From assembly GCF_001514065.1 (NCBI RefSeq), contig NZ_KQ948424.1, forward strand, positions 186,001-250,000: 64,000 nucleotides of DNA, read 5' to 3'. The notes beneath the pieces are model-generated. The model made no database searches. It had not been told where the DNA came from and saw only the letters and a program-made list of their open reading frames with translations. The position numbers and the translations under genes were made by a program. Shown piece by piece: positions 1 through 64,000 of the stretch (position 1 is its first letter; the number at the start of each line of letters is the position of its first letter). The DNA comes from Streptomyces antibioticus (lineage in GTDB: Bacteria > Actinomycetota > Actinomycetes > Streptomycetales > Streptomycetaceae).

Positions 1-204
1 CGGGGCCTGAGGTACGGGGGTGCAGGAGGAGTCTGCAACACGCCGGCACTGCGTCGGCAGTCCCATTTCAACCCCCGGGACGGAACGGTGCCTGTCATCT
101 GCGTGACGGGAGGTCGGCATTCGGCTGGTGGGGGGCGGTCCGCCCTCGTCAGCGGCGGCTCCGGCCGCCCCTCTCCCCTGGGCCCGTTGGCCCGATTCTG
201 TTAG
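1..204. other. Intergenic sequence upstream of nagB
   Basis: No open reading frame with Streptomyces-like codon use, RNA gene or obvious repeat is visible here. The segment ends at the DasR operator in front of nagB, so it probably holds the nagB promoter. I could not pick out a confident -35/-10 pair. Confidence 0.4.
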
Positions 205-220
205 ATTGGTCTAAACCACA
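205..220. promoter_or_regulatory. dre operator (DasR binding site) upstream of nagB
   Basis: The 16-mer ATTGGTCTAAACCACA closely fits the known DasR-responsive element, a palindrome of the form ACTGGTCTAGACCACT. It lies about 60 bp before the nagB start. DasR is known to repress here and to be released by glucosamine-6-phosphate or GlcNAc-6-phosphate. The dasR gene is 5 kb away in the same locus. Confidence 0.9.
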
Positions 221-282
221 TGGCCCATTTCGGGTCCAGTCGAGCCCTCTCACAGACCGTCTCTCAGATCGGCAGGCCCAGC

Positions 283-1068
283 GTGGAAGTTGTCATCGTT
301 CCGGACGCCAAGGCGGGTGGCGAGCTCATCGCCGAGGCCATGGCGCAGCTCCTGCGGCGCAAGCCCGACGCCCTGCTCGGGGTGGCCACCGGCTCGACGC
401 CGCTGCCCATCTACCAGGCGTTGACGGCCAAGGTGCGGTCCGGTGCCGTGGACGCCTCGCGGGCGCGGATCGCCCAGCTCGACGAGTACGTGGGGCTGCC
501 GGCGGAGCATCCGGAGTCGTACCGCTCGGTGCTGCGGCGTGAGGTGCTGGAGCCGCTCGGGATCGGGATGGACGCGTTCATGGGCCCGGACGGCACCGCC
601 GAGGACATTCCGGGCGCCTGCGAGGCCTACGACGCGGCGCTGGCGGCGGCCGGCGGGGTGGACCTCCAACTGCTCGGGATCGGGACCGACGGGCACATCG
701 GGTTCAACGAGCCATGCTCCTCGCTGGCCTCCCGGACCCGGATCAAGACGCTGACCGAGCAGACGCGCATCGACAACGCGCGGTTCTTCGACGGGGACAT
801 CGAGCAGGTCCCGCACCACGTGATCACGCAGGGCATCGGCACGATCCTGGAGGCCCGGCACCTGGTGCTGCTGGCCACCGGTGAGGGCAAGGCGGACGCG
901 GTGGCGGCGACGGTGGAGGGGCCGGTCGCGGCCGTGTGCCCGGCGTCGGCTCTCCAGCTCCACCCGCACGCCACGGTCGTCGTCGACGAGGGTGCCGCGT
1001 CCAAGCTGAAGCTGGCGGACTACTTCCGGCACACGTACGTCAACAAGCCGGACTGGCAGGGCATCTGA
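283..1068 (+). CDS. nagB: Glucosamine-6-phosphate deaminase NagB
   Basis: NagB converts glucosamine-6-phosphate to fructose-6-phosphate and ammonia in the cytoplasm, the last step that brings GlcNAc from chitin into glycolysis. The 261-residue protein has the usual family length. LDEYVGL is at 66-72 and GTDGHIGFNEP at 134-144. These align with the E. coli catalytic residues as D67, D136, H138 and E143. The reading frame stays open upstream to 220, but that would put the start on the DasR operator, so the GTG at 283 (product begins MEVVIVPDAK) is preferred. The gene is convergent with dasD and shares a terminator with it. A dre site upstream places it in the DasR regulon. Confidence 0.96.
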   Translation: MEVVIVPDAKAGGELIAEAMAQLLRRKPDALLGVATGSTPLPIYQALTAKVRSGAVDASRARIAQLDEYVGLPAEHPESYRSVLRREVLEPLGIGMDAFMGPDGTAEDIPGACEAYDAALAAAGGVDLQLLGIGTDGHIGFNEPCSSLASRTRIKTLTEQTRIDNARFFDGDIEQVPHHVITQGIGTILEARHLVLLATGEGKADAVAATVEGPVAAVCPASALQLHPHATVVVDEGAASKLKLADYFRHTYVNKPDWQGI

Positions 1069-1087
1069 CGGCCTCGCGGCAATGCTT

Positions 1088-1121
1088 CAGGCGCCGGTTC
1101 CCTGCCAGGAACCGGCGCCTG
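1088..1121. terminator. Bidirectional terminator between nagB and dasD
   Basis: A perfect 14-bp inverted repeat (CAGGCGCCGGTTCC and its complement) encloses a 6-nt loop. It sits between the convergent stop codons of nagB (1068) and dasD (1140). No long U-tract follows, as is common in Streptomyces. Confidence 0.85.
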
Positions 1122-1139
1122 TGGTCGTCGTAGGGTCCC

Positions 1140-2627
1140 CTACTCCCCCGCGATGACCTCCGCCGCCGCCCGCCCGCACACCCGGGCCGCGCCGTGGGTC
1201 GCGATGTGGAGGGCGCCCCGGGGCGAGGCCTGCGGGACGCCCATCTCGACCACGATCGTGTCCGGGCGGGTGCGCAGGACCGAGTCGAGGGCCGAGCCCA
1301 TCCAGGGGTGGCGGTGCTCGTCGCGGACCACGGCGACGATGCGGCGGCGGCCCGCCGCGGCCAGGGCCGCCATGCCCGCGCCGTCGCCGACGAAGCTGCC
1401 GGTGTCGGTGCCGGGGAGGAGGCGGGTGAGTTCCGCGGCCACGCCCCATGGGGTCTCGTCGCCGACCGCGATGTTCGCGACCGGGGTGAAGGCGGCGACG
1501 AACGGTGCCTCGGTGAGCGGGGTGAAGCCGTCGGCGCCGGTGAGGGTCAGGGCGCGGCGCGCGGCGCGCAGGCCGACGTCCGGGTCGCCGGTGGCCGAGG
1601 CGTCCGCGGCCGACGCCGCCGCCGTCCAGTGGGCGAGGGCCCGGACCCGTTCGGCGGCGTCTGCGAGGCGTTCCTCGGGGAGGTCGCCGGAGCGGACGGC
1701 CGAGACCAGGGCGTCGCGCAGGCGGCGTACCGTCTCGTCGTCGGCCAGGCCGCCGCCCACGCAGATGGCGTCGGCGCCGGCCGCGATGGCGAGGACGCTG
1801 CCGCGTTCGATGCCGTAGCCGGCGGCGATGGCCTGCATCTCCATGCCGTCGGTGACGATGAGGCCGTCGTAGCCGAGTTCGCCGCGCAGGAGGTCGGTCA
1901 GGATCTTGCGGGAGAGGGTCGCCGGGTGGTCGGGGTCCAGGGCCGGGACCAGGATGTGGGCGCTCATCACCGCGCGGCTGCCGGCGGCGATCGCGGCGCG
2001 GAACGGGGCGAGTTCGCGCTCCGGCAGGACCGAGGCGTCCGCGTCGATGCGGGGCAGGGCGTGGTGGGAGTCGGTCGCGGTGTCGCCGTGGCCCGGGAAG
2101 TGCTTGGTGCAGGCCGCCACGCCCGCCGACTGGAGACCGGTGACATAGGCGGCCGTGTGGCGGGCGACCAGGTCGGCGGAGGCGCCGAAGGAGCGGACGC
2201 CGATCACGGGATTGGACGGGTTCGAGTTCACGTCCGCCGACGGGGCCCAGTTGAGGTTCACCCCGCAGGCGGCGAGGCGGCGGCCGAGTTCGAAGGCGAC
2301 CTCGCGGGTGAGGTCCACGTCGTCGACCGCGCCCAGGGCGTGGTTGCCGGGGAAGCTGGAGCCGGTCCGCACCTCCAGGCGCGTGACGTCGCCGCCCTCC
2401 TCGTCGATCGCGACCAGGACGTCGTCGCGTTCGGCACGCAACTGGGCGGTCAGGGCGGAGAGTTGCTCGGGCGAGGCGATGTTGCGGCCGAACAGGCCCA
2501 CTGAGGCCAGGCCCTCGCCCAGGCGGCGCAGCAGCCAGTCGGGGGCGGTGGTGCCGGTGAAGCCGGGCTGGAGGACCGTGAGCGCGTCGCGCGTGAGGGT
2601 GTCGGTGCCCTTGGCGAAAGTCGTCAT
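1140..2627 (-). CDS. dasD: Beta-N-acetylhexosaminidase DasD (glycoside hydrolase family 3)
   Basis: This 495-residue enzyme cleaves beta-linked N-acetylglucosamine from chitobiose-like sugars. The family 3 NagZ-type features are visible. DEEGG is at 75-79. KHFPGHGDTATDSH is at 175-188, where H188 is the expected general acid/base of the His-Asp dyad. VTDGMEM contains D260, the expected nucleophile. There is no signal peptide, so it should act inside the cell on disaccharide brought in by DasABC. It starts 9 bp after the dasC stop and is probably the last gene of the dasABCD unit. The C-terminal 150 residues are less conserved and I cannot assign them. Confidence 0.93.
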   Translation of the reverse strand: MTTFAKGTDTLTRDALTVLQPGFTGTTAPDWLLRRLGEGLASVGLFGRNIASPEQLSALTAQLRAERDDVLVAIDEEGGDVTRLEVRTGSSFPGNHALGAVDDVDLTREVAFELGRRLAACGVNLNWAPSADVNSNPSNPVIGVRSFGASADLVARHTAAYVTGLQSAGVAACTKHFPGHGDTATDSHHALPRIDADASVLPERELAPFRAAIAAGSRAVMSAHILVPALDPDHPATLSRKILTDLLRGELGYDGLIVTDGMEMQAIAAGYGIERGSVLAIAAGADAICVGGGLADDETVRRLRDALVSAVRSGDLPEERLADAAERVRALAHWTAAASAADASATGDPDVGLRAARRALTLTGADGFTPLTEAPFVAAFTPVANIAVGDETPWGVAAELTRLLPGTDTGSFVGDGAGMAALAAAGRRRIVAVVRDEHRHPWMGSALDSVLRTRPDTIVVEMGVPQASPRGALHIATHGAARVCGRAAAEVIAGE

Positions 2628-2636
2628 CGGGTGGCG

Positions 2637-3467
2637 TTATCCCTTCACCGCGCCGGCCGTCAGACCATTGACGGCCCTGCGCTGCAGGAAGACGAAGAGG
2701 ATCAGGATCGGGACGGCGAAGAGGGAGGACGCCGCCATGGTCGCGCCCCAGTCGTTGCCGAAGGCGGTCTGGAAGCTGGACAGCCACAGGGGCAGGGTCT
2801 GGGCCTCCGCCTCCTTGTTCAGGACCAGGACCAGCGGGAACTCGTTCCAGGCGGTGATGAAGCCGAAGAGCGAGGTGGACATCAGGCCGGGCGCGAGCAG
2901 CGGCAGGATCACCTTGCGGAAGGCCTGCGCGCGGGTGCAGCCGTCGACCATCGCCGCCTCCTCCAGGTCCTTGGGCACCGCGGCGACGAAGCCGCGCAGC
3001 GTCAGGATCGTGAAGGGCAGGATCATCATCATGTAGAAGACGGTCAGCGGGACCAGGCTGTTCAGCATGGACGCGTCCCGCACGATCATGTACATCGCGA
3101 TGATCATGACCTCCCAGGGCGCCATCTGGGCCAGCATGAACCCGATGATGAAGCCCCGGCGGCCCTTGAACCGCATCCGGGCGAGCGCGAAGGCGCCGGC
3201 CAGGGCGACGGCGAGGGACAGGACGACCGCGCAGACCGTGACGATCAGCGAGTTGGTGACGTACGTCCAGAAGTGGTCGACGCCCGTGGCGGTCTTGAAG
3301 TGCTCCAGGGTGATGTGGGTCGGGAACCAGACCGGGTTCTCCGAGATGATGTCGCCGGTCGGCTTGAAGGCCGTGGCGAACATCCAGTACACGGGGAAGA
3401 CGAAGCCGACGAACAGGACGACGGCCGTGGCGTTGGGCCAGATGCGGCTGAACAGCGAGCGCTTCAC
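2637..3467 (-). CDS. dasC: Chitobiose ABC transporter permease DasC
   Basis: DasC is the second membrane subunit of the N,N'-diacetylchitobiose importer. The 276-residue protein has about six membrane segments. An EAA loop (EAAMVDGCTRAQAFRKVILP) docks the ATPase, as in the MalG/CUT1 family. The GTG start at 3467 overlaps the dasB TGA by 4 bp, which indicates translational coupling. An open frame continues upstream to 4211, but it is only a shadow of dasB. No ATPase gene is present. In S. coelicolor the shared ATPase MsiK, encoded elsewhere, energises this transporter. Confidence 0.93.
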   Translation of the reverse strand: MKRSLFSRIWPNATAVVLFVGFVFPVYWMFATAFKPTGDIISENPVWFPTHITLEHFKTATGVDHFWTYVTNSLIVTVCAVVLSLAVALAGAFALARMRFKGRRGFIIGFMLAQMAPWEVMIIAMYMIVRDASMLNSLVPLTVFYMMMILPFTILTLRGFVAAVPKDLEEAAMVDGCTRAQAFRKVILPLLAPGLMSTSLFGFITAWNEFPLVLVLNKEAEAQTLPLWLSSFQTAFGNDWGATMAASSLFAVPILILFVFLQRRAVNGLTAGAVKG

Positions 3468-4444
3468 AGCTCGTCCTCCTCTTGCTTGAGCACGATCCGC
3501 AGGTAGTACGCGGTGATGACCAGCAGGATCAGGATGGTCAGGACGGCGATCGCGGCGCCCATGCCGTAGTGCTGGTTGCCGACGCCCTCGATGTAGGCGT
3601 AGACGGGCAGGATCTCGGTGAGCCGGTCGGGGCCGCCGCCGTTGATGGTGAAGACCTGCACGAACGCCTTGAAGATCCAGATGACCTCCAGGAAGGTCGT
3701 GGCGTAGAGGAAGGGGCGCAGGAAGGGAAGCGTCACGGTCGTGAAGCTCTTCCAGGCGCCCGCGCCGTCCAGGGCCGCGGCCTCGTAGAGCTCGCCGGGG
3801 ATCGTGGTCGTGGCGGCGTACAGGTTGATGGCGACGAACGGGATCGACTGCCAGACGATCAGCACGGTCACGACGAAGAACGTCGACAGCTGGCTGCTGG
3901 TCCAGCTGTAGTCGGCCATCGAGTGCCAACCGAGCTTGTCCAGGACCCAGTTGACGACGCCGAAGCGCTGGGCGAAGAGCCACTGGTAGACGGTGGTCGC
4001 GGCGACCACGGGCATCGCCCAGGCCAGCACGAGCCCGATCAGCAGCGTGACCCGCATCCGCTTGCCGAGGCGGGCCAGGAGGAGGCCGACCAGGGCGCCG
4101 AGGAGCATGGTCAGGACGACGTTGACGGCCGTGAACAGGATCGAGCGGCCGGTGACGCGCCAGAAGTCCTCGCCGGTCAGGGCCTGCTTGTAGTTGTCGA
4201 TGCCGTTCCACTCGGTGACATGCTGGATCAGCTGTCCCATGTTGAGGTTCTGGAACGACAGCAGGAGGTCCTTCAGCAGCGGCCAGCCGAGCAGCAGCAC
4301 GGTGGCCGCGCAGGCGGGCAGCAGCAGGAGGTACGGGGCGAGCGCGCCCGCGCGGGAGGCGGGCCGCTGCGCACCGGGCCCCCGCTGGTCCACTTTCGTC
4401 ACGTCCACCGGACCGGAGGGCGGCCGTTCGGTCTGCACGGTCAT
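3464..4444 (-). CDS. dasB: Chitobiose ABC transporter permease DasB
   Basis: This 326-residue MalF/CUT1-type permease is the first membrane subunit of the DasABC importer. A roughly 30-residue cytoplasmic N-terminus leads into six hydrophobic segments, beginning at ALAPYLLLLPA. The EAA loop reads EAAALDGAGAWKSF near residue 220. The ATG at 4444 lies 70 bp after the dasA stop. A GC hairpin in that gap may lower dasB expression relative to dasA. The gene overlaps dasC by 4 bp. Confidence 0.94.
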   Translation of the reverse strand: MTVQTERPPSGPVDVTKVDQRGPGAQRPASRAGALAPYLLLLPACAATVLLLGWPLLKDLLLSFQNLNMGQLIQHVTEWNGIDNYKQALTGEDFWRVTGRSILFTAVNVVLTMLLGALVGLLLARLGKRMRVTLLIGLVLAWAMPVVAATTVYQWLFAQRFGVVNWVLDKLGWHSMADYSWTSSQLSTFFVVTVLIVWQSIPFVAINLYAATTTIPGELYEAAALDGAGAWKSFTTVTLPFLRPFLYATTFLEVIWIFKAFVQVFTINGGGPDRLTEILPVYAYIEGVGNQHYGMGAAIAVLTILILLVITAYYLRIVLKQEEDEL

Positions 4445-4476
4445 GCTCGCGTCTCTCTACTCGACCTACCGGAAAG

Positions 4477-4508
4477 CGGGGCGGGGACCGTCGCCGGCCC
4501 CCGCCCCG
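4477..4508 (-). terminator. Hairpin between dasA and dasB
   Basis: A 10-bp perfect GC stem (CGGGGCGGGG and complement) with a 12-nt loop lies in the 70-bp dasA-dasB gap. No U-tract follows. It may be a partial terminator or a 3'-end stabiliser that lets the binding protein be made in excess over the permeases, a common arrangement in binding-protein operons. This role is inferred. Confidence 0.55.
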
Positions 4509-4514
4509 TCGCCC

Positions 4515-5792
4515 TTACTGCTGCTGGGCGAGGCGCTTGTTGAACTCGCTCTCGACCTGCTTGGCGGCCTCGGCCGGCGTCTTGCCGTTGAGGACGGCGG
4601 TCATGTACGTCTTGACCGGGTTGGGGGCGTTCTCGACCGCGGCCCACTCGGGGATCAGCGGCGTGGTGCCACCACCGGCGGCGGCCGGCGCGGCGGCCTC
4701 GGCGACGGCATTGCCCGTCAGGTTGCTCTGCAGCGACTCCTTGTTGGGGATGACGCCGTTGAGCTTGGCCAGCTCGCCCTCGTACTTGTCGGACAGGGCG
4801 ATCTTCAGGAACTCCTTGGCGAGCGCCTGCTTCTTGCTGCCCGCGGCGACCGCGAGGTTGGAACCGCCGAGGAAGACGCCCTCGGGCTTGTCGGCCGTGG
4901 CACCGGGGATGGTGAAGTAGCCGATGTCCGACTCGATCTTCTTGTTGGCGGCGATGGCCGTGCCGGCCTCCCAGCCCATGCCGATGAAGGCACCGACGTT
5001 GCCCTTGGCGAAGACCTCGGCCTGCTGCGGGGTGGCCTCGTCCTTGTCCTTGGGGGCCTTGGACAGGGCCTGGAACTTCTTGTAGGTCTCGATGGCGGCG
5101 GCGACCTTCGGGTCGGCCAGGTTGGAGACGTACTTGTCGCCGTCCTTCTTCACCAGCTCGGCGCCCTCACCGATGGTGAGACCGACGAAGTGGTACCAGT
5201 TCTGACCGGGCAGGTAGATCGGCTCGGCCTTCGTCTTGTCGCCGATCTGCTTGAGGTCGGCGTAGAACTCGTCCCGGGTCTTCGGGGTGTCCTTGATGCC
5301 GGCGTCGGCCCAGACCTTCTTGTTGTAGATGACGACGCGGTTGGCGAAGTACCAGGGCGCCGCGTACTGCTTGCCGTCGTAGATCGAGGACTTGTTCAGG
5401 GACTCGGTCCAGTCGGCGCCGATCGTCGACTTGAGGTCGGCGAGGTCGGCGAGGCCGCCGGTCTTGGCGTAGGCCGGGGTCTGGGTGTTGCCGATCTCGA
5501 AGACGTCCGGCGGGTTCTCCTCGGACAGGGCGGTGGTCAGCTTCTGCTGGATGCCGTTCCACTGCTGGATCTCGAACTTGACCTTGGCCTTGGTCTTCTT
5601 CTCGAAGGCGGCCTGCACGTCCTTCTGCCACTGGTCCGGCGAGGAGCCGTCCATGACCCAGACGGTGAGGGTCTGGCCGGCGTAACCGTCCGCCCCCGCC
5701 TTGTCACCACTGTCGCCGTCGTCGCCCCCACACGCCGCGACGGAGACCAACATGGCCGCGACACCGATCGCGGTAATCAGCTTGCGTTTCAC
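4515..5792 (-). CDS. dasA: Chitobiose-binding lipoprotein DasA
   Basis: DasA is the extracellular solute-binding protein of the N,N'-diacetylchitobiose importer, 425 residues long. A type II signal peptide runs from MKRKLITAIG to the lipobox VAAC, with Cys21 as the lipidation site. A Gly/Asp-rich linker and a family 1 sugar-binding fold follow. The GTG at 5792 has GAGGAGG 7-8 nt upstream and gives an intact signal peptide. The open frame to 5849 would run into the operator region. Two dre sites lie 56-95 bp upstream. In S. coelicolor dasA links chitin sensing to development and antibiotic production through DasR. Confidence 0.95.
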   Translation of the reverse strand: MKRKLITAIGVAAMLVSVAACGGDDGDSGDKAGADGYAGQTLTVWVMDGSSPDQWQKDVQAAFEKKTKAKVKFEIQQWNGIQQKLTTALSEENPPDVFEIGNTQTPAYAKTGGLADLADLKSTIGADWTESLNKSSIYDGKQYAAPWYFANRVVIYNKKVWADAGIKDTPKTRDEFYADLKQIGDKTKAEPIYLPGQNWYHFVGLTIGEGAELVKKDGDKYVSNLADPKVAAAIETYKKFQALSKAPKDKDEATPQQAEVFAKGNVGAFIGMGWEAGTAIAANKKIESDIGYFTIPGATADKPEGVFLGGSNLAVAAGSKKQALAKEFLKIALSDKYEGELAKLNGVIPNKESLQSNLTGNAVAEAAAPAAAGGGTTPLIPEWAAVENAPNPVKTYMTAVLNGKTPAEAAKQVESEFNKRLAQQQ

Positions 5793-5847
5793 GCCATCCT
5801 CCTCAGGATGCCCACACCCCCCGCCCACGAAGCTGGGGCCCTGGACC

Positions 5848-6865
<1,018 letters not shown>

Positions 6866-6901
6866 TGCCGCTGGTGTAGCGCAACTGCCGCTCCTGCTCT
6901 A

Positions 6902-6935
6902 CGGTCCTCCCGTCTCCGTATGGACGGGAGGACCG
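6902..6935 (+). promoter_or_regulatory. 13-bp hairpin covering the cstA ribosome binding site
   Basis: CGGTCCTCCCGTC and its exact complement enclose an 8-nt loop. The right arm contains GGGAGG (6926-6931), the only Shine-Dalgarno sequence for the cstA GTG at 6940. The structure could end dasR transcription, or mask the cstA ribosome binding site in a read-through transcript. Confidence 0.7.
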
Positions 6936-6939
6936 CCCT

Positions 6940-9078
6940 GTGCGTACCGCGAACGTCCGAACCACCGTCATCTGGACCCTCGTCGGGCTGGTCGGAGCCA
7001 CCGGCTGGGCCGTGCTCGCGCTCGCCCGCGGCGAGGACGTCTCCGCCGCCTGGATGGTCGCCGCCGCCCTCGGCTCGTACGCGATCGCCTATCGCTTCTA
7101 CGCCAAGTTCATCGCCCACAAGGTCCTCAAGGTCGACCGGACCCGGGCCACCCCGGCCGAGCGCCTGGACAACGGCATCGACTTCCACCCCACGGACCGA
7201 CGCGTCCTGCTCGGCCACCACTTCGCCGCGATCGCCGGCGCCGGACCGCTCGTCGGCCCCGTACTGGCCGCGCAGATGGGCTACTTGCCCGGCACGATCT
7301 GGATCATCGCGGGCGTCGTCTTCGCCGGGGCCGTGCAGGACATGGTGGTGCTGTTCTTCTCCACCCGCCGCGACGGACGCTCCCTCGGCCAGATGGCCCG
7401 CGAGGAGATCGGCCCGTTCGGCGGCGCGGCGGCCCTCATCGCCGCCTTCGCCATCATGATCATCCTGCTCGGGGTGCTGGCGCTGGTCATCGTCAACGCC
7501 CTCGCCCAGTCCCCCTGGGGCACCTTCTCCATCGCGATGACGATCCCGATCGCCCTGCTCATGGGCTTCTATCTGCGCGTCCTGCGCCCCGGCCGGGTCA
7601 GCGAGGTCTCGCTCATCGGCGTCGCCCTGCTGCTGCTCGCGCTGGTCGCGGGGCGCTGGGTGGCGGAGTCGTCCTGGGCCGACACCTTCACGCTCGCGCC
7701 CTCGACCCTGGTCGTCTGGCTGGTGGCGTACGGCTTCATCGCCTCGATCCTGCCGGTGTGGATGCTCCTCGCACCCCGCGACTACCTCTCCACCTTCATG
7801 AAGATCGGCACGATCCTCCTGCTGGCGCTGGGCGTCGTGATCGCGCTGCCCACGCTGAGGATGGACGCGGTGACGGACTTCGCCTCGCGCGGCAACGGCC
7901 CTGTCTTCGCCGGGTCGTTGTTCCCCTTCGTCTTCATCACCATCGCGTGCGGGGCGCTGTCCGGCTTCCACTCGCTCATTTCGAGCGGCACCACGCCCAA
8001 GATGATCCAGAAGGAGACGCAGGTCCGGATGATCGGCTACGGCTCCATGCTGATGGAGTCGTCGGTGGCCGTGATGGCGCTGATCGCGGCCAGCATCATC
8101 GACCCGGGCCTGTACTTCGCGATGAACGCGCCCTCCGGGGCCATCGGCACCACCGTGCAGGAAGCGTCCCGGGTGGTCACCGGCTGGGGCTACTCCATCT
8201 CGCCCGACGACCTGGCCCGTGCCGCCGAACGCGTCGAGGAGTCAAGCCTGTTGTCGCGCACCGGCGGCGCGCCCACGCTCGCCATCGGGGTCTCGGAGAT
8301 CTTCTCGAAGGTCACCGGCGGGAGCCTGCGCGCCTTCTGGTACCACTTCGCGATCATGTTCGAGGCGCTGTTCATCCTGACCGCGCTGGACGCCGGTACC
8401 CGGGTCGGCCGGTTCATGCTCCAGGACATGCTGGGCAACGTCATCAAGCCCTTCAAGAACGTGAGTTGGAGGCCCGGACTCGTCATCACCAGCGCGCTCG
8501 TGTGCGGGCTGTGGGGGTACTTCCTCTGGGTGGGCGTCCACGAACCGCTCGGCGGGATCAACCAGCTCTTCCCGGTCTTCGGCATCTCCAACCAGCTGCT
8601 GGCCGCCGTCGCCCTGGCCGTCTGCACCACGCTGCTGGTGAAGTCCGGACGCCTCAAGTGGGCCTGGATCACCGGCATCCCGCTCGTCTGGGACGCCACC
8701 GTCACCCTCACCGCGAGCTGGCAGAAGGTGTTCTCCGACGACCCCAAGGTGGGGTTCTTCGAGCAGCGGTCGGTCTTCCAGGACGCCATCGACCGGGGTG
8801 AGGTCCTGCCGCCCGCCAAGACCATGGACGACATGCACACCGTGGTCACCAACTCCACGGTCGACGGCGTCCTCACCGCGGTCCTCGCCCTGCTGATCGT
8901 GGTGGTGATCGCCGACGCGCTGAGAGTCTGTGTACGGCACGTACGGCGGCCGGCCCTCTCCACGCTGAGCGAGGCGCCGTACGTCGAGTCCCGACTCGTC
9001 GCCCCGGACGGGCTGTTCCCGACGCAGGACGAGAAGGAGGAGGCGCGGCGTGCGGTCGGCACTGCGGCGGGCCCTTAG
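6940..9078 (+). CDS. cstA: CstA-family carbon starvation/pyruvate transporter
   Basis: This 712-residue integral membrane protein belongs to the CstA/BtsT family, whose studied members import pyruvate or peptides during carbon limitation. It has many hydrophobic segments. Conserved family stretches include DRRVLLGHHFAAIAGAGPLVG near 90 and GFHSLISSGTTPK near 345. The GTG at 6940 has GGGAGG 9 nt upstream, inside a hairpin. The gene overlaps a YbdD-like partner by 29 nt, the usual cstA-ybdD pairing. It follows dasR on the same strand, so dasR read-through is possible. Confidence 0.92.
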   Translation: MRTANVRTTVIWTLVGLVGATGWAVLALARGEDVSAAWMVAAALGSYAIAYRFYAKFIAHKVLKVDRTRATPAERLDNGIDFHPTDRRVLLGHHFAAIAGAGPLVGPVLAAQMGYLPGTIWIIAGVVFAGAVQDMVVLFFSTRRDGRSLGQMAREEIGPFGGAAALIAAFAIMIILLGVLALVIVNALAQSPWGTFSIAMTIPIALLMGFYLRVLRPGRVSEVSLIGVALLLLALVAGRWVAESSWADTFTLAPSTLVVWLVAYGFIASILPVWMLLAPRDYLSTFMKIGTILLLALGVVIALPTLRMDAVTDFASRGNGPVFAGSLFPFVFITIACGALSGFHSLISSGTTPKMIQKETQVRMIGYGSMLMESSVAVMALIAASIIDPGLYFAMNAPSGAIGTTVQEASRVVTGWGYSISPDDLARAAERVEESSLLSRTGGAPTLAIGVSEIFSKVTGGSLRAFWYHFAIMFEALFILTALDAGTRVGRFMLQDMLGNVIKPFKNVSWRPGLVITSALVCGLWGYFLWVGVHEPLGGINQLFPVFGISNQLLAAVALAVCTTLLVKSGRLKWAWITGIPLVWDATVTLTASWQKVFSDDPKVGFFEQRSVFQDAIDRGEVLPPAKTMDDMHTVVTNSTVDGVLTAVLALLIVVVIADALRVCVRHVRRPALSTLSEAPYVESRLVAPDGLFPTQDEKEEARRAVGTAAGP

Positions 9079-9250
9079 CGGTCTGCGCTGGTACGTACGG
9101 GAGTTGACCGACGAGTCGGCCTACGACCGCTATGTCGCGCACGTCCGCCGGGACCACCCGCAGGCGGACGTGCCGACCCGGCGGGAGTTCGAACGCATGC
9201 GGACGGACCGGCAGGAGGCGGATCCGCGCCAGGGTCTCCGCTGCTGTTGA
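9050..9250 (+). CDS. YbdD/YjiX-family small protein paired with CstA
   Basis: This 66-residue soluble, Arg-rich protein ends in the GLRCC tail typical of the YbdD/YjiX (DUF466) family. It starts with GTG inside the last 29 nt of cstA, so translation is probably coupled. In enterobacteria the ybdD gene follows cstA and its product is thought to be needed for transport. The biochemical role is not established. Confidence 0.85.
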   Translation: MRSALRRALSGLRWYVRELTDESAYDRYVAHVRRDHPQADVPTRREFERMRTDRQEADPRQGLRCC

Positions 9251-9334
9251 AGGCGGATTCCAGCGGCCGTTGACACCGATGTCGGACCTTCACCGAATCG
9301 ACATACCGATATGCGGACGAGGTCTTCCACTCCT

Positions 9335-9347
9335 GTCACACCGTGAC
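9335..9347. promoter_or_regulatory. Perfect palindrome upstream of the DUF3311-symporter unit
   Basis: GTCACACCGTGAC is a 5-3-5 perfect inverted repeat 56 bp before the DUF3311 start, in a 150-bp gap. It resembles a regulator half-site pair; the binding protein is unknown. Confidence 0.35.
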
Positions 9348-9402
9348 CTAGATTGCCTGCGCGTTACACGGTGATCAGTGATGAGGGGATCGGAGCCGCC
9401 GC

Positions 9403-9657
9403 ATGTCATCAGAATCGCCCGAGGCCGGACCACCGGTGGTGACACCCGTCCGGGTGGTCATCGCCCTCTGCCTCTTCGCGCCCTTCGTGGCGATGCTGTG
9501 GGTGGGGTCGTACGCGAAGGTCGACCCGGCCTTCATCGGCATCCCGTTCTTCTACTGGTACCAGATGCTGTGGGTGCTCCTCTCCACCGCGCTGACGATG
9601 ACCGCGTACAAGCTGTGGCAGCGTGACCAGCGCGCCCGTCGTGGAGGTACCAAGTGA
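9403..9657 (+). CDS. DUF3311 small membrane protein
   Basis: This 84-residue protein has two hydrophobic segments, near VIALCLFAPFVAMLWVG and WYQMLWVLLSTALTM. Such DUF3311 proteins usually precede MctP-type symporters and look like a helper subunit. The ATG at 9403 is preceded by GGGGATCGGAG. The stop overlaps the symporter GTG by 4 bp. Confidence 0.88.
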   Translation: MSSESPEAGPPVVTPVRVVIALCLFAPFVAMLWVGSYAKVDPAFIGIPFFYWYQMLWVLLSTALTMTAYKLWQRDQRARRGGTK

Positions 9658-11264
9658 ACGACGGCGTGAACGGCGTCGCGCTCGGCGTCTTCATCTTCTT
9701 CTTCCTGGCCGTCACGGTCATGGGCTTCCTCGCCGCGCGCTGGCGCAAGGCCGAGAACGAGCACAGCCTCGACGAATGGGGCCTGGGCGGGCGGTCGTTC
9801 GGCACCTGGGTCACCTGGTTCCTGCTCGGCGGCGACCTCTACACGGCGTACACCTTCGTCGCCGTCCCCGCGGCCATCTACGCGGCGGGCGCGGCCGGCT
9901 TCTTCGCCGTGCCGTACACGATCCTCGTGTATCCGCTGATCTTCACCTTCCTGCCCCGCCTCTGGTCGGTCTCGCACAAGCACGGCTATGTGACGACCTC
10001 CGACTTCGTGCGCGGCCGCTTCGGCTCCAAGGGGCTGTCGCTCGCGGTCGCCGTCACCGGCATCCTCGCGACGATGCCGTACATCGCCCTCCAACTCGTG
10101 GGCATCCAGGCGGTCCTGGACGTCATGGGCGTCGGCGGCGGCGAGGACACCAACTGGTTCGTGAAGGACCTGCCGCTCCTCATCGCCTTCGGTGTGCTGG
10201 CGGCGTACACCTACTCGTCCGGCCTGCGTGCCCCCGCGCTGATCGCGTTCGTGAAGGACACGCTGATCTACATCGTCATCGCGGTGGCGATCATCTACAT
10301 CCCGATCAAGCTGGGCGGGTTCGACGAGGTCTTCGGCGCGGCGAGCGAGAAGTACACGGCGGCCAAGGCGGGCGGACTGGTCCCCCTGGAGGCGGGCCAG
10401 TGGACGTACGCCACGCTGGCGTTGGGCTCCGCGCTCGCGCTCTTCATGTACCCGCACTCGATCACCGCGACGCTCTCCTCCCGCAGCCGTGAGGTGATCC
10501 GCCGCAACACCACGATCCTGCCGCTGTACTCGCTGATGCTCGGCCTGCTGGCCCTGCTCGGCTTCATGGCGATCGCGGCCGGGGTCAAGGTCACCAACCC
10601 GCAGCTGGCGATCCCGCAGCTCTTCGAGGACATGTTCCCGGACTGGTTCGCGGGCGTGGCCTTCGCGGCGATCGGCATCGGCGCGCTGGTCCCGGCGGCG
10701 ATCATGTCCATCGCGGCGGCGAATCTCTTCACCCGCAACATCTACAAGGACTTCATCAAGCCGGACGCGACCCCGCAGCAGGAGACCAAGGTCTCCAAGC
10801 TGGTGTCCCTGCTGGTCAAGGTCGGCGCACTGGTCTTCGTCCTCACCATGGACAAGACGGTCGCCATCAACTTCCAGCTGCTGGGCGGCATCTGGATCCT
10901 CCAGACCTTCCCCGCGCTGGTCGGCGGCCTGTTCACCCGCTGGTTCCACCGCTGGGCGCTGCTCGCCGGCTGGGCGGTCGGCATGATCTACGGCACGGTC
11001 GCCGCGTACGGCGTCGCCTCGCCGACGCAGAAGCACTTCGGCGGCTCCGCGAAGGAGATCCCCGGCATCGGCGAGATCGGCTACATCGGCCTGACGGCGT
11101 TCGTCCTGAACGTGGTGGTCACGGTGGTCCTGACGTTCGTCCTGAAGGCCTTCAAGGCCCCCGAGGGCATCGACGAGACCAGCCCGGAGGACTACACGGC
11201 GGACGCAGGGGACCCCGGTGTTCAGGTGGAGCTTCCGCCCGCCACTGCAGGGGCGTCGCACTGA
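9654..11264 (+). CDS. mctP: Sodium:solute symporter, MctP-like monocarboxylate permease
   Basis: This 536-residue member of the sodium:solute symporter family has about 13 membrane segments. The N-terminal region includes the family pattern GGRSFGTWVTWFLLGGDLYTAYT. Close relatives such as rhizobial MctP carry lactate, pyruvate, acetate and alanine. The GTG start overlaps the DUF3311 stop, so the two genes form one unit. The substrate cannot be read from sequence. The nearby CstA suggests a locus for small carboxylates. Confidence 0.88.
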   Translation: MNDGVNGVALGVFIFFFLAVTVMGFLAARWRKAENEHSLDEWGLGGRSFGTWVTWFLLGGDLYTAYTFVAVPAAIYAAGAAGFFAVPYTILVYPLIFTFLPRLWSVSHKHGYVTTSDFVRGRFGSKGLSLAVAVTGILATMPYIALQLVGIQAVLDVMGVGGGEDTNWFVKDLPLLIAFGVLAAYTYSSGLRAPALIAFVKDTLIYIVIAVAIIYIPIKLGGFDEVFGAASEKYTAAKAGGLVPLEAGQWTYATLALGSALALFMYPHSITATLSSRSREVIRRNTTILPLYSLMLGLLALLGFMAIAAGVKVTNPQLAIPQLFEDMFPDWFAGVAFAAIGIGALVPAAIMSIAAANLFTRNIYKDFIKPDATPQQETKVSKLVSLLVKVGALVFVLTMDKTVAINFQLLGGIWILQTFPALVGGLFTRWFHRWALLAGWAVGMIYGTVAAYGVASPTQKHFGGSAKEIPGIGEIGYIGLTAFVLNVVVTVVLTFVLKAFKAPEGIDETSPEDYTADAGDPGVQVELPPATAGASH

Positions 11265-11272
11265 CGCCCTAG

Positions 11273-11301
11273 GGGGCGCGGGGAACTGCGCGACCAGCCA
11301 C
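11273..11301 (+). repeat. Streptomyces dispersed repeat, copy 1
   Basis: The 29-bp stretch from GGGGCGCGGGGAACTGCGCG through ACCAGCCAC recurs at 28055-28082 with one base missing. I recognise it as a short intergenic repeat seen many times in Streptomyces chromosomes. It sits directly after the symporter stop. Confidence 0.8.
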
Positions 11302-11312
11302 GAAGCACCCGC

Positions 11313-11352
11313 AGCGGGCCGCCGACAGCAAGACGAACGGCGGCCCGCTTTT
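11313..11352 (+). terminator. Rho-independent terminator of the symporter unit
   Basis: A perfect 12-bp stem (AGCGGGCCGCCG and complement) with a 13-nt loop is followed directly by TTT and CC. This is one of the few classic U-tailed terminators in the window. Confidence 0.88.
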
Positions 11353-11369
11353 CCTGCACACTCATCTCC

Positions 11370-11873
11370 ATGGACATAGAGATCCGTGCAGCAGAACCCA
11401 CCGAATACGACGAACTCGGCGAGATCACGGCCCAGGCCTACATCCAGGACAACCTCCTCGCCTTCGGCGAGAGCGACTGGTACCTCGCCGAACTGAGAGA
11501 CGTCGCCAAGCGGGCGGCCGCTGCCGAGGTGCTCGTCGCCACCCAGGGCGACCTCCTCCTCGGCACCGTCACCTACGTCCCCTCGACCGGCGGCGCCATG
11601 GCGGAACTCTCCCGCCCCGGCGAATCGGAGATCCGCATGCTGGCCGTGACCCCGGAGGCCCGCGGAAGAGGCGCCGGACAAGCCCTCGTGCAGGCCTGTG
11701 TCGACCGCGCCAGGGCCGCCGGTGACACCGGCATGGTCCTGTCGACCCAGCCCGTCATGCGCGCGGCCCACCGCATCTACGAGCGTCTCGGCTTCGTCCG
11801 CGCTCCCCACCGCGACTGGCAGCCGATCCCGGGCGACGAGTTCACGCTTCTCACCTATGAGTTGACGCTCTGA
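11370..11873 (+). CDS. GNAT-family N-acetyltransferase
   Basis: This 167-residue protein has the GNAT fold. Motif A appears as IRMLAVTPEARGRGAGQALVQ around residues 90-110, with the acetyl-CoA loop RGRGAG. Motif B is AHRIYERLGF. The substrate is unknown; the family includes small-molecule and protein acetylators. It stands alone between a terminator and the nrd promoter. Confidence 0.85.
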   Translation: MDIEIRAAEPTEYDELGEITAQAYIQDNLLAFGESDWYLAELRDVAKRAAAAEVLVATQGDLLLGTVTYVPSTGGAMAELSRPGESEIRMLAVTPEARGRGAGQALVQACVDRARAAGDTGMVLSTQPVMRAAHRIYERLGFVRAPHRDWQPIPGDEFTLLTYELTL

Positions 11874-11883
11874 AGTCACTGCG

Positions 11884-11930
11884 ACACAACATCTAGGGGT
11901 GCCACTCGAACCCGGCACAAGATGTATGCT
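11884..11930 (+). promoter_or_regulatory. Two candidate NrdR boxes and -10 of the nrdAB promoter
   Basis: ACACAACATCTAGGGG (11884-11899) and GCACAAGATGTATGCT (11915-11930) match the 16-bp NrdR box ACACWATATATWGTGT at 12 and 11 positions. They are 31 bp apart, the usual three-turn spacing. The second box overlaps TATGCT (11925-11930), a good -10. NrdR, encoded elsewhere, represses ribonucleotide reductase genes. Confidence 0.7.
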
Positions 11931-11936
11931 CATGCT

Positions 11937-12045
11937 CGCTGTCGCCGCAGGGGAATCCGGTGCGAATCCGGAACTGTCCCGCAACGGTGTACTTGTGCAT
12001 GCCTTGTGCGTGTACGGGAGTCAGTCCGAGGACCTGTCGACAGCG
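11937..12045 (+). ncRNA. Cobalamin (AdoCbl) riboswitch upstream of nrdA
   Basis: The conserved core is clear: GGGAATCCGGTGCGAATCCG, then CTGTCCCGCAACGGT, then GTCAGTCCGAGGACCTG. GCTGTCG (11938-11944) pairs with CGACAGC (12038-12044) as the closing stem. In S. coelicolor, coenzyme B12 shuts off the class Ia nrdABS operon through such a riboswitch, so the B12-dependent class II enzyme is used when the cofactor is available. The 135 nt between aptamer and nrdA would hold the expression platform. Confidence 0.95.
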
Positions 12046-12060
12046 TGCCCAGGCCGCCGT

Positions 12061-12086
12061 GGCCCGGGTGCCATGACGTCCGGGCC
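12061..12086 (+). terminator. Possible riboswitch expression-platform hairpin
   Basis: GGCCCGG (12061-12067) and CCGGGCC (12080-12086) can form a 7-bp stem with a 12-nt loop between the aptamer and nrdA. It may be the switching terminator, although no U-tract follows. Confidence 0.35.
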
Positions 12087-12180
12087 TCGCGGAGTGGGCC
12101 GGTGGACGCGACGCCGCGTGCGCTCGTGCTGCCCCCTGCCCTCCGCCAGGCCCCCGTGCCGAGCGAGGGAGAGCCCCCAC

Positions 12181-14538
12181 GTGACCATCGCGCCAGCCGA
12201 TCCGGCTTCAGCGGTCCAGGCGGAGAACGACGGTCCCGGTACCGCCCTGTTGCGGACCTTGACCGAGCTGACCGCCGACCTGCCCGACGCCGACCCCGGA
12301 CGGGTCGCCGCCGCCGCGCTGCGCGGCCGGTCCGCGAAGGCCGACGAGGCGGAGCTGCGCGAGCTGGCCACCGAGGCCGCCGCCGGACTCATCTCCGAGG
12401 ACCCCGCCTACTCCCGGCTGGCCGCCCGGCTGCTGACCATCAGCATCGCCGCCGAGGCCGCCTCCCAGGGCGTCACGTCCTTCACCGAGTCGGTCGAGGT
12501 CGGCCACCGCGAGGGCCTGGTCGCCGACCGCACCGCGGAGTTCGTACGGGTGCACGCCGCACGGCTCGACGCGCTGATCGACCCGGCCGGCGACGACCGC
12601 TTCGGCTACTTCGGGCTCCGCACCCTGCACAGCCGCTACCTCCTCCGGCACCCGATCACCCGCCAGGTCATCGAGACGCCCCAGCACTTCATGCTGCGCG
12701 TGGCGGCAGGCCTCGCCGAGGACGACACCACCCGCGCCCTGGACGAAGTCGCCGCGCTCTACGGGCTCATGAGCCGCCTCGACTACCTGCCGTCCTCCCC
12801 CACGCTGTTCAACTCCGGCACCCGGCACCCCCAGATGTCGTCCTGCTACCTCCTCGACTCCCCGCTGGACGAGCTGGACTCCATCTACGACCGCTACCAC
12901 CAGGTCGCCCGGCTCTCCAAGCACGCCGGTGGCATCGGACTGTCGTACTCCCGCATCCGCAGCCGCGGTTCGCTGATCCGGGGCACCAACGGGCACTCCA
13001 ACGGCATCGTGCCGTTCCTGAAGACGCTGGACGCCTCGGTGGCCGCGGTGAACCAGGGCGGCCGGCGCAAGGGAGCCGCGGCCGTCTATCTGGAGACCTG
13101 GCACTCCGACATCGAGGAGTTCCTGGAGCTGCGCGACAACACCGGTGAGGACGCCCGGCGTACGCACAACCTGAACCTCGCGCACTGGATCCCGGACGAG
13201 TTCATGCGCCGCGTGAACGCCGACGCCCAGTGGTCGCTGTTCTCCCCGGCCGACGTGCCCGAGCTGGTCGACCTGTGGGGCGAGGAGTTCGACGCCGTGT
13301 ACCGCAAGGCGGAGGCAGCGGGCCTCGCCAAGAAGACGATCCCGGCGCGTGACCTGTACGGCCGGATGATGCGCACCCTCGCGCAGACCGGCAACGGCTG
13401 GATGACCTTCAAGGACGCCGCCAACCGCACCGCCAACCAGACGGCGCTGCCCGGCCATGTCGTCCACTCCTCCAACCTCTGCACGGAGATCCTGGAGGTC
13501 ACGGACGACGGCGAGACGGCGGTCTGCAACCTGGGTTCGGTGAACCTGGGCGCGTTCGTCGACCCGGCGACCGGCGACCTCGACTGGGAGCGGCTCGACG
13601 CCACCGTCCGTACCGCCGTCACCTTCCTCGACCGCGTGGTGGACATCAACTTCTACCCGACCGAGCAGGCCGGCCGCTCCAACGCCAAGTGGCGTCCCGT
13701 GGGCCTCGGCGCGATGGGTCTCCAGGACGTCTTCTTCAAGCTGCGGCTGCCCTTCGACTCGCCGGAGGCCAAGGCCCTCTCCACGCGGATCGCCGAGCGC
13801 ATCATGCTCGCCGCGTACGAGGCCTCCACCGACCTCGCCGAGCGCAACGGCCCGCTCCCGGCGTGGGAGAAGACCCGTACCGCCCGGGGCGTCCTGCACC
13901 CCGACCACTACGACGTGGACCTCACCTGGCCGGAGCGCTGGGCGGCGCTGCGCGCGCGGATGGCCACCACGGGTCTGCGCAACTCCCTGCTCCTGGCCAT
14001 CGCGCCCACCGCCACCATCGCCTCGATCGCGGGCGTGTACGAGTGCATCGAGCCGCAGGTCTCCAACCTCTTCAAGCGCGAGACCCTGTCCGGCGAGTTC
14101 CTCCAGGTCAACTCCTACCTGGTGGCCGAGCTGAAGAAGCTCGGCGTGTGGGACGCGCAGACCCGGGAGGCGCTGCGCGAGTCCAACGGCTCGGTGCAGG
14201 GCTTCACCTGGGTGCCGCAGGACGTCCGCGACCTGTACCGCACGGCGTGGGAGATCCCGCAGCGCGGCCTGATCGACATGGCCGCCGCCCGTACCCCGTT
14301 CCTGGACCAGTCGCAGTCGCTGAACCTGTTCCTGGAGACGCCGACCATCGGCAAGCTCTCCTCGATGTACGCGTACGCCTGGAAGCAGGGCCTGAAGACG
14401 ACGTACTACCTGCGCTCGCGCCCGGCGACGAGGATCGCCCGCGCGGCCCAGGCCACCGTCCCCGTACAGCAGGCCGCCGACCCCGAGGCCGTCGCCTGCT
14501 CCCTTGAGAACCCCGAGTCCTGCGAGGCCTGCCAGTAA
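12181..14538 (+). CDS. nrdA: Class Ia ribonucleotide reductase large subunit
   Basis: The 785-residue alpha subunit reduces ribonucleoside diphosphates to deoxyribonucleotides with the radical-carrying beta subunit NrdB. NLCTEI at 432-437 contains the thiyl cysteine C434 with N432 and E436. The redox pair is C222 (SSCYLLD) and C449 (AVCNLG). The tail carries C773, C781 and C784 for re-reduction. The N-terminal 90 residues look like a degenerate ATP-cone. The GTG at 12181 follows GAGGGAGAG. Longer frames begin inside the riboswitch and were rejected. The TAA overlaps the nrdB ATG by one base. Confidence 0.96.
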   Translation: MTIAPADPASAVQAENDGPGTALLRTLTELTADLPDADPGRVAAAALRGRSAKADEAELRELATEAAAGLISEDPAYSRLAARLLTISIAAEAASQGVTSFTESVEVGHREGLVADRTAEFVRVHAARLDALIDPAGDDRFGYFGLRTLHSRYLLRHPITRQVIETPQHFMLRVAAGLAEDDTTRALDEVAALYGLMSRLDYLPSSPTLFNSGTRHPQMSSCYLLDSPLDELDSIYDRYHQVARLSKHAGGIGLSYSRIRSRGSLIRGTNGHSNGIVPFLKTLDASVAAVNQGGRRKGAAAVYLETWHSDIEEFLELRDNTGEDARRTHNLNLAHWIPDEFMRRVNADAQWSLFSPADVPELVDLWGEEFDAVYRKAEAAGLAKKTIPARDLYGRMMRTLAQTGNGWMTFKDAANRTANQTALPGHVVHSSNLCTEILEVTDDGETAVCNLGSVNLGAFVDPATGDLDWERLDATVRTAVTFLDRVVDINFYPTEQAGRSNAKWRPVGLGAMGLQDVFFKLRLPFDSPEAKALSTRIAERIMLAAYEASTDLAERNGPLPAWEKTRTARGVLHPDHYDVDLTWPERWAALRARMATTGLRNSLLLAIAPTATIASIAGVYECIEPQVSNLFKRETLSGEFLQVNSYLVAELKKLGVWDAQTREALRESNGSVQGFTWVPQDVRDLYRTAWEIPQRGLIDMAAARTPFLDQSQSLNLFLETPTIGKLSSMYAYAWKQGLKTTYYLRSRPATRIARAAQATVPVQQAADPEAVACSLENPESCEACQ

Positions 14539-15551
14539 TGACCAGCGAAGCCAAGAACCTTCTCGACCCGGGCTTCGAGCTGACCCTCCGCCCCATGCGC
14601 TACCCGGACTTCTACGAGCGCTACCGGGACGCGATCAAGAACACCTGGACCGTCGAGGAGGTCGACCTCCACTCGGACGTCGCCGACCTGGCGAAGCTGT
14701 CCCCGGAGGAACAGCACCTGATCGGCCGGCTGGTCGCGTTCTTCGCGACGGGTGACTCGATCGTGGCGAACAACCTGGTGCTGACCCTCTACAAGCACAT
14801 CAACTCCCCCGAGGCGCGCCTGTATCTCTCCAGGCAGCTCTTCGAGGAGGCGGTGCACGTCCAGTTCTATCTGACGCTCCTCGACACCTACCTCCCCGAT
14901 CCGGAGGACCGGACGGCGGCGTTCGCGGCGGTGGAGAACATCCCGTCCATCCGCGAGAAGGCCGAGTTCTGCTTCAAGTGGATCAACGAGGTCGAGAAGC
15001 TGGACCGCCTGGAGTCGCAGGCCGACCGCCGCCGCTTCCTGCTCAACCTGATCTGCTTCGCCGCGTGCATCGAGGGCCTGTTCTTCTACGGTGCCTTCGC
15101 CTACGTCTACTGGTTCCGCAGCCGGGGTCTGCTGCACGGCCTGGCCACCGGCACCAACTGGGTGTTCCGCGACGAGACCATGCACATGAGCTTCGCCTTC
15201 GACGTGGTCGACACCGTCCGCAAGGAGGAGCCGGAGCTCTTCGACGACCGGCTCCAGCAGCAGGTCACGGACATGATGCGGGAGGCGGTCGAGGCGGAGC
15301 TCCAGTTCGGCCGGGACCTGTGCGGTGACGGGCTGCCGGGCATGAACACCGACTCGATGCGCCAGTACCTGGAGTGCGTCGCCGACCAGCGCCTGACCCG
15401 CCTGGGCTTCGCCCCGGTGTACGGCTCGGAGAACCCGTTCTCCTTCATGGAGCTCCAGGGCGTCCAGGAACTGACGAACTTCTTCGAGCGCCGCCCGTCC
15501 GCGTACCAGGTGGCCGTGGAGGGCACGGTCGACCTGGACGAGGACTTCTAG
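14538..15551 (+). CDS. nrdB: Class Ia ribonucleotide reductase small subunit
   Basis: The 337-residue beta subunit makes the di-iron tyrosyl radical. D73, E104, H107 and Y111 keep the exact spacing of E. coli D84, E115, H118 and radical Tyr122. The second half-site appears in CIEGLFFYGAFAY and RDETMHMSFAF. The stop/start TAATG links it to nrdA. In S. coelicolor this class Ia enzyme backs up the B12-dependent class II enzyme. Confidence 0.95.
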   Translation: MTSEAKNLLDPGFELTLRPMRYPDFYERYRDAIKNTWTVEEVDLHSDVADLAKLSPEEQHLIGRLVAFFATGDSIVANNLVLTLYKHINSPEARLYLSRQLFEEAVHVQFYLTLLDTYLPDPEDRTAAFAAVENIPSIREKAEFCFKWINEVEKLDRLESQADRRRFLLNLICFAACIEGLFFYGAFAYVYWFRSRGLLHGLATGTNWVFRDETMHMSFAFDVVDTVRKEEPELFDDRLQQQVTDMMREAVEAELQFGRDLCGDGLPGMNTDSMRQYLECVADQRLTRLGFAPVYGSENPFSFMELQGVQELTNFFERRPSAYQVAVEGTVDLDEDF

Positions 15552-15603
15552 GACGGGATCCGTGCGGGCGCGTGGTACGTCTCATCACTGAGGAGGCCAT
15601 GCC

Positions 15604-16038
15604 ATGCGCCGTACGACATTCGCCCCTGCCGCACTGCTGACGCTCGTGCTGGCCGGGTGCGGCAGCCAGGCCGGCAGCGAAGGGGACGGCGGCAGCGACA
15701 CGGTGTCGCCGTCGTCCTCCCCCTCCTGCACGACAGCTTCGGAGCTGAACGCGTCCGCCAGCGGCGACACGGTGTGCCTGGCAGTCGGCGACACGATCCG
15801 GGTCGGCCTGGACGGCACCAAGTCCCGCCCCTGGAAGCCGGTCACCACCGAGGGCACCGGCCTGGAAGCCGTCAACAGCGGCTTCGTCTTGCTGCCCGGG
15901 GACGCGAACGCCGCGTTCCGCGCGGAGTCCGAGGGTCACGTCCGGCTCAGTTCGTCCCGCCCGCTGTGCGCCGCCGACTCCGGCCGGGTCGCCTGCCAGG
16001 GGGTTCAGGAGTGGTGGGTCACCGTGGTGGTGAAGTAG
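15604..16038 (+). CDS. Small secreted lipoprotein of unknown function
   Basis: This 144-residue protein begins with a lipoprotein signal peptide: MRRTTFAPAALLTLVLAGC, with lipobox LAGC and Cys19. A Ser/Gly-rich linker follows, then a domain of about 100 residues with paired cysteines (two in the SCTTASELN...VCLAVGD segment, two in LCAADSGRVAC) that could form disulfides. AGGAGG lies 7 nt before the ATG. I do not recognise the domain; the pattern resembles small beta-rich extracytoplasmic proteins. It lies between nrdB and the AraC gene. Confidence 0.75.
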   Translation: MRRTTFAPAALLTLVLAGCGSQAGSEGDGGSDTVSPSSSPSCTTASELNASASGDTVCLAVGDTIRVGLDGTKSRPWKPVTTEGTGLEAVNSGFVLLPGDANAAFRAESEGHVRLSSSRPLCAADSGRVACQGVQEWWVTVVVK

Positions 16039-16220
16039 CGGCGCCGCGGCTCGGCCTGCGGTTCGGCGCTCTTCGCGCGGCGGCCCTGTTCGGCCTCCCT
16101 GAGCTCGCGGTCGATGCGCAGGTCGCGGACGACGCCGATCACCGCGGGGGCGACCAGCAGGACGAGGAGTCCGAGAACGAACAGCATTCCGATCAGTCCT
16201 TCTGTCTGTGCGGTAGTCAT
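16005..16220 (-). CDS. Small single-pass membrane protein, antisense to the nrd genes
   Basis: This 71-residue ORF has one hydrophobic segment (GLIGMLFVLGLLVLLVAPAVI) and a charged Arg/Glu-rich C-terminal tail, giving a C-in small membrane protein. The ATG at 16220 (product begins MTTAQTEG) is preferred to the longer frame at 16292. Its 3' end overlaps the end of the lipoprotein gene by 34 bp on the other strand. The function is unknown. Confidence 0.6.
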   Translation of the reverse strand: MTTAQTEGLIGMLFVLGLLVLLVAPAVIGVVRDLRIDRELREAEQGRRAKSAEPQAEPRRRYFTTTVTHHS

Positions 16221-16312
16221 GACACCACTCTCGCGCTGGACACTCCTTACCAACAGTGGCAGCACTGCCGCACACCCTCGAATTACTGCCATCTCTGAGG
16301 CACACTGGAAAC

Positions 16313-17278
16313 ATGCTGAAGAACGTGGCCGCTGTCCTGCTCGACGGAGTGCACCCCTTCGAACTCGGGGTCGTCTGCGAGGTGTTCGGCATCGATCGCA
16401 GTGACGAGGGGCTCCCGACGTACGACTTCGCCGTCGCCTCGGCAGAGGGGCCGACGCTCGGTACCCATGTCGGCGGGCTCAGCGTCTCCACGCCCTACGG
16501 CCTGGAGCGGCTGGAGGAGGCCGACCTCATCGCCGTACCGGCGGGGGCGGACTACGTCGTGCGCGACTATCCGCCCGAGCTGCTCGACGCCCTGCGCCGG
16601 GCCGCCGACCGGGGCGCCCGTGTCCTCAGCGTCTGTTCCGGCGTCTTCGTGCTCGGGGCCGCCGGGCTGCTCGACGGGCGGCGGTGCAGCGTGCACTGGA
16701 GGCAGGCCCGCGAGCTCGCCCTGCGTTACCCCCGGGCGATCATCGAGCCCGACGTGCTCTACGTCGACGAGGACCCCGTGATCACCTCCGCCGGCACCGC
16801 CGCCGGCATCGACGCCTGTCTGCACATCGTGCGGAAGGAACAGGGCACCGAGATCGCCAACAAGATCGCCCGCCGGATGGTCGTCCCGCCGCACCGGGAC
16901 GGCGGGCAGGCGCAGTACATCGAGCGACCGCTGCCGAAGGACCCCTGCGACACCGTCGGCGAGGTCCTCGTCTGGATGGAGGAGCATCTCGACGAGGAGG
17001 TCACCGTCGAGCAGCTCGCCGAGCGCGCGCACATGTCGCCGCGCACCTTCGCCCGCCGCTTCCAGCAGGAGACCGGGACCACGCCCTACCGCTGGGTCCT
17101 GCGGCAACGCGTGCTGCTCGCCCAGCGGCTGCTGGAAGGGACGGACGAGACGGTGGACGCGGTCGCGGGCCGAACGGGGTTCGGCACCGCGGCCGCACTG
17201 CGCCACCAGTTCGTACGGGCGCTCGGGACCACTCCGAACGCCTATCGCAGGACGTTCAGGGGCCCGGAAGCGGCCTGA
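16313..17278 (+). CDS. nrdS: GlxA/AraC-family regulator (nrdS position)
   Basis: This 321-residue protein has an N-terminal DJ-1/PfpI-like domain (about 1-180, with nucleophile-elbow-like VCSGVFVLGAAGLL) and a C-terminal AraC helix-turn-helix pair (about 215-315: LAERAHMSPRTFARRFQQE, then GFGTAAALRHQF). In S. coelicolor the AraC-like gene nrdS follows nrdAB in one operon. Here about 760 bp and two small genes separate them. The regulatory target is unknown. The stop abuts the convergent P450 stop with no spacer. Confidence 0.82.
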   Translation: MLKNVAAVLLDGVHPFELGVVCEVFGIDRSDEGLPTYDFAVASAEGPTLGTHVGGLSVSTPYGLERLEEADLIAVPAGADYVVRDYPPELLDALRRAADRGARVLSVCSGVFVLGAAGLLDGRRCSVHWRQARELALRYPRAIIEPDVLYVDEDPVITSAGTAAGIDACLHIVRKEQGTEIANKIARRMVVPPHRDGGQAQYIERPLPKDPCDTVGEVLVWMEEHLDEEVTVEQLAERAHMSPRTFARRFQQETGTTPYRWVLRQRVLLAQRLLEGTDETVDAVAGRTGFGTAAALRHQFVRALGTTPNAYRRTFRGPEAA

Positions 17279-18655
17279 TCAGCGCGCGACCGGCCGCAGC
17301 AGCAGCTTGTGCGGACGGAGCGTGATGCCGACCCGGGTCCCGTCGTCCGACCCCGGCACCTGCTCGAAGCGGTACTTCGTGGCGAGCGCCGCCGTGATCA
17401 GCGACAGCTGCGCCATCGAGAAGTGGTCGCTCGGGCACTTGCGGTTGCCGACGCTGAAGGGGCTCATGGCGTATTTCGGCACCTCCTTGACCCGTTCCGG
17501 AAGCCAGCGGTCGGGGTCGAACTCCAGGCTGCCCTTGTACGACTTCGGGTCGCGCTGCACCGCGTACGGGCTGTAGACGATGTCCGCACCGGCCGGAATG
17601 CGATAGCCACCGAGTTCCGTGTCGGTGACCGCGCGGCGCGTCAATATCCACACCGCGGGACGCAAACGCATCGCCTCGACGACGACATTGTTGGTGTGCC
17701 GCAGCGAGCGAACGTCGTCGAATGCGACAGGACGGCCGCCGGTTACGGATTCGACCTCGTCGCGCACCCTGTCCGCGTGTTCCGGATGTTCCGCGAGGAC
17801 TTGGAGCAGCCACATGATCGTGGACGCCACCGTTTCGCTGCCCGGGGTGACTATGGCGACGACCTGGTCGTGGATCTCCTGTTCCCCGATGGGATCGCCA
17901 TTGTCGTCCTTCGCCTCCAGCAATGCCGTCAGCAAATCGTCCGGCTTTTGACCAGATGCGCGGCGCTCGGCGATGATCTCGTCGACGAGGAGATGCAAAT
18001 CGGCCAGCGCCGCGTTGAATTTCCGGTTGGGCGGCAGCGGCAGGTTGTAGAGCGGCCCGAGAGGGACGACCATCCGCCGGTACATCCCGCGGAAGACGGT
18101 GGCGAGGGCGACGCACAGCCGCTCCGCGCGTTCGTCCATGAAGTCGCCGCGCAGCAGACAGCGGGCGGCGATGCGGACGGCGACCCGGAAGGACTCGGTG
18201 GTGCAGTCGATGGTCTCGCCGGGCTGCCAGCGCTCGGTGAGCGCGTGCGCCTCCTCCTCCATGATCGGCCCGTACCCGGGGATCGCGTCGAGCCGGAAGG
18301 CGGGCTGGATGGTGCGCCGCTGACGCCGGTGCCGCGGGCCGTTGGCGGTGGCCACGCCCTCCTTGCCGAGCAGGGCCTCCAGGGACTCCCACAGCGGCCC
18401 GGCGATGACGAAGTCGGGGTTGAGCGCGAGGGCTCCGGTGAGGTCCGGTGTGGTGGGCGCGTACACCTCCTTGGGGCCCAGCTTGAGGCGTACGACGTCG
18501 CCGTGGTCGCGCAGCTGGGACATGAAGGCCAGCGGGTCGCGCAGCAGCTTCAGGCCGTGGCCCAGGAACGGGACGCCACCGCCCGCGAGGGGTGCTTCAC
18601 GCAGCCCGGACTCCGGGGTCATCGGGGCTTCGGGCCGTACGGACTCGACGGTCAT
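17279..18655 (-). CDS. Cytochrome P450 CYP170A-type, albaflavenone monooxygenase
   Basis: This 458-residue P450 should oxidise epi-isozizaene twice at C-5 to give albaflavenone. The heme loop FSVGNRKC has ligand C407. The ExxR pair is E327/R330. The I-helix has PGSETVAS at 271-278. CYP170A1 of S. coelicolor also carries a second, terpene-synthase-like site. DDNGD (250-254) and DTE (345-347) are candidate metal-binding motifs for such a site here. The ATG overlaps the synthase stop by 4 bp, so the two are coupled. Confidence 0.93.
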
Positions 18656-19737
18656 TGCTCACCTGCCGCTTCGTTGTTGACGTACGGGGGCGTGGACCGG
18701 TCGTCCCAGCTGTCGACCGTGTACCGGCCGGACTCGTGGTGGAACCAGTAGACGGTGCTGAACCAGTTGCGCATATTGCCGACGCAGGCCCGCACGGTGT
18801 GGCTCAGCTCTTTTCCGCGGACCGTTCCGTCGGCGAGCGATTCCGCGAACCGTAAGGCGTCGTTCTCGGCGACGAGAAAATCGTCGATGCATTCCTCGAC
18901 GCGTCGCCTGACTTCTCGGACCGCCTGTTTGAGGCTCAGCCCCTCGTGTTTGATGAGGCTTATCCCGAGATTGTGGACCTCGTCGCCCGCTATTTCCTTG
19001 GGGAGTGAGCAGAGGTCGTTGTACCAGGCGGCGAATTCCTGGCTCAGCAATGCCGCCCGCCGATAGGCCGGGTGTTTCCGTACCCGGTCCGGGAGTTCCC
19101 GGCCGGCACTCGGTTCCAGGAGATCCGTCCAGATCCAGTGCGCAAAGGTGAGGCGGCGCAGCGCGAGGTATTCCTCGACGGACGGCACGACGCCTTCGGT
19201 GCGGTTGTGGAATTCGCGGTCGTACGCCTCGATCACTTCGTGGAAGTGCCGGGCGAAGCGGGCGTTCCACGTCCGCGGCAGGAACGAGTAGAGCCGCACC
19301 ATGCTGTCGGCGAACCCGGCGACCAGCGGATCTTCGTGGTGCAGATGGTCCCTGGGGGTGTCGAGGGCCGCGTGCAGCCGGAACCTGAGCTGCCGCCAGG
19401 CCTCGGCCCGGCCGTGGACGATGTCGCGGTCGTGCCGGTCGTCCCAGACGAAGAACCACGCGCTGTAGTCCGCTATCGCCTGGAGGACCTCGTCGGGGGC
19501 GCCGAGGTAGTAGCCCGCCATGAGGTCCGTGTAGCAAAGACCGTCGGCATATTCCTCCACCTTGTCCGCCGGCATGAGCCGCTTTTCCAGCAGCCAGGTG
19601 CGCGTCTTCTCCTGGAGCTGGGGCCAATACGGGTGGAGTTGCCGGGGAAACGCCGCCTCGATCACCGGGAGAGAGAGCGACGGTGGGACCGCGACCGCTG
19701 TCGGTGTCGATGTGGTGCCGTGTGAGAAAGCATGCAC
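18652..19737 (-). CDS. Epi-isozizaene synthase (sesquiterpene cyclase)
   Basis: This class I terpene cyclase converts farnesyl diphosphate to the tricyclic epi-isozizaene. Its length (361 residues) and both metal-binding motifs match the S. coelicolor enzyme (SCO5222): D99DRHD and N240DLCSLPKE at the same positions. Hydrophobic and aromatic residues line the active-site region ([10 protein letters not shown]). The ATG at 19737 begins MHAFSHG. It is first in a two-gene operon with the P450. Confidence 0.95.
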
Positions 19738-19957
19738 GAACTAACCCCTCTCAGCCGCCAGTTGCGCACGCCCCTCCCGCTGAACCGGGCGTGCGCCGTT
19801 GCGTATCCCCGCCCTTCCCATTCAGCACCACAACTGACCGGTCTGGGAACGGATTTGCACCATTCACTACCCCACAGTGCCGAGAATCTCCCCTTGCGTG
19901 ACTGATTCTGGATCAGTAAGGGAGCACAAGCGATCGAACGTGCGACGGACAGGCGAA
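19738..19957. other. Intergenic region upstream of the terpene operon
   Basis: This 220-bp gap is less GC-rich than its surroundings and should carry the promoter of the minus-strand terpene operon. I see no reliable -35/-10 pair, RNA or ORF in it. Confidence 0.35.
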
Positions 19958-19995
19958 CGGCGTCTGTTCAGGGCGGGGTTCCTGAACAGACGCCG
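19958..19995 (-). terminator. Terminator downstream of def
   Basis: A perfect 15-bp inverted repeat (CGGCGTCTGTTCAGG and complement) with an 8-nt loop lies 31 bp after the def stop. Confidence 0.88.
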
Positions 19996-20026
19996 TACGT
20001 ACGGGACTTGTGGGGCCTGGTGGGTC

Positions 20027-20677
20027 TCAGTCGTTGGCGACCACGGGGTAGCGGGGCTCGTTCTCGGCCATCTGCCGCAGCGCGTCCTTGCGTTCGCGCT
20101 TGGACAGCCGGTCGATGTAGAGGTACCCGTACAGGTGATCGGTCTCGTGCTGCAAACACCGAGCGAAGTACCCGGTGCCGCGCACCTTGATCGGGTTGCC
20201 CTTCTCGTCCTGCCCGGTCACCTCGGCGTAGTCGGGGCGGGCGAGCGGCGCGTACGCGGTCGGCACCGACAGGCAGCCCTCGTTGCTGTCGTCCAGGCGG
20301 CGCTTCTCGGCGGGCAGGTCGACGAGCTTGGGGTTGCAGACGACACCGACGTGCCGGGTGCCCTCGTCGTCCATGCAGTCGTAGACGAAGACCTTCAGAT
20401 CGACGCCGATCTGGTTGGCGGCCAGGCCCACGCCCTCGGCGGTGCGCTGCGAGGCGAACATGTCCGCGACCAGCTGGTCCAGCTCGGCGCCGAAGTCGGT
20501 GACGTCCTTGCACTCCTTGTGCAGGACGGGGTTCCCGACGACGGTGATGGGCCGCGAGGTGCCGCGCTCACGCCAGCCGTTCTCGCGCTCCTCGGCGTCC
20601 TGGGTGTCGATGACGAAACCCTCGTCGTCCACGGGAAGCACGCCCGCGTGCTGCTGATCGGTGTCCTGCTGCGCCAT
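20027..20677 (-). CDS. def: Peptide deformylase
   Basis: This metalloenzyme removes the formyl group from nascent proteins. All three motifs are intact: [10 protein letters not shown] (82-91), EGCLSVP (133-139, metal ligand C135) and QHETDHLYG (176-184, ligands H177 and H181, catalytic E178). The 216-residue chain is longer than the E. coli enzyme because of an acidic, probably disordered N-terminal 40 residues. Streptomyces genomes usually encode several deformylases; this one is close to SCO5221 in position. Confidence 0.94.
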
Positions 20678-20739
20678 GACCGACGATGCCTTCCTAAACC
20701 AAAACAGGGGGTTGATGCTGATACAGGGTACGGCGAGGT

Positions 20740-21822
20740 TCAGCAGACCTCTTCAAGATCACGCCAGTCCCGGGAGTCAGGGCTGTCGGCGACCCACCCG
20801 TCCAACAACCCCCGAACCAGCGAAGCCGGCGCCGCGACACCACACTCCCGCTCCGGCACCCACAGCTGTCCATCGGTCCGATGCCCCAGCGGCCCGGGAT
20901 GCCCCGGCTCACTGTGGTCGTGCGGATCCAGATGCTCCCCGTCACCCTCGTCCGACGGCATCCGCGACTCCGAGCACATCCGACACAGCAACCGCACCGA
21001 CGAAGACCAGTCCTCCGCGGCGAACCCCGCGTCAGCGGCAAGCTGCTCCAGCGCGTCCCGGTCCGCCTCGGTGGCCGCCTCCAGCAGCACCACCCACGTC
21101 GGCACCGGCGAAGGCGCCCACAGCTCGATCTCGTCGAAGACGGGATAGGAGTGCCCGGCGGCAGTCGTCCGCTCCCCGTGCGGCACCCCGTCGTGCAGCA
21201 CGACCTCACCCCACCGCCGACCGGACGACGGCAGCGGGATGGACAGCACCTCGATGCGCGCGGGGTCGAGACGCCGGCCCCAGACCACTTCCGCCTCGCC
21301 CTCCGGAGACAGCCGTACGGCCGCACTGCCGAGGTCCATGCCGACCGGCTCACCGGAGTCGGCCGCCCCGCCCGGCACCCGCAGCCCGTACGCCTGCCAG
21401 GCCCGCCGGGCCAGCGGCCAGTCCTGCAGCGCGGTCGCCGCGATGCCGACGTTCCACCAGTCGGGTGCGCCGGCCTCCCGGTCGAGGAGGGCGACGGCAC
21501 GCAGCCCCGCCGCCCGCGCCTGCTCCCAGTCGTGCCGGAACTTGTGCAGCAGGGCGAGGTTGAACCAGGACTCGGACAGCCACGGTTCCAGATCGGCGGC
21601 GCGCGTCAGCAGCGCGCCCGCGTCCTCGTACCGGCCGTCGCCGATCAGCGTGAACGCGCGGTCGGTGGCCTGCCGCCAGGAGGCGGAGGGCCGGTGCCGT
21701 CCTTTGCCGAAGATCCTCACGATTCCCGCCTGCCAGTTGCCCTCAGTGACCTCGCCACTGCCCCCGGAATCCCTCTCCTTCGCATCCAACCACGTGCGGC
21801 TGGAAGGGCGCTCATTACCCAT
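20740..21822 (-). CDS. Tetratricopeptide-repeat protein
   Basis: This 360-residue cytoplasmic protein has about three TPR motifs between 45 and 145 ([60 protein letters not shown]). An unassigned C-terminal domain follows, with a [14 protein letters not shown] segment and an acidic His-rich stretch near 295. It lies between def and an HD-domain protein on the same strand. Partners are unknown. Confidence 0.78.
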
Positions 21823-21825
21823 GGG

Positions 21826-23124
21826 TTACCCAGCCCGGGGCAGGGTCAGACAGTCTCGCGCCAGTACCCTGGCCAGCGCCTCCACCACCTCCGGCGCATG
21901 CTCCCCCGCAGTCGCGAGGCGTAGTTCCTCCAGTGCGGTGAGAGGCCCGCCGGGCCCGGCGTCCCGCGCCTTCTCCTCGTACGCGTTCACCGTCCGTACG
22001 ATCCGGGCGGCGACCGGCTGCTGCCGGTACGGGTCGGCCTGCCGCTCCACGACCACGGCGACCGCCCCGTCCACCCCGGTCTGCCGTACGACGGCCCCGC
22101 CGAGCAGCGCGATGCGCCGCTGCTCCTCGGCGGGCAGGGTGGCGGTGGCCCCGGCCGGTACCGGGTCGACGAGGCTGAGCTGTCCGATGTCGTGCATCAG
22201 GGCGGCGTACTCCAGGACGGTGAGATCGCGCCCGGACAGCCCCAGGTCCCGGCCGACGGCCCGGCTGAGGGCGGCGACGCGGCGGGCGTGTCCGGCGGGG
22301 GTGTATCCGGCGATCTCGGTGGCGCGGGCGAGGGAGGCGATGGTCTGCCGGTAGGTGGTGCGGACGGCGGCGTAGCGCCGGAAGGACAGCTGGGTGAGCA
22401 GCAGCGGCACGCAGAACACCGGCAGCGCCCACAGACCGACGACGGCGACCGCGAGCGCCATGACGGCGCCGGTCGCGCAGACGGCGGAGCCGATGCCGAG
22501 CAGCGCCCGCAGCTCGTCGCGGAGCAGCGGGCCGAAGGGCCAGCGGGTGCGGGAGTGCCGCAGGGCCGCGGCGAGCACGGCGTCGCACAGCGCGGTGAGG
22601 GCGAGCAGCGCGAGCAGCAGCAGCGCGTACGCCGGTCCGCCCCAGGCGGTGAACACGCCCTGGTTGTAGAGGGGTTGGAAGCAGACGGCGGCGAAGCCGG
22701 TGCTGAGCACGCGCCGCGCGAGATGGTCCGGGGTCCGTCCGTCGCCGCGCCAGATGTGCGGCACGCTGCCCAGCAGCCCGGCCGCGACGACGACGGTGAC
22801 CACCTGGGCGACCCCGTGCTGCGTGGCCCGCCCGGCGTCCGCGCCGAGCAGCGCGTACGACAGCGCCCCCGCGGCCCCAAGCGGCGCGGCCTCCCTGACC
22901 TGGGCGCCGGTCCACCGGGTCAGCTCACCGACGACGATCAGCAGCCCGAAGGCGAGTGCGGCGCCCCGCTCGGCCAGGCCGGTCCAGCAGGTGACGGCGA
23001 GGGAGACGGCGGCGACGAGGACGGCGGAGCCGTGGACGAGGGTCAGCAGAACCGGTGGGCGCCCCGCTCTGCTATCCGTACCTCGGACTGTGGTCGGCAC
23101 AACCGGTGAGCGCCCCGGCGTCAT
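21826..23124 (-). CDS. Membrane protein with C-terminal HD domain
   Basis: This 432-residue protein has about seven hydrophobic segments in its first 260 residues, then a cytoplasmic HD domain with H..ARRVAALSRAVG and the metal pair HDIGQL. The GYP signature is not visible, so c-di-GMP hydrolysis is doubtful. The ATG at 23124 overlaps the upstream gene's stop by 4 bp. A longer open frame to 24417 is a shadow of the upstream gene. Confidence 0.82.
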   Translation of the reverse strand: MTPGRSPVVPTTVRGTDSRAGRPPVLLTLVHGSAVLVAAVSLAVTCWTGLAERGAALAFGLLIVVGELTRWTGAQVREAAPLGAAGALSYALLGADAGRATQHGVAQVVTVVVAAGLLGSVPHIWRGDGRTPDHLARRVLSTGFAAVCFQPLYNQGVFTAWGGPAYALLLLALLALTALCDAVLAAALRHSRTRWPFGPLLRDELRALLGIGSAVCATGAVMALAVAVVGLWALPVFCVPLLLTQLSFRRYAAVRTTYRQTIASLARATEIAGYTPAGHARRVAALSRAVGRDLGLSGRDLTVLEYAALMHDIGQLSLVDPVPAGATATLPAEEQRRIALLGGAVVRQTGVDGAVAVVVERQADPYRQQPVAARIVRTVNAYEEKARDAGPGGPLTALEELRLATAGEHAPEVVEALARVLARDCLTLPRAG

Positions 23125-24413
23125 GGCCGTACCCCGGACCGGTTGCCCACCGGCCGCCGGGGCCCCGGCACCCGCGTGGTCTCGTCCGCGGTGACCGCGG
23201 GATGCCAGCCGTGCCGCCCCAGCGCCCGGACGAGCGCGGTCACCATCCGCGGGTCGAACTGCGTCCCCGCGCACCGCTCCAGCTCCTCCAGCGCGGTGCC
23301 CACGGGCCGGGCCCTGCTGTAGGAGCGGGTGGACGTCATCGCGTCGAAGGCGTCGGCGACCGCCACCACCCGCGCCGACTCGGGGATCTGCGCCCCGACC
23401 AGCCCGTACGGGTACCCGCTGCCGTCCAGCCGTTCGTGATGGTGCAGGACGGCGGCGCGCGCCTCCCCCAGGAAGGAGATGCCCCGCACCATCTCGTGCC
23501 CGTACTCCGGGTGCAGCTCGATGATCCGGCGTTCCTCGGGCGTCAGCGGCCCGTCCTTGCGCAGCAGCCGCGTCGGGACGCCCAGCTTGCCCACGTCGTG
23601 CAGGATGCCGGCGAAGCGGAGGACCTCGATGCGGCCCTCGTCCATGCCGAGCTCGCGGGCGATCATCATCGAGGCCTGGCCGACGCGTTCGCTGTGCCCG
23701 CGCGTGTACTCGTCCTTGATGTCGACGGCCTGGACCAGCGCCCGGATGGTGGCCTGGTGGGCGGCCCGCTCCCGGTGGTACTGCGCGAACGCCCACCAGG
23801 ACACGCACATCGGCAGCAGGACGAGCAGCGCGGCGACGGGCCCGTACGGGCTGCGCCACAGGACGGCCATCATGAGGCCGGCGAGTCCGTGGACGGCGAT
23901 CGGCGCGAGGGATCGTACGAACAGCCCCTGCCAGGCCGCGCGGGCCGGCACTCCTTCGGCGAGCGCCAGGATGCCGCCGTCCAGGGCGGTCAGCAGCAGG
24001 CAGAAGACGACGACGGCCGCCCCCGCCGGGACGAGCGCATAGGGAAAGTCTGAGTCGACGACGGCGTCCCGGCCGCCCAGCGCCCAGTGCACGCGGGACG
24101 CGGCCCAGGCGGCGACGGCGAGTTGGGACGCCCGCCAGATCCTCCGCAGCAGGCGGGGCCGGCGCGCGACCGGAGCCAGCAGCGCCCCCGGCACCGCGAC
24201 GAGCGCGGCGGCGGGCGGCGGCAGCAGGAAGGCCCCGGCGAGCAGCACGGGATAGAAGGAGCCGGTGAGCCGCTCGCCGCCGGCGTAGAGGACGGCGAGC
24301 AGGGCCACGGCCCACCACGGGGCGCGTACCGACGGCAGCAGATGCAGGCAGTACAGCGCGGCGAGGGCCACGCCCGCGACGTACACATGTGCCCGTGCGG
24401 GTACCGCCTCCAT
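23121..24413 (-). CDS. Membrane HD-GYP domain protein
   Basis: This 430-residue protein has an N-terminal membrane region of about seven segments and a C-terminal HD-GYP phosphodiesterase-type domain. Visible motifs are the first His helix (RGHSERVGQASMM), HDVGKLG, HHHERLDGSGYPYGL (a full GYP motif) and the VADAFDAMTS helix. HD-GYP enzymes typically hydrolyse cyclic dinucleotides; the true substrate is unknown. The ATG at 24413 has GGAGGGG 6 nt upstream and is preferred over the GTG at 24431. It is coupled to the second HD protein. Confidence 0.87.
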   Translation of the reverse strand: MEAVPARAHVYVAGVALAALYCLHLLPSVRAPWWAVALLAVLYAGGERLTGSFYPVLLAGAFLLPPPAAALVAVPGALLAPVARRPRLLRRIWRASQLAVAAWAASRVHWALGGRDAVVDSDFPYALVPAGAAVVVFCLLLTALDGGILALAEGVPARAAWQGLFVRSLAPIAVHGLAGLMMAVLWRSPYGPVAALLVLLPMCVSWWAFAQYHRERAAHQATIRALVQAVDIKDEYTRGHSERVGQASMMIARELGMDEGRIEVLRFAGILHDVGKLGVPTRLLRKDGPLTPEERRIIELHPEYGHEMVRGISFLGEARAAVLHHHERLDGSGYPYGLVGAQIPESARVVAVADAFDAMTSTRSYSRARPVGTALEELERCAGTQFDPRMVTALVRALGRHGWHPAVTADETTRVPGPRRPVGNRSGVRP

Positions 24414-24521
24414 ACACCCCTCCCCGGGCACGCGCTTCCAGCAGGCGAGCCTAGGGCGGTGAGGGGGAGGTCCGCGGGCTTATGACCCGCGGATTAGCAC
24501 GTTCGAGTGACGGCCGTGCGT

Positions 24522-24833
24522 TCAGGATTCCTGCGGCGCGGCCGGTGCGGCGGCGACGTCGTGGTCCGGCACGGCCTGCCCGGTACGGATCAGGTCGAGC
24601 CGCCCGAGCACCTTGGCGCGCAGGTCCGTGGGGACGTCGTCATGGCCGCAGCAGCGCTTGACCAGCTTCTTCACGGCCTCTTCGAGCCCGTACTTCTCCA
24701 GGCACGGAGAGCACTCCGTGAAGTGCTGCTTGAACTTGTCGCGGTCGACGTCCGGCATCTCGCTGTCGAGGAACTCGTAGAGATGGTCGAGTACCTCACT
24801 GCAGTCCGTCTCGTGCGGCTCTCCGCAGCTCAT
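24522..24833 (-). CDS. rsrA: Redox-sensing anti-sigma factor RsrA
   Basis: RsrA is the zinc anti-sigma factor that holds sigma-R until thiol oxidation. The 103-residue protein keeps the key residues of the S. coelicolor protein: C3, H7, C11, H37, C41 and C44, including the ZAS motif HFTECSPC. An extra C61-C62 pair is also present. Known mechanism: disulfide stress forms the C11-C44 bond, expels zinc and frees sigma-R. The ATG overlaps the sigR stop by 4 bp. Confidence 0.96.
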
Positions 24834-25690
24834 GAGCCCGAACCTTTCGCTTCGTTCGACTCTCCGGCGCCGGCCGGGACGAGTCCGCGCTCACGCGCGT
24901 AGTCCTCCAGCATGCCGCGCAGTTGACGGCGGCCCCGGTGCAGCCGGGACATCACCGTACCGATGGGTGTCCCCATGATGTCCGCGATCTCCTTGTAGGC
25001 AAAGCCCTCAACGTCCGCCAGATAGACGGCGATGCGGAATTCCTCGGGGATCGCCTGGAGTGCTTCCTTCACGTCCGAGTCGGGCAGGTGGTCCAGCGCC
25101 TGCGACTCGGCGGAGCGCAGACCGGTCGACATGTGCGACTCGGCGCGCGCCAGCTGCCAGTCCTCGATCTCCTCGGCCGCGGAGCGCTGGGGTTCACGCT
25201 GCTTCTTGCGGTACGAGTTGATGAACGTGTTGGTCAGGATCCGGTACAGCCAGGCCTTCAGGTTGGTGCCCTCGCGGAACTGGTGGAAGGACGCGTACGC
25301 CTTGGCGTAGGTCTCCTGCACCAGGTCCTCGGCGTCGGCCGGGTTGCGCGTCATCCGCAGGGCGGCCGAGTACATCTGGTCGAGGAATTCGAGCGCGTCC
25401 CGCTCGAAGCGCGCGCTGCGCTCCGCGGTGGATTCCTTGCCGGTCTCCACGCTCGTGCCCTGGCCCTCGGGCTGCTCCGCCTGGCCGTGATCGGTCCCTG
25501 CGTCGGTACCGGGAACCGGACCCACCTCCTCAAGTTTCTGGGCAGCACCGAAGCCGATGCCACCAGAATCGGAGGATAGACGACTACCCGTCCCCGCCGC
25601 GCCTCCAATAGGCGTGGTCTTGCCCGCGTGCAGCACCGTCCAGTCCAGGTCAGTGCGGCTGCTGCGGGTCGGGCAGAAGGTCGAACCCAT
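24830..25690 (-). CDS. sigR: ECF sigma factor SigR (long isoform frame)
   Basis: SigR directs the disulfide-stress regulon (thioredoxins, mycothiol enzymes, ribosome and protein quality control). Region 2 includes [20 protein letters not shown] and [19 protein letters not shown]; region 4 includes [27 protein letters not shown]. The frame from the ATG at 25690 encodes 286 residues. An internal GTG at 25525 would give 231 residues without the first 55. S. coelicolor makes both a stable sigma-R and an unstable sigma-R' with a 55-residue extension, so both starts are probably used. Confidence 0.95.
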
Positions 25691-25737
25691 GCGGCGGACT
25701 TCCTCTCCTCAGACGTGTGAGCACTTCTGTCCGGCTC

Positions 25738-25764
25738 AACAGAGGTCCGCCGCGCAACATTCCC
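25738..25764 (-). promoter_or_regulatory. Sigma-R-dependent promoter of sigR-rsrA
   Basis: Read on the minus strand, GGGAAT (25759-25764) and GTT (25738-25740) are separated by exactly 18 nt, the published sigma-R consensus GGGAAT-N18-GTT. It lies 48 bp before the long-isoform ATG and corresponds to autoregulated sigRp2. The -35 is only 6 bp past the stop of the upstream hydrolase gene. Confidence 0.92.
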
Positions 25765-25770
25765 GGCTCT

Positions 25771-26409
25771 TTACCTCAGTGACTGGACCCACTTCACGAC
25801 CGCGTCCGTGATCACCGTCACGGCCTCGTCCTGACCGATCTCCGCCCGCTTCGGCACGGCGAACCCATGATCGCCGTACGGCACCTCGACCAGCTCGTAA
25901 CTGCCACCGGCCGGGAACTCCTCCGGCTTCCCGAAGGGGTCGTTGCCTCCTTGTACGACGAGCGTGGGCACCCCGGCCCCGAGCAGCTCCTCGGCACGCG
26001 ACTTCTCCGGCTTGCCCGGCGGATGCAGCGGGAAGCTGAGGGCGAGGACCGCGGCGGCGCCCAGCTCCACGGCCGTACGACAGGCGACCCGGGCCCCGGC
26101 ACTGCGTCCGCCGGAGACGACCGGGAGCCCCGGCTTCGCGACCGCGGGCCAGATCCCGCGCCACCCGATGTCGAGGGTCCCGGGCGCGGGCGCCAGCTTC
26201 TTCCCGGCCACCCGCCAGGGCTGCTCGACGAGGGCGACGGTCACGCCCTGGCCGGGAAGGGTGTGCGCGAGGGCCTGAAGGTCCCGCGCCTCGATGCCAC
26301 CGCCCGCCCCGTGGCTGACGGCGAGCACGAGCCGCGCCTTCTTCGTGGCCTGGTGCCAGGTGATGCGGGCGTCCCCGGCGTCGGTGCTGACGATCTCAGT
26401 GGTGGTCAC
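25771..26409 (-). CDS. Alpha/beta hydrolase (dienelactone hydrolase-like)
   Basis: This 212-residue hydrolase has the oxyanion region LAVSHGAGGG near 30. The nucleophile elbow is GGRSAGARV, with Ser in G-R-S-A-G near 103. The acid is in GGNDPFG and the histidine in GDHGF. The fold resembles the KANL3/Tex30-type family. The substrate is unknown. It is 1 bp from the SRAP gene and lies upstream of the sigR promoter. Confidence 0.82.
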   Translation of the reverse strand: MTTTEIVSTDAGDARITWHQATKKARLVLAVSHGAGGGIEARDLQALAHTLPGQGVTVALVEQPWRVAGKKLAPAPGTLDIGWRGIWPAVAKPGLPVVSGGRSAGARVACRTAVELGAAAVLALSFPLHPPGKPEKSRAEELLGAGVPTLVVQGGNDPFGKPEEFPAGGSYELVEVPYGDHGFAVPKRAEIGQDEAVTVITDAVVKWVQSLR

Positions 26410-26410
26410 G

Positions 26411-27265
26411 TCAGAAGAGTGTGCCCTCCTCGGGCCCGTCCAGCTCCTTCAGCAGCTCCGGCCCGTTGTTGCGGACGTTGCTGACCGCGGTGGAGACGGG
26501 ATAGGCGCGCATGAGGCCGGGCGGGGGCGGCGCGAGCAGGGAGCGCAGGTCCTCGACATCCGTACGGGACGGGTCGAGCCAGGAGTCCCAGCGGTCCGGG
26601 GTGAGCATCAGCGGCATCCGGGGGTGGATGTCGGCGAGGGCGCGCGGTCCGTCGGCCGGGGCCACGGCGAGCGGGCCGGTCTCCGCCTCGGTGGTGATCA
26701 CCGAGCAGGTCACCCACCAGGCCTGCGGATGGTCGTCGGGCAGGGTCTTGTCCCGCCAGAACTCGTACAGCCCGGCCATCGCGAACACCGATCCGTCGGC
26801 CGGCAGCACGAAGTACGGCTGCTTGCGCGGCCGCTTCTTCTTCCCCTCGACCTCCAACTCCCGCTCGGCGGCAGCGGTGACCCACTCGTAGTAGCCGTCG
26901 GCGGGGATGATGCAGCGGCGCGAGGAGAAGGCGCGCTTGTAGGAGGGCTTCTCGTGCACGGTCTCCGCCCGGGCGTTGATCATCCGGGCACCGCCCTCGG
27001 GCGTCTTGGACCAGCTCGGCACCAGTCCCCACCTGAGCTTGCGCAGCTGCCGAACCGGCTTCGGATCGTCGGCGTCCTTAAGAGGACGGTCGAGGACGGC
27101 GTAGACCTCCTTGGTCGGGGCCACGTTGTAGTCGGGGGCCAGGGTTTCCTCGGGCTCCCTCCCCCAGTGGCTCGAATCCGCTCGCCCTGGGGGGACCCCC
27201 AGCTCGATCTCAAAGATTCCTGCGAGATCCTCGGGCCTACGACTCGCTGCATACCGTCCGCACAT
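26411..27265 (-). CDS. SRAP-domain abasic-site crosslinking protein (YedK/HMCES-like)
   Basis: SRAP proteins form a stable crosslink between Cys2 and abasic sites in single-stranded DNA. The ATG at 27265 is chosen because it makes the product begin MCGRYAAS, exposing Cys2; the frame to 27307 would hide it. Other SRAP residues are present: NVAPT, RMINARAET, PADGYYEW (catalytic Glu) and HPRMPLML (His). The 284-residue chain carries an odd segment at about 23-37 (GVPPGRADSSHWGRE) encoded by an inserted GC-palindrome repeat. It is divergent from the M50-like gene. Confidence 0.92.
   Translation of the reverse strand: MCGRYAASRRPEDLAGIFEIELGVPPGRADSSHWGREPEETLAPDYNVAPTKEVYAVLDRPLKDADDPKPVRQLRKLRWGLVPSWSKTPEGGARMINARAETVHEKPSYKRAFSSRRCIIPADGYYEWVTAAAERELEVEGKKKRPRKQPYFVLPADGSVFAMAGLYEFWRDKTLPDDHPQAWWVTCSVITTEAETGPLAVAPADGPRALADIHPRMPLMLTPDRWDSWLDPSRTDVEDLRSLLAPPPPGLMRAYPVSTAVSNVRNNGPELLKELDGPEEGTLF
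27158..27201. repeat. Palindromic Streptomyces repeat inside the SRAP gene
   Basis: The element begins CCTCCCCCA and ends TGGGGGGACCCCCA, with a 21-nt centre. A related element (CCTCCCCCA to TGGGAGATGCCCCCA) is at 34260-34299. Such GGGGGA/CCCCCA elements are familiar between Streptomyces genes. Here it keeps the reading frame and adds about 14-15 residues. Confidence 0.7.
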
Positions 27266-27315
27266 ACGTGCCACACTGCCAGACTCCGTACAAGGAGAGG
27301 GAGCCACCGCCGAAC

Positions 27316-28029
27316 ATGGACACCAGTACCGCGTCCTCTCTCTGGGACGAGCTCGTCGGGACTCAGCCCGACCCCGACCTCTGGGTGGTTCTCGCCACCA
27401 TGGCCGCGGCGCTCGCCATAGTCGTCCCGCACACCCTGTGGCGTATCTCCCGCAACGCCATCACCATCGCCCACGAGGGCGGTCACGGCCTGGTCGCCCT
27501 GCTCACCGGCCGCACGCTGACCGGCATACGGCTGCACTCCGACACCAGCGGCCTGACCGTCAGCAAGGGCAAGCCGTACGGCATCGGCATGATCCTCACC
27601 GCCTCCGCCGGCTACACCGCGCCCCCGCTGCTGGGCCTCGGCGGCGCCGCCCTCCTCGCCGCGGGCCGCATCACCCTCCTCCTGTGGGTGGCCACGGCTC
27701 TCCTGGTGGCGATGCTGGTGATGATCCGCAACGCGTACGGCGCCCTGACGGTGATCCTCACGGGCGGCACGTTCGTGGTGGTGTCGTGGCTGGCGGGGCC
27801 TCAGGTGCAGGCGGCTTTCGCCTACGCGGTCGTGTGGTTCTTGTTGCTCGGTGGAGTTCGACCGGCGTTCGAGTTGCAGGCGAAGCGGGCCCGGGGAGGC
27901 GCAGGCGACTCGGACGCGGACCAGCTGTCGAGGCTGACGCATGTACCGGCGGGCCTGTGGTTGTTCCTGTTCCACGCGGTGAGCCTGTGTTCTCTGATAG
28001 GTGGCGGCAGGTGGTTGCTGGAGGTGTGA
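27316..28029 (+). CDS. M50-like membrane metalloprotease
   Basis: This 237-residue membrane protein has about six segments. The zinc motif HEGGH (HExxH type) lies at the end of the second segment near residue 53, followed by GLVALLTGR, as in M50B site-2-protease-like proteins. The ATG at 27316 follows a purine-rich GGAGAGGGAG stretch 12 nt away. The substrate is unknown. Confidence 0.8.
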   Translation: MDTSTASSLWDELVGTQPDPDLWVVLATMAAALAIVVPHTLWRISRNAITIAHEGGHGLVALLTGRTLTGIRLHSDTSGLTVSKGKPYGIGMILTASAGYTAPPLLGLGGAALLAAGRITLLLWVATALLVAMLVMIRNAYGALTVILTGGTFVVVSWLAGPQVQAAFAYAVVWFLLLGGVRPAFELQAKRARGGAGDSDADQLSRLTHVPAGLWLFLFHAVSLCSLIGGGRWLLEV

Positions 28030-28054
28030 TGCAGCCCCGAAGGGGCGCATCACT

Positions 28055-28082
28055 GGGGCGCGGGGACTGCGCGACCAGCCAC
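28055..28082 (+). repeat. Streptomyces dispersed repeat, copy 2
   Basis: This copy matches 11273-11301 apart from one missing A (GGGGACTGCGCG). It is preceded by AGCCCCGAAGGGGC, a further part of the same element family. It lies between the M50-like gene and aroA. Confidence 0.78.
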
Positions 28083-28126
28083 AACGCTGCCGCACCCGAA
28101 ACTCAACCCCCTACTAGAGTGGGCTC

Positions 28127-29443
28127 ATGGCTTTGAACCCCTCAGAAACCGCCCTCTGGCCCGCCCCCCACGCAAGCGGAGCCGTCGACGCAACGGTCCA
28201 CGTCCCGGGGTCCAAGTCCGTCACCAACCGCGCCCTGGTCCTCGCGGCCCTCGCCTCGGAGCCCGGCTGGCTGCGCCGCCCCCTCCGCTCCCGCGACACC
28301 CTCCTCATGGCCTCCGCGCTCCGCGAGATGGGCGTAGGCATCGAAGAAGGCGTCGGCCCCGACGGCACCGGCGAGACCTGGCGCGTACTCCCCGCCGGCC
28401 TCCGCGGCCCCGCCACGGTGAACGTCGGCAACGCCGGCACCGTCATGCGCTTCCTGCCCCCCGTCGCCGCCCTCGCCGACGGCCCGGTCCGTTTCGACGG
28501 CGACCCCCGGTCGTACGAGCGCCCCCTGAACGGCGTCATCGACGCCCTCCGCGCCCTCGGCGCCCGGATCGACGACGACGGCCGTGGCGCGCTGCCGCTG
28601 ACGGTCCACGGCGGAGGCGCGCTGGACGGCGGCCCGGTGGAGATCGACGCGTCGAGCTCGTCCCAGTTCGTGAGCGCGCTGCTGCTCTCCGGCCCGCGCT
28701 TCAACCAGGGCGTCGAGGTCCGCCACATCGGCGCCAGCCTGCCCTCCCTCCCCCACATCCGTATGACCGTCGACATGCTGCGCGCGGTCGGCGCCCAGGT
28801 CGACACCCCGGAGTCGGGCGGCGAGCCGAACGTCTGGCGGGTGACGCCGGGCGCGCTGCTCGGCCGCGATCTGACCATCGAGCCGGACCTCTCCAACGCC
28901 CAGCCGTTCCTGGCGGCGGCCCTGGTGACCGGCGGCAAGGTCGTCATCCCGGACTGGCCGGCCCGTACCACGCAGCCCGGTGACAAGCTGCGGGAGATCT
29001 TCACCGAGATGGGCGGTTCCTGTGAACTCACCGAGTACGGGCTGGTGTTCACCGGCTCGGGTGCGATCCACGGCATCGACGTCGACCTGAGCGAGGTCGG
29101 CGAGCTGACCCCGGGCATCGCGGCGGTCGCCGCCCTCGCCGACTCCCCCTCGACCCTGCGCGGCGTGGCCCACCTCCGCCTGCACGAGACGGACCGGCTG
29201 GCCGCGCTCACCAAGGAGATCAACGAACTCGGCGGTGACGTCACCGAGACCGCCGACGGCCTCCACATCCGCCCGCGCGCCCTGCACGGCGGCATCTTCC
29301 ACACCTACGAGGACCACCGCATGGCGACGGCCGGCGCGATCATCGGCCTCGCGGTCGAGGGCGTCCAGATCGAGAACGTGGCGACGACGGCCAAGACGCT
29401 GCCGGACTTCCCGGAGTTGTGGACCGGGATGCTCGGGGCATAG
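28127..29443 (+). CDS. aroA: 3-phosphoshikimate 1-carboxyvinyltransferase (EPSP synthase)
   Basis: AroA transfers enolpyruvate from PEP to shikimate-3-phosphate in aromatic amino acid synthesis. The 438-residue, two-domain protein has the substrate loop [11 protein letters not shown] near 28, the PEP-binding region [10 protein letters not shown] near 103, DASSSSQF, and [10 protein letters not shown] with EDHRMA in the C-terminal half. The ATG at 28127 fits the family N-terminus. rsgA follows after 11 bp, so the genes are likely co-transcribed. Confidence 0.95.
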
Positions 29444-29454
29444 GGACCACCGCC

Positions 29455-30465
29455 ATGCGCCGCTACGGCAAGCACACCGACGAGGACGACATCCGCTCCC
29501 GCCCCAACCGCAAGGGCAACCGGCCGCGTACGAACATCCGCCCCAAGCACGAGGACGCGGCCGAGGGCATGGTCCTCACCGTCGACCGGGGCCGGCTGAC
29601 CTGTCTGGTCGAGGACCGGATCGTGATGGCGATGAAGGCCCGCGAGCTGGGTCGCAAGGCCGCGATCGTCGGTGACCGGGTCGCCATCGTCGGTGATCTC
29701 TCCGGTCAGAAGGACACCCTGGCCCGGATCGTGCGCATCGAGCCGCGCAGCTCGGTGCTGCGCCGCACGGCGGACGACGACGACCCGTACGAGCGGGTGG
29801 TCGTCGCCAACGCCGACCAGCTGGCCATCGTCACCGCCCTCGCCGACCCCGAGCCGCGCCCGCGGCTCATCGACCGCTGCCTGGTCGCGGCGTACGACGG
29901 CGGCCTGGAACCGCTCCTGGTCCTGACGAAGTCGGACCTCGCCCCGCCCGACAAGCTCCTGGAGCTGTACGGCGACCTCGACATCCCCTACGTCGTCACC
30001 AGCCGCGAGGAGCTGGAGAACGGCGACGCGGCGGACCGGGTGCGCGAGCAGCTCGACGGCAAGATCACGGCGTTCGTCGGCCACTCCGGCGTCGGCAAGA
30101 CGACCCTGGTGAACGCGCTGGTGCCGGTGGAGCGGCGGCGCCTGACCGGTCATGTGAACGCGGTGACCGGCCGCGGCCGGCACACCACGACCTCGGCGCT
30201 GGCGCTGCCCCTGGACGGCGACGACGGCTGGGTGATCGACACTCCGGGCGTCCGGTCGTTCGGCCTGCACCACGTGGACCCGTCCCGGGTGATCCACGCG
30301 TTCCCGGACCTGGAACCGGGAACCGAGGGCTGCCCGCGCGCGTGCAGTCACGACGAACCGGACTGCGCGCTCGACCAGTGGGTGGCGGACGGCCACGCGG
30401 ACCCCGCCCGCCTCTACTCACTGCGCCGGCTGCTGGCCACGCGTGAGCGCAAGGAAGGCGACTGA
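29455..30465 (+). CDS. rsgA: Ribosome small subunit-dependent GTPase RsgA
   Basis: RsgA is a circularly permuted GTPase that checks late 30S maturation. The order is diagnostic: an OB-fold N-terminal domain (about 35-100), then TKSD (G4, 158-161), GHSGVGKTT (G1, 209-217) and DTPG (G3, 262-265). A C-terminal zinc knuckle follows (C293, C297, H299, C304). The ATG at 29455 is preferred over 29419 because the latter runs back into the aroA end. Confidence 0.93.
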   Translation: MRRYGKHTDEDDIRSRPNRKGNRPRTNIRPKHEDAAEGMVLTVDRGRLTCLVEDRIVMAMKARELGRKAAIVGDRVAIVGDLSGQKDTLARIVRIEPRSSVLRRTADDDDPYERVVVANADQLAIVTALADPEPRPRLIDRCLVAAYDGGLEPLLVLTKSDLAPPDKLLELYGDLDIPYVVTSREELENGDAADRVREQLDGKITAFVGHSGVGKTTLVNALVPVERRRLTGHVNAVTGRGRHTTTSALALPLDGDDGWVIDTPGVRSFGLHHVDPSRVIHAFPDLEPGTEGCPRACSHDEPDCALDQWVADGHADPARLYSLRRLLATRERKEGD

Positions 30466-30550
30466 CCTCCGCGTTGTTTGTGAGTCCACGAGTCCGGTAA
30501 GTGCATAATCGCACCGAGCCGGACCGGCCGGACCTACGGGAGGACAGCAC

Positions 30551-30874
30551 ATGGCGTGGCTGCTGGTGGTGGTGGCCGGGTTGCTCGAGACCGGATTCGC
30601 CGTGTGTCTGAAACTCTCCCACGGCTTCACCCGGCTCTGGCCCACGGTCGCGTTCTGCATCTTCGCCCTCGGCAGCTTCGGTCTGCTGACGCTCTCACTG
30701 AGGAAGCTCGACGTGGGACCGGCGTACGCGGTGTGGACGGGCATCGGCGCGGCGGGCACCGCCATCTACGGCATGATCTTCCTCGGCGACCTGGTCTCGA
30801 CCCTGAAGCTCGTCTCGATCAGCTTCGTCATCGTGGGCGTGATCGGCCTCCAGCTGTCGGGCTCGGCGCACTGA
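30551..30874 (+). CDS. SMR-family small multidrug/guanidinium exporter
   Basis: This 107-residue, four-helix protein carries the membrane-embedded Glu (LLETGFAVCLKLSHGFTR, near E14) and the GPAYAVWTGIGAAGTA motif. The LKLSHGFTRLWPT context points to the SugE/Gdx guanidinium-exporter branch rather than EmrE. GGGAGG lies 8 nt before the ATG. The last 29 nt lie within a 184-bp tandem duplication. No guanidine riboswitch could be recognised upstream. Confidence 0.9.
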   Translation: MAWLLVVVAGLLETGFAVCLKLSHGFTRLWPTVAFCIFALGSFGLLTLSLRKLDVGPAYAVWTGIGAAGTAIYGMIFLGDLVSTLKLVSISFVIVGVIGLQLSGSAH

Positions 30875-31212
30875 TCACCGCTGTTCAGACCGGCTGCCGG
30901 TGCAGCGCGGCGCGCACCAGGTCGGTGACGCCGCCCTCCCCCGGCGGAGCCGACACGCAGGAGATCGCGAGCCGTACGGCGAGTTCGCAGGAACGGGCCA
31001 GCTCGGCGGTGTCCGGCTTGGCCGTACCTGCCTCCAGCTGTCGGGCTCGGCGCACTGATCACCGCTGTTCAGACCGGCTGCCGGTGCAGCGCGGCGCGCA
31101 CCAGGTCGGTGACGCCGCCCTCCCCCGGCGGGGCCGACACGCAGGAGATCGCGAGCCGTACGGCGAGTTCGCAGGAACGGGCCAGCTCGGCGGTGTCCGG
31201 CTTGGCCGTACC
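30846..31212. repeat. 184-bp tandem duplication across the SMR-TetR junction
   Basis: 30846-31028 and 31030-31212 are identical over 183 bp except for one A/G difference (30948 versus 31132). Each unit contains the end of the SMR gene and the last 48 codons or so of the TetR gene. As a result 30885-31028 is a detached TetR 3' copy and 31031-31058 a detached SMR tail. Both genes stay intact. Confidence 0.95.
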
Positions 31213-31677
31213 GGGTCCGCCCAGCACCGCCACGGCACGGTCGCGCACGAGCGCCACGAAGTCGCCGGGCGATGGCAGCGGGCCGTCGGCCCGGCGCTGT
31301 GCCGGTACCGCGGAGGAGGACGGGACCGCGGTCAGCGTCGGCGTGGGCAGCCGCTCGCTCCAGCAGCCGGTGAGCATGGCCCGTACGAGCGCGTTCTCGC
31401 GGGCCGTGGCGGCCGTCCACTCGGCGGTGGCGGTCAGCCGCTCACGGGGGTCGGTGTGGGTGGCGAGGGCGCGTTCGACGCCGGCGAGGTAGCCGTCGGC
31501 CTCCCTTCTGACGAGGGCGCGGGCCAGGCCTTCCTTGCTCCCGAACTCGTTGTACAGCGTCTGCCGGGACACTCCGGCCGCCGCGGCGACGTCCACCATC
31601 CGCACGGCGGACCACGGCCGGCGCACCAGCGCCGTGTAAGCGGCGTCCAGAAGGGATTCCCTCGCTGCAGGCATCAT
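31069..31677 (-). CDS. TetR-family transcriptional regulator
   Basis: This 202-residue protein has an N-terminal TetR helix-turn-helix (VDVAAAAGVSRQTLYNEFGSKEGLARAL, about 28-55) and a variable ligand domain. It is convergent with the SMR exporter, a common regulator-pump pairing, so it may control that gene, though this is unproven. Its last 144 bp and stop codon belong to the second unit of the tandem duplication. Confidence 0.87.
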   Translation of the reverse strand: MMPAARESLLDAAYTALVRRPWSAVRMVDVAAAAGVSRQTLYNEFGSKEGLARALVRREADGYLAGVERALATHTDPRERLTATAEWTAATARENALVRAMLTGCWSERLPTPTLTAVPSSSAVPAQRRADGPLPSPGDFVALVRDRAVAVLGGPGTAKPDTAELARSCELAVRLAISCVSAPPGEGGVTDLVRAALHRQPV

Positions 31678-31707
31678 CGCCTCCTAGGGGCGAGCGGCTC
31701 TGCGCCC

Positions 31708-31736
31708 AGATTTGACGCGCGTGAAGGCACTGTCAA
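31708..31736 (-). promoter_or_regulatory. Candidate promoter of the TetR gene
   Basis: On the minus strand TTGACA (31731-31736) and AAATCT (31708-31713) are 17 bp apart, a housekeeping-type promoter about 30 bp before the TetR start. TTGAC also occurs on the plus strand at 31712-31716, making a widely spaced inverted repeat. Confidence 0.5.
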
Positions 31737-31843
31737 GGGTTCGCGGACGCGCCCGGGGGCGCGCACGCGGTGAATGCCTGCCTGGCTGTCCACACTCCGG
31801 CCCCTGTAGCCCCGTACCACCCCCGGCAGATACCGTTCGTCGC

Positions 31844-32644
31844 ATGCCGGACTACCTCGACGACCTCCGCTTCGCCCATGTCCTCGCCGACGCGGCCGAC
31901 GCAGCCACCATGGGCCGCTTCAAGGCCCTCGACCTCAAGGTCGAGACGAAGCCGGACATGACCCCGGTGAGCGAGGCGGACAAGGCCGCGGAGGACTTGA
32001 TCCGCACCCAGTTGCAGCGCGCCCGTCCGCGCGACGCGATCCTGGGCGAGGAGTACGGCGTCCAGGGCACCGGCCCTCGCCGCTGGGTCGTGGACCCGAT
32101 CGACGGCACCAAGAACTACGTCCGCGGCGTCCCCGTCTGGGCCACGCTGATCTCCCTGATGGAGGCGGGCGAAGGCGGCTTCCAGCCGGTCGTCGGCGTG
32201 GTCTCCGCCCCCGCGCTGGGCCGCCGCTGGTGGGCCGCGAAGGGCCACGGCGCCTTCACCGGCCGCAGTCTCTCCTCGGCCTCCCGGCTGCACGTCTCCC
32301 AGGTCGGCAAGCTCTCCGACGCGTCCTTCGCGTACTCCTCGCTGAGCGGCTGGGAGGACCAGGGCCGGCTGGACGGCTTCCTGGACCTGACCCGAGAGGT
32401 GTGGCGCACGCGCGCGTACGGCGACTTCTGGCCCTACATGCTGGTCGCCGAGGGTGCCGTCGACATCTGCGCCGAGCCCGAGCTCTCCCTGTGGGACATG
32501 GCCGCCAACGCGATCATCGTCACCGAGGCCGGCGGCAGCTTCACCGGCCTGGACGGCCGCCCGGGCCCGCACAGCGGCAACGCGGCCGCGTCGAACGGGC
32601 TGCTCCACGACGAGCTGCTGGGTTATCTGAACGAGCGGTACTGA
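31844..32644 (+). CDS. hisN: Histidinol-phosphatase, inositol monophosphatase family
   Basis: This 266-residue protein belongs to the IMPase superfamily. The metal-binding motifs are visible: GEEYG near 68, DPIDGTKNY near 86 and [16 protein letters not shown] near 210. In actinomycetes this orthologue is HisN, which dephosphorylates histidinol phosphate. Inositol phosphatase activity is the alternative. The ATG at 31844 (MPDYLDDL) is chosen over the upstream GC-rich extension. Confidence 0.88.
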
Positions 32645-32816
32645 TCGTTCCCCACCGCCGCAGCGAAAAGCGCAGATGAGCGCGCACGCCCTCAATTGGC
32701 CGCGCGCGCCCCCTTGTTGACCCGCGCTTTACCTGCGACTCTGAGAGCACCCTCATTTGTGAACTTGTGAACCACTGAACAATCCCGGTGGTTCCCCAGG
32801 AGGTGACTCCGCACCC

Positions 32817-33215
32817 ATGCTCGTCCGAGACGCCATGAGCACCGTCGTCCTCACCATCGGCCCCACCCACACCCTGCGCCAGGCAGCCGCCCTGATGTCC
32901 GCCCGCCGCGTCGGCGCGGCGGTGGTCCTCGACCCCGACGGCACCGGCATCGGCATCCTCACCGAACGGGACGTCCTCAACGCCGTGGGCCTGGGCCAGA
33001 ATCCGGACACCGAGCCCACCCACGCCCACACCACCACCGACGTCGTCTTCGCGACGCCGTCCTGGACCCTGGAGGAGGCGGCGCGGGCGATGGCCCACGG
33101 CGGCTTCCGCCACCTCATCGTCCTGGACCGGGACGAGCCCGTCGGCATCGTCTCGGTGCGCGACATCATCCGCTGCTGGGCACCGGCACGACAGCAGATG
33201 ACCCTGTCCCACTGA
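32817..33215 (+). CDS. CBS-domain pair protein
   Basis: This 132-residue protein consists of two CBS motifs (about 1-60 and 70-125; typical ends GIGILTERDVLNAV and PVGIVSVRDIIRC). Such stand-alone Bateman modules sense adenine nucleotides and regulate partner proteins. The partner here is unknown. AGGAGG lies upstream at a long 13-nt spacing. Confidence 0.85.
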   Translation: MLVRDAMSTVVLTIGPTHTLRQAAALMSARRVGAAVVLDPDGTGIGILTERDVLNAVGLGQNPDTEPTHAHTTTDVVFATPSWTLEEAARAMAHGGFRHLIVLDRDEPVGIVSVRDIIRCWAPARQQMTLSH

Positions 33216-33222
33216 GGCCAGA

Positions 33223-33237
33223 TTAGACGAAGTCTAA
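33223..33237. promoter_or_regulatory. Fur-family operator upstream of the Fur-like gene
   Basis: TTAGACGAAGTCTAA is a perfect 6-3-6 palindrome 48 bp before the Fur-like start codon. It has the form of the TTAGAC-N3-GTCTAA boxes bound by FurA/CatR-type regulators of Streptomyces, which suggests autoregulation. Confidence 0.75.
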
Positions 33238-33284
33238 AATCACACCCATTCGCGACCTGGTCCCCTTCTGTTAGGCTTTCGCGT

Positions 33285-33701
33285 ATGAGTGACCTTCTGG
33301 AACGGCTGCGCGGACGTGGATGGCGGATGACCGCGCAGCGGCGCGTCGTGGCCGAGGTCCTCGACGGCGAACACGTCCACCTGACGGCCGACGAGGTCCA
33401 CTCCCGGGCCGTCGCCAAGCTGCCCGAGATCTCCCGGGCCACCGTCTACAACACGCTGGGCGAGCTGGTCTCGCTCGGCGAGGTCCTCGAGGTCGCCACC
33501 GACAAGCGCGCCAAGCGCTACGACCCCAACGCGCACCGTCCGCACCATCACCTGGTCTGCGCCCAGTGCGGCGCGATCAAGGACGTCCACCCCAGCGGCA
33601 ACCCGCTGGCCGACCTCCCCGACTCCGAGCGCTTCGGCTTCAAGGTCTCGGACGTCGAGGTGACGTACCGCGGCATCTGCCCCAACTGCGCGGCGGCGTA
33701 A
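33285..33701 (+). CDS. Fur/PerR-family metalloregulator
   Basis: This 138-residue protein has a winged-helix DNA-binding half (recognition region PEISRATVYNTLGELV) and a metal half with HRPHHHLVCAQCG. The structural zinc site is C92, C95, C132 and C135. The His-rich site at 84-89 matches peroxide- or iron-sensing members. It corresponds in position to the little-studied S. coelicolor Fur paralogue SCO5206. A perfect operator lies in its promoter. Confidence 0.9.
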   Translation: MSDLLERLRGRGWRMTAQRRVVAEVLDGEHVHLTADEVHSRAVAKLPEISRATVYNTLGELVSLGEVLEVATDKRAKRYDPNAHRPHHHLVCAQCGAIKDVHPSGNPLADLPDSERFGFKVSDVEVTYRGICPNCAAA

Positions 33702-33714
33702 GCAAGCCCGTCCG

Positions 33715-33747
33715 AAGCCCCGGTGCCCGTGTGGCACCGGGGCTTTG
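33715..33747 (+). terminator. Terminator of the Fur-family gene
   Basis: A perfect 13-bp stem (AAGCCCCGGTGCC and complement) with a 5-nt loop lies 14 bp after the stop and is followed by TTGTGCT. Confidence 0.9.
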
Positions 33748-33806
33748 TGCTGCTCCTTGTGTGGGCGCGGAGTGGGGGTGTCGGAGTGCGGGTGTCGCAC
33801 GAAGAT

Positions 33807-34577
33807 ATGACGGTCCGTCAGATTCAGGAAACACCCGTGGGAGATCCGCACCCGGAACCCACCGCCGAGAACCGGCCCTCACCGCATCCGAAACTCCACG
33901 CCACCGCCCTCACCCGCGCCTTCGGCCGCCCACCGCGCACGGTCGACGCCCTCGGCCTGTTGCGCCCGACCACGGGCACCCTGGAGATCCGCACCGCCAC
34001 GCCCCGCCCGGCCGCCATGATCTTCCAGGACTACGGCATCTACGACTGGAAGACGGTCCGCGCCAACGTCCGCTTCGGCCTCGACGTCCAACGCGTCCCC
34101 CGCCGGGCGGCGAACGCCCGCGCCAACTCCTGGCCGGCCCGCCTGGGCCTGGCCGACTTCGCCGACGCCTACCCGGCCGCACTGTCGGGCGGCATGCGAC
34201 AGCGCGTGGCGATCGCCAGGGCACTGGCCATGGAGCCCGAACTCCTGCTGATGGACGAACCTCCCCCACTACGCTGAACGGGCGTGGGAGATGCCCCCAG
34301 CGGCGCTCGACGCCCAACTCCGCGTGATCCTCCAGGACGAGCTGCTGGAGCTGACCCAAGCCCTGCGCACGACCACCCTGTTCATCACGCACAGCCTGGA
34401 GGAGGCGATCGTCCTCGGCGACCGGGTCCTGGTCATGCCCGCCCGGGCCGCGTCATCGCCGAACACCGCCCGACGTTCCCCCGCCCCCGCACCGGCGACA
34501 TCCGCGACACCCCCGAATTCACGTCCCTGAAGAGCGCGTTGTGGGACCTGCTGCGCAAGGAGGCGGTACCGGCATGA
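33807..34577 (+). pseudogene. Broken ABC transporter ATPase, sulfonate/nitrate type (SsuB-like)
   Basis: The Q-loop region (MIFQDYGIYDWKTV), signature (LSGGMRQRVAIARAL), Walker B (LLLMDEP) and H-loop (FITHSLEEA) are recognisable. The Walker A P-loop is missing: RTVDAL runs straight into LLRPTTGTLEI. Right after MDEP a 40-bp GC palindrome breaks the frame, and a second frameshift follows near 34440. The end (TSLKSALWDLLRKEAVPA) matches normal family C-termini. The protein cannot be functional. Confidence 0.9.
34260..34299. repeat. Palindromic Streptomyces repeat inside the ABC ATPase pseudogene
   Basis: CCTCCCCCA, a 16-nt centre and TGGGAGATGCCCCCA replace the codons after Walker B MDEP. The ends match the element at 27158-27201. 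It shifts the reading frame and is one of the lesions that killed the gene. Confidence 0.7.
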
Positions 34578-35254
34578 CGACGCTCGCCCCCGACCGTGAG
34601 TCGGTACTCGTCCGCGCCCCAGGCCCGCGGGAACTCCATCCCGTACGAACCCACCGCCGCCGCAGGGCCGTGGAACTGTCCCTCGCTGCGGCCGTCCCCC
34701 TCGCCCTCGTCCTCCTGTGGCAACTGGCCGCGGACCAGGCCTGGATCGACGCCCGTGTCTACCCGGCCCCGTCCACGATCTTCGCGGACGGCTGGGACCG
34801 GGCCGCGGCGGGCGATCTGTGGCCGGACGTGTGGGCCACCCTGAAACGCGTCCTCGCCGGCTACGTGCTGGGCACCGCGGCGGGCTGTGCGCTGGGCCTC
34901 CTGATGGGCCCCCTCTCCCTGATCCGGGCGGCCCTCGAACCCCTCCTGGGACGCCCTGTACGTGGTCCCGAAACTCGCCCTGCTCCCGGTCTTCCTGAAC
35001 ATGTTCGGCCTCGGCGAGGGCCCGCAGGTGGCGCTGGTGGCGACGGCCGTCTTCTTCTTCGTGTGGATCTCGACGATGTCCGCGGTCATGGCGATCCCCT
35101 CCGGCCACCGCGACGCCGGACAGGTCTTCGGCGCCTCCCCTTGGCAGATGTTCCGCCATGTCCTGCTCCCCGCGTCGTGTGCGTGACCGTGCTCGGTGTC
35201 GTCATCTCCGAACTGGTGCGTGTGGTAGGCCGGTTGTCTCCCCGACCCGGGAAC
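34574..35254 (+). pseudogene. Broken ABC transporter permease, sulfonate/nitrate type (SsuC-like)
   Basis: The ATG at 34574 overlaps the ATPase remnant by 4 bp, the former operon coupling. The N-terminal half is intact (LSLAAAVPLALVLLWQLAA; RVLAGYVLGTAAGCALG). A frameshift near 34950 follows, then LYVVPKLALLPVFLNMFGLG to MFRHVLLPAS in another frame. An internal deletion joins LLPAS to VTVLGVVISELVRVVGRL, removing about two membrane segments. The 3' end runs into the binding-protein remnant without its own stop. Confidence 0.87.
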
Positions 35255-35898
35255 CGGCCCGCTGCCAGCAGGGCGCGCCGCCCGCACAGCCCCTCACCGA
35301 GCCGCGCAAGGTGACCATCGCGACGGGCACGCTGAGCGCGGAGTACGTGGAGCCGCTGCAAGTGGCCCTGGACAAGGGCGAGTTCGAAAGGGAGGGCCTG
35401 GACGTCACCCTCAAGGTCCTCCCCACGCCGAAGTGAGTCGCGGGGAACTTCTCACCCGACCCGGCGTCCAAGAGCGGCCTGTGGGTGCGCTTGAAGGACG
35501 GCGAGACCGCGGACAGCGTGTCGATGGCCGACCGCAGGCTCGGCACGATGATCGGCAAGGGTTCCGTCATCGCGTACCCCATGGAGAAGGCCCTGGAGCG
35601 GCACGGCGGCGCCCTCGACGAGCACCTACCAGCAGCTCGGCTCCGCCGACGTCCTCACCGCCCTCCAGAACGGCGGCGTCGACTCCGCCTGGCTCCTCGA
35701 CCCGGTGTGGCGCAAGGTCGACGACAAGCCGGACTACGCGTTCCTGGGCGGCAGCCGGCCGGTGAGCCGCTGGGCGGCCTGCTGTACGGCCGCAGCCTGC
35801 TCCAGGACGACGTGGACGCGGGGGTGGCGGTGCTGCGGGCGTACATCCGCACGGTGGACCGGTCCTTTTACGAAGAAGCGGTGGGCCACGCCCCGTGA
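35255..35898 (+). pseudogene. Broken ABC transporter substrate-binding protein (SsuA-like)
   Basis: The signal peptide is lost by the deletion that fuses this remnant to the permease. Recognisable pieces in at least three frames include RKVTIATGTLSAEYVEPLQV, the GKGSVIAYPMEKALERHGG segment, VDSAWLLDPVWRKV and the C-terminal RAYIRTVDRSFYEEAVG. Several hundred base pairs of the normal gene appear to be missing. It is the last part of a decayed three-gene operon. Confidence 0.85.
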
Positions 35899-35904
35899 CA
35901 TACA

Positions 35905-35940
35905 CCGAGGGCCGGAACCCTTTCGGATTCCGGCCCTCGG
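35905..35940. terminator. Terminator between the ABC remnant and the tRNA gene
   Basis: A perfect 13-bp stem (CCGAGGGCCGGAA and complement) with a 10-nt loop. It ends the minus-strand tRNA transcript and could also serve the plus-strand remnant. Confidence 0.85.
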
Positions 35941-35947
35941 CCTTCAG

Positions 35948-36021
35948 TAGCGGGGACAGGATTTGAACCTGCGACCTCTGGGTTATGAGCCCAGCGAGCT
36001 ACCGAGCTGCTCCACCCCGCG
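35948..36021 (-). tRNA. Initiator tRNA-fMet (CAU), copy 1
   Basis: The 74-nt cloverleaf has anticodon CAT in GGGCTCATAACCC. The three G-C pairs next to the anticodon loop and the unpaired first acceptor position (C1 opposite U72) are initiator hallmarks. The T-arm is GCAGGTTCAAATCCTGT. CCA is not encoded. It is identical to the copy at 38338-38411. Confidence 0.96.
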
Positions 36022-36090
36022 TCGATGAACTGAACACTACGTCAAGGACAAGACCAGAGGCAAATCAATACCCATGGACCCCCAGCTGCG

Positions 36091-36191
36091 GCATCCGCCC
36101 CTCCGCCATAGCTGCCGCTTCGCCCCTCCGCCGGAGCCGCCGCTTCCCCCCTCTGTCCCCGCTGCGGCTTCGCCCCTCCGCCGGAGCTGCG
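36091..36191 (+). repeat. Four tandem 25-bp GC-rich repeats
   Basis: Units begin at 36091, 36117, 36142 and 36167 and follow the pattern GCTTCGCCCCTCCGCCGGAG plus CTGCG. Units 2 and 4 are nearly identical; 1 and 3 are degenerate. They lie in the 283-bp gap between a tRNA gene and the Sel1/TPR gene. Confidence 0.8.
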
Positions 36192-36245
36192 GGCAGTCGT
36201 GCCGCTGGGGCGGCACGGGTGGGCGCAGCGGCACCCCGCACGCGC
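36186..36245 (+). repeat. Dispersed Streptomyces repeat (GCAGTCGTGCCGCTGGGGCG type)
   Basis: I recognise the stretch CTGCGGGCAGTCGTGCCGCT and the following GGGGCGGCACGGGTGGGCGC as a sequence found between genes in many Streptomyces genomes. It contains the short inverted repeat GTGCCGC/GCGGCAC. Its role is unknown. Nothing else is seen in the rest of this gap. Confidence 0.6.
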
Positions 36246-36304
36246 GGGCGAGCGACACGCCCCAACGGCACCCCCACCCAGCCGCACCCCAGCTCAGCGC
36301 CCCG

Positions 36305-38119
36305 TCAAGCCGACAGTTCCTCCCGCAACGCGTCCCGCAATCTGGCCGCCCGCTCCGAGACCTCCCCCGGCCCCAGCGACACCGCCCGATCAGCCCACCG
36401 CTGCCCCTCCGCCAGCTCGCCCCGACGCGCGTAGACCAGGGCCAACCGCAACGCCGCCCGCCCGTGCCCGGCGTCAGCGGCCCGCGTCCACCACACGGCC
36501 GCCTCGGGCTCACTCCCCTCCCGAGCCAGCAGCAGCCCGAGATTGAACGCGCCGTTCCGAGACCCGGCCTCCGCCGCCTCCCGGTACCACCGAGCCGCCT
36601 CCACGACATCGCCCCGAGCCGCCGCGAGCATCCCCACCCGCACCTGCGCCCGCCGATGCCCCTGAGAGGCCGCCCGCTCGTACCACTCCTCGCACTCGCT
36701 CTTGGTCAGATGCACGGACTCCCCCAGCTCGTGCGCCGGCGCGGGCGGCCGCCGCGCGTCCAGCACGGTCGCCAGCCGGTACGCCGCCTCCGCGCTGCCC
36801 CCGCCCGCGGCGCAGCGCAGATGCCGCTCGGCCTCCGGCTCGTCCCCGTCCCGCAGCCGCGCGATCCCGACCTGGAGCGCGGCCTCGGTGTGTCCGGCGG
36901 CGGCGGCGCGCTCGTACCACCGCAGCGCCACCGCCTCCTCGCCCCGCCCGGCGAAGAGGATGCCGAGGTTGAACGCGGCGTCCACGCTCCCGGCCTCGGC
37001 CGCCTTGGAGAACCACGGCTCGGCACCGGTCGCGTCCCCGACCTGGAGCAGCAGGATCGCCAGCGCGTTCGCCGCCTCCCGGTGCCCGGCGTACGCGGCC
37101 CGCCGGTACCACTGCTCGGCCTGTGCGGTCCGGCCCTGCTCTGCGCAGAGCAGCCCGAGGTTGTACGCGCCGTTCACGTCCCCGGCGTCCATCGCGGCGC
37201 GGTACCAGCGCTCGGCGGTCTGGGTCTCGCCCCGCTCGGCGTGCAGCGCGCCCAGCGCGTTGGCGGCGTTGCCGTCGCCGTCCTGCGCGGCCCGCAGCCA
37301 CCACACGGCGGCGCTCTCGGTGTCCCCGGCGTCGCGCAGCAGGAACCCGAGCGCGCAGGCGGCCCGGGCCTCGCCGTCCTTGGCGGAGGTCAGGTACCAG
37401 CGCCCGGCCTCCTTGAGCTCGCCGCGCTTCTCCAGGATCGCGCCGAGATACAGCGCGGCCCGCTGATGTCCGCGCGCGGCGGCCTGCCGGTACCACTGCT
37501 CGGCCTCCGCGGCCTGCGCGACACCGTTGTCAGCCCCGTCGTCCCCCTCGTCGGCCACCTGTCGGTCGAGCGCGCGCGCGAGCCGGTACGCCGCCTCGCG
37601 GTGCCCTCGCTCGGCCGCGGCCCGCATCCAGTGGGCGGCCGAGGCGTCCCCGCGGTGCTCCATCAGGTCGGCGAGCGCGTACGCGCCCAGCGCGTGGCCC
37701 TGTTCGGCGGACTGCCGGAGCCAGTACTCGGCGGCGGGTTCGTCGCCGCGCTCGCGGTGGTGGCGGCCGAGCGCGTGCGCGGCCGCGGCGGAACCGGCGA
37801 CGGCGGCGATCCGCCACCAGCCGGCCGCTTCGTCGGGGTAACCACGCTGATGGAGAAGGACACCCAGGTTGTTGGCGGCGGCGCGGTCACCGGCGGCGGT
37901 GGCGGCACGCAGTTGGGGTTCGGCTCCGTCGAGATCACCGCGGCGCAGCAGCATGGCCCCGAGGACGCTCATCGCCTCGACGTCGCCGGCTTCGGCGGCG
38001 AGTCGCTGACGCACTTCCTCAGCAGCCTCTTCGGCGCCCTCCACCGCCTCGTCACGGCCGGAGGGCTGCACAAATCGCCCTGTCTCGTACAGAGTTGCCT
38101 TGTCCCCCATAACATCCAT
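36305..38119 (-). CDS. Sel1/TPR-repeat protein
   Basis: This 604-residue soluble protein is made almost entirely of Sel1-like repeats of about 36 residues. A typical unit reads like ANALGALHAERGETQTAERW followed by YRAAMDAGD; about 14 units can be counted between 45 and 560. Such solenoids act as protein-binding scaffolds. No catalytic domain or membrane segment is visible. The ATG at 38119 has AGGTGG upstream; a second ATG at 38110 is possible. It lies alone between the two initiator tRNA genes. Confidence 0.85.
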   Translation of the reverse strand: MDVMGDKATLYETGRFVQPSGRDEAVEGAEEAAEEVRQRLAAEAGDVEAMSVLGAMLLRRGDLDGAEPQLRAATAAGDRAAANNLGVLLHQRGYPDEAAGWWRIAAVAGSAAAAHALGRHHRERGDEPAAEYWLRQSAEQGHALGAYALADLMEHRGDASAAHWMRAAAERGHREAAYRLARALDRQVADEGDDGADNGVAQAAEAEQWYRQAAARGHQRAALYLGAILEKRGELKEAGRWYLTSAKDGEARAACALGFLLRDAGDTESAAVWWLRAAQDGDGNAANALGALHAERGETQTAERWYRAAMDAGDVNGAYNLGLLCAEQGRTAQAEQWYRRAAYAGHREAANALAILLLQVGDATGAEPWFSKAAEAGSVDAAFNLGILFAGRGEEAVALRWYERAAAAGHTEAALQVGIARLRDGDEPEAERHLRCAAGGGSAEAAYRLATVLDARRPPAPAHELGESVHLTKSECEEWYERAASQGHRRAQVRVGMLAAARGDVVEAARWYREAAEAGSRNGAFNLGLLLAREGSEPEAAVWWTRAADAGHGRAALRLALVYARRGELAEGQRWADRAVSLGPGEVSERAARLRDALREELSA

Positions 38120-38294
38120 CGTCGCACCACCTGCAACCTGGGTACACCTGGTATACCGCAGCCAGTGAGGTCACTTCAGCGTTTTGTCGACATGCCCACA
38201 GAGAGACAAGTCAAACACAGTTCCCCCAACTCCCCACGGCGGCACGACCATCACTCCCTGCGGCACACGCGTTCGTAGACCGTTCGCACATCAC

Positions 38295-38331
38295 GAAGGC
38301 CCGGATCCTTGATCAGGATCCGGGCCTTCGT
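38295..38331 (-). terminator. Terminator of initiator tRNA copy 2
   Basis: A perfect 15-bp stem (CGAAGGCCCGGATCC and complement) with a 7-nt loop lies 6 bp past the tRNA 3' end. Confidence 0.9.
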
Positions 38332-38337
38332 TTCAGT

Positions 38338-38411
38338 AGCGGGGACAGGATTTGAACCTGCGACCTCTGGGTTATGAGCCCAGCGAGCTACCGAGCTGCT
38401 CCACCCCGCGC
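38338..38411 (-). tRNA. Initiator tRNA-fMet (CAU), copy 2
   Basis: The sequence is identical to 35948-36021 over all 74 nt and 4 nt of 3' flank (35944-36021 versus 38334-38411), with the same CAT anticodon and initiator features. The flanks then diverge, and each copy has its own terminator hairpin. Confidence 0.96.
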
Positions 38412-38464
38412 CGTTGTGAAGCAACCGTATCACGGCGCGGGACGGTCATTCGATCAGCTGTTGA

Positions 38465-41419
38465 TCAGCCGCTGGGACTGCTGCTCGGGCTCGGACTGGA
38501 GCTCGGCTTGGAACTCGGACCGGAGCTCGGACTCGCGCTGGGCTTCGGGGTGGTCTTGTCGGCCTTGGACTGCGCGTCCTCGGCCCGCTGGAGCGCGTCC
38601 TCCAGATCCTTCTGCGCCACGCCGTACGCCTCCCAGTCGCCCTTCTTCAGGGCTTCCTGGCCGTCCTCGAAGGCCTTCTGGGCGTCGTCCAGGGCCTGTT
38701 GGACCGTCGGGTTGTCGGAGCTGGGCGGCTTCGTGGTGCCCCCGCCGTCGTCCTCCGGCGGTGGGGTGGTGTTGCCCTCCGCCCCGAACACCTTGTTGAG
38801 CGCCTGATCGAGGGTGTCCTCGAAGGCGGTGTTGCCTCCGTAGGTCACCAACACCTTGCGCAGCAGCGGGTACTTCAGTCCACCACCGCGTACGTAGACC
38901 GGCTCCACGTAGAGCAGTCCTCCGTCGAGCGGCACCGTCAGCAGGTTGCCGTACTCCACCTTGGAGTCGCCTCTGTTGAGGAGGCTGATGGTCTCGGCGA
39001 TGTTCTGCTCGGAGTTGAACTGGCTCTGTACCTGTTTGGGTCCCTGGACGGTGGTGTTCGTCGGCAGTTTCAGGATTCTGATCTTGCCGTAGTCGCTGGT
39101 GCCCGCCTCGGCGTCGACCGCCATGAACGCACTGAGGTTGTCCCGGCCGTTGGGCGTGAACGTCGTCGTGAGCGAGAACGCCTGTGCCTTCTGGTCGGGC
39201 ATCTTCATGCTCAGGTAGTACGGCGGCACCGCGTCGCCCGAGGTGTTGGTCGGGTCGTCCGGCACCTGCCACACCTCGGAGCCGGACAGGAACGTCGTCG
39301 CGTCCTTCACGTGGTACCGGCTGAGCAGCTCGCGCTGGACCTTGAACAGGTCCTGCGGGTAGCGCAGATGGGCCATGAGCGACTGCGAGATCTCGCTCTT
39401 GTCCTTCACCGTGCCCGGGAACGCCTTCATCCAGGTCTTCAGGACCGGGTCCTGGGTGTCCCACTGGTAGAGCTTGACCTGTCCGGTGTACGCGTCGACG
39501 GTCGCCTTCACCGAGTTGCGGATGTAGTTGACCTGGTTCTGCTGGGCCACCACCGCGCGCGAGTTGTTCGTCGCGGTCAGCGAGTCGGCCGTGGTGTCAC
39601 CGAGGGTCGTACGCGAGGAGTACGGGTAGCCGTTGGTCGTCGTGTACGCGTCGACGATCCACTGGATCTTGCCGTCGACGACCGCCGGGTAGGCGTCGCC
39701 GTCGATGGTCAGCCAGGGGGCGACCGCCTCGACGCGCTCCTTGGGGGTGCGGTTGTACAGAATCCGCGAACCCTCGCCGATCGCGCCGGAGTAGAGGATC
39801 TGCGGCTCGCTGAACGCCACCGCGTACGCGGCCCGGTTGATCGGGTTGGAGAGGTTGACCCCGCTCTTGCCGGTGTAGCTGAAGGTCTTCTCGCCGTTGT
39901 CGTCGGAGTAGTCGATCTCCTTCTGGGGACCGCCGACGATCGAGTACTCCGTGGTCTTCTCGCCGTAGTACACGCGCTGCTCGTACGTGCCGAGGTCGCC
40001 CTGCGACGGCAGGTTGGACTCGGTGAAGACCGGGCGGCCCTCGGAGTCGGCGTCGGTGCCCTTGGCGGCGACCACGCCGTAGCCGTGGGTGTAGCGGAAG
40101 TGGTCGTTGATCCAGTTGTTCTTCGGAATGCCGTTGAGGTTCAGCTCACGCAGACCGATGACCGTGTCCTGGTCCTTGCCGTCCTTGCTGTACCGGTCGA
40201 CGTCCAGGTTGGTCGGGAACGCGTAGTAGTTCCTGATCTGCTGGAGCTGCTGGAACGTCGGGGAGACGACGTTCGGGTCCATGACACGGATGCTGGCCGC
40301 GTCGCCGACGTCGTCGCGCAGCTTGGTCTTGTCCTGGGTCTTCGACGTGCCCTCGTACTCATCGACCTGGGCGTCGTCGATGCCGTAGGCCTCGCGGGTC
40401 GCCTTGAGGTTCTTGGTGACGTACGGCGCTTCCTTGGCCTGCTCGTTCGGCTGGACCTGGAACTTCTGGACGATCGCCGGGTACAGGCCGCCGATGAGGA
40501 TCGCGGAGAGCACCATCAGGCCGAAGCCGATGACCGGCAGCTGCCAGGTGCGCCGCCACAGGGTGGCGAAGAACAGCAGGGCGCAGATGACGGCGATGCA
40601 GAACAGGATCGTCTTGGCCGGCAGATAGGCGTTGGCGTCGACGTACCGAAGACCGGTCCAGTTGTCGGTCGCCTTGAAGTCGCTGGACTTCACCGCGAGG
40701 CCGTACCGGTCCAGCCAGTAGGCGACCGCCTTCAGGGCGACGAAGATACCCAGGAGCACCGACAGGTGCCCGGTCGCGGCGGCCGTGGCGCGCGCGCCCG
40801 GGGAGGTGATCCGCAGCCCGCCGTACAGGTAGTGGGTCAGCGCGGCGGCGATCACGGACAGGATCGCGGCGGCGAAGCCGAAGCCCAGCAGGAACCGGTA
40901 CCAGGGCAGGTCGAAGGTGTAGAAGGAGATGTCGAGCTTGAACTGCGGGTCCTTCTCGTGGAAGGACACGCCGTTGACCCACATCAGCCAGGTCCGCCAC
41001 TGGCTGGACGCCGAGGCGCCGGCGATGAGGCCGACCAGGGCCGTGATCCCCAGCAGCAGCCACCTCTTGTACGGCGCGATGCCCATGCGGTAGCGGTCGA
41101 GGTTCTGCTGCTCCATCGACATGGCGCTCAGCGGCGGCCGCAGCCGGTGCGCCAGCCAGATGTTGAACCCGACCGCCAGCGCCATCAGCAGACCGAAGAC
41201 GAAGAACAGCCCGATCTTGGTCCACAGGGTGGTCGTGAACACGGACGAGTAGTTCACCGACCGGTACCAGAGCCAGTCGGTCCAGAACCCGGCGAACATC
41301 GTGAACGCCATGCCGAGCACGGCAAGCACGCCCAGCGTCATCAGCAGGGTCCGGACACGCCGGGACGGGCGGCCCACTCTCATCCGCGGCCCCGTGGGGC
41401 CTCCGCCGCGGTCCGGCAT
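38465..41419 (-). CDS. UPF0182 family large membrane protein
   Basis: This 984-residue protein has seven or so membrane segments in the first 330 residues ([20 protein letters not shown] onward), a large extracytoplasmic domain, and a low-complexity tail rich in Lys, Pro and Ser. UPF0182 proteins are conserved in actinobacteria without known function. The ATG at 41419 (MPDRGGGP) fits family N-termini; a GTG at 41440 is also open. It is divergent from the PPA1309-like gene. Confidence 0.9.
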
Positions 41420-41582
41420 CTGGAAAGCCAAGGTGCGCACCTCGAAGTTCGCTGTTGGTCCATCAGGCCCGCGTGTTCACGGGCCGTCCGTGGGCCACGT
41501 GATCGTAGGCCCTCACCTATGCAACTTACTCACGCTTTACTCGGTTCCCGATTCCGGCCATGAACGAGGCAGGATTGTGACC

Positions 41583-42125
41583 ATGTCCAACACCCCCATG
41601 GCAGCGAGCCCCCTGACCCGGGCCGTGCTCGAGATCGACGAGTACGTCTCCGGCCTCGGCTGGGACCAGCCCGCTCGCCTTTTCGCCCTCGTAGACACCG
41701 CGCGACTGCGAGCCCAGGAACCTGCCCTCGCGGCCCAGCTCGGCCTGGAGGACGAGCAGGAGTCCTCGGGTCTCACCCCGATCGAGCAGGAGGAGATCCC
41801 GGCGGGCAAGCCGCTCGACGAGTTCCTCGGCACCATCGCCTGGCCCGACGCGGTGGCCGGCTGCGCCCTGACGGTGGAGCGCCTGATGCTGCCGCCGTCC
41901 GCCGAGGCCCAGGTCCCGGAGGACCTCAGCGGCAAGAAGCTCACCCAGTGGGTCGCGAAGCACCCCGACCGCCAGGAGGTCCGGATGACGGTCGCGGTCC
42001 TGCGCGACGGCACCCGTGACTCGGCGCTGCGCCTGCGCGAGAAGGACTCCCCGACGGAGGTCCTCACCGGCGGCGCCCTGGTACCGGGCCTGGCTGAGGC
42101 ACTGTCGGCGACGTTCGAGGACTGA
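41583..42125 (+). CDS. PPA1309-like conserved protein
   Basis: This 180-residue acidic soluble protein has the features of the actinobacterial PPA1309 family: an N-terminal LTRAVLEIDEYVSGLGWDQP helix, WPDAVAGCALTVERLMLPP, and a C-terminal RDSALRLREKDSPTEVLTG. Function is unknown; the gene is usually next to UPF0182 and PDZ-Lon genes, as here. Confidence 0.85.
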   Translation: MSNTPMAASPLTRAVLEIDEYVSGLGWDQPARLFALVDTARLRAQEPALAAQLGLEDEQESSGLTPIEQEEIPAGKPLDEFLGTIAWPDAVAGCALTVERLMLPPSAEAQVPEDLSGKKLTQWVAKHPDRQEVRMTVAVLRDGTRDSALRLREKDSPTEVLTGGALVPGLAEALSATFED

Positions 42126-42145
42126 GGTCCTCCGGTACTCCGGTT

Positions 42146-42189
42146 CGTGAACGAGGGCGCCCCCGGCTGCGGAGTCGCCCTCGTTCACG
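42146..42189. terminator. Bidirectional terminator
   Basis: A perfect 14-bp stem (CGTGAACGAGGGCG and complement) with a 16-nt loop lies between the convergent PPA1309-like and PDZ-Lon genes. Confidence 0.88.
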
Positions 42190-42210
42190 TACGCGCGCGT
42201 GCCGGTGCCG

Positions 42211-43308
42211 TCAGCCCTTGGTGGTGCACTTGGGGAGGTCGGCGGTGTCTCCGGTGCGGATGTCCTTGAGGGCGCCGAGGGCGTCCTCGATGGTGTGCAC
42301 CTTCACCAGGGTGAGCCCGCCGGGGGTGTCCTTGGCGGCGGAGGCGCAGTTCTCGGCGGGCGTCAGGAAGTACTGCGCGCCCTTGTCGCGGGCGCCGACG
42401 GTCTTCATCTCGATGCCGCCGATGGGGCCGACCTTGCCCTCGTCGTCGATGGTCCCGGTGCCGGCGACGAACTTGCCGCCGGTGAGGCTGCCCGGGGTGA
42501 GCTTGTCGTAGATGCCGAGGGAGAACATCAGACCGGCGCTCGGGCCGCCGACGTCGGCGAGCTTGATGTCGATGGTGAACGGGAAGGTGTGGTCGGTCCC
42601 GGCGGTGATGCCGACGATGGCCCGCTTCGGGAGCTCGTCGTGGGACTCCTTGGTCGTGATGGTCACGTCCTGGGTCTCCGTCGCCGTCTTGTTCTCCTTC
42701 TCCGCGGCGGCCTGCTCCTTGGCGGGCACGATCGTGAAGGTGACCTTCTCGCCGGGCTTGTGCTTGGTGACCAGGTCGGCGACGTCGGTGGGCTGCTTGA
42801 CGGCGGTTCCGTCGACGGCCTTGATGACGTCACCGGCGTGCAGGACGCCCTCGGACGGGGAGTCCTTGGCGACCGTGGCGACGATCACGAACGACTTCAC
42901 CGGGATGTCCAGCTCCTTGAGGGCGGCGACCTTGGCGCTCTCCTGGGACTGGCTGAACTCCTCGGCGTTCTCCTGGGTGGACTGCTCCTCGGTCTTGCCG
43001 TCCGGGTAGAGGGTGTCGTGCGGCACGACCTTGTTGTCGTGCGCCAGCCAGCCGTAGACGGCCTCGACGAGGTTCATCTTGTAGTCGGCGCTGGTGACCC
43101 GGACGGTGGTCATGTTGAGGTGCCCGCTCGTGGCGTACGTCTTGCGCCCGGAGATCTGCAGCACCGGCTCGCCGTCGTGCTCGCCCAGGGTGTTCACCGT
43201 CGGCCCCGGGGACATCTCCGAGTACGGGACGGGAATGAAGACTCCCGCGCAGAGAAGCGCGATCAGCATCAGGGTGGAGGCGAGCATCGTCGCGGTGCGG
43301 CGTGGCAT
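42211..43308 (-). CDS. PDZ/Lon-type secreted serine protease (YlbL-like)
   Basis: This 365-residue protein has an N-terminal membrane anchor (TLMLIALLCAGVFIPVPYS), a PDZ domain at about 125-215 (SPSEGVLHAGDVIKAVDGT) and a Lon S16 catalytic domain. The Ser-Lys dyad appears as GGPSAGLMF and GGIEMKTVGA. The active site should face outside the membrane. The substrate is unknown; the B. subtilis relative YlbL is linked to cell division control after DNA damage. Confidence 0.9.
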   Translation of the reverse strand: MPRRTATMLASTLMLIALLCAGVFIPVPYSEMSPGPTVNTLGEHDGEPVLQISGRKTYATSGHLNMTTVRVTSADYKMNLVEAVYGWLAHDNKVVPHDTLYPDGKTEEQSTQENAEEFSQSQESAKVAALKELDIPVKSFVIVATVAKDSPSEGVLHAGDVIKAVDGTAVKQPTDVADLVTKHKPGEKVTFTIVPAKEQAAAEKENKTATETQDVTITTKESHDELPKRAIVGITAGTDHTFPFTIDIKLADVGGPSAGLMFSLGIYDKLTPGSLTGGKFVAGTGTIDDEGKVGPIGGIEMKTVGARDKGAQYFLTPAENCASAAKDTPGGLTLVKVHTIEDALGALKDIRTGDTADLPKCTTKG

Positions 43309-43344
43309 GGAACGACAGTACGGGACGCCCCTGTCAGCGTCCCG

Positions 43345-43500
43345 TCAGGGCTGCTTCTCCATGGCCCTGCGGAACCGGGCGTACCCGTCCAGCTCGGGCC
43401 CGTCGCTGCGTACCTTCCGCGTGCGAGTGGCCCAGCTTCCCCACAGACCGGCACCGATCGCAGCCACAAGCGGAATCAGCAACCAGGCGAGCGCCGCCAT
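43345..43500 (-). CDS. Small single-pass membrane protein
   Basis: This 51-residue protein has one N-terminal membrane segment (MAALAWLLIPLVAAIGAGLW) and a basic tail ending RFRRAMEKQP. The ATG at 43500 has GGGAGG 6 nt upstream, so the longer frame from 43569 is rejected. It precedes the PDZ-Lon gene by 36 bp and is likely co-transcribed. Function is unknown. Confidence 0.7.
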   Translation of the reverse strand: MAALAWLLIPLVAAIGAGLWGSWATRTRKVRSDGPELDGYARFRRAMEKQP

Positions 43501-43653
43501 GCCGACCTCCCAACCCCAGATGAGCGACCGCAACTGACTGATCAGCAGATTAACCATCCGCACTGACAACGCTCACGTGCGGGGGGCGGTTACGCAACTG
43601 GAGGGAGTGGCAGGTGGGATGAGCGAGGGATCAGCAGACCGGTGGAGGAGGAG

Positions 43654-44115
43654 TCAGCAGGCGCCGACCCACTCCTCGGTCCCGTCGGAGAACTTCTGGT
43701 GCTTCCAGATCGGCACCTCGTGCTTGAGGTCGTCGATCAGCTTCCGGCACGCCTCGAAGGCCTCGCCCCGGTGCGGACAGGAGACCGCGACGACGACGGC
43801 GAGGTCCCCGACCGCGAGGTCGCCGACGCGATGCACGGCCGCCAGCGCTCGCACGGGGTACTCCGCGACGACCTTCTCCGCGATCCGCCGCATCTCGGCC
43901 TCGGCACTGGGGTGGCACGAGTACCCGAGCTGATCGACGTCCGCTCCCCCGTCGTGATTGCGCACGGTCCCCACGAACAGCGCCGTGCCTCCGGCCGCGT
44001 CGTCCCCGACAGCCTTGAAGACCTCGTCCAGGGAGAGCGGGGTCTCACGGATGGCGATGAGCTTGATCGGCTCATCGGCGGCCTGCTCACCGGGATGGTC
44101 GTAGGTGGTTCCCAT
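43654..44115 (-). CDS. moaE: Molybdopterin synthase catalytic subunit MoaE
   Basis: MoaE, with the sulfur carrier MoaD (not in this window), converts cyclic pyranopterin monophosphate to molybdopterin. The 153-residue protein shows GTVRNHDGG (49-57), the HRVGDLAVGD region (95-104) and the active-site lysines in KHEVPIWKHQKFSDG (K131, K138). The ATG at 44115 is chosen; upstream frame is non-conserved. Confidence 0.92.
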   Translation of the reverse strand: MGTTYDHPGEQAADEPIKLIAIRETPLSLDEVFKAVGDDAAGGTALFVGTVRNHDGGADVDQLGYSCHPSAEAEMRRIAEKVVAEYPVRALAAVHRVGDLAVGDLAVVVAVSCPHRGEAFEACRKLIDDLKHEVPIWKHQKFSDGTEEWVGAC

Positions 44116-44207
44116 GACCCCATCGTGCCTCACGGGCGGGAACGGGCGGAATAGCGCTATCGCCCGGCACGCGCGTGTGCGGCTTTGGAGCCTTCTACAG
44201 GGGCCGC

Positions 44208-45320
44208 TCAGATCCGGCGCCGCGCCTTGCGGGCCCGCCGCACCACGGCGGCCGCACCCAGCAGCGCCACCGTCGCGCCCGCCGCGCCCGCGGCCGTCGC
44301 GTCCTTCCGGCCCAGCCGCCGGCCGACCACCGTGCGCCGCCCGGAGACCTCCTCCAGCAGCTCCGCGAGAACCTCCTCGTTGGTCCACTGCGGCCGCCAC
44401 CCGGCATCATGCAACCGACTCCCGCTGACCACCCACGGGTACATCGTGTACGCGAGATCCCCCGCCGGGGACGGCGTCAGCCCGATCCGGTGCAGCCGCG
44501 CCGCCGCCCCCAGCGCGACCGCAGACGGCAGCTCCATCCGCCGGATCCCGCTGAGCTCCTCGACCTCCTCCTGCTCCAGCCACCCGTCGCAGCCGACGGC
44601 GAGTTCGCCCTCGACCTTCTCCAGAACGGCGTACTCCAGAGCGCTGCACAGATCCTCGACATGGCAGAACTGCCAGGCCGGCCGCGACCCGGCGACGACA
44701 AGCAGCCGAGGCGACTCGAAATACCTGGTCAGCGCGGTGTCGGTGCCGCCCACCAGCACAGCGGGCCGGACCACGGTGACATTGAGTCCGGGGTGCGCCC
44801 GAGGCGCCCTGCGCGCGAGCCGCTCGATCTCCAGCAGGTCCCCGACACCGGTCGCCTCCGCGGTCGCCCGCAGCTCCGCGTCCTCCGACAGGGGCAGCTC
44901 GTTGTCGTCCAGCGCCCCGTAGACCATGGCGGACGTGCACAGCACGACGCGGTGCACCCCGGCCGCCGCGGCGGCGGTCAGCACGGTCTGCGTCCCCCGG
45001 ACGTTGTACGCCGTACGCGCGGCCGCGTCCGTCTCCAGGTCCAGGTCCAGCGCCAGATGCACGACCACGTCCGCGCCGCGCAGCTTGTCCGCGATCGCCG
45101 GGTCCCGCACGTCGAGGATGTGCCACTGCGCCGCCGCGCACTCGCCGCGCCGCTCGTCGATGGCGATGACCTGCTTGATCTCGTCCGAGGCGGCGAGCCG
45201 CTCGGTGAGTAGCGCGCCGATACCGGCCGCGGCACCGGTCACGGCGACGACCGGCCCGCGCACACCGGAATTGGTTGACTGGTTTCGCGCTGCGCGAACC
45301 TGTGGATCAGGGGAACTCAC
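44208..45320 (-). CDS. NAD-dependent epimerase/dehydratase-like protein
   Basis: This 370-residue extended-SDR protein has a Rossmann motif (VAVTGAAAGIGALLTERL near 25). The active-site segment LCTSAMVYGALDDNE has Ser and Tyr but YxxxK is not obvious, so catalysis is uncertain. The C-terminus has a hydrophobic Ala-rich stretch (ATAAGAAGATVALLGAAAVV) and a basic end, which may be a membrane tail. The GTG at 45320 (MSSPDPQV) has GGAGA upstream. It is divergent from the DUF2342 gene. Confidence 0.8.
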   Translation of the reverse strand: MSSPDPQVRAARNQSTNSGVRGPVVAVTGAAAGIGALLTERLAASDEIKQVIAIDERRGECAAAQWHILDVRDPAIADKLRGADVVVHLALDLDLETDAAARTAYNVRGTQTVLTAAAAAGVHRVVLCTSAMVYGALDDNELPLSEDAELRATAEATGVGDLLEIERLARRAPRAHPGLNVTVVRPAVLVGGTDTALTRYFESPRLLVVAGSRPAWQFCHVEDLCSALEYAVLEKVEGELAVGCDGWLEQEEVEELSGIRRMELPSAVALGAAARLHRIGLTPSPAGDLAYTMYPWVVSGSRLHDAGWRPQWTNEEVLAELLEEVSGRRTVVGRRLGRKDATAAGAAGATVALLGAAAVVRRARKARRRI

Positions 45321-45510
45321 CGGGCGTCTCCAGCGGTTGTCTTCAGTACGAGCGCGAGTGACGCGTACGTACCAGGTGGCATCCATCCTGCCGCAGGCCG
45401 CGAGTCGGCGGAGCACCGAGGCCCGAACCGCCGGCGGTGTCTACGCTGGGTGGTGTTATCGGGCAGTCGCGCCGCCGGGACACCGGTGGCCTTACCAGCC
45501 GAGGAATCCC

Positions 45511-46947
45511 GTGAGTGACACCCCATTCGGATTCGGCCTTCCGCCGGAGGAGCCGGACGACGGCGACGAGGGCAAGAAGAAGGACCAGCAGAGCGGTGGT
45601 GGTCAGGGCCCGGCCAACCCGTTCGGTTTCGGCGGGCTGCCCGGAGCCGGTGGCTTCGGTGGCCCCGGCGGTCCTGGTGCCGACAACCCGTTCGCTGCCA
45701 TGTTCGGTTCCCTGAACCCCAACGACCTGGGGGCCGCGTTCCAGCAGCTGGGCCAGATGCTCTCGTACGAGGGCGGCCCGGTGAACTGGGACATGGCCAA
45801 GCAGATCGCCCGCCAGACGGTCGCCCAGGGCACCGCTGACGGCACCAAGGACGCGAGCGTCGGCCCCTCCGAGCGCACCGCGGTCGAGGAGGCCGTCCGC
45901 CTGGCCGACCTGTGGCTCGACGACGCCACTTCTCTGCCGTCCGGCGCGGGCTCCGCCGTGGCCTGGTCCCGCGCGGAGTGGGTCGAGGCGACCCTGCCCG
46001 CGTGGAAGGAACTGGTCGACCCGGTCGCCGAGCGCGTCGGCACCGCCATGGGCGACGTCCTGCCGGAGGAGATGCAGGCCATGGCCGGCCCGCTGATCGG
46101 CATGATGCGCTCGATGGGCGGCGCCATGTTCGGCACGCAGATCGGACAGGCCGTCGGCGTGCTCGCGGGCGAGGTCGTCGGCTCGACCGACATCGGCCTG
46201 CCGCTCGGCCCGGCCGGCAAGGCCGCGCTGCTGCCGGTCAACGTGGAGGCGTTCGGCAAGGACCTGGGCGTCCCGAAGGACGAGGTGCGGCTGTATCTCG
46301 CCCTGCGCGAGGCCGCCCACCAGCGTCTCTTCGCGCATGTGCCGTGGCTGCGCTCGCATCTGTTCGGCGCGGTCGACGGCTACGCGCGCGGGATCAAGGT
46401 CGACACCGCCAAGCTGGAGGACGTGGTCGGCCAGTTCGACCCGCAGAACCCCGAGCAGCTGCAGGACGCCTTGCAGCAGGGCATGTTCCAGCCGGAGGAC
46501 ACCCCGGAGCAGAAGGCGGCCCTGGCCCGTCTGGAGACGGCTCTGGCGCTCGTGGAGGGCTGGGTCGACGCGGTGGTCCACGCGGCCGCGAAGCCCCGTC
46601 TGTCGTCCGCGGACGCGCTGCGCGAGACGCTGCGCCGCCGTCGCGCCTCGGGCGGCCCGGCCGAGCAGACGTTCGCCACACTGATCGGCCTGGAGCTGCG
46701 CCCGCGCCGGCTGCGGGACGCCTCCCGCCTGTGGGCCTCGCTCACGGACGCGCGCGGCGTCGACGGCCGGGACGGCCTGTGGGCCCACCCGGACATGCTG
46801 CCGACCGCCTCCGACCTGGACGACCCGGACGGCTTCGTGCACCGCGAGCAGCTGGACTTCTCCGAGCTCGACAAGATGCTCGGCGAGGCCGCGCAGAAGC
46901 CCGACCTGAAGAAGAAGGACGAGGACAAGGGCGACGACACCGAGTGA
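45511..46947 (+). CDS. DUF2342 zinc-dependent metalloprotease-like protein
   Basis: This 478-residue cytoplasmic protein has a Gly/Pro-rich N-terminal 60 residues, then the helical DUF2342 (hydrolase/coenzyme F420 biosynthesis-associated) domain. The LALREAAHQRLFAHVPWLRS segment holds the candidate metal site. The acidic/Lys C-terminus ends DKGDDTE. The GTG at 45511 follows GAGGAATCCC. Its stop overlaps the NUDIX start by 4 bp. The biochemical role is unproven. Confidence 0.83.
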   Translation: MSDTPFGFGLPPEEPDDGDEGKKKDQQSGGGQGPANPFGFGGLPGAGGFGGPGGPGADNPFAAMFGSLNPNDLGAAFQQLGQMLSYEGGPVNWDMAKQIARQTVAQGTADGTKDASVGPSERTAVEEAVRLADLWLDDATSLPSGAGSAVAWSRAEWVEATLPAWKELVDPVAERVGTAMGDVLPEEMQAMAGPLIGMMRSMGGAMFGTQIGQAVGVLAGEVVGSTDIGLPLGPAGKAALLPVNVEAFGKDLGVPKDEVRLYLALREAAHQRLFAHVPWLRSHLFGAVDGYARGIKVDTAKLEDVVGQFDPQNPEQLQDALQQGMFQPEDTPEQKAALARLETALALVEGWVDAVVHAAAKPRLSSADALRETLRRRRASGGPAEQTFATLIGLELRPRRLRDASRLWASLTDARGVDGRDGLWAHPDMLPTASDLDDPDGFVHREQLDFSELDKMLGEAAQKPDLKKKDEDKGDDTE

Positions 46948-47465
46948 GCCTGTACGACGACGCGGTCCTCGTGCTGAAGGGCTACGAGGACCAGGCCGAC
47001 CTGCGCCAGACGTACCTCGACCACCTGGCGGCCCACCCGGACGGCATGTGGAAGGCCTGCGGTGACGGACACATCACGGCGAGCGCACTGGTGATCGACC
47101 CGTCACGCGGGCGCGTGCTGCTCACCCTTCACAAGAAGTTGCGGATGTGGCTCCAGATGGGCGGCCACTGCGAGCCGGGGGACGCGACGGTGGCCGCCGC
47201 GGCGCTGCGCGAGGCGACCGAGGAGTCCGGGATCGCGGGCCTGACCCTGCTGCCGGGCGGCCCGGTCTCCCTGGACCGGCACCCCATCCCGGCGCCCTGC
47301 CAATGGCACTTCGACGTCCAGTACGCGGCACTGGCCCCGGCCGGCACCGTGGAGGTGATCAGCGACGAGTCCCTGGACCTGCGCTGGTTCGCCTACGACG
47401 AGGTCGCGGACGTGGCGGACGAGTCGGTCGTACGACTCCTCGAAGCGACGCGCGCGAGGCTGTGA
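46944..47465 (+). CDS. NUDIX hydrolase
   Basis: This 173-residue protein carries a Nudix box GGHCEPGDATVAAAALREAT followed by EESGI (about 73-97). An N-terminal DQADLRQTYLDHL helix precedes the domain. The GTG overlaps the DUF2342 TGA, so translation is coupled. The nucleotide substrate cannot be told from sequence. Confidence 0.88.
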   Translation: MSLYDDAVLVLKGYEDQADLRQTYLDHLAAHPDGMWKACGDGHITASALVIDPSRGRVLLTLHKKLRMWLQMGGHCEPGDATVAAAALREATEESGIAGLTLLPGGPVSLDRHPIPAPCQWHFDVQYAALAPAGTVEVISDESLDLRWFAYDEVADVADESVVRLLEATRARL

Positions 47466-47472
47466 CGCCGGG

Positions 47473-47518
47473 ACATGCGTAAGGGGCGCCCGCAAGGGCG
47501 GGCGCCCCTTACGCATGT
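47473..47518. terminator. 21-bp bidirectional terminator
   Basis: A perfect 21-bp inverted repeat (ACATGCGTAAGGGGCGCCCG C and complement) with a 4-nt AAGG loop sits between the convergent NUDIX and AIM24 genes. It is the longest perfect stem in the window. Confidence 0.93.
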
Positions 47519-47528
47519 GTCCGCGCGG

Positions 47529-48284
47529 TCAGCTCCAGACGTTGCCCTGGTTCTGAGCGCGTGCCCCCTGCTGTCCCATCCCGTACTGGGCGGCCAGGCC
47601 GGACCCGATCTGGGCGTTCTGCGGCGGCAGCAGCTCGCTGGGCTGGACGATCGCGTAACCGCTGCCCATGAAGCTGAGCTCCCAGCCCTCACCGGTGTTG
47701 CCGCGGCGCCGCCAGACGCCGGAGGAATGCGTCTGGGCCTGCATCTGCACGCGCAGCGAGGTCGACCAGGCGACGATCGCGTCGGCGTCGCAGTTGACGT
47801 ACTTGTCCGGGGTGACCTGCATCATCAGCGGCATGCCGGAGGTCATGAGGGCGACCTTGCCGCGGCCGGTGATGTTGAGCTGGTACTTCCCGGAGCCGGA
47901 GATGCCGTAGAGGCTGTCGACGGCGATGACCTCGTGATGCAGCGAGGAGTCCATGGCGAGGACGTAGGAGCTGTCGACGGTGAGACCGTCCTGGTCCACG
48001 TCCACCAGGTGCACATGCTGCTTGAGGTTGGCGAGGTAGACCGTGCCCTGCCCGTGGCAGCGCATGAGGTCCAGGCCCTCGCCGGTGTGCGCACGCGCGC
48101 GTCCCTGCTGGTTGGACTGGTACTCGGCGTCGAACTCCATCAGCCCCTGGTAGGCGACCATCGTGCCCTTGCGGGCGAGGATGTCGTCGTGGCCCTCCAG
48201 GGTGACGCGGAGCATCTGCTTGTTCTGCAGACTCCAGCGGTCCTGGGTCTGCTGGTCGTTGTAGGCGAAAATCGGGCTCTGCAT
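47529..48284 (-). CDS. AIM24-family protein 1
   Basis: This 251-residue protein is a single AIM24 (mitochondrial biogenesis AIM24/TRAP-like) beta-barrel domain, with repeated Gly-rich turns such as GQGTVYLAN, GSGKYQLNITGRG and GEGWELSFMGSGYAIVQPSE. A short Gln/Gly-rich tail follows. There is no signal peptide. It is third in a row of three AIM24 genes, 18 bp after the previous one. The function of bacterial AIM24 proteins is unknown. Confidence 0.87.
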   Translation of the reverse strand: MQSPIFAYNDQQTQDRWSLQNKQMLRVTLEGHDDILARKGTMVAYQGLMEFDAEYQSNQQGRARAHTGEGLDLMRCHGQGTVYLANLKQHVHLVDVDQDGLTVDSSYVLAMDSSLHHEVIAVDSLYGISGSGKYQLNITGRGKVALMTSGMPLMMQVTPDKYVNCDADAIVAWSTSLRVQMQAQTHSSGVWRRRGNTGEGWELSFMGSGYAIVQPSELLPPQNAQIGSGLAAQYGMGQQGARAQNQGNVWS

Positions 48285-48302
48285 GGCGTTTCTGGCTCCC
48301 CC

Positions 48303-48983
48303 TCAGCCCCGGACCCGGAGACGGTCGGTGCTGTCCTCGCTGGGCTGGACTACGACGATGCCCTGGCCGGAGAAGGCCATCTGGTAGGCCTCGCCGCTGC
48401 CCCGGCCGATGAGCGACTGCGCCTTGAAGCTGCGCTTGCCCTTGACCTTGAGGTTCGGCGACCAGGCGACGAGCGCGTCCGGGTCGACGTACGTCTCGTC
48501 CTCGCCGCCGCCGCAGTCGACGACGATCGGCTTGCCCCGGGAGGTCAGCGCGACCCAGCCCTGCCCGGAGATCTTGGTGTTCCACAGGCCCTGACCGGCG
48601 AACTTGGCCAGCCCCTTGACCCGCTCCACGCCCCACTGGAGGTGCGCGTCGAAGGCGAGCAGGTTGGTGGCGTTGACGGAGATGCCGTCGCCGTTGAGGT
48701 TGATGACGACGACGTTGGCGCCGTAGTCGGCGAGGTAGAGCAGTCCGTCGCCGGAGCACTTCATCAGGGGGGCGCCCTCGCCGGTCAGCCAGTCCTTGGC
48801 GATCTGGCGGACGGCGGGCGGGTTGGGCTCGTACTGGACGAAACCCTCGTAGGCGACCATCGAGCCCACGCGCGCGAAGAGGTCGTTGCCGGTCTGCATG
48901 GCGACCTTCAGCATGTGGTTGCCGTGGTTCTCCATGCGGGCGGTGACGGGTGCCGGGGCGTAGCCCGCGAGCGGCTGGTTCAT
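48303..48983 (-). CDS. AIM24-family protein 2
   Basis: This 226-residue AIM24 domain has the same turn pattern (LTGEGAPLMKCSGDGLLYLA; GQGLWNTKISGQGWVAL; GQGIVVVQPSEDSTDRL). The conserved segment VGSMVAYEGFVQYEP matches those of its neighbours, so the three arose by duplication. It lies 11 bp after the TerD-AIM24 gene, in one operon. Confidence 0.87.
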   Translation of the reverse strand: MNQPLAGYAPAPVTARMENHGNHMLKVAMQTGNDLFARVGSMVAYEGFVQYEPNPPAVRQIAKDWLTGEGAPLMKCSGDGLLYLADYGANVVVINLNGDGISVNATNLLAFDAHLQWGVERVKGLAKFAGQGLWNTKISGQGWVALTSRGKPIVVDCGGGEDETYVDPDALVAWSPNLKVKGKRSFKAQSLIGRGSGEAYQMAFSGQGIVVVQPSEDSTDRLRVRG

Positions 48984-48994
48984 GACGGGCTCCC

Positions 48995-50728
48995 TCAGAT
49001 CTCGTACGGCTGGACGACGATGAAGTTGCCGGGAGCGGCCCGGAACTGGAGGTTGACGCTCTCTCCGGTGTCGCCGGGGTAGGCGTTGCGGCGCATCCGC
49101 ACCTGGCTGGAGACGACCACCTGGGCGGCCGACGACCAGGCGACCACGGCGTTGGCGTCGGCGAACGTCGTGGGCGTCACCGGGAGGACCACGGGCGTGC
49201 CGTGGGTCTTCACGACGATCGTGCCGGTGCCGGTGAACTGCATCGTGAACAGCGCGCCGCCGGGGATGCCGTGGCCCTCGATGCGGCGGACCTCGTACTG
49301 GAGGCCCTCGTCGAAGGCGAGGACGTTCTCGGCGGAGACGCAGATGCCGTCGCCCTGGAGTTCGATGGGGTGCAGCATCGTGTTGTTCTCGGCGAGGAAC
49401 ACCTGGCCCTGGCCGGTGCAGCGCATCAGCTGCATCTCCTGGCCGGTCGCGTTGCCCACGATCCGGCCGGCGAAGCCCGCGCCCTTGTAGCTGAAGTCGA
49501 CCTTGCCCTGGTAGAGCACCATGCTGCCCTGCCGGGCGAGCACCGGCTGGCCGCCGATGCCGAGGTCGACGCGGACCATCTTCTTGTTCTGCTGGGTCCA
49601 GCGCTGCCCGGTCGGCGTCTCCTTGAACTGCTGGAGCGCGGCGGCGACCCCGGGCGCCTGGGGCGTGCCCTGCGGGACGCCCTGAGGTGCGCCGTAGGGG
49701 GCCTGCTGGCCCGGGACCTGGCCGTACGGGGGCTGCTGGCCGTAGCTGGGAGGCGGGGTCGGCTGTCCGTAGCCGGGCGGCGGGGCCGGGGCGTGCGGGG
49801 CCTGGGGCTGGGCGCCGTAACCGGGAGGCAGCGGGGCGCCCTGGCCGTACGGCTGCTGCTGGGGCGGCTGGCCGTAGGGCGCGGGGGCGGGCGCCGGGGG
49901 CGGCACCGGGGCGCCGCCGGGCGGGGCCAGGGGCGCGACGATGGTGGGCTGGGCGTGCACGTTCGGTGCGGGCGCCGGGGGCGGGGTGGCGCCGGGCGGC
50001 GGCGCGTATCCGTGCGCCGGCTGCGGAGCCGGGGCGGGTGCCGGGGGCGGGGTCGCGCCGGGCGGCGGCGCGAAGCCGTGAGCGGGCTGCGGGGCGGGGG
50101 CGCCGAACGCGGGCGGGGCGGCGGCCTGGGGCGGCGGGGCGAATCCGGGCGCGGCACCGGCCTGCGGCTGCTGCGGGGCGGGGGCCGCGGGGGCCTCCTC
50201 CTCCAGCACCTCGCCGCCGAAGTTCTTCAGCAGCGCTTCCAGACCGCCGTCGAAGCCCTGTCCGACCGCGGCGAAGCGCCAGACGTCCTTCAGGTAGAGG
50301 TCGCCCAGCATCACGGCGCGTTCGGTGGAGAACTCCGAGCCGTTGAAGGAGTAGCGGGCCACCTCCTCGCCGCCCGCCACGATCCGCAGGTAGCCGGGGG
50401 CGACCTGCGACATCTGCCCGGCGCCGTCGATCGTCGCGGTGAACGACAGCTTCTGGATCTGCGCCGGGATCCGGTCGAGGGTGACCCGGAAGGACTCCGT
50501 GTCGCCCGCCTGGGCGCCCAGGAGCTGAATGGACTCCTCGGGGGACTTCGGCTGGTTGAAGAAGACGAAGTACCGGTCGTCCGAGAGCCGTTCCTCGGCG
50601 TCGAGGCCGAAGCAGCTGATGTCGAAGCTCAGTCCGGGGCCGGTGATCTGCACGCCTACGTACAGATCGGTGCCCGCGGTGAGGTCACTGATCTTGGCCT
50701 TGTGGCCGCGTTGGAATTCCCTGGCCAT
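48995..50728 (-). CDS. TerD-AIM24 fusion protein
   Basis: This 577-residue protein joins three parts. A TerD domain spans about 1-165 (GPGLSFDISCFGLDAEERLS, DDRYFVFFNQPKSPEESIQL, typical Ca-binding acidic loops). A Pro/Ala/Gly/Gln-rich linker of about 210 residues follows. An AIM24 domain spans about 375-577 (RQGSMVLYQGKVDFSYKGAG; GQGQVFLAEN; GTGTIVVKTHG). TerD proteins belong to tellurite and stress-response membrane-associated systems. The ATG at 50728 begins MAREFQRGHK. It is first in the AIM24 operon. Confidence 0.9.
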   Translation of the reverse strand: MAREFQRGHKAKISDLTAGTDLYVGVQITGPGLSFDISCFGLDAEERLSDDRYFVFFNQPKSPEESIQLLGAQAGDTESFRVTLDRIPAQIQKLSFTATIDGAGQMSQVAPGYLRIVAGGEEVARYSFNGSEFSTERAVMLGDLYLKDVWRFAAVGQGFDGGLEALLKNFGGEVLEEEAPAAPAPQQPQAGAAPGFAPPPQAAAPPAFGAPAPQPAHGFAPPPGATPPPAPAPAPQPAHGYAPPPGATPPPAPAPNVHAQPTIVAPLAPPGGAPVPPPAPAPAPYGQPPQQQPYGQGAPLPPGYGAQPQAPHAPAPPPGYGQPTPPPSYGQQPPYGQVPGQQAPYGAPQGVPQGTPQAPGVAAALQQFKETPTGQRWTQQNKKMVRVDLGIGGQPVLARQGSMVLYQGKVDFSYKGAGFAGRIVGNATGQEMQLMRCTGQGQVFLAENNTMLHPIELQGDGICVSAENVLAFDEGLQYEVRRIEGHGIPGGALFTMQFTGTGTIVVKTHGTPVVLPVTPTTFADANAVVAWSSAAQVVVSSQVRMRRNAYPGDTGESVNLQFRAAPGNFIVVQPYEI

Positions 50729-50855
50729 GCGTAACGACCGTCCCCCATCCAAATGCGAGTGCGTCGCGTCAGGCTAACGGCAAACTCTCGGAGCGGAAGA
50801 AGTCGGTACAGAGCCGGTACACAAACCCCCGCCCGGGCGCGCTCGGGAACGCGGG

Positions 50856-51452
50856 TCATTCCCCGCGCGCGCCCGGCAGATGCGGCAGCCGCTCGGCGGC
50901 GACCACCCCTTCGAGGTAGCCCCGGGCCCGCTCGGTCCGCGGATACGACTCCAGGAGCCGCCAGAAGCGCGGCCCGTGACCCGGCACCAGCAGATGGGCC
51001 AGCTCATGGAGGAGGACGTAGTCGACGACGTACTCGGGCATGCCCTGGAGCCGGTGCGACAGACGGATGCTGCCCTCGGAGGGCGTGCACGAGCCCCAGC
51101 GCGTGTTCTGGTTGGTGACCCAGCGCACGGACTTGGGCCTGGCCCGGCCGCCGAAGTACTGCGCCGACAGCCGCTCCGCGCGCTCGGCCAGCTCGTCGTC
51201 GCCGAGCACCCGCTTGCTCTCCTGGGCGGCGAGTTTGTCGAGCATGACGCTCACCCAGCGTTGCTCCTCCGCCTCGGACATCCGGGCAGGGATCAGCACG
51301 ATGGTGCGGTCGCCCTCGCGGTACGCGGAGACCGTCCGGCGTCGACGAGCGCTCCTGCGCACCTCGATCGCGGTCGCCCCCGAGCCGCTCGGCGGCTGGC
51401 TCGTCGTGCTGCGCTGTGGTGTACCGGCACGGTGCAGTGGGTCGGCGGACAC
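50856..51452 (-). CDS. YgjP-like M48-type metallopeptidase
   Basis: This 198-residue protein has the YgjP/DUF45 core: TNQNTRWGSCTPSEGSIRLS near 113-132 and the zinc helix LLHELAHLLVPGHGPRFW (HELAH 149-153, third ligand H159). The first 35 residues look disordered. The GTG at 51452 is the longest start; a later one is possible. The substrate is unknown. It is transcribed toward the AIM24 operon after a 127-bp gap. Confidence 0.85.
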   Translation of the reverse strand: MSADPLHRAGTPQRSTTSQPPSGSGATAIEVRRSARRRRTVSAYREGDRTIVLIPARMSEAEEQRWVSVMLDKLAAQESKRVLGDDELAERAERLSAQYFGGRARPKSVRWVTNQNTRWGSCTPSEGSIRLSHRLQGMPEYVVDYVLLHELAHLLVPGHGPRFWRLLESYPRTERARGYLEGVVAAERLPHLPGARGE

Positions 51453-51684
51453 GCCCCGACGTTACCCGCTGTACATGGCGGAAGTCCCGACTCCGGGACG
51501 GTTCGGTGCCGATCCCCCACCATGCGTTTGATTTGTACGACGAATACGCCCCGCCTGTGGACAACTTTCGGCACGGTCCGTCGCGTCCGGGCATGCTGGC
51601 ACTCGCCGCCGGATCCACGACCGGCCACCGGGAGGGCTCGGAGCGGCGTACGGGGTTGTTCCACGAGGGCTACGGGGGCCTGTC

Positions 51685-53022
51685 ATGCGGTCGAAGACCT
51701 CGCCGGTCGCGGCGTCGGGTGATTTGCCGGTTCCGGCATCAAAAGAGGCAGGGGCGGTGGAGGGGCCACCGGTGCCGGAGGCGGGGCCTCCGCCCGTGCG
51801 GATCCCGTTGGTGCCGCTCCTGAAGCCCGCGCTGCGACGCGGCTGGCGTGACCTCAACACCGTGCAGTTCGGGATGACTCCGGCACACGCGATGACACTG
51901 GGCCCGATGGACACGGCGACGGGCAGCTTCCTCGAACTGCTCAACGGCACGCGTGGCCCGGCGCTGCTGCGCGAGGAGGGGCGGCGGCTCGATCTGCCGG
52001 AGAGTCATGTCGACGGGCTGCTGGAGCGGCTGTCCCGCGCCGGGCTCCTCGACGACGCGCGGGGTGGCAGCCCGGCCGTCGAGACCCTGCGGCGGAGGAA
52101 GAAGCTCCTCGACCGGCTCCGCCCCGACCTGGCCTCGCTGTCCCTGACCACGTCCGCACCGGGCGAGGCGATGGAGCTGCTGGCCACCCGCCGCACCCTG
52201 CGGGTTCAGGTGCGGGGCGCCGGCCGGGTCGGCGCGGTACTGGCCTCCCTGTTGTCGGCCGCCGGCATCGGCGAGGTCGACGTGCGCGACGGCGGCCATG
52301 TCGAACCGTGGGACGTCGCTCCGGGCGGGCTGCCCGCCGAATCCGTCGGCGCCCGCAGGGACGAGGCCGCCCGGCGTGCCGTACGCCATTGCGCACCGGA
52401 CAACCCGCTGCGCCGCGGCCCGCAGTCACCGCCCGGGGACGGCGACCCCGGCTTCTCGCTGGTGATCCTCGCCCCGCGCGACGACGTCTCCGTCCACGCG
52501 CCGCCGTCGGCCGACACCTTCGTCGGCTCCGGTACGCCCCACTTGTACGCCGGTGTCGCGGAGGGAACCGGTGTGGTGGGCCCGCTCGTCCTGCCCGGCG
52601 AGACGAGTTGCGCGGGCTGCCTCCACGAGTGGCGCACGGACCGGGACCCGGCATGGCCCCGGCTGGTCGCCCAGTGGCGGTCGGGTGGGCGGCGGGTGCG
52701 GCGGGTACCGCCGTGCGACCTGGCGCTGGCCACGACGGTCGCCGGGCTGGCGGCGGCGCACGCACTCGCCTTCCTCGACGGCAGGGTGCCGTCCAGTGCC
52801 GGTGCCCGGTGGGAGGTTTCACTACCCTCTCTCAACTGGCATGCGCGGCAGGTCTGGGCGCATCCCGCATGCCCGTGCGGGGCCGCGGAGAAAGGTAAGG
52901 GAGAACTCACCTCCAAAGCCGGGGAGTCGCACGAGACAATGGCGGAACAAGGGCCGTCGAACGAGTCACGCCGCAAGGCAGCCGCGGCCCGGCCGGCTGG
53001 GACCTGGAGGGCGCATGTCTGA
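51685..53022 (+). CDS. ThiF/TOMM E1-like protein without nearby YcaO partner
   Basis: This 445-residue protein resembles the leader-binding, E1-like half of thiazole/oxazole-modified peptide cyclodehydratases. A winged-helix-like N-terminal part (about 45-130) is followed by a Rossmann segment (VRGAGRVGAVLASLLSAAGIGEVDVRD) and the paired cysteines CAGCLHEW and HPACPCGA that build the zinc site. An ATP-site Arg/Asp set is not obvious. No YcaO gene or precursor peptide is seen within the window. It overlaps the ABC1 kinase gene by 8 bp. Confidence 0.78.
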   Translation: MRSKTSPVAASGDLPVPASKEAGAVEGPPVPEAGPPPVRIPLVPLLKPALRRGWRDLNTVQFGMTPAHAMTLGPMDTATGSFLELLNGTRGPALLREEGRRLDLPESHVDGLLERLSRAGLLDDARGGSPAVETLRRRKKLLDRLRPDLASLSLTTSAPGEAMELLATRRTLRVQVRGAGRVGAVLASLLSAAGIGEVDVRDGGHVEPWDVAPGGLPAESVGARRDEAARRAVRHCAPDNPLRRGPQSPPGDGDPGFSLVILAPRDDVSVHAPPSADTFVGSGTPHLYAGVAEGTGVVGPLVLPGETSCAGCLHEWRTDRDPAWPRLVAQWRSGGRRVRRVPPCDLALATTVAGLAAAHALAFLDGRVPSSAGARWEVSLPSLNWHARQVWAHPACPCGAAEKGKGELTSKAGESHETMAEQGPSNESRRKAAAARPAGTWRAHV

Positions 53023-54382
53023 TCTTCCCCGGAAGGCGGTCACCCGGACCGCCAAGCTCGCCGCGCTCCCGCTCGGCTTCGCCGGCCGGGCGACCTGGGG
53101 GCTCGGCAAGAGAATCGTCGGGGAGTCCGCGGAGATCGTCGGCCGTGAGCTTCAGCAGCGCACCGCCGAGCAGCTGTTCAAGGTGCTCGGCGAGCTCAAG
53201 GGCGGCGCGATGAAGTTCGGCCAGGCCCTGTCCGTCTTCGAGTCGGCGCTGCCCGAGGAGGTCGCCGGTCCCTACCGGGCGGCCCTGACGAAGCTCCAGG
53301 ACGCCGCGCCTCCGATGCCGACGCGCACCGTGCACGGGGTGCTGGTGGAGCGGCTCGGCGCGAACTGGCAGGAGCTGTTCCTGGAGTTCGAGGACAAGCC
53401 GTCCGCGGCGGCGTCGATCGGCCAGGTGCACCGGGCCGTGTGGCACGACGGCCGGGAGGTCGCGGTCAAGGTGCAGTATCCGGGCGCCGGCGAGGCACTG
53501 CTGTCCGACCTGAACCAATTGAGCCGTTTCGCCCGCCTGCTGGGCCCGCTGATCCCCGGCATGGACATCAAGCCGCTGATCGCGGAGCTAAGGGACCGGG
53601 TCTCGGAGGAACTGGACTACGGCCTGGAGGCACAGGCCCAGCAGGTGCACGCCGAGGAGTTCGCGGACGACCCGGACGTGGTGGTGCCTGCGGTGGTCCA
53701 CCAGTGCGAACAGGTCCTGGTCACCGAGTGGATCGACGGCGTGCCCCTGTCCGAGATCATCTCGGACGGCACCCAGGAGCAGCGCGACCGTGCCGGCCAG
53801 CTCCTGGCCCGGTTCCTGTTCTCCGGTCCGGCCCGCACCGGCCTGCTCCACGCCGACCCGCACCCCGGCAACTTCCGTCTGCTGCCCGGCGGCCCGGACG
53901 GTGAGGAGGACTGGCGGCTGGGTGTCCTGGACTTCGGCACCGTCGACCGCCTGCCGGGCGGCCTGCCCACACCCATCGGGGACTCGCTGCGCATGACGCT
54001 CGACGAGGAGGCGGAGGCCGTCTACGAGCTGCTGCGCGAAGAGGGTTTCGTCAAGGACTCGATAGACCTGGACCCCGACGCCGTCCTCGACTACCTCCGG
54101 CCGATCATCGAGCCGGCCCTGGTGGACGAGTTCACCTTCACCCGCGGCTGGATGCGCAGCCAGGCGGCCCGCATCGCCGACATCCGCTCCCCCGCCTACC
54201 AGTTGGGCAAGCAGCTCAACCTCCCGCCGGCGTATCTACTCATCCACCGTGTGACGCTCAGCACGATCGGCGTCCTGTGCCAGCTGGGCGCCACGGTCCG
54301 GCTGCGCGAGGAACTGGAGGCGTGGCTGCCCGGATTCGTGCCGGAGGAGGACGCGGCCGAGGAGCCGGCGGCGGAGGCATGA
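53015..54382 (+). CDS. ABC1/UbiB-family atypical kinase
   Basis: This 455-residue protein carries the ADCK/UbiB signatures: GAMKFGQALS (the KxGQ inhibitory motif, 65-74), the Ala-rich loop AAASIGQVHRA, the VAVKVQYPG lysine, HADPHPGNFRL and LDFGTVD. The ATG at 53015 overlaps the E1-like gene, so the two are co-translated. In mycobacteria a relative of this gene lies beside whiB7. Its target is unknown. Confidence 0.91.
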   Translation: MSDLPRKAVTRTAKLAALPLGFAGRATWGLGKRIVGESAEIVGRELQQRTAEQLFKVLGELKGGAMKFGQALSVFESALPEEVAGPYRAALTKLQDAAPPMPTRTVHGVLVERLGANWQELFLEFEDKPSAAASIGQVHRAVWHDGREVAVKVQYPGAGEALLSDLNQLSRFARLLGPLIPGMDIKPLIAELRDRVSEELDYGLEAQAQQVHAEEFADDPDVVVPAVVHQCEQVLVTEWIDGVPLSEIISDGTQEQRDRAGQLLARFLFSGPARTGLLHADPHPGNFRLLPGGPDGEEDWRLGVLDFGTVDRLPGGLPTPIGDSLRMTLDEEAEAVYELLREEGFVKDSIDLDPDAVLDYLRPIIEPALVDEFTFTRGWMRSQAARIADIRSPAYQLGKQLNLPPAYLLIHRVTLSTIGVLCQLGATVRLREELEAWLPGFVPEEDAAEEPAAEA

Positions 54383-54388
54383 GCGGGG

Positions 54389-54598
54389 CTACCACCAGGC
54401 CGAGTCCAGCCGCCCCTCGATCGCCCTGAGGTTCTCGCGCGAGCAGGTGTCGCAGAAGTACTGGCGGACGCCGTTCTCCACGGAACAGGTCCAGGTGGGC
54501 CGGGGGCCCTCGGCGGTGGTGCCGCAGCGGGCGCACACCAAGGAATCGGGCTCCGGGGCGGAGCCGCCCTGGTCACTTCCGCCGGGATGACTCGTCAC
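54389..54598 (-). CDS. Small zinc-ribbon-like protein
   Basis: This 69-residue protein has a C-x2-C ... C ... C-x2-C arrangement (VCARCG, TWTCSVENG, YFCDTC), suggesting a treble-clef or ribbon zinc fold, and ends RAIEGRLDSAWW. The GTG at 54598 starts the conserved part; the ribosome binding site is weak. It is convergent with the ABC1 kinase gene. Function is unknown. Confidence 0.7.
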   Translation of the reverse strand: MTSHPGGSDQGGSAPEPDSLVCARCGTTAEGPRPTWTCSVENGVRQYFCDTCSRENLRAIEGRLDSAWW

Positions 54599-54689
54599 GC
54601 GGCGACGATATCGCCGTGCCGGTGGGAACGCCGGGCACAACGCACCGTTCCCGTACGCGGCGTTCCCGCCGCACCCCGGGCGCAACGCG

Positions 54690-54729
54690 CCGCGGGGGCC
54701 GGTCCGTTCGGACGGACCGGCCCCCGCGG
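54690..54729. terminator. 18-bp terminator downstream of the wblC unit
   Basis: A perfect 18-bp stem (CCGCGGGGGCCGGTCCGT and complement) closed by a 4-nt loop. It lies 53 bp past the stop of the minus-strand gene ending at 54782. Confidence 0.92.
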
Positions 54730-54781
54730 GGAGCTTTCGCCTCCCGGAGTCGGGGGAGGCCACCGCTTCAGGTGGTGGTGG

Positions 54782-55105
54782 TTACTGCATGACCGCGATG
54801 GCCAGCGCACGGCGGGCACGCATCGAGGCGCGCTCGGCCTTGCGCTGCATCCGGCGCGCGGCCGCCAGGCTCACGGCCCGGCGCTCCTGCTCCGCGGCGT
54901 GCAGTCGCTCGTGCATATGCGCACGTGCCAGGGCTTCTGGTTGGAGTTGCATCTCTCGGGTCCTGTTCTGGCGCAAGTCGGTGGCGCCAACGGTGGTGAA
55001 GTCTGGAATCGCGGAGCCGGCGGGCTCGGTGGTGGACGGCTTCATCGGGGCCTGCTTCTTGGGGTCGTGCGTGAGGGGGCGGTCGATCGTTCCTGCGGTG
55101 TTCAT
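54782..55105 (-). CDS. Basic helical protein translationally coupled to wblC
   Basis: This 107-residue ORF starts with an ATG that overlaps the wblC stop (ATGA). The C-terminal half is an Arg/Ala-rich amphipathic helix (ERLHAAEQERRAVSLAAARR) and the N-terminal half looks disordered. A shorter 56-residue product from an internal ATG (MQLQPEAL) is possible. I recognise no domain. The coupling suggests production with WblC under antibiotic stress. Confidence 0.65.
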   Translation of the reverse strand: MNTAGTIDRPLTHDPKKQAPMKPSTTEPAGSAIPDFTTVGATDLRQNRTREMQLQPEALARAHMHERLHAAEQERRAVSLAAARRMQRKAERASMRARRALAIAVMQ

Positions 55106-55470
55106 GCTGTGACCGGGTTCTTGCGCGGGCGACCACGGGGCCGCTTCCGGGCGACGACGACACCCTGGACGAACAGCTCGCCACCCCAGACGCCCCAGGG
55201 CTCACGCCGCTCCTTGGCGCCGGCGAGGCAGGCCTCCATCAGCGGGCAGGTGCGGCAGAGGGACTTGGCGTACTCGACGTCGGCCGGCGACTCGGCGAAG
55301 AAGACCTCCGGGTCGTAGGAGCGGCAGGGGACGGGTACGCCGAGGTTCTCGATGGCGTCGTCGAGCGCGGTGAGCGCGGTGAGCGGGGTCAAGGTGGAGT
55401 CCTCCGTGAGGCCGGGCTTGGGGATCGCTTCTGAGGGCGGTACGGACGGGGCGTGCGCTTCGAGTTGCAC
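55102..55470 (-). CDS. wblC: WhiB-like regulator WblC (WhiB7), antibiotic-resistance activator
   Basis: WblC/WhiB7 is an iron-sulfur protein that binds sigma-HrdB and switches on intrinsic antibiotic-resistance genes when translation is inhibited. The four cluster cysteines are C49, C72, C75 and C81. The EPWGVWGGE turn is at 90-98. The RPRGRPRK AT-hook at 110-117 distinguishes WhiB7 from other Wbl proteins. The GTG at 55470 (MQLEAHAP) gives 122 residues; the frame to 55584 overlaps the attenuator region. A roughly 600-nt leader precedes it. Confidence 0.94.
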   Translation of the reverse strand: MQLEAHAPSVPPSEAIPKPGLTEDSTLTPLTALTALDDAIENLGVPVPCRSYDPEVFFAESPADVEYAKSLCRTCPLMEACLAGAKERREPWGVWGGELFVQGVVVARKRPRGRPRKNPVTA

Positions 55471-55589
55471 GGTTTGTTTTCCTCGTCTGGTCGGTCCGGC
55501 CCTGTTGGACCGGTGGTCGGCTTGGTACCGGGTTCTTGTCTTGTCCCGAGGCCCCTTCGCTCCGTCATCCCCGTTGGAGGACAAACAGA

Positions 55590-55624
55590 AGGGCCGCGGA
55601 TCCCGGATGGGGTTCCGCGGCCCT
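55590..55624 (-). terminator. Intrinsic terminator in the wblC leader (attenuator)
   Basis: On the minus strand an 11-bp perfect stem (AGGGCCGCGGA and complement) is followed by TCTGTTTGTCC, a U-rich tail. It lies 120 nt before the wblC start. Alternative pairing with the leader hairpin at 55635-55653 would decide read-through. Confidence 0.82.
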
Positions 55625-55634
55625 GAAGGCGCCG

Positions 55635-55653
55635 GCCTGATCGACGATCAGGC
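55635..55653 (-). promoter_or_regulatory. Leader hairpin overlapping the leader-ORF stop codon
   Basis: GCCTGATC and GATCAGGC form an 8-bp perfect stem with a 3-nt loop. The TGA of the 105-codon leader ORF (55648-55650) lies inside one arm, 11 nt before the terminator begins. A ribosome ending or stalling here would melt it. Confidence 0.65.
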
Positions 55654-55965
55654 TGGATCACTCCAGGGTTCTGGCCCACGGAAGGCCCACATCAGGTGGT
55701 GCTGCGTTGCCTGCTTCCGGCTTCCGGCACCGGCCGCCGTAAAGGCATAGGCGTGCGCCTGTCCCTCTACTGCTTCCAGTGCCTTCGTCGGTCGCTCATT
55801 GCGCTCACGAACGGGCAGACCCGCGAGAGACACGGAGGACGCCGGGCCGGCGACACGAATGCCGGACAGACCGGTGCCCTTGTTCGAGACGGCGAGCATG
55901 CACAGGGAGGCGACGACCGAGCGATCGGTCATTTTCGCGGTGAAGCTGGCGTTGATGCTGGTCAC
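55648..55965 (-). CDS. Leader ORF upstream of wblC
   Basis: This 105-codon ORF starts with GTG behind a strong AGGAGG (55974-55979, 8-nt spacing). Its product begins MTSINASFTA and matches no family I know. Base composition is less GC-biased at third positions than real genes nearby. It ends inside the leader hairpin just before the attenuator. It is best read as a regulatory leader ORF that couples ribosome progress to wblC transcription; a short functional protein is the alternative. Confidence 0.5.
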   Translation of the reverse strand: MTSINASFTAKMTDRSVVASLCMLAVSNKGTGLSGIRVAGPASSVSLAGLPVRERNERPTKALEAVEGQAHAYAFTAAGAGSRKQATQHHLMWAFRGPEPWSDPA

Positions 55966-56077
55966 TGGACTCGCCTCCTCTCGGCGTCTCGGGGGACTGG
56001 GGTGAGCCAGTCCTTCGGGTATGTAAGTACAGCACGGAATCAGGGCCTCCGAGAAGGCCTCTGTTCCCGTGGCTAAG

Positions 56078-56117
56078 AACCTATGGGGATTGCTGGGGCA
56101 TGCGCAAACTATTTTTT
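56078..56117 (-). promoter_or_regulatory. wblC promoter with AT-rich WhiB7-type element
   Basis: On the minus strand the order is AT-rich GAAAAAATAGTT, TTGCGC (-35, 56102-56107), 18 bp, TAGGTT (-10, 56078-56083). An AT-rich block just upstream of the -35 is the hallmark of WhiB7-activated promoters, bound by the AT-hook. It predicts autoactivation and a leader of about 600 nt. Confidence 0.75.
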
Positions 56118-56130
56118 CGACGAGTTCGCT

Positions 56131-58332
56131 TCAGTCCCCAACTTCTTTCACCCCGGGGTCCTGGCCTGCGCAGATGGCCAGAACGTCGGCTCCGTAACGG
56201 TCGAGCTTGCGCTTGAGGACACCGGGAATGCGCGACAGCTCAACCGGACTGCTCGGCTCCGTCTCGGCGATGGCCATCAGGGTCCGGTCCGTGAAGACAC
56301 AGAAGTCCGGCTGACCGCTGAGCCGCGCCTGGATCCCGCGCCACTCGCGCAACCGTTCATAAAGGCCCTCGTCCATGTCGGAGGGGCAGTCCTCGCAGCG
56401 CATCAGCTTCATCTCACCGGCGTCGGTGAGCGTGCGTCCGCAGACCCGGCAGCGGGCGGGGGTGCGCTGGGTCCGGCGCGGCACGACGTCGGCCGCCGCG
56501 CCGCCCGTGAAGCCCCGCTCGACGCCCCCGGAGCCCGCGGTGGCGGTCCGCCCCGCCGTCATGACCGAACCGGGGCGCAACCCGTCGAGGAAGCGGCTGG
56601 GGCGACGGTTGGGGCGGCCGCCGGGCGACCGGGAGAGCGCCCAGGAGACATGGAGGTGTTCGCGGGCGCGGGTGACACCTACGTAGAGGAGGCGGCGTTC
56701 CTCCTCGATCTGCTCGTCGGTCTTTGCGTAGGTGATCGGCATCATGCCCTCGGCGACGCCGACCAGGAAGACGACGTCCCATTCCAGGCCCTTGGCCGAG
56801 TGCAGGGAGGCGAGGGTGACGCCCTGGACGGTCGGGGCGTGCTGGGCGCCGGCGCGCTCGTCGAGTTCGGCGACGAGGTCGGCGAGCGTGGCGTCGGATC
56901 TCGCGACGGTGAAGTCCTGCGCCAGGTTCACCAGCGCGGCGAGCGACTCCCAGCGTTCCCTGACCGCGCCGGAGCCGGCGGGGGGCTCGGACGTCCAGCC
57001 TTCGCCGGAGAGGACGGCACGGACCTGGGAGGGCAGGTCGGGGGCGTCGTCCAGCCGCGAGTCGTTGCCGCCGAAGCGGGCCGCGCCGCGCAGGTTGACG
57101 ATGGCTCTGCGCACTTCGGGGCGGTCGAAGAACCGCTCGGCTCCGCGCAGCTGGTAGGGGACGCCGGCGTCGGCGAGGGCCTGTTCGTAGGTCTCGGACT
57201 GGGCGTTGGTGCGGAACAGCACGGCGATCTCGGCGGCCTGGACCCCGGCGGCCAGCAGCTCGCGGATGCGGCGGGCGGCTCCCTCGGCCTCGGCGGGCTC
57301 GTCGGTGTACTCGGTGTAGACGGGCTCGGGGCCGGGGGCGCGCTGGGAGACCAGTTCCAGCCGGTGGTCGGCGGCGCGGCCGCTGGCCTGGGCGAGCAGG
57401 CCGTTGGCGAGATGGACGACCTGGGGGGTGGAGCGGTAGTCGCGGACCAGCTTGACGACGGTCGCGCCGGGGTGGCGGGTGCGGAAGTCGAGAAGATGGT
57501 CGGGAGTTGCTCCTGTGAACGAGTAGATCGTCTGGCTGGCGTCGCCGACCACGCAGAGGCTGTCGCGGTCGCCGAGCCAGAGTTCCAGCAGCCGCTGCTG
57601 GAGGGGGCTGACGTCCTGGTACTCGTCGACGACGAAGTGCTGGTACTGGGCGCGGACCTGGTCGGCGATGTCGTGCCGGTCCTGGAGGACGGCGACCGTG
57701 AGCAGCAGGACGTCCTCGAAGTCGATGACGGCGCGCTCGCGCTTGAGGTCCTCGTAGGCGGTGTAGAGCTGGGCGATCTCGGCGGGGTTGCGGGGGGCCT
57801 CGCGGCCGGCCTTGGCCGCGGCGAGGGCGTAGTCACCGGGGACGGTCTGGGTGACCTTGGACCACTCGATCTCCGCCGTGACGTCCCGCAGTTCTCCGCG
57901 GTCGAGGCGGATGCGGCAGGCGGCGGCCGCGTCGGCGACGAGCTGGATCTTGCGGTCGACGAGCCGGGGCATGGAACCGCCGACGGCTTTCGGCCAGAAG
58001 TACTGGAGCTGGCGCAGGGCGGCCGAGTGGAACGTGCGGGCCTGGACGCCGGCGGCGCCGAGCTGGCGCAGTCGGCCGCGCATCTCTCCGGCGGCGCGGT
58101 TGGTGAAGGTGACGGCCAGCACGCTGGAGGGCTGGAGGATGCCGGCCCGCACTCCGTAGGCGATGCGGTGGGTGATCGCCCGGGTCTTGCCCGTCCCGGC
58201 GCCGGCCAGCACGCACACCGGTCCGTGCAGGGCGGTGGCCACCTCGCGCTGCTCGGGGTCGAGCCCTTCGAGCACCGCGTCGGCCGAGTCCGGTACCTGC
58301 GGGAAGAGGGTGGAGTGCGTTGCTGCTGTCAC
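56131..58332 (-). CDS. uvrD2: ATP-dependent DNA helicase UvrD2
   Basis: This superfamily I helicase has 733 residues from the GTG at 58332. Walker A (LAGAGTGKTRA), DEYQDVSPLQ, GDASQTIYSF, ASLHSAKGLEWD and YVGVTRAREH motifs are intact. The C-terminus has a four-Cys zinc cluster (CRVCGRTL...RCEDC) and an HRDC domain (SRIPGVLKRKLDRYGADVL), which together mark actinobacterial UvrD2 rather than UvrD1. The frame is open to 58497 but the longer N-terminus is not family-like. Its end lies directly at the wblC promoter. Confidence 0.92.
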   Translation of the reverse strand: MTAATHSTLFPQVPDSADAVLEGLDPEQREVATALHGPVCVLAGAGTGKTRAITHRIAYGVRAGILQPSSVLAVTFTNRAAGEMRGRLRQLGAAGVQARTFHSAALRQLQYFWPKAVGGSMPRLVDRKIQLVADAAAACRIRLDRGELRDVTAEIEWSKVTQTVPGDYALAAAKAGREAPRNPAEIAQLYTAYEDLKRERAVIDFEDVLLLTVAVLQDRHDIADQVRAQYQHFVVDEYQDVSPLQQRLLELWLGDRDSLCVVGDASQTIYSFTGATPDHLLDFRTRHPGATVVKLVRDYRSTPQVVHLANGLLAQASGRAADHRLELVSQRAPGPEPVYTEYTDEPAEAEGAARRIRELLAAGVQAAEIAVLFRTNAQSETYEQALADAGVPYQLRGAERFFDRPEVRRAIVNLRGAARFGGNDSRLDDAPDLPSQVRAVLSGEGWTSEPPAGSGAVRERWESLAALVNLAQDFTVARSDATLADLVAELDERAGAQHAPTVQGVTLASLHSAKGLEWDVVFLVGVAEGMMPITYAKTDEQIEEERRLLYVGVTRAREHLHVSWALSRSPGGRPNRRPSRFLDGLRPGSVMTAGRTATAGSGGVERGFTGGAAADVVPRRTQRTPARCRVCGRTLTDAGEMKLMRCEDCPSDMDEGLYERLREWRGIQARLSGQPDFCVFTDRTLMAIAETEPSSPVELSRIPGVLKRKLDRYGADVLAICAGQDPGVKEVGD

Positions 58333-58515
58333 ACCGCCATGCTGCCAGGTCGGCGGGGACGGCTGTGCCGGTTGTCCACAGGCAGGGGCTCGCAGTCGTA
58401 CTAATGCGGCAGGCGTCACGTGCGGGCATACCCCGGGTGGGAATGGTGACCCGGTCGCGTACGTTCCCCCACTGGACGACCTCTTCCCCCGAGCCATCAG
58501 AGGAGCGCGCGAGAC

Positions 58516-58758
58516 ATGCAGGGCACTGTGACGATGTACAGCACCACGTGGTGCGGTTACTGCCAGCGGCTGAAGAAGCAGCTGGACCGCGAAGGCATCG
58601 CGTACACCGAGATCAACATCGAGCAGGACCCGGCGTCCGCCGCTTTCGTGGAGAAGGCGAATGGCGGAAACCAGACGGTCCCGACCGTGCTGTTCGCCGA
58701 CGGTTCGACGCTGACGAACCCGTCGCTGGCGCAGGTGAAGCAGAAGATCGCCGCCTGA
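58516..58758 (+). CDS. Mycoredoxin (glutaredoxin-like protein)
   Basis: This 80-residue thioredoxin-fold protein has the CGYC active site at 13-16, TVPTVLF with the cis-Pro, and NGGNQTVPT. It matches mycobacterial mycoredoxin-1, which reduces mycothiol mixed disulfides. The ATG at 58516 follows GAGCGCGCGAGAC. It is divergent from uvrD2 and convergent with nudC. Confidence 0.9.
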   Translation: MQGTVTMYSTTWCGYCQRLKKQLDREGIAYTEINIEQDPASAAFVEKANGGNQTVPTVLFADGSTLTNPSLAQVKQKIAA

Positions 58759-58778
58759 CTGAGCCCACGGATGAGGTG

Positions 58779-58811
58779 AAGGGGCCGCCCCCCGGCGGGG
58801 AGCGGCCCCTT
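58779..58811. terminator. Bidirectional terminator between mycoredoxin and nudC
   Basis: A 10-bp perfect stem (AAGGGGCCGC and complement) with a 13-nt loop, followed by T residues on both strands, lies between the convergent stop codons. Confidence 0.85.
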
Positions 58812-58819
58812 TCGCATGC

Positions 58820-59761
58820 TCAGACGCTGCGCGTCGGCAGCGGCTTGCCGTACCAGAGCTCGATCAGGCGGGCCGCGATCGAGATGCCGTACGGCGGCAG
58901 GACCTCGCCGGAGTCGAAGGCGGCGCCCAGTTCGTCGCGGGAGAACCAGCGGGCCTCGCCGATCTCGTCGCCGTCGACGTTGATCTCGGTGGAGGTGGCG
59001 CGGGCCAGGAAGCCGAGCATGAGGCTGGACGGGAACGGCCAGGGCTGGCTGGCGACGTACTCGACCTGGCCGACGGTGACACCGGCCTCCTCGAAGACCT
59101 CCCGGCGCACGGCCTGCTCGATGGACTCTCCGGGTTCGACGAAGCCGGCGAGCGTCGAGAAGCGTCCCTCGGGCCAGTGGACCTGGCGGCCGAGCAGGAT
59201 GCGGTCGTCCTCGTCGGTGACGGCCATGATCACGGCGGGGTCGGTGCGCGGGTAGTGCTCGGCGCCGCAGGCCTGGCAGCGGCGGATGTGCCCGGCGGCG
59301 GCGATCACGGTGCGCTCGCCGCAGCGGGAGCAGAAGCGGTGGGTGCGCTGCCAGTTCTCCAGACCGACCGCGTGCACCATGAGGCCCGCCTCGCGCGGCG
59401 ACAGCAGCAGGCCCGCCTCCCGCAGGCCCGCCGGGCGCGCGGACTGGTCGATGCGGCCGGGCAGGGCGTCCTTCTGGAGGGCGAAGTAGCGGACGCCGTC
59501 CTCGTCGATGCCGAGGAAGTAGCGGTGGGCCTCGGTGAGCGGGGCCTCGAAGGCGGGCGTCATGACGAGTTCGGTACGGCCGTCGGCCGTCTCGTCGATG
59601 AGGACCTGACCGCCGGAGACCACGAAGCAGCGGGTCGTGGGGTGGCTCCAGGCCGCCGCGAGCCAGGCCTCGTCGAGCCGGTGGTGGGCGGCCCGGTCGA
59701 TGCCGCTCGGGGCGGTGAGCGAGATGGGTCGGTCGGCGGTGTGGTCGGTCCAGGTGGTCAC
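58820..59761 (-). CDS. nudC: NAD(P)H pyrophosphatase NudC
   Basis: NudC cleaves NADH to NMNH and AMP and can decap NAD-capped RNA. The 313-residue protein has the zinc ribbon C144, C147, C162 and C165, then the Nudix box (GFVEPGES...REVFEEAG, 206-228), then SQPWPFPSS (238-246), the NudC signature. The GTG at 59761 has GGAAG 5 nt upstream. A TTG at 59773 is also open but sits on the GGGGGAG. Confidence 0.93.
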   Translation of the reverse strand: MTTWTDHTADRPISLTAPSGIDRAAHHRLDEAWLAAAWSHPTTRCFVVSGGQVLIDETADGRTELVMTPAFEAPLTEAHRYFLGIDEDGVRYFALQKDALPGRIDQSARPAGLREAGLLLSPREAGLMVHAVGLENWQRTHRFCSRCGERTVIAAAGHIRRCQACGAEHYPRTDPAVIMAVTDEDDRILLGRQVHWPEGRFSTLAGFVEPGESIEQAVRREVFEEAGVTVGQVEYVASQPWPFPSSLMLGFLARATSTEINVDGDEIGEARWFSRDELGAAFDSGEVLPPYGISIAARLIELWYGKPLPTRSV

Positions 59762-59827
59762 GGGTGCTTCCAACTCCCCCGGTGGAACGGATTGTTTCGG
59801 CGGGCGGTTCGGCGGGACGGACGGGGT

Positions 59828-61240
59828 TCAGGGCACATGGCGCCAGTGCTCCGCCAGGTCCCCCCACAGGTACGCGGTGGTCTCGACGCCCTTGAGGAGG
59901 AGGTCGAGCTCGACCTTCTCGTCGGGTGCGTGCCAGCCGTCGGACGGGACGGAGATTCCGAGGAAGAGCACGGGCGTACCGAGGACCTCCTGGAGATCGG
60001 CGGCCGGCCCCGAGCCTCCCTCGCGGGTGAAGCGGACGGGCTTGTCGAAGGCACGGCCCATGGCGCGGACGACGGACTGGAGGGCCGGGTGGTCCAGCGG
60101 GGTCAGGCACGGACGCGTGCCCCCGCTGAATGTGATCTCGCACCGGATTCCGGCGGGCACCTGCTGAGCCGCCCACGCGCGGACGATCTTCTCGATGTGG
60201 TCCGGCTCCTGCCCGGCGACCAGCCGGAAGGACAGCTTCACCAGGGCGGAGGACGGGATGACCGTCTTGCTGCCGGCGCCCTGGTAGCCGCCGCCGATGC
60301 CGTTGACCTCGGCGGTGGGGCGGGCCCAGATGCGCTCCAGCGTGGTGTGCCCGGCCTCGCCGTGGGTGGCGTACGACTTGGCGGTGCGCAGCCACTGCTC
60401 CTCGTCGAAGGGCAGTTCGGCGAAGAGGGCGCGCTCGCGGTCGGTGAGTTCGACGATGCCGTCGTAGAAGCCGGGGACGGCCACGCGTGCGTGCTCGTCG
60501 TGCAGGGCGGCGACCAGGCGGGCGGCGGCGGTCGCCGGGTTGGGCACAGCGCCGCCGAAGGAGCCGGAGTGGATGTCCTGGTCGGGGCCGTACAGCTGGA
60601 TCTCGCACTCGGCGAGGCCGCGCATGCCGGTGCAGACGGTGGGGGTGTCCTCGGACCACATGCCGGTGTCGGAGACGATCACGGCGTCGGCGGCGAGCCG
60701 CTCCGCGCGCTCCTCGACGAGGGCGCGGAAGTGCGGGGAGCCGGACTCCTCCTCGCCCTCGATCAGCAGCTTGAGGTTGACCGCGGGGGTCGTACGGCCG
60801 GTGGCGGCGAGATGGGCGCGGACGCCGAGTGTGTGGAAGAACACCTGGCCCTTGTCGTCGGCCGCCCCGCGCGCGTAGAGGCGGTTGTCACGGACGACGG
60901 GCTCGAAGGGTTCGCTGTGCCAGCCGTCGCCCAAGGCGGCCGGCTGTACGTCGTGGTGGCCGTAGACGAGGACCGTGGGCGCTCCGGGGACGTCGGACGG
61001 CCACTCCGCGAAGACGGCGGGGGCGCCCGGGGTCTCCCAGACCTCGGTGGTCGGGAAGCCGGTCTCGGTCAGCTTGGCGGCGAGCCAGTCGGCGCTGCGG
61101 CGCACGTCCGGGGCGTGGTCGGGCTGGGCCGACACGGAAGGGATGCGCAGCCACTCGGCGAGGTCGTCGAGGAAGACGGCGCGGTGCTGCTCGATGTACG
61201 CACGGACGGCGCTGACGACGCTGTCAACGGGATGGCTCAT
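59828..61240 (-). CDS. M20-family metallodipeptidase
   Basis: This 470-residue cytoplasmic zinc peptidase has the M20 motifs: GHHDVQP (first ligand), GAADDKGQ (bridging Asp), EGEEESGS (catalytic and ligand Glu pair) and DIHSGSFGG in the dimerisation domain. It should cleave dipeptides or related small amides. The ATG at 61240 (MSHPVDSV) is preferred to 61291. It lies 10 bp after the adnB stop. Confidence 0.91.
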   Translation of the reverse strand: MSHPVDSVVSAVRAYIEQHRAVFLDDLAEWLRIPSVSAQPDHAPDVRRSADWLAAKLTETGFPTTEVWETPGAPAVFAEWPSDVPGAPTVLVYGHHDVQPAALGDGWHSEPFEPVVRDNRLYARGAADDKGQVFFHTLGVRAHLAATGRTTPAVNLKLLIEGEEESGSPHFRALVEERAERLAADAVIVSDTGMWSEDTPTVCTGMRGLAECEIQLYGPDQDIHSGSFGGAVPNPATAAARLVAALHDEHARVAVPGFYDGIVELTDRERALFAELPFDEEQWLRTAKSYATHGEAGHTTLERIWARPTAEVNGIGGGYQGAGSKTVIPSSALVKLSFRLVAGQEPDHIEKIVRAWAAQQVPAGIRCEITFSGGTRPCLTPLDHPALQSVVRAMGRAFDKPVRFTREGGSGPAADLQEVLGTPVLFLGISVPSDGWHAPDEKVELDLLLKGVETTAYLWGDLAEHWRHVP

Positions 61241-61250
61241 GGTCACGAGC

Positions 61251-64000
61251 CTATCGGCCCGCACCGACATCCTCGGTGGGCGGTTCCTCACAGTTTGCTG
61301 GCGCGGAGGGCTCGTCCACCAGCAGTCGCTCGAGCGTTCCCCGCCCGGGGAGGTCGTCCAGCCGTACGACTTCGCCGCTGCGGATGTATACGAACGCGGC
61401 CGTGACCGACTCCAGGGGCACGTCCTGCTGCTCGGCCCAGGCGAGCCGGTACAGGGCGAGCTGGAGGGGGTCGGCGCTGCGGTCGCGGCCGGTCTTCCAG
61501 TCGACGATCTCGTACGTCGTCCGCCCGCCGTCGTCCGCCTTGTAGACGGCGTCGATACGGCCGCGCACCACGCGTCCGGCGATGGCGAGCTGGAACGGGG
61601 CTTCCACGCGGTAGGGGGTGCGGTGGGCGTACTCGGTGCGTTCGAACGCGTCCTTGAGGGCTTCCAGGTCGCGTTCGTCCTCGATGTCGGTCTCGTCGCC
61701 GCCCGGCAGGTCCTCCGGCCCCAGCAGGGGCAGCGTCAGTTCCTCGAAGCGGGCTTCCACCCAGGCGTGGAACCGGGTGCCCCGGCGCGCGGCCGGTTGT
61801 GGGGGGCGCGGCATGGGGCGCGCGAGTTCCTGCGCGAACCCGTCCGGGTCCTCGGCCAGCCGCAGGAGCTGCGAGACGGTGAGCGACGCGGGCAGGGGGA
61901 CGTCGGTGACGGCCTCCCGCGCGCGCAGGAGCTCGCCGGTGAGGGCGTCGAGGTCGCGGTCCCAGGAGGCGAGGGTGCGGGCCTCTTCGGGCGTGAAGGG
62001 GTCCTCCGGGAAGGGCTGCTCCGGGGCGTGGTGCCTCTCCGGTTCCCGCTGCGCGGGGTGCGGGAGCGCCTGTGGGGTCTCGGCCTGGGGTTCCGGGGCG
62101 GTCGCCTGGTGCGGCACCGAGGGACGGTCCGTGGTCCAGGAGTCCCAGTCGTCCGGGTCGTCCGCGTCGTCCGCCGCCAAGAGGTCCTCTTCGTAGGGGA
62201 CGTCGTCGTCCTCGGGCGGTGGCGGCCAGTCCGGGTCCTCGTACTCGTCCGGGTCGGGTGCGTGTCCGTCCGCGCGGGAGGCGAGGCGCTCCAGGTGGGC
62301 GAGGACCGTCTCGGCGGCCGCGCGGCGGCGGGCCAGGGACGTGTCGTCCAGGGGCAACGGCCACACCTGGTCGACGGTGGGCTGGCTCAGGGCCGGGTTC
62401 TCCTCGTCCTCGGCGGGTTCGTCGGCCCATGTCTCGATCTCGCCGAATCCGGCCTCGCAGTGCTCGCGGAGTTCCTGGAGGAAGTCGGACGGGCCACGGG
62501 GCTTCTTCTGGGCCGGGCCCCACCAGTGGCCGGAGCCGAGGAGGAGGGAGCGGGGGCGGGTGAAGGTGACGTAGCCGAGGCGGAGCTCCTCGGTGTGCTG
62601 GTGGTCCTTCATGGCCTCTTGGAAGGCCTTGAGGCCGCGCGAGTCCCAGGCCTCGACATCGGGCAGGGTGGCGGCGTCGCCGCGCAGGTCGTGCGGCAGC
62701 ACCTTGCCCTGGGCGGTCCACTTCTCGCGGCCCTGGGTGCTGGGGAAGGTGCCGGTGACCAGGCCGGGGACGGCGACGACGTCCCATTCCAGGCCCTTGG
62801 ACTTGTGTGCGGTGAGCACCTTCACGGTGTTCTCGCCGCCGGGGAGGGCGTTGTCGAGGCCCTTCTCGTACTGGGCGGCGGTGCGCAGGAAGCCGAGGAA
62901 GGCCAGCAGGGTGGCCTCGCCGTCGCCCGCGGCGAAGGAGGCGGCCACGTCGAGGAAGTTGGAGAGGGTCTCGCGGCGGCGGGCCGCCAGGGCGTGCGGG
63001 GACGCCGACAGCTCGACTTCCAGGCCGGTGACGGCGAGGACGCGGTGCAGGACGTCCATCAGCGGGTCCGCAAGCGAGCGGCGCAGGTCGCGCAGTTCGG
63101 TGGCGAGCCGCGCGAACCGCACGCGCGCGTCCGGCGAGAACGGCAGCCCGTCGTCCTCGTCCTCGGTGTCGAACGGCAGCTCCAGGAAGGTGTCCAGAGC
63201 GTCCGCGAGCGATATCACCTCGGACGGGTCGACCCCCTCCACGGCCTCCGCGAGCCGCCGGTCCCGGTCGTCGCCGGCGTCCACGCGCGCGTGGGACACG
63301 AGCAGGCGGGCGCGGCGGCCCAGGAGGGCGAGGTCGCGCGGGCCGATGCGCCAGCGCGGACCGGTCAGCAGGCGGACCAGGGAGGCGTTGGCGCCGGGGT
63401 CCTGGAGCACTTCGCAGACGGCGACGAGGTCGGCGACCTCGGGCAGGTGCAGCAGGCCCGAGAGGCCCACCACCTCCACCGGCACGTCCCTCGCGACCAA
63501 CGCGCCCTGGATCTCGGCGAAATCGGTCGCCGTGCGGCACAGGACGGCGATCTCGCCGGGTGCCTTGCCGGTGTTCACCAGGTGGGCGATGGAGTCGGCG
63601 ATCCAGTCGATCTCCTCGGCGTGGGTGCGCAGCAGGGCGCAGCGCACCAGGCCGTCACGTTCGGCGCCGGGGGCCGGGCGGAGGGCCTCCACGCCCGCGT
63701 GCATGGCGCGCAGGGGCTCGGCGAGGCCGTTGGCGAGGTCGAGGAGGCGGCCGCCGCTGCGACGGTTCTCGCTGAGCGCCTGACGGGTGGCGGGACGGCC
63801 GTCGGCGTGGGCGAAGTGCTCGGGGAAGTCGTCGAGGTTGGCGACGGAGGCGCCGCGCCAGCCGTAGATCGCCTGGCAGGGGTCGCCGACGGCGGTCACG
63901 GGGTGGCCGGTGCCACCGCCGAAGAGGCCCGCCAGGAGGATGCGCTGGGCGACCGAGGTGTCCTGGTACTCGTCGAGCAGCACGACCCGGAACTCGTCGC
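61251..64000 (-). CDS. adnB: Helicase-nuclease subunit AdnB (5' end outside window)
   Basis: AdnAB is the actinobacterial helicase-nuclease that resects double-strand breaks. Visible here are Walker B (LLDEYQDTS), GDPCQAIYGWRGAS, the later motif LTAHKSKGLEWDVVAV, an acidic low-complexity region around 62100-62250, and a C-terminal RecB-type nuclease (RGTRFHAWVEARF; RGRIDAVYKADDGG; IVDWKTG). The Walker A and start lie beyond 64000. AdnB rather than AdnA is chosen because the downstream order (nudC, mrx, uvrD2, whiB7) matches the mycobacterial locus. Confidence 0.88.
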   Translation of the reverse strand, partial: DEFRVVLLDEYQDTSVAQRILLAGLFGGGTGHPVTAVGDPCQAIYGWRGASVANLDDFPEHFAHADGRPATRQALSENRRSGGRLLDLANGLAEPLRAMHAGVEALRPAPGAERDGLVRCALLRTHAEEIDWIADSIAHLVNTGKAPGEIAVLCRTATDFAEIQGALVARDVPVEVVGLSGLLHLPEVADLVAVCEVLQDPGANASLVRLLTGPRWRIGPRDLALLGRRARLLVSHARVDAGDDRDRRLAEAVEGVDPSEVISLADALDTFLELPFDTEDEDDGLPFSPDARVRFARLATELRDLRRSLADPLMDVLHRVLAVTGLEVELSASPHALAARRRETLSNFLDVAASFAAGDGEATLLAFLGFLRTAAQYEKGLDNALPGGENTVKVLTAHKSKGLEWDVVAVPGLVTGTFPSTQGREKWTAQGKVLPHDLRGDAATLPDVEAWDSRGLKAFQEAMKDHQHTEELRLGYVTFTRPRSLLLGSGHWWGPAQKKPRGPSDFLQELREHCEAGFGEIETWADEPAEDEENPALSQPTVDQVWPLPLDDTSLARRRAAAETVLAHLERLASRADGHAPDPDEYEDPDWPPPPEDDDVPYEEDLLAADDADDPDDWDSWTTDRPSVPHQATAPEPQAETPQALPHPAQREPERHHAPEQPFPEDPFTPEEARTLASWDRDLDALTGELLRAREAVTDVPLPASLTVSQLLRLAEDPDGFAQELARPMPRPPQPAARRGTRFHAWVEARFEELTLPLLGPEDLPGGDETDIEDERDLEALKDAFERTEYAHRTPYRVEAPFQLAIAGRVVRGRIDAVYKADDGGRTTYEIVDWKTGRDRSADPLQLALYRLAWAEQQDVPLESVTAAFVYIRSGEVVRLDDLPGRGTLERLLVDEPSAPANCEEPPTEDVGAGR

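What the first reader, a model, noticed from the sequence alone, without database searches (positions are those of the whole stretch)
55470..56117. wblC leader combines a WhiB7-type promoter, a 105-codon leader ORF, a hairpin over its stop, and a terminator
Read on the minus strand, the order is AT-rich block, -35/-10, strong AGGAGG and GTG, an ORF of 105 codons, its stop inside an 8-bp hairpin, then 11 nt later an 11-bp terminator with a U-rich tail, 120 nt before wblC. WhiB7/wblC genes are known to respond to translation inhibitors, and upstream-ORF attenuation has been described for them. The length of this ORF and the placement of its stop in a potential antiterminator arm suggest that ribosome slowing anywhere along the ORF could be sensed, not only at a short leader peptide.
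Basis: partly seen in the sequence, partly recalled or inferred. Interest (0 to 1): 0.72.

Follow-up and report, generated by a model that had tools for sequence, protein, structure and literature searches.

The report
wblC antibiotic-response leader with long uORF
This Streptomyces gene for an antibiotic-resistance regulator is controlled by a known kind of RNA switch: a long leader reading frame that must be translated to its end to keep the gene off, and comparison with relatives suggests that finishing the frame matters more than most of the peptide it encodes.

Summary
In detail: promoter, AGGAGG, GTG, 105-codon ORF, hairpin over the stop, terminator and wblC lie where stated. This is the uORF attenuator already described for wblC/whiB7 (Lee, Lee & Roe 2022, not held; seen through passages of papers citing it). 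Folding and comparison refine it. The stop hairpin is the tip of a long antiterminator joining uORF codons 95-105 and the stop to the terminator's 5' arm; over 145 leaders it has 239 two-sided changed cells (at most 89 when slid) and at least 87 Watson-Crick switches on a tree (28-55 slid). In folding, a ribosome with its P-site at codons 1-90 leaves it free; from codon 96 it mostly does not. In 114 of 114 Streptomyces loci with both motifs, start and stop stay in frame without an internal stop, yet dN/dS over codons 2-90 is 0.83 (wblC 0.17), a ratio inflated by constrained synonymous sites. This favours a sensor of completed translation, with one reservation: codons 62-81 are 48% alanine in Streptomyces, so an alanine sensor may be built in. 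That stretch lies in a second RNA module seen only in this family among the loci examined. Long uORFs are usual. No expression data.

The parts
56078..56117 (-). WhiB7-type promoter: A-rich block, -35 TTGCGC (56107-56102), -10 TAGGTT (56083-56078)
   Evidence: near-invariant over 115 Streptomyces leaders; published WblC rule GAAAWY 3 nt before -35, here AAAAAT, 5 of 6
56033..56071 (-). 5' UTR hairpin near the inferred transcription start
   Evidence: RNAalifold on 115 leaders, mean pair probability 0.93 and 0.99 for its two helices
55994..56013 (-). second 5' UTR hairpin GGACTGG/CCAGTCC
   Evidence: mean pair probability 0.90; one pair is C-G in 49 and T-A in 34 of 115, unpaired in 25
55974..55979 (-). 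Shine-Dalgarno AGGAGG of the uORF
   Evidence: GTG with a Shine-Dalgarno match of at least 4 bases in 115 of 115 Streptomyces, GGAGG in 114 of 115
55648..55965 (-). uORF, 105 codons, GTG to TGA
55726..55797 (-). module inside the uORF: GAGCGACCG, then hairpin GGCACTGG ... CCGGTGCC around an alanine-rich stretch (codons 62-81)
   Evidence: exact motif in 113 of 115 Streptomyces, 43 of 51 other family, 0 of 78 other class loci
55676..55683 (-). antiterminator helix P1, 5' strand (codons 95-97, F-R-G)
   Evidence: folding, pair counts
55661..55668 (-). antiterminator helix P2, 5' strand (codons 100-102, P-W-S)
55621..55628 (-). antiterminator P2, 3' strand
55613..55620 (-). antiterminator P1, 3' strand = part of the terminator 5' arm (shared)
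55583..55624 (-). intrinsic terminator with U-rich tail
   Evidence: 96.9% of 1882 cells paired over 145 leaders; -29.7 kcal/mol
55102..55470 (-). wblC (WhiB7 orthologue), 122 aa, with AT-hook-like tail
   Evidence: Pfam PF02467 Whib E 9.9e-15; AT_hook 15.6 bits, below its cut-off of 17.4

Best explanation
A ribosome-mediated transcription attenuator. RNA polymerase starts at the WhiB7-type promoter; ribosomes load on the uORF. If translation is normal, a ribosome reaches the last codons while the terminator is being made and covers the 5' strand of the antiterminator, so the terminator forms and wblC stays off. If ribosomes are slowed, stalled, starved or missing anywhere up to about codon 90, the nascent RNA folds UUCCGUGG/CCGCGGAA + CCCUGGAG/CUUCAGGG + the stop-codon helix into one long hairpin that takes the terminator's 5' arm, polymerase reads through, and WblC made then activates its own promoter. 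The uORF mainly reports that translation was completed rather than a particular peptide; an alanine-rich block may add sensitivity to alanine supply. Shown here: anatomy, folding, conserved pairing, frame conservation with little extra peptide conservation. Inferred: translation of the uORF, timing, induction.
For: Antiterminator over 145 leaders: 239 two-sided changed cells against at most 89 when slid by 1-3 columns, reached by 0 of 500 shuffles; at least 87 Watson-Crick switches on a wblC tree against 28-55 slid; the terminator covaries too. Folding at all 105 P-sites: codons 1-90 leave 10-11 of 11 arm bases in the antiterminator, codon 96 none. Arm sequestered in 20 of 20, 44 of 45 and 75 of 80 leaders against 8.3, 20.2 and 40.9 from shuffles. 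Frame: 114 of 114 in frame, 0 internal stops. dN/dS 0.83 for codons 2-90, wblC 0.17, helicase tail 0.18. Published for wblC and whiB7.
Against: For every P-site folded the full-length terminator fold is lower, by about 9-15 kcal/mol for P-sites up to codon 90, so the antiterminator must win kinetically; not shown. One of five measures (pairs with any two-sided change, 19) is reached by 15 of 500 shuffles; P1 and the inner stop helix pair in only 68.9% and 68.3% of cells. Fold energy beats nearly all shuffles in only 51 of 80 class leaders. The dN/dS ratio is partly high because synonymous sites are constrained: in the same 75 loci pS is 0.171 and pN 0.145 for the uORF, 0.427 and 0.108 for the helicase tail. 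Codons 62-81 are 48% alanine, so codon identity may matter there. No Ribo-seq, 3'-end or reporter data. 8 of 254 distinct loci were set aside for want of a usable terminator.
Confidence: 0.9

Rival explanations
1. Arrest-peptide attenuator: a particular nascent peptide (for instance the conserved C-terminus WAFRGPEPWSDPA) stalls the ribosome when drug is bound, as at erm leaders.
For: The last 13 codons are conserved in Streptomyces (dN/dS 0.21).
Against: Those codons include the antiterminator's 5' strand; outside the family 58 different C-terminal hexapeptides occur in 78 loci (somewhat inflated, as the stop frame was chosen by length and a few choices look wrong) while the arm is still sequestered in 75 of 80. 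Codons 2-90 show dN/dS 0.83.
Confidence: 0.05
2. Amino-acid-specific attenuator of the trp/ilv kind, for alanine: ribosomes wait at an alanine-rich block when alanyl-tRNA is short. It may also be an added layer on the general mechanism.
For: Streptomyces codons 62-81 are 48% alanine against 9-10% in codons 1-55 and 82-105, often the codon GCA; whiB7 is linked to alanine starvation in mycobacteria (title of Poulton 2024 in the reference list, and a passage); wblC/whiB7 responds to amino-acid starvation.
Against: Reported inducers are a broad range of ribosome-targeting drugs. Whole uORFs are only mildly alanine-rich (16.4-18.0%, helicase 13.5%) and 19 of 78 class uORFs have no two adjacent alanines. 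The block lies in a conserved hairpin that may itself be the reason for its codons.
Confidence: 0.08
3. The uORF encodes a functional small protein and the RNA structures are secondary.
For: Frame strictly kept; one match in this genome.
Against: dN/dS 0.83 against 0.17-0.18 for neighbours (with the caveat on synonymous sites); no Pfam match; in 51 other family uORFs without their last 15 codons the three codon positions differ alike (0.466, 0.484, 0.498, though alignment at that divergence is uncertain).
Confidence: 0.03

Closest known systems
wblC uORF attenuator of Streptomyces coelicolor / whiB7 uORF attenuator of mycobacteria (Lee, Lee & Roe 2022; Burian & Thompson 2018; neither read, known from passages in PMC11550727, PMC10727445, PMC13393426, PMC12421871)
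   Same: Same gene, same order of promoter, uORF, terminator, gene; antiterminator using overlapping uORF and terminator sequence
   Different: Nothing shown to differ. Whether those papers give the three-helix antiterminator, the class-wide covariation, the dN/dS result, the alanine block or the mid-uORF module could not be checked
E. coli toiL uORF of topAI-yjhQ (PMC12121999, passages read)
   Same: One uORF senses several classes of ribosome-targeting antibiotics
   Different: Stall positions there differ by drug; whether antibiotics stall ribosomes in the whiB7 uORF was called untested
lmrC, tiaA and are5sc attenuators of Streptomyces (PMC8546547, PMC12421871, passages read)
   Same: uORF, premature terminator, alternative antiterminator
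   Different: The leader peptides given for are5sc and tiaA are 3 and 9 residues, with stalling at the start codon; here the uORF is long

Membership tests
whiB7/wblC uORF attenuator | WhiB7/WblC orthologue directly downstream | tested here: met
   Pfam Whib; of 80 named uORF loci all hold a wblC match, 79 of them downstream on the same strand by the position cut used
whiB7/wblC uORF attenuator | WhiB7-responsive promoter with A-rich block before -35 | tested here: met
   sequence match and conservation; binding not tested
whiB7/wblC uORF attenuator | intrinsic terminator between uORF and gene | tested here: met
whiB7/wblC uORF attenuator | antiterminator overlapping uORF and terminator | tested here: met
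whiB7/wblC uORF attenuator | uORF is translated | not testable with these tools
   only indirect: Shine-Dalgarno and frame conservation
whiB7/wblC uORF attenuator | readthrough induced by translation inhibitors | not testable with these tools
   reported for S. coelicolor, not tested in this strain
Arrest-peptide attenuator | conserved nascent peptide at the stall site | tested here: not met
   dN/dS 0.83 over codons 2-90; 58 C-terminal hexapeptides in 78 class loci (somewhat inflated)
Amino-acid-specific attenuator | conserved block of regulatory codons for one amino acid | tested here: inconclusive
   codons 62-81 are 48% alanine in Streptomyces; longest alanine run is 3 or more in 69 of 115; no alanine run in 19 of 78 class uORFs
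Any Rfam 15 family | covariance-model match | tested here: not met
   only two matches at E 0.98, far below their gathering scores, in window 53000-59000

The most novel reading that the evidence does not exclude
The long uORF is a translation-speed meter rather than a stall detector: small slowing adds up over about 90 codons until the ribosome lags too far behind polymerase to block the antiterminator, and in Streptomyces and its family a built-in module (GAGCGACCG + GGCAYYGG...YCGGUGCC around an alanine-rich stretch, window 55797-55726) acts as a checkpoint midway, by holding polymerase, slowing the ribosome, or sensing alanine, so that uniform slowing by any drug class is read out.
Probability: 0.2. 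Interest if true: 0.65.

Novelty: already known. Interest (0 to 1): 0.4.

Why it matters
How one leader senses many unrelated ribosome inhibitors has been left open; a 2025 paper says that stalling in the whiB7 uORF is untested. The comparative data point to a simple testable answer: failure to finish the frame is the signal, with the switch between codons 90 and 96. The element occurs in most wblC loci sampled across the class, has one strong site in this genome, and matched no Rfam family, so the alignment could seed one. The family-specific module inside the uORF, with its alanine-rich stretch, is a concrete unexplained part.

Tried and rejected
Sigma-70 and terminator consensus scan: neither the promoter nor the wblC terminator listed; conservation used instead. 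Rfam: nothing relevant. First helicase control mixed promoter and intergenic DNA into the set and was discarded; replaced by the tblastn-based one. The zero stops of frame 0 are by construction; the independent test is. The double-change counts for the mid-uORF helix do not beat all controls (7 pairs, reached by 140 of 500 shuffles; pair types reached by 60 of 500; slide -3 gives more double-changed cells, 47 against 35); percentage paired and covariation score do, so that helix is less firmly supported than the antiterminator. Overlapping +1-frame ORF (MSDRPRHWK) as the reason for frozen codons: rejected because its ATG is not kept in several relatives (listing). Own-genome model hits other than the wblC site are at E 0.02-0.06, one of them the opposite strand of the same site; not pursued. 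A consensus pause site after the mid-uORF hairpin was looked for by eye only and none was plain. Literature searches; in the passages that I read none mentions dN/dS or the module, but the key 2022 paper is not held and papers were seen only in passages. The search for whiB7, uORF, conserved, covariation together returned 0 papers.

Sampling: loci were taken from the better wblC matches, not from every genome searched; 258 loci, 254 distinct (there 3 of 254 had a weak or no terminator). 8 were set aside, named by hand after the listing or for low score. 244 have a uORF under a filter of at least 40 open codons and a stop 14-36 nt before the terminator. Without the length filter 6 loci had under 60 codons. 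Pair counts used 145 distinct leaders (20 of 115 Streptomyces, 45 other family, 80 other class); the module alignment used 94 of the 143 references listed. The references were superseded.

Full report
What is there. The window is from a Streptomyces-like genome (same-genus hits; the best named uORF match is S. justiciae, 98%, where records of the window's own genome may be left out). The only numerical correction is 10 rather than 11 nt between stop hairpin and terminator. The gene is wblC (Whib domain).

Conservation. In 115 Streptomyces loci the promoter block, Shine-Dalgarno, GTG, stop region and terminator are near-invariant. All 115 have a GTG start with a Shine-Dalgarno match of at least 4 bases and lengths of 90-124 codons, median 108; 50 of 51 other family members (median 121) and 77 of 78 other class loci (median 76) have such a site too. 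That selection required an open frame of at least 40 codons; without it 6 loci had less than 60 codons, of which two (L148, 25; L242, 49) look like shorter uORFs and four have no convincing uORF or terminator. So long uORFs are the rule in the leaders sampled, not a peculiarity here.

The switch. Folding the nascent RNA shows that once the terminator's 5' arm is made, but before its 3' arm, the best structure is one long hairpin: UUCCGUGG (55683-55676) with CCGCGGAA (55620-55613), CCCUGGAG (55668-55661) with CUUCAGGG (55628-55621), and the helix over the stop as its tip. With a ribosome at the stop the terminator forms. Stepping a ribosome over all 105 codons (assumed front edge 15 nt past the first P-site base) gives 11 of 11 arm bases in the antiterminator for codons 1-89, 10 at 90, 5 at 91-92, 2-3 at 93-95, 0 at 96, 3 at 97-98 and 0 from 99. 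Against: with the whole terminator made, its fold is always lower in energy, by about 9-15 kcal/mol for the P-sites up to codon 90 that sampled, so the antiterminator has to win by forming first.

Selection on the pairing. On a MAFFT alignment of 145 distinct leaders (made without structure), the antiterminator has 73.8% of cells paired (at most 47.3% when slid) and 239 two-sided changed cells (at most 89); four of five measures are reached by 0 of 500 shuffles and the fifth, pairs with any two-sided change, by 15 of 500. On a tree of the wblC proteins it needs at least 87 Watson-Crick to Watson-Crick switches, against 28-55 for slid partners. The terminator has 96.9% of cells paired and 86 two-sided changed cells. 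Folding each leader separately, at least 5 of 10 arm bases are taken by upstream RNA in 20 of 20 Streptomyces, 44 of 45 family and 75 of 80 class leaders, against 8.3, 20.2 and 40.9 expected from shuffled upstream sequence; the fold energy beats nearly all of its 20 shuffles in 20, 41 and 51 of these.

Frame and peptide. Taking start and stop by motif alone, regardless of frame, the distance is a multiple of three and free of stops in 114 of 114 Streptomyces loci with both motifs (one of 115 lacked the start motif), and in 79 of 79 of the named, overlapping set. Yet changes fall about equally on the three codon positions in codons 17-55 (0.248, 0.239, 0.286), and dN/dS is 0.83 for codons 2-90, against 0.17 for wblC and 0.18 for the tail of the upstream helicase (75 loci). 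The ratio must be read with care: synonymous sites of the uORF are themselves constrained (in the same 75 loci pS 0.171 and pN 0.145, helicase pS 0.427 and pN 0.108), so the finding is that constraint falls on nucleotides with little extra on amino acids, not that the peptide is free. The last 13 codons are conserved (0.21), but they include the antiterminator's 5' strand; outside the family the end of the peptide takes 58 forms of six residues in 78 loci (somewhat inflated by doubtful stop choices) while the arm is still sequestered. An arrest peptide or a functional small protein is hard to reconcile with this; a sensor of completed translation is easier.

A further element. Codons 56-81 hold frozen codons that are rare in Streptomyces by general knowledge (CGA at codon 58 in 115 of 115, GCA at codon 62 in 114 of 115). 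They coincide with the motif GAGCGACCG and a hairpin GGCACTGG/CCGGTGCC. The exact motif is in 113 of 115 Streptomyces and 43 of 51 other family uORFs, and 0 of 78 elsewhere in the class (4 of 78 with one mismatch). The structure tested pairs in 84.7% of cells, at most 47.5% when slid (outer helix 90.1%), but its double changes do not beat every control. The same stretch, codons 62-81, is 48% alanine in Streptomyces, against 9-10% in codons 1-55 and 82-105. As whiB7 is linked to alanine starvation in mycobacteria (Poulton 2024, seen as a reference title and a passage), this could be an alanine sensor, a timing hairpin, or both; nothing here decides.

Scope. The attenuator model finds one strong site in this genome and, in a sample of 119 genomes of the phylum searched with stricter filters, 10 with a match at E <= 0.01: 8 of the class (three of them same-genus, the window's genome included), and 2 weak ones outside it at about E 0.004; at least two class genomes in that sample had none. 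Rfam 15 gave no relevant match.

What is known. Passages read say that whiB7/wblC genes have a uORF and terminator, that translation of the uORF favours termination, and that stalled ribosomes allow an antiterminator made from overlapping uORF and terminator sequence (PMC11550727; PMC10727445; PMC13393426), that WblC of S. coelicolor is controlled this way (PMC12421871), and that any stress that stalls ribosomes may induce it. The primary paper, Lee, Lee & Roe 2022, is not held, so I cannot say which of the details above it already contains. Verdict: a well-preserved example of a known and interesting switch, with comparative evidence that sharpens how it may sense.

Noticed in passing
window 55105-54785 (-): A 107-aa ORF overlaps the wblC stop by ATGA and has no Pfam match; tblastn finds it in 80 of 80 named loci and in 63 of the other loci, many of which hold no downstream DNA, including a few class loci. 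Probably an unknown partner expressed with wblC.
   Followed up: partly
window 55797-55726 (-): Motif GAGCGACCG plus hairpin and an alanine-rich stretch inside the uORF, found in Streptomyces and its family but not in the other class loci examined.
   Followed up: partly
window 56037-56022 (-): Block CCGTGCTGTACTTACA between promoter and uORF is conserved in most of 115 Streptomyces; role unknown.
   Followed up: no
window 55935-55924 (-): uORF codons 11-14 (AAA ATG ACC GAT) keep AAA (114 of 115) and GAT (111 of 111 where Asp) and may pair with the start-codon region.
   Followed up: no
window 55471-55452 (-): The wblC GTG start lies in a small well-conserved hairpin CGTGC...GCACG.
   Followed up: no
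window 56131-58497 (-) and 52553-54382 (+): Upstream neighbour is a UvrD-type helicase with HRDC domain; an ABC1-kinase-like gene lies beyond wblC on the other strand.
   Followed up: no
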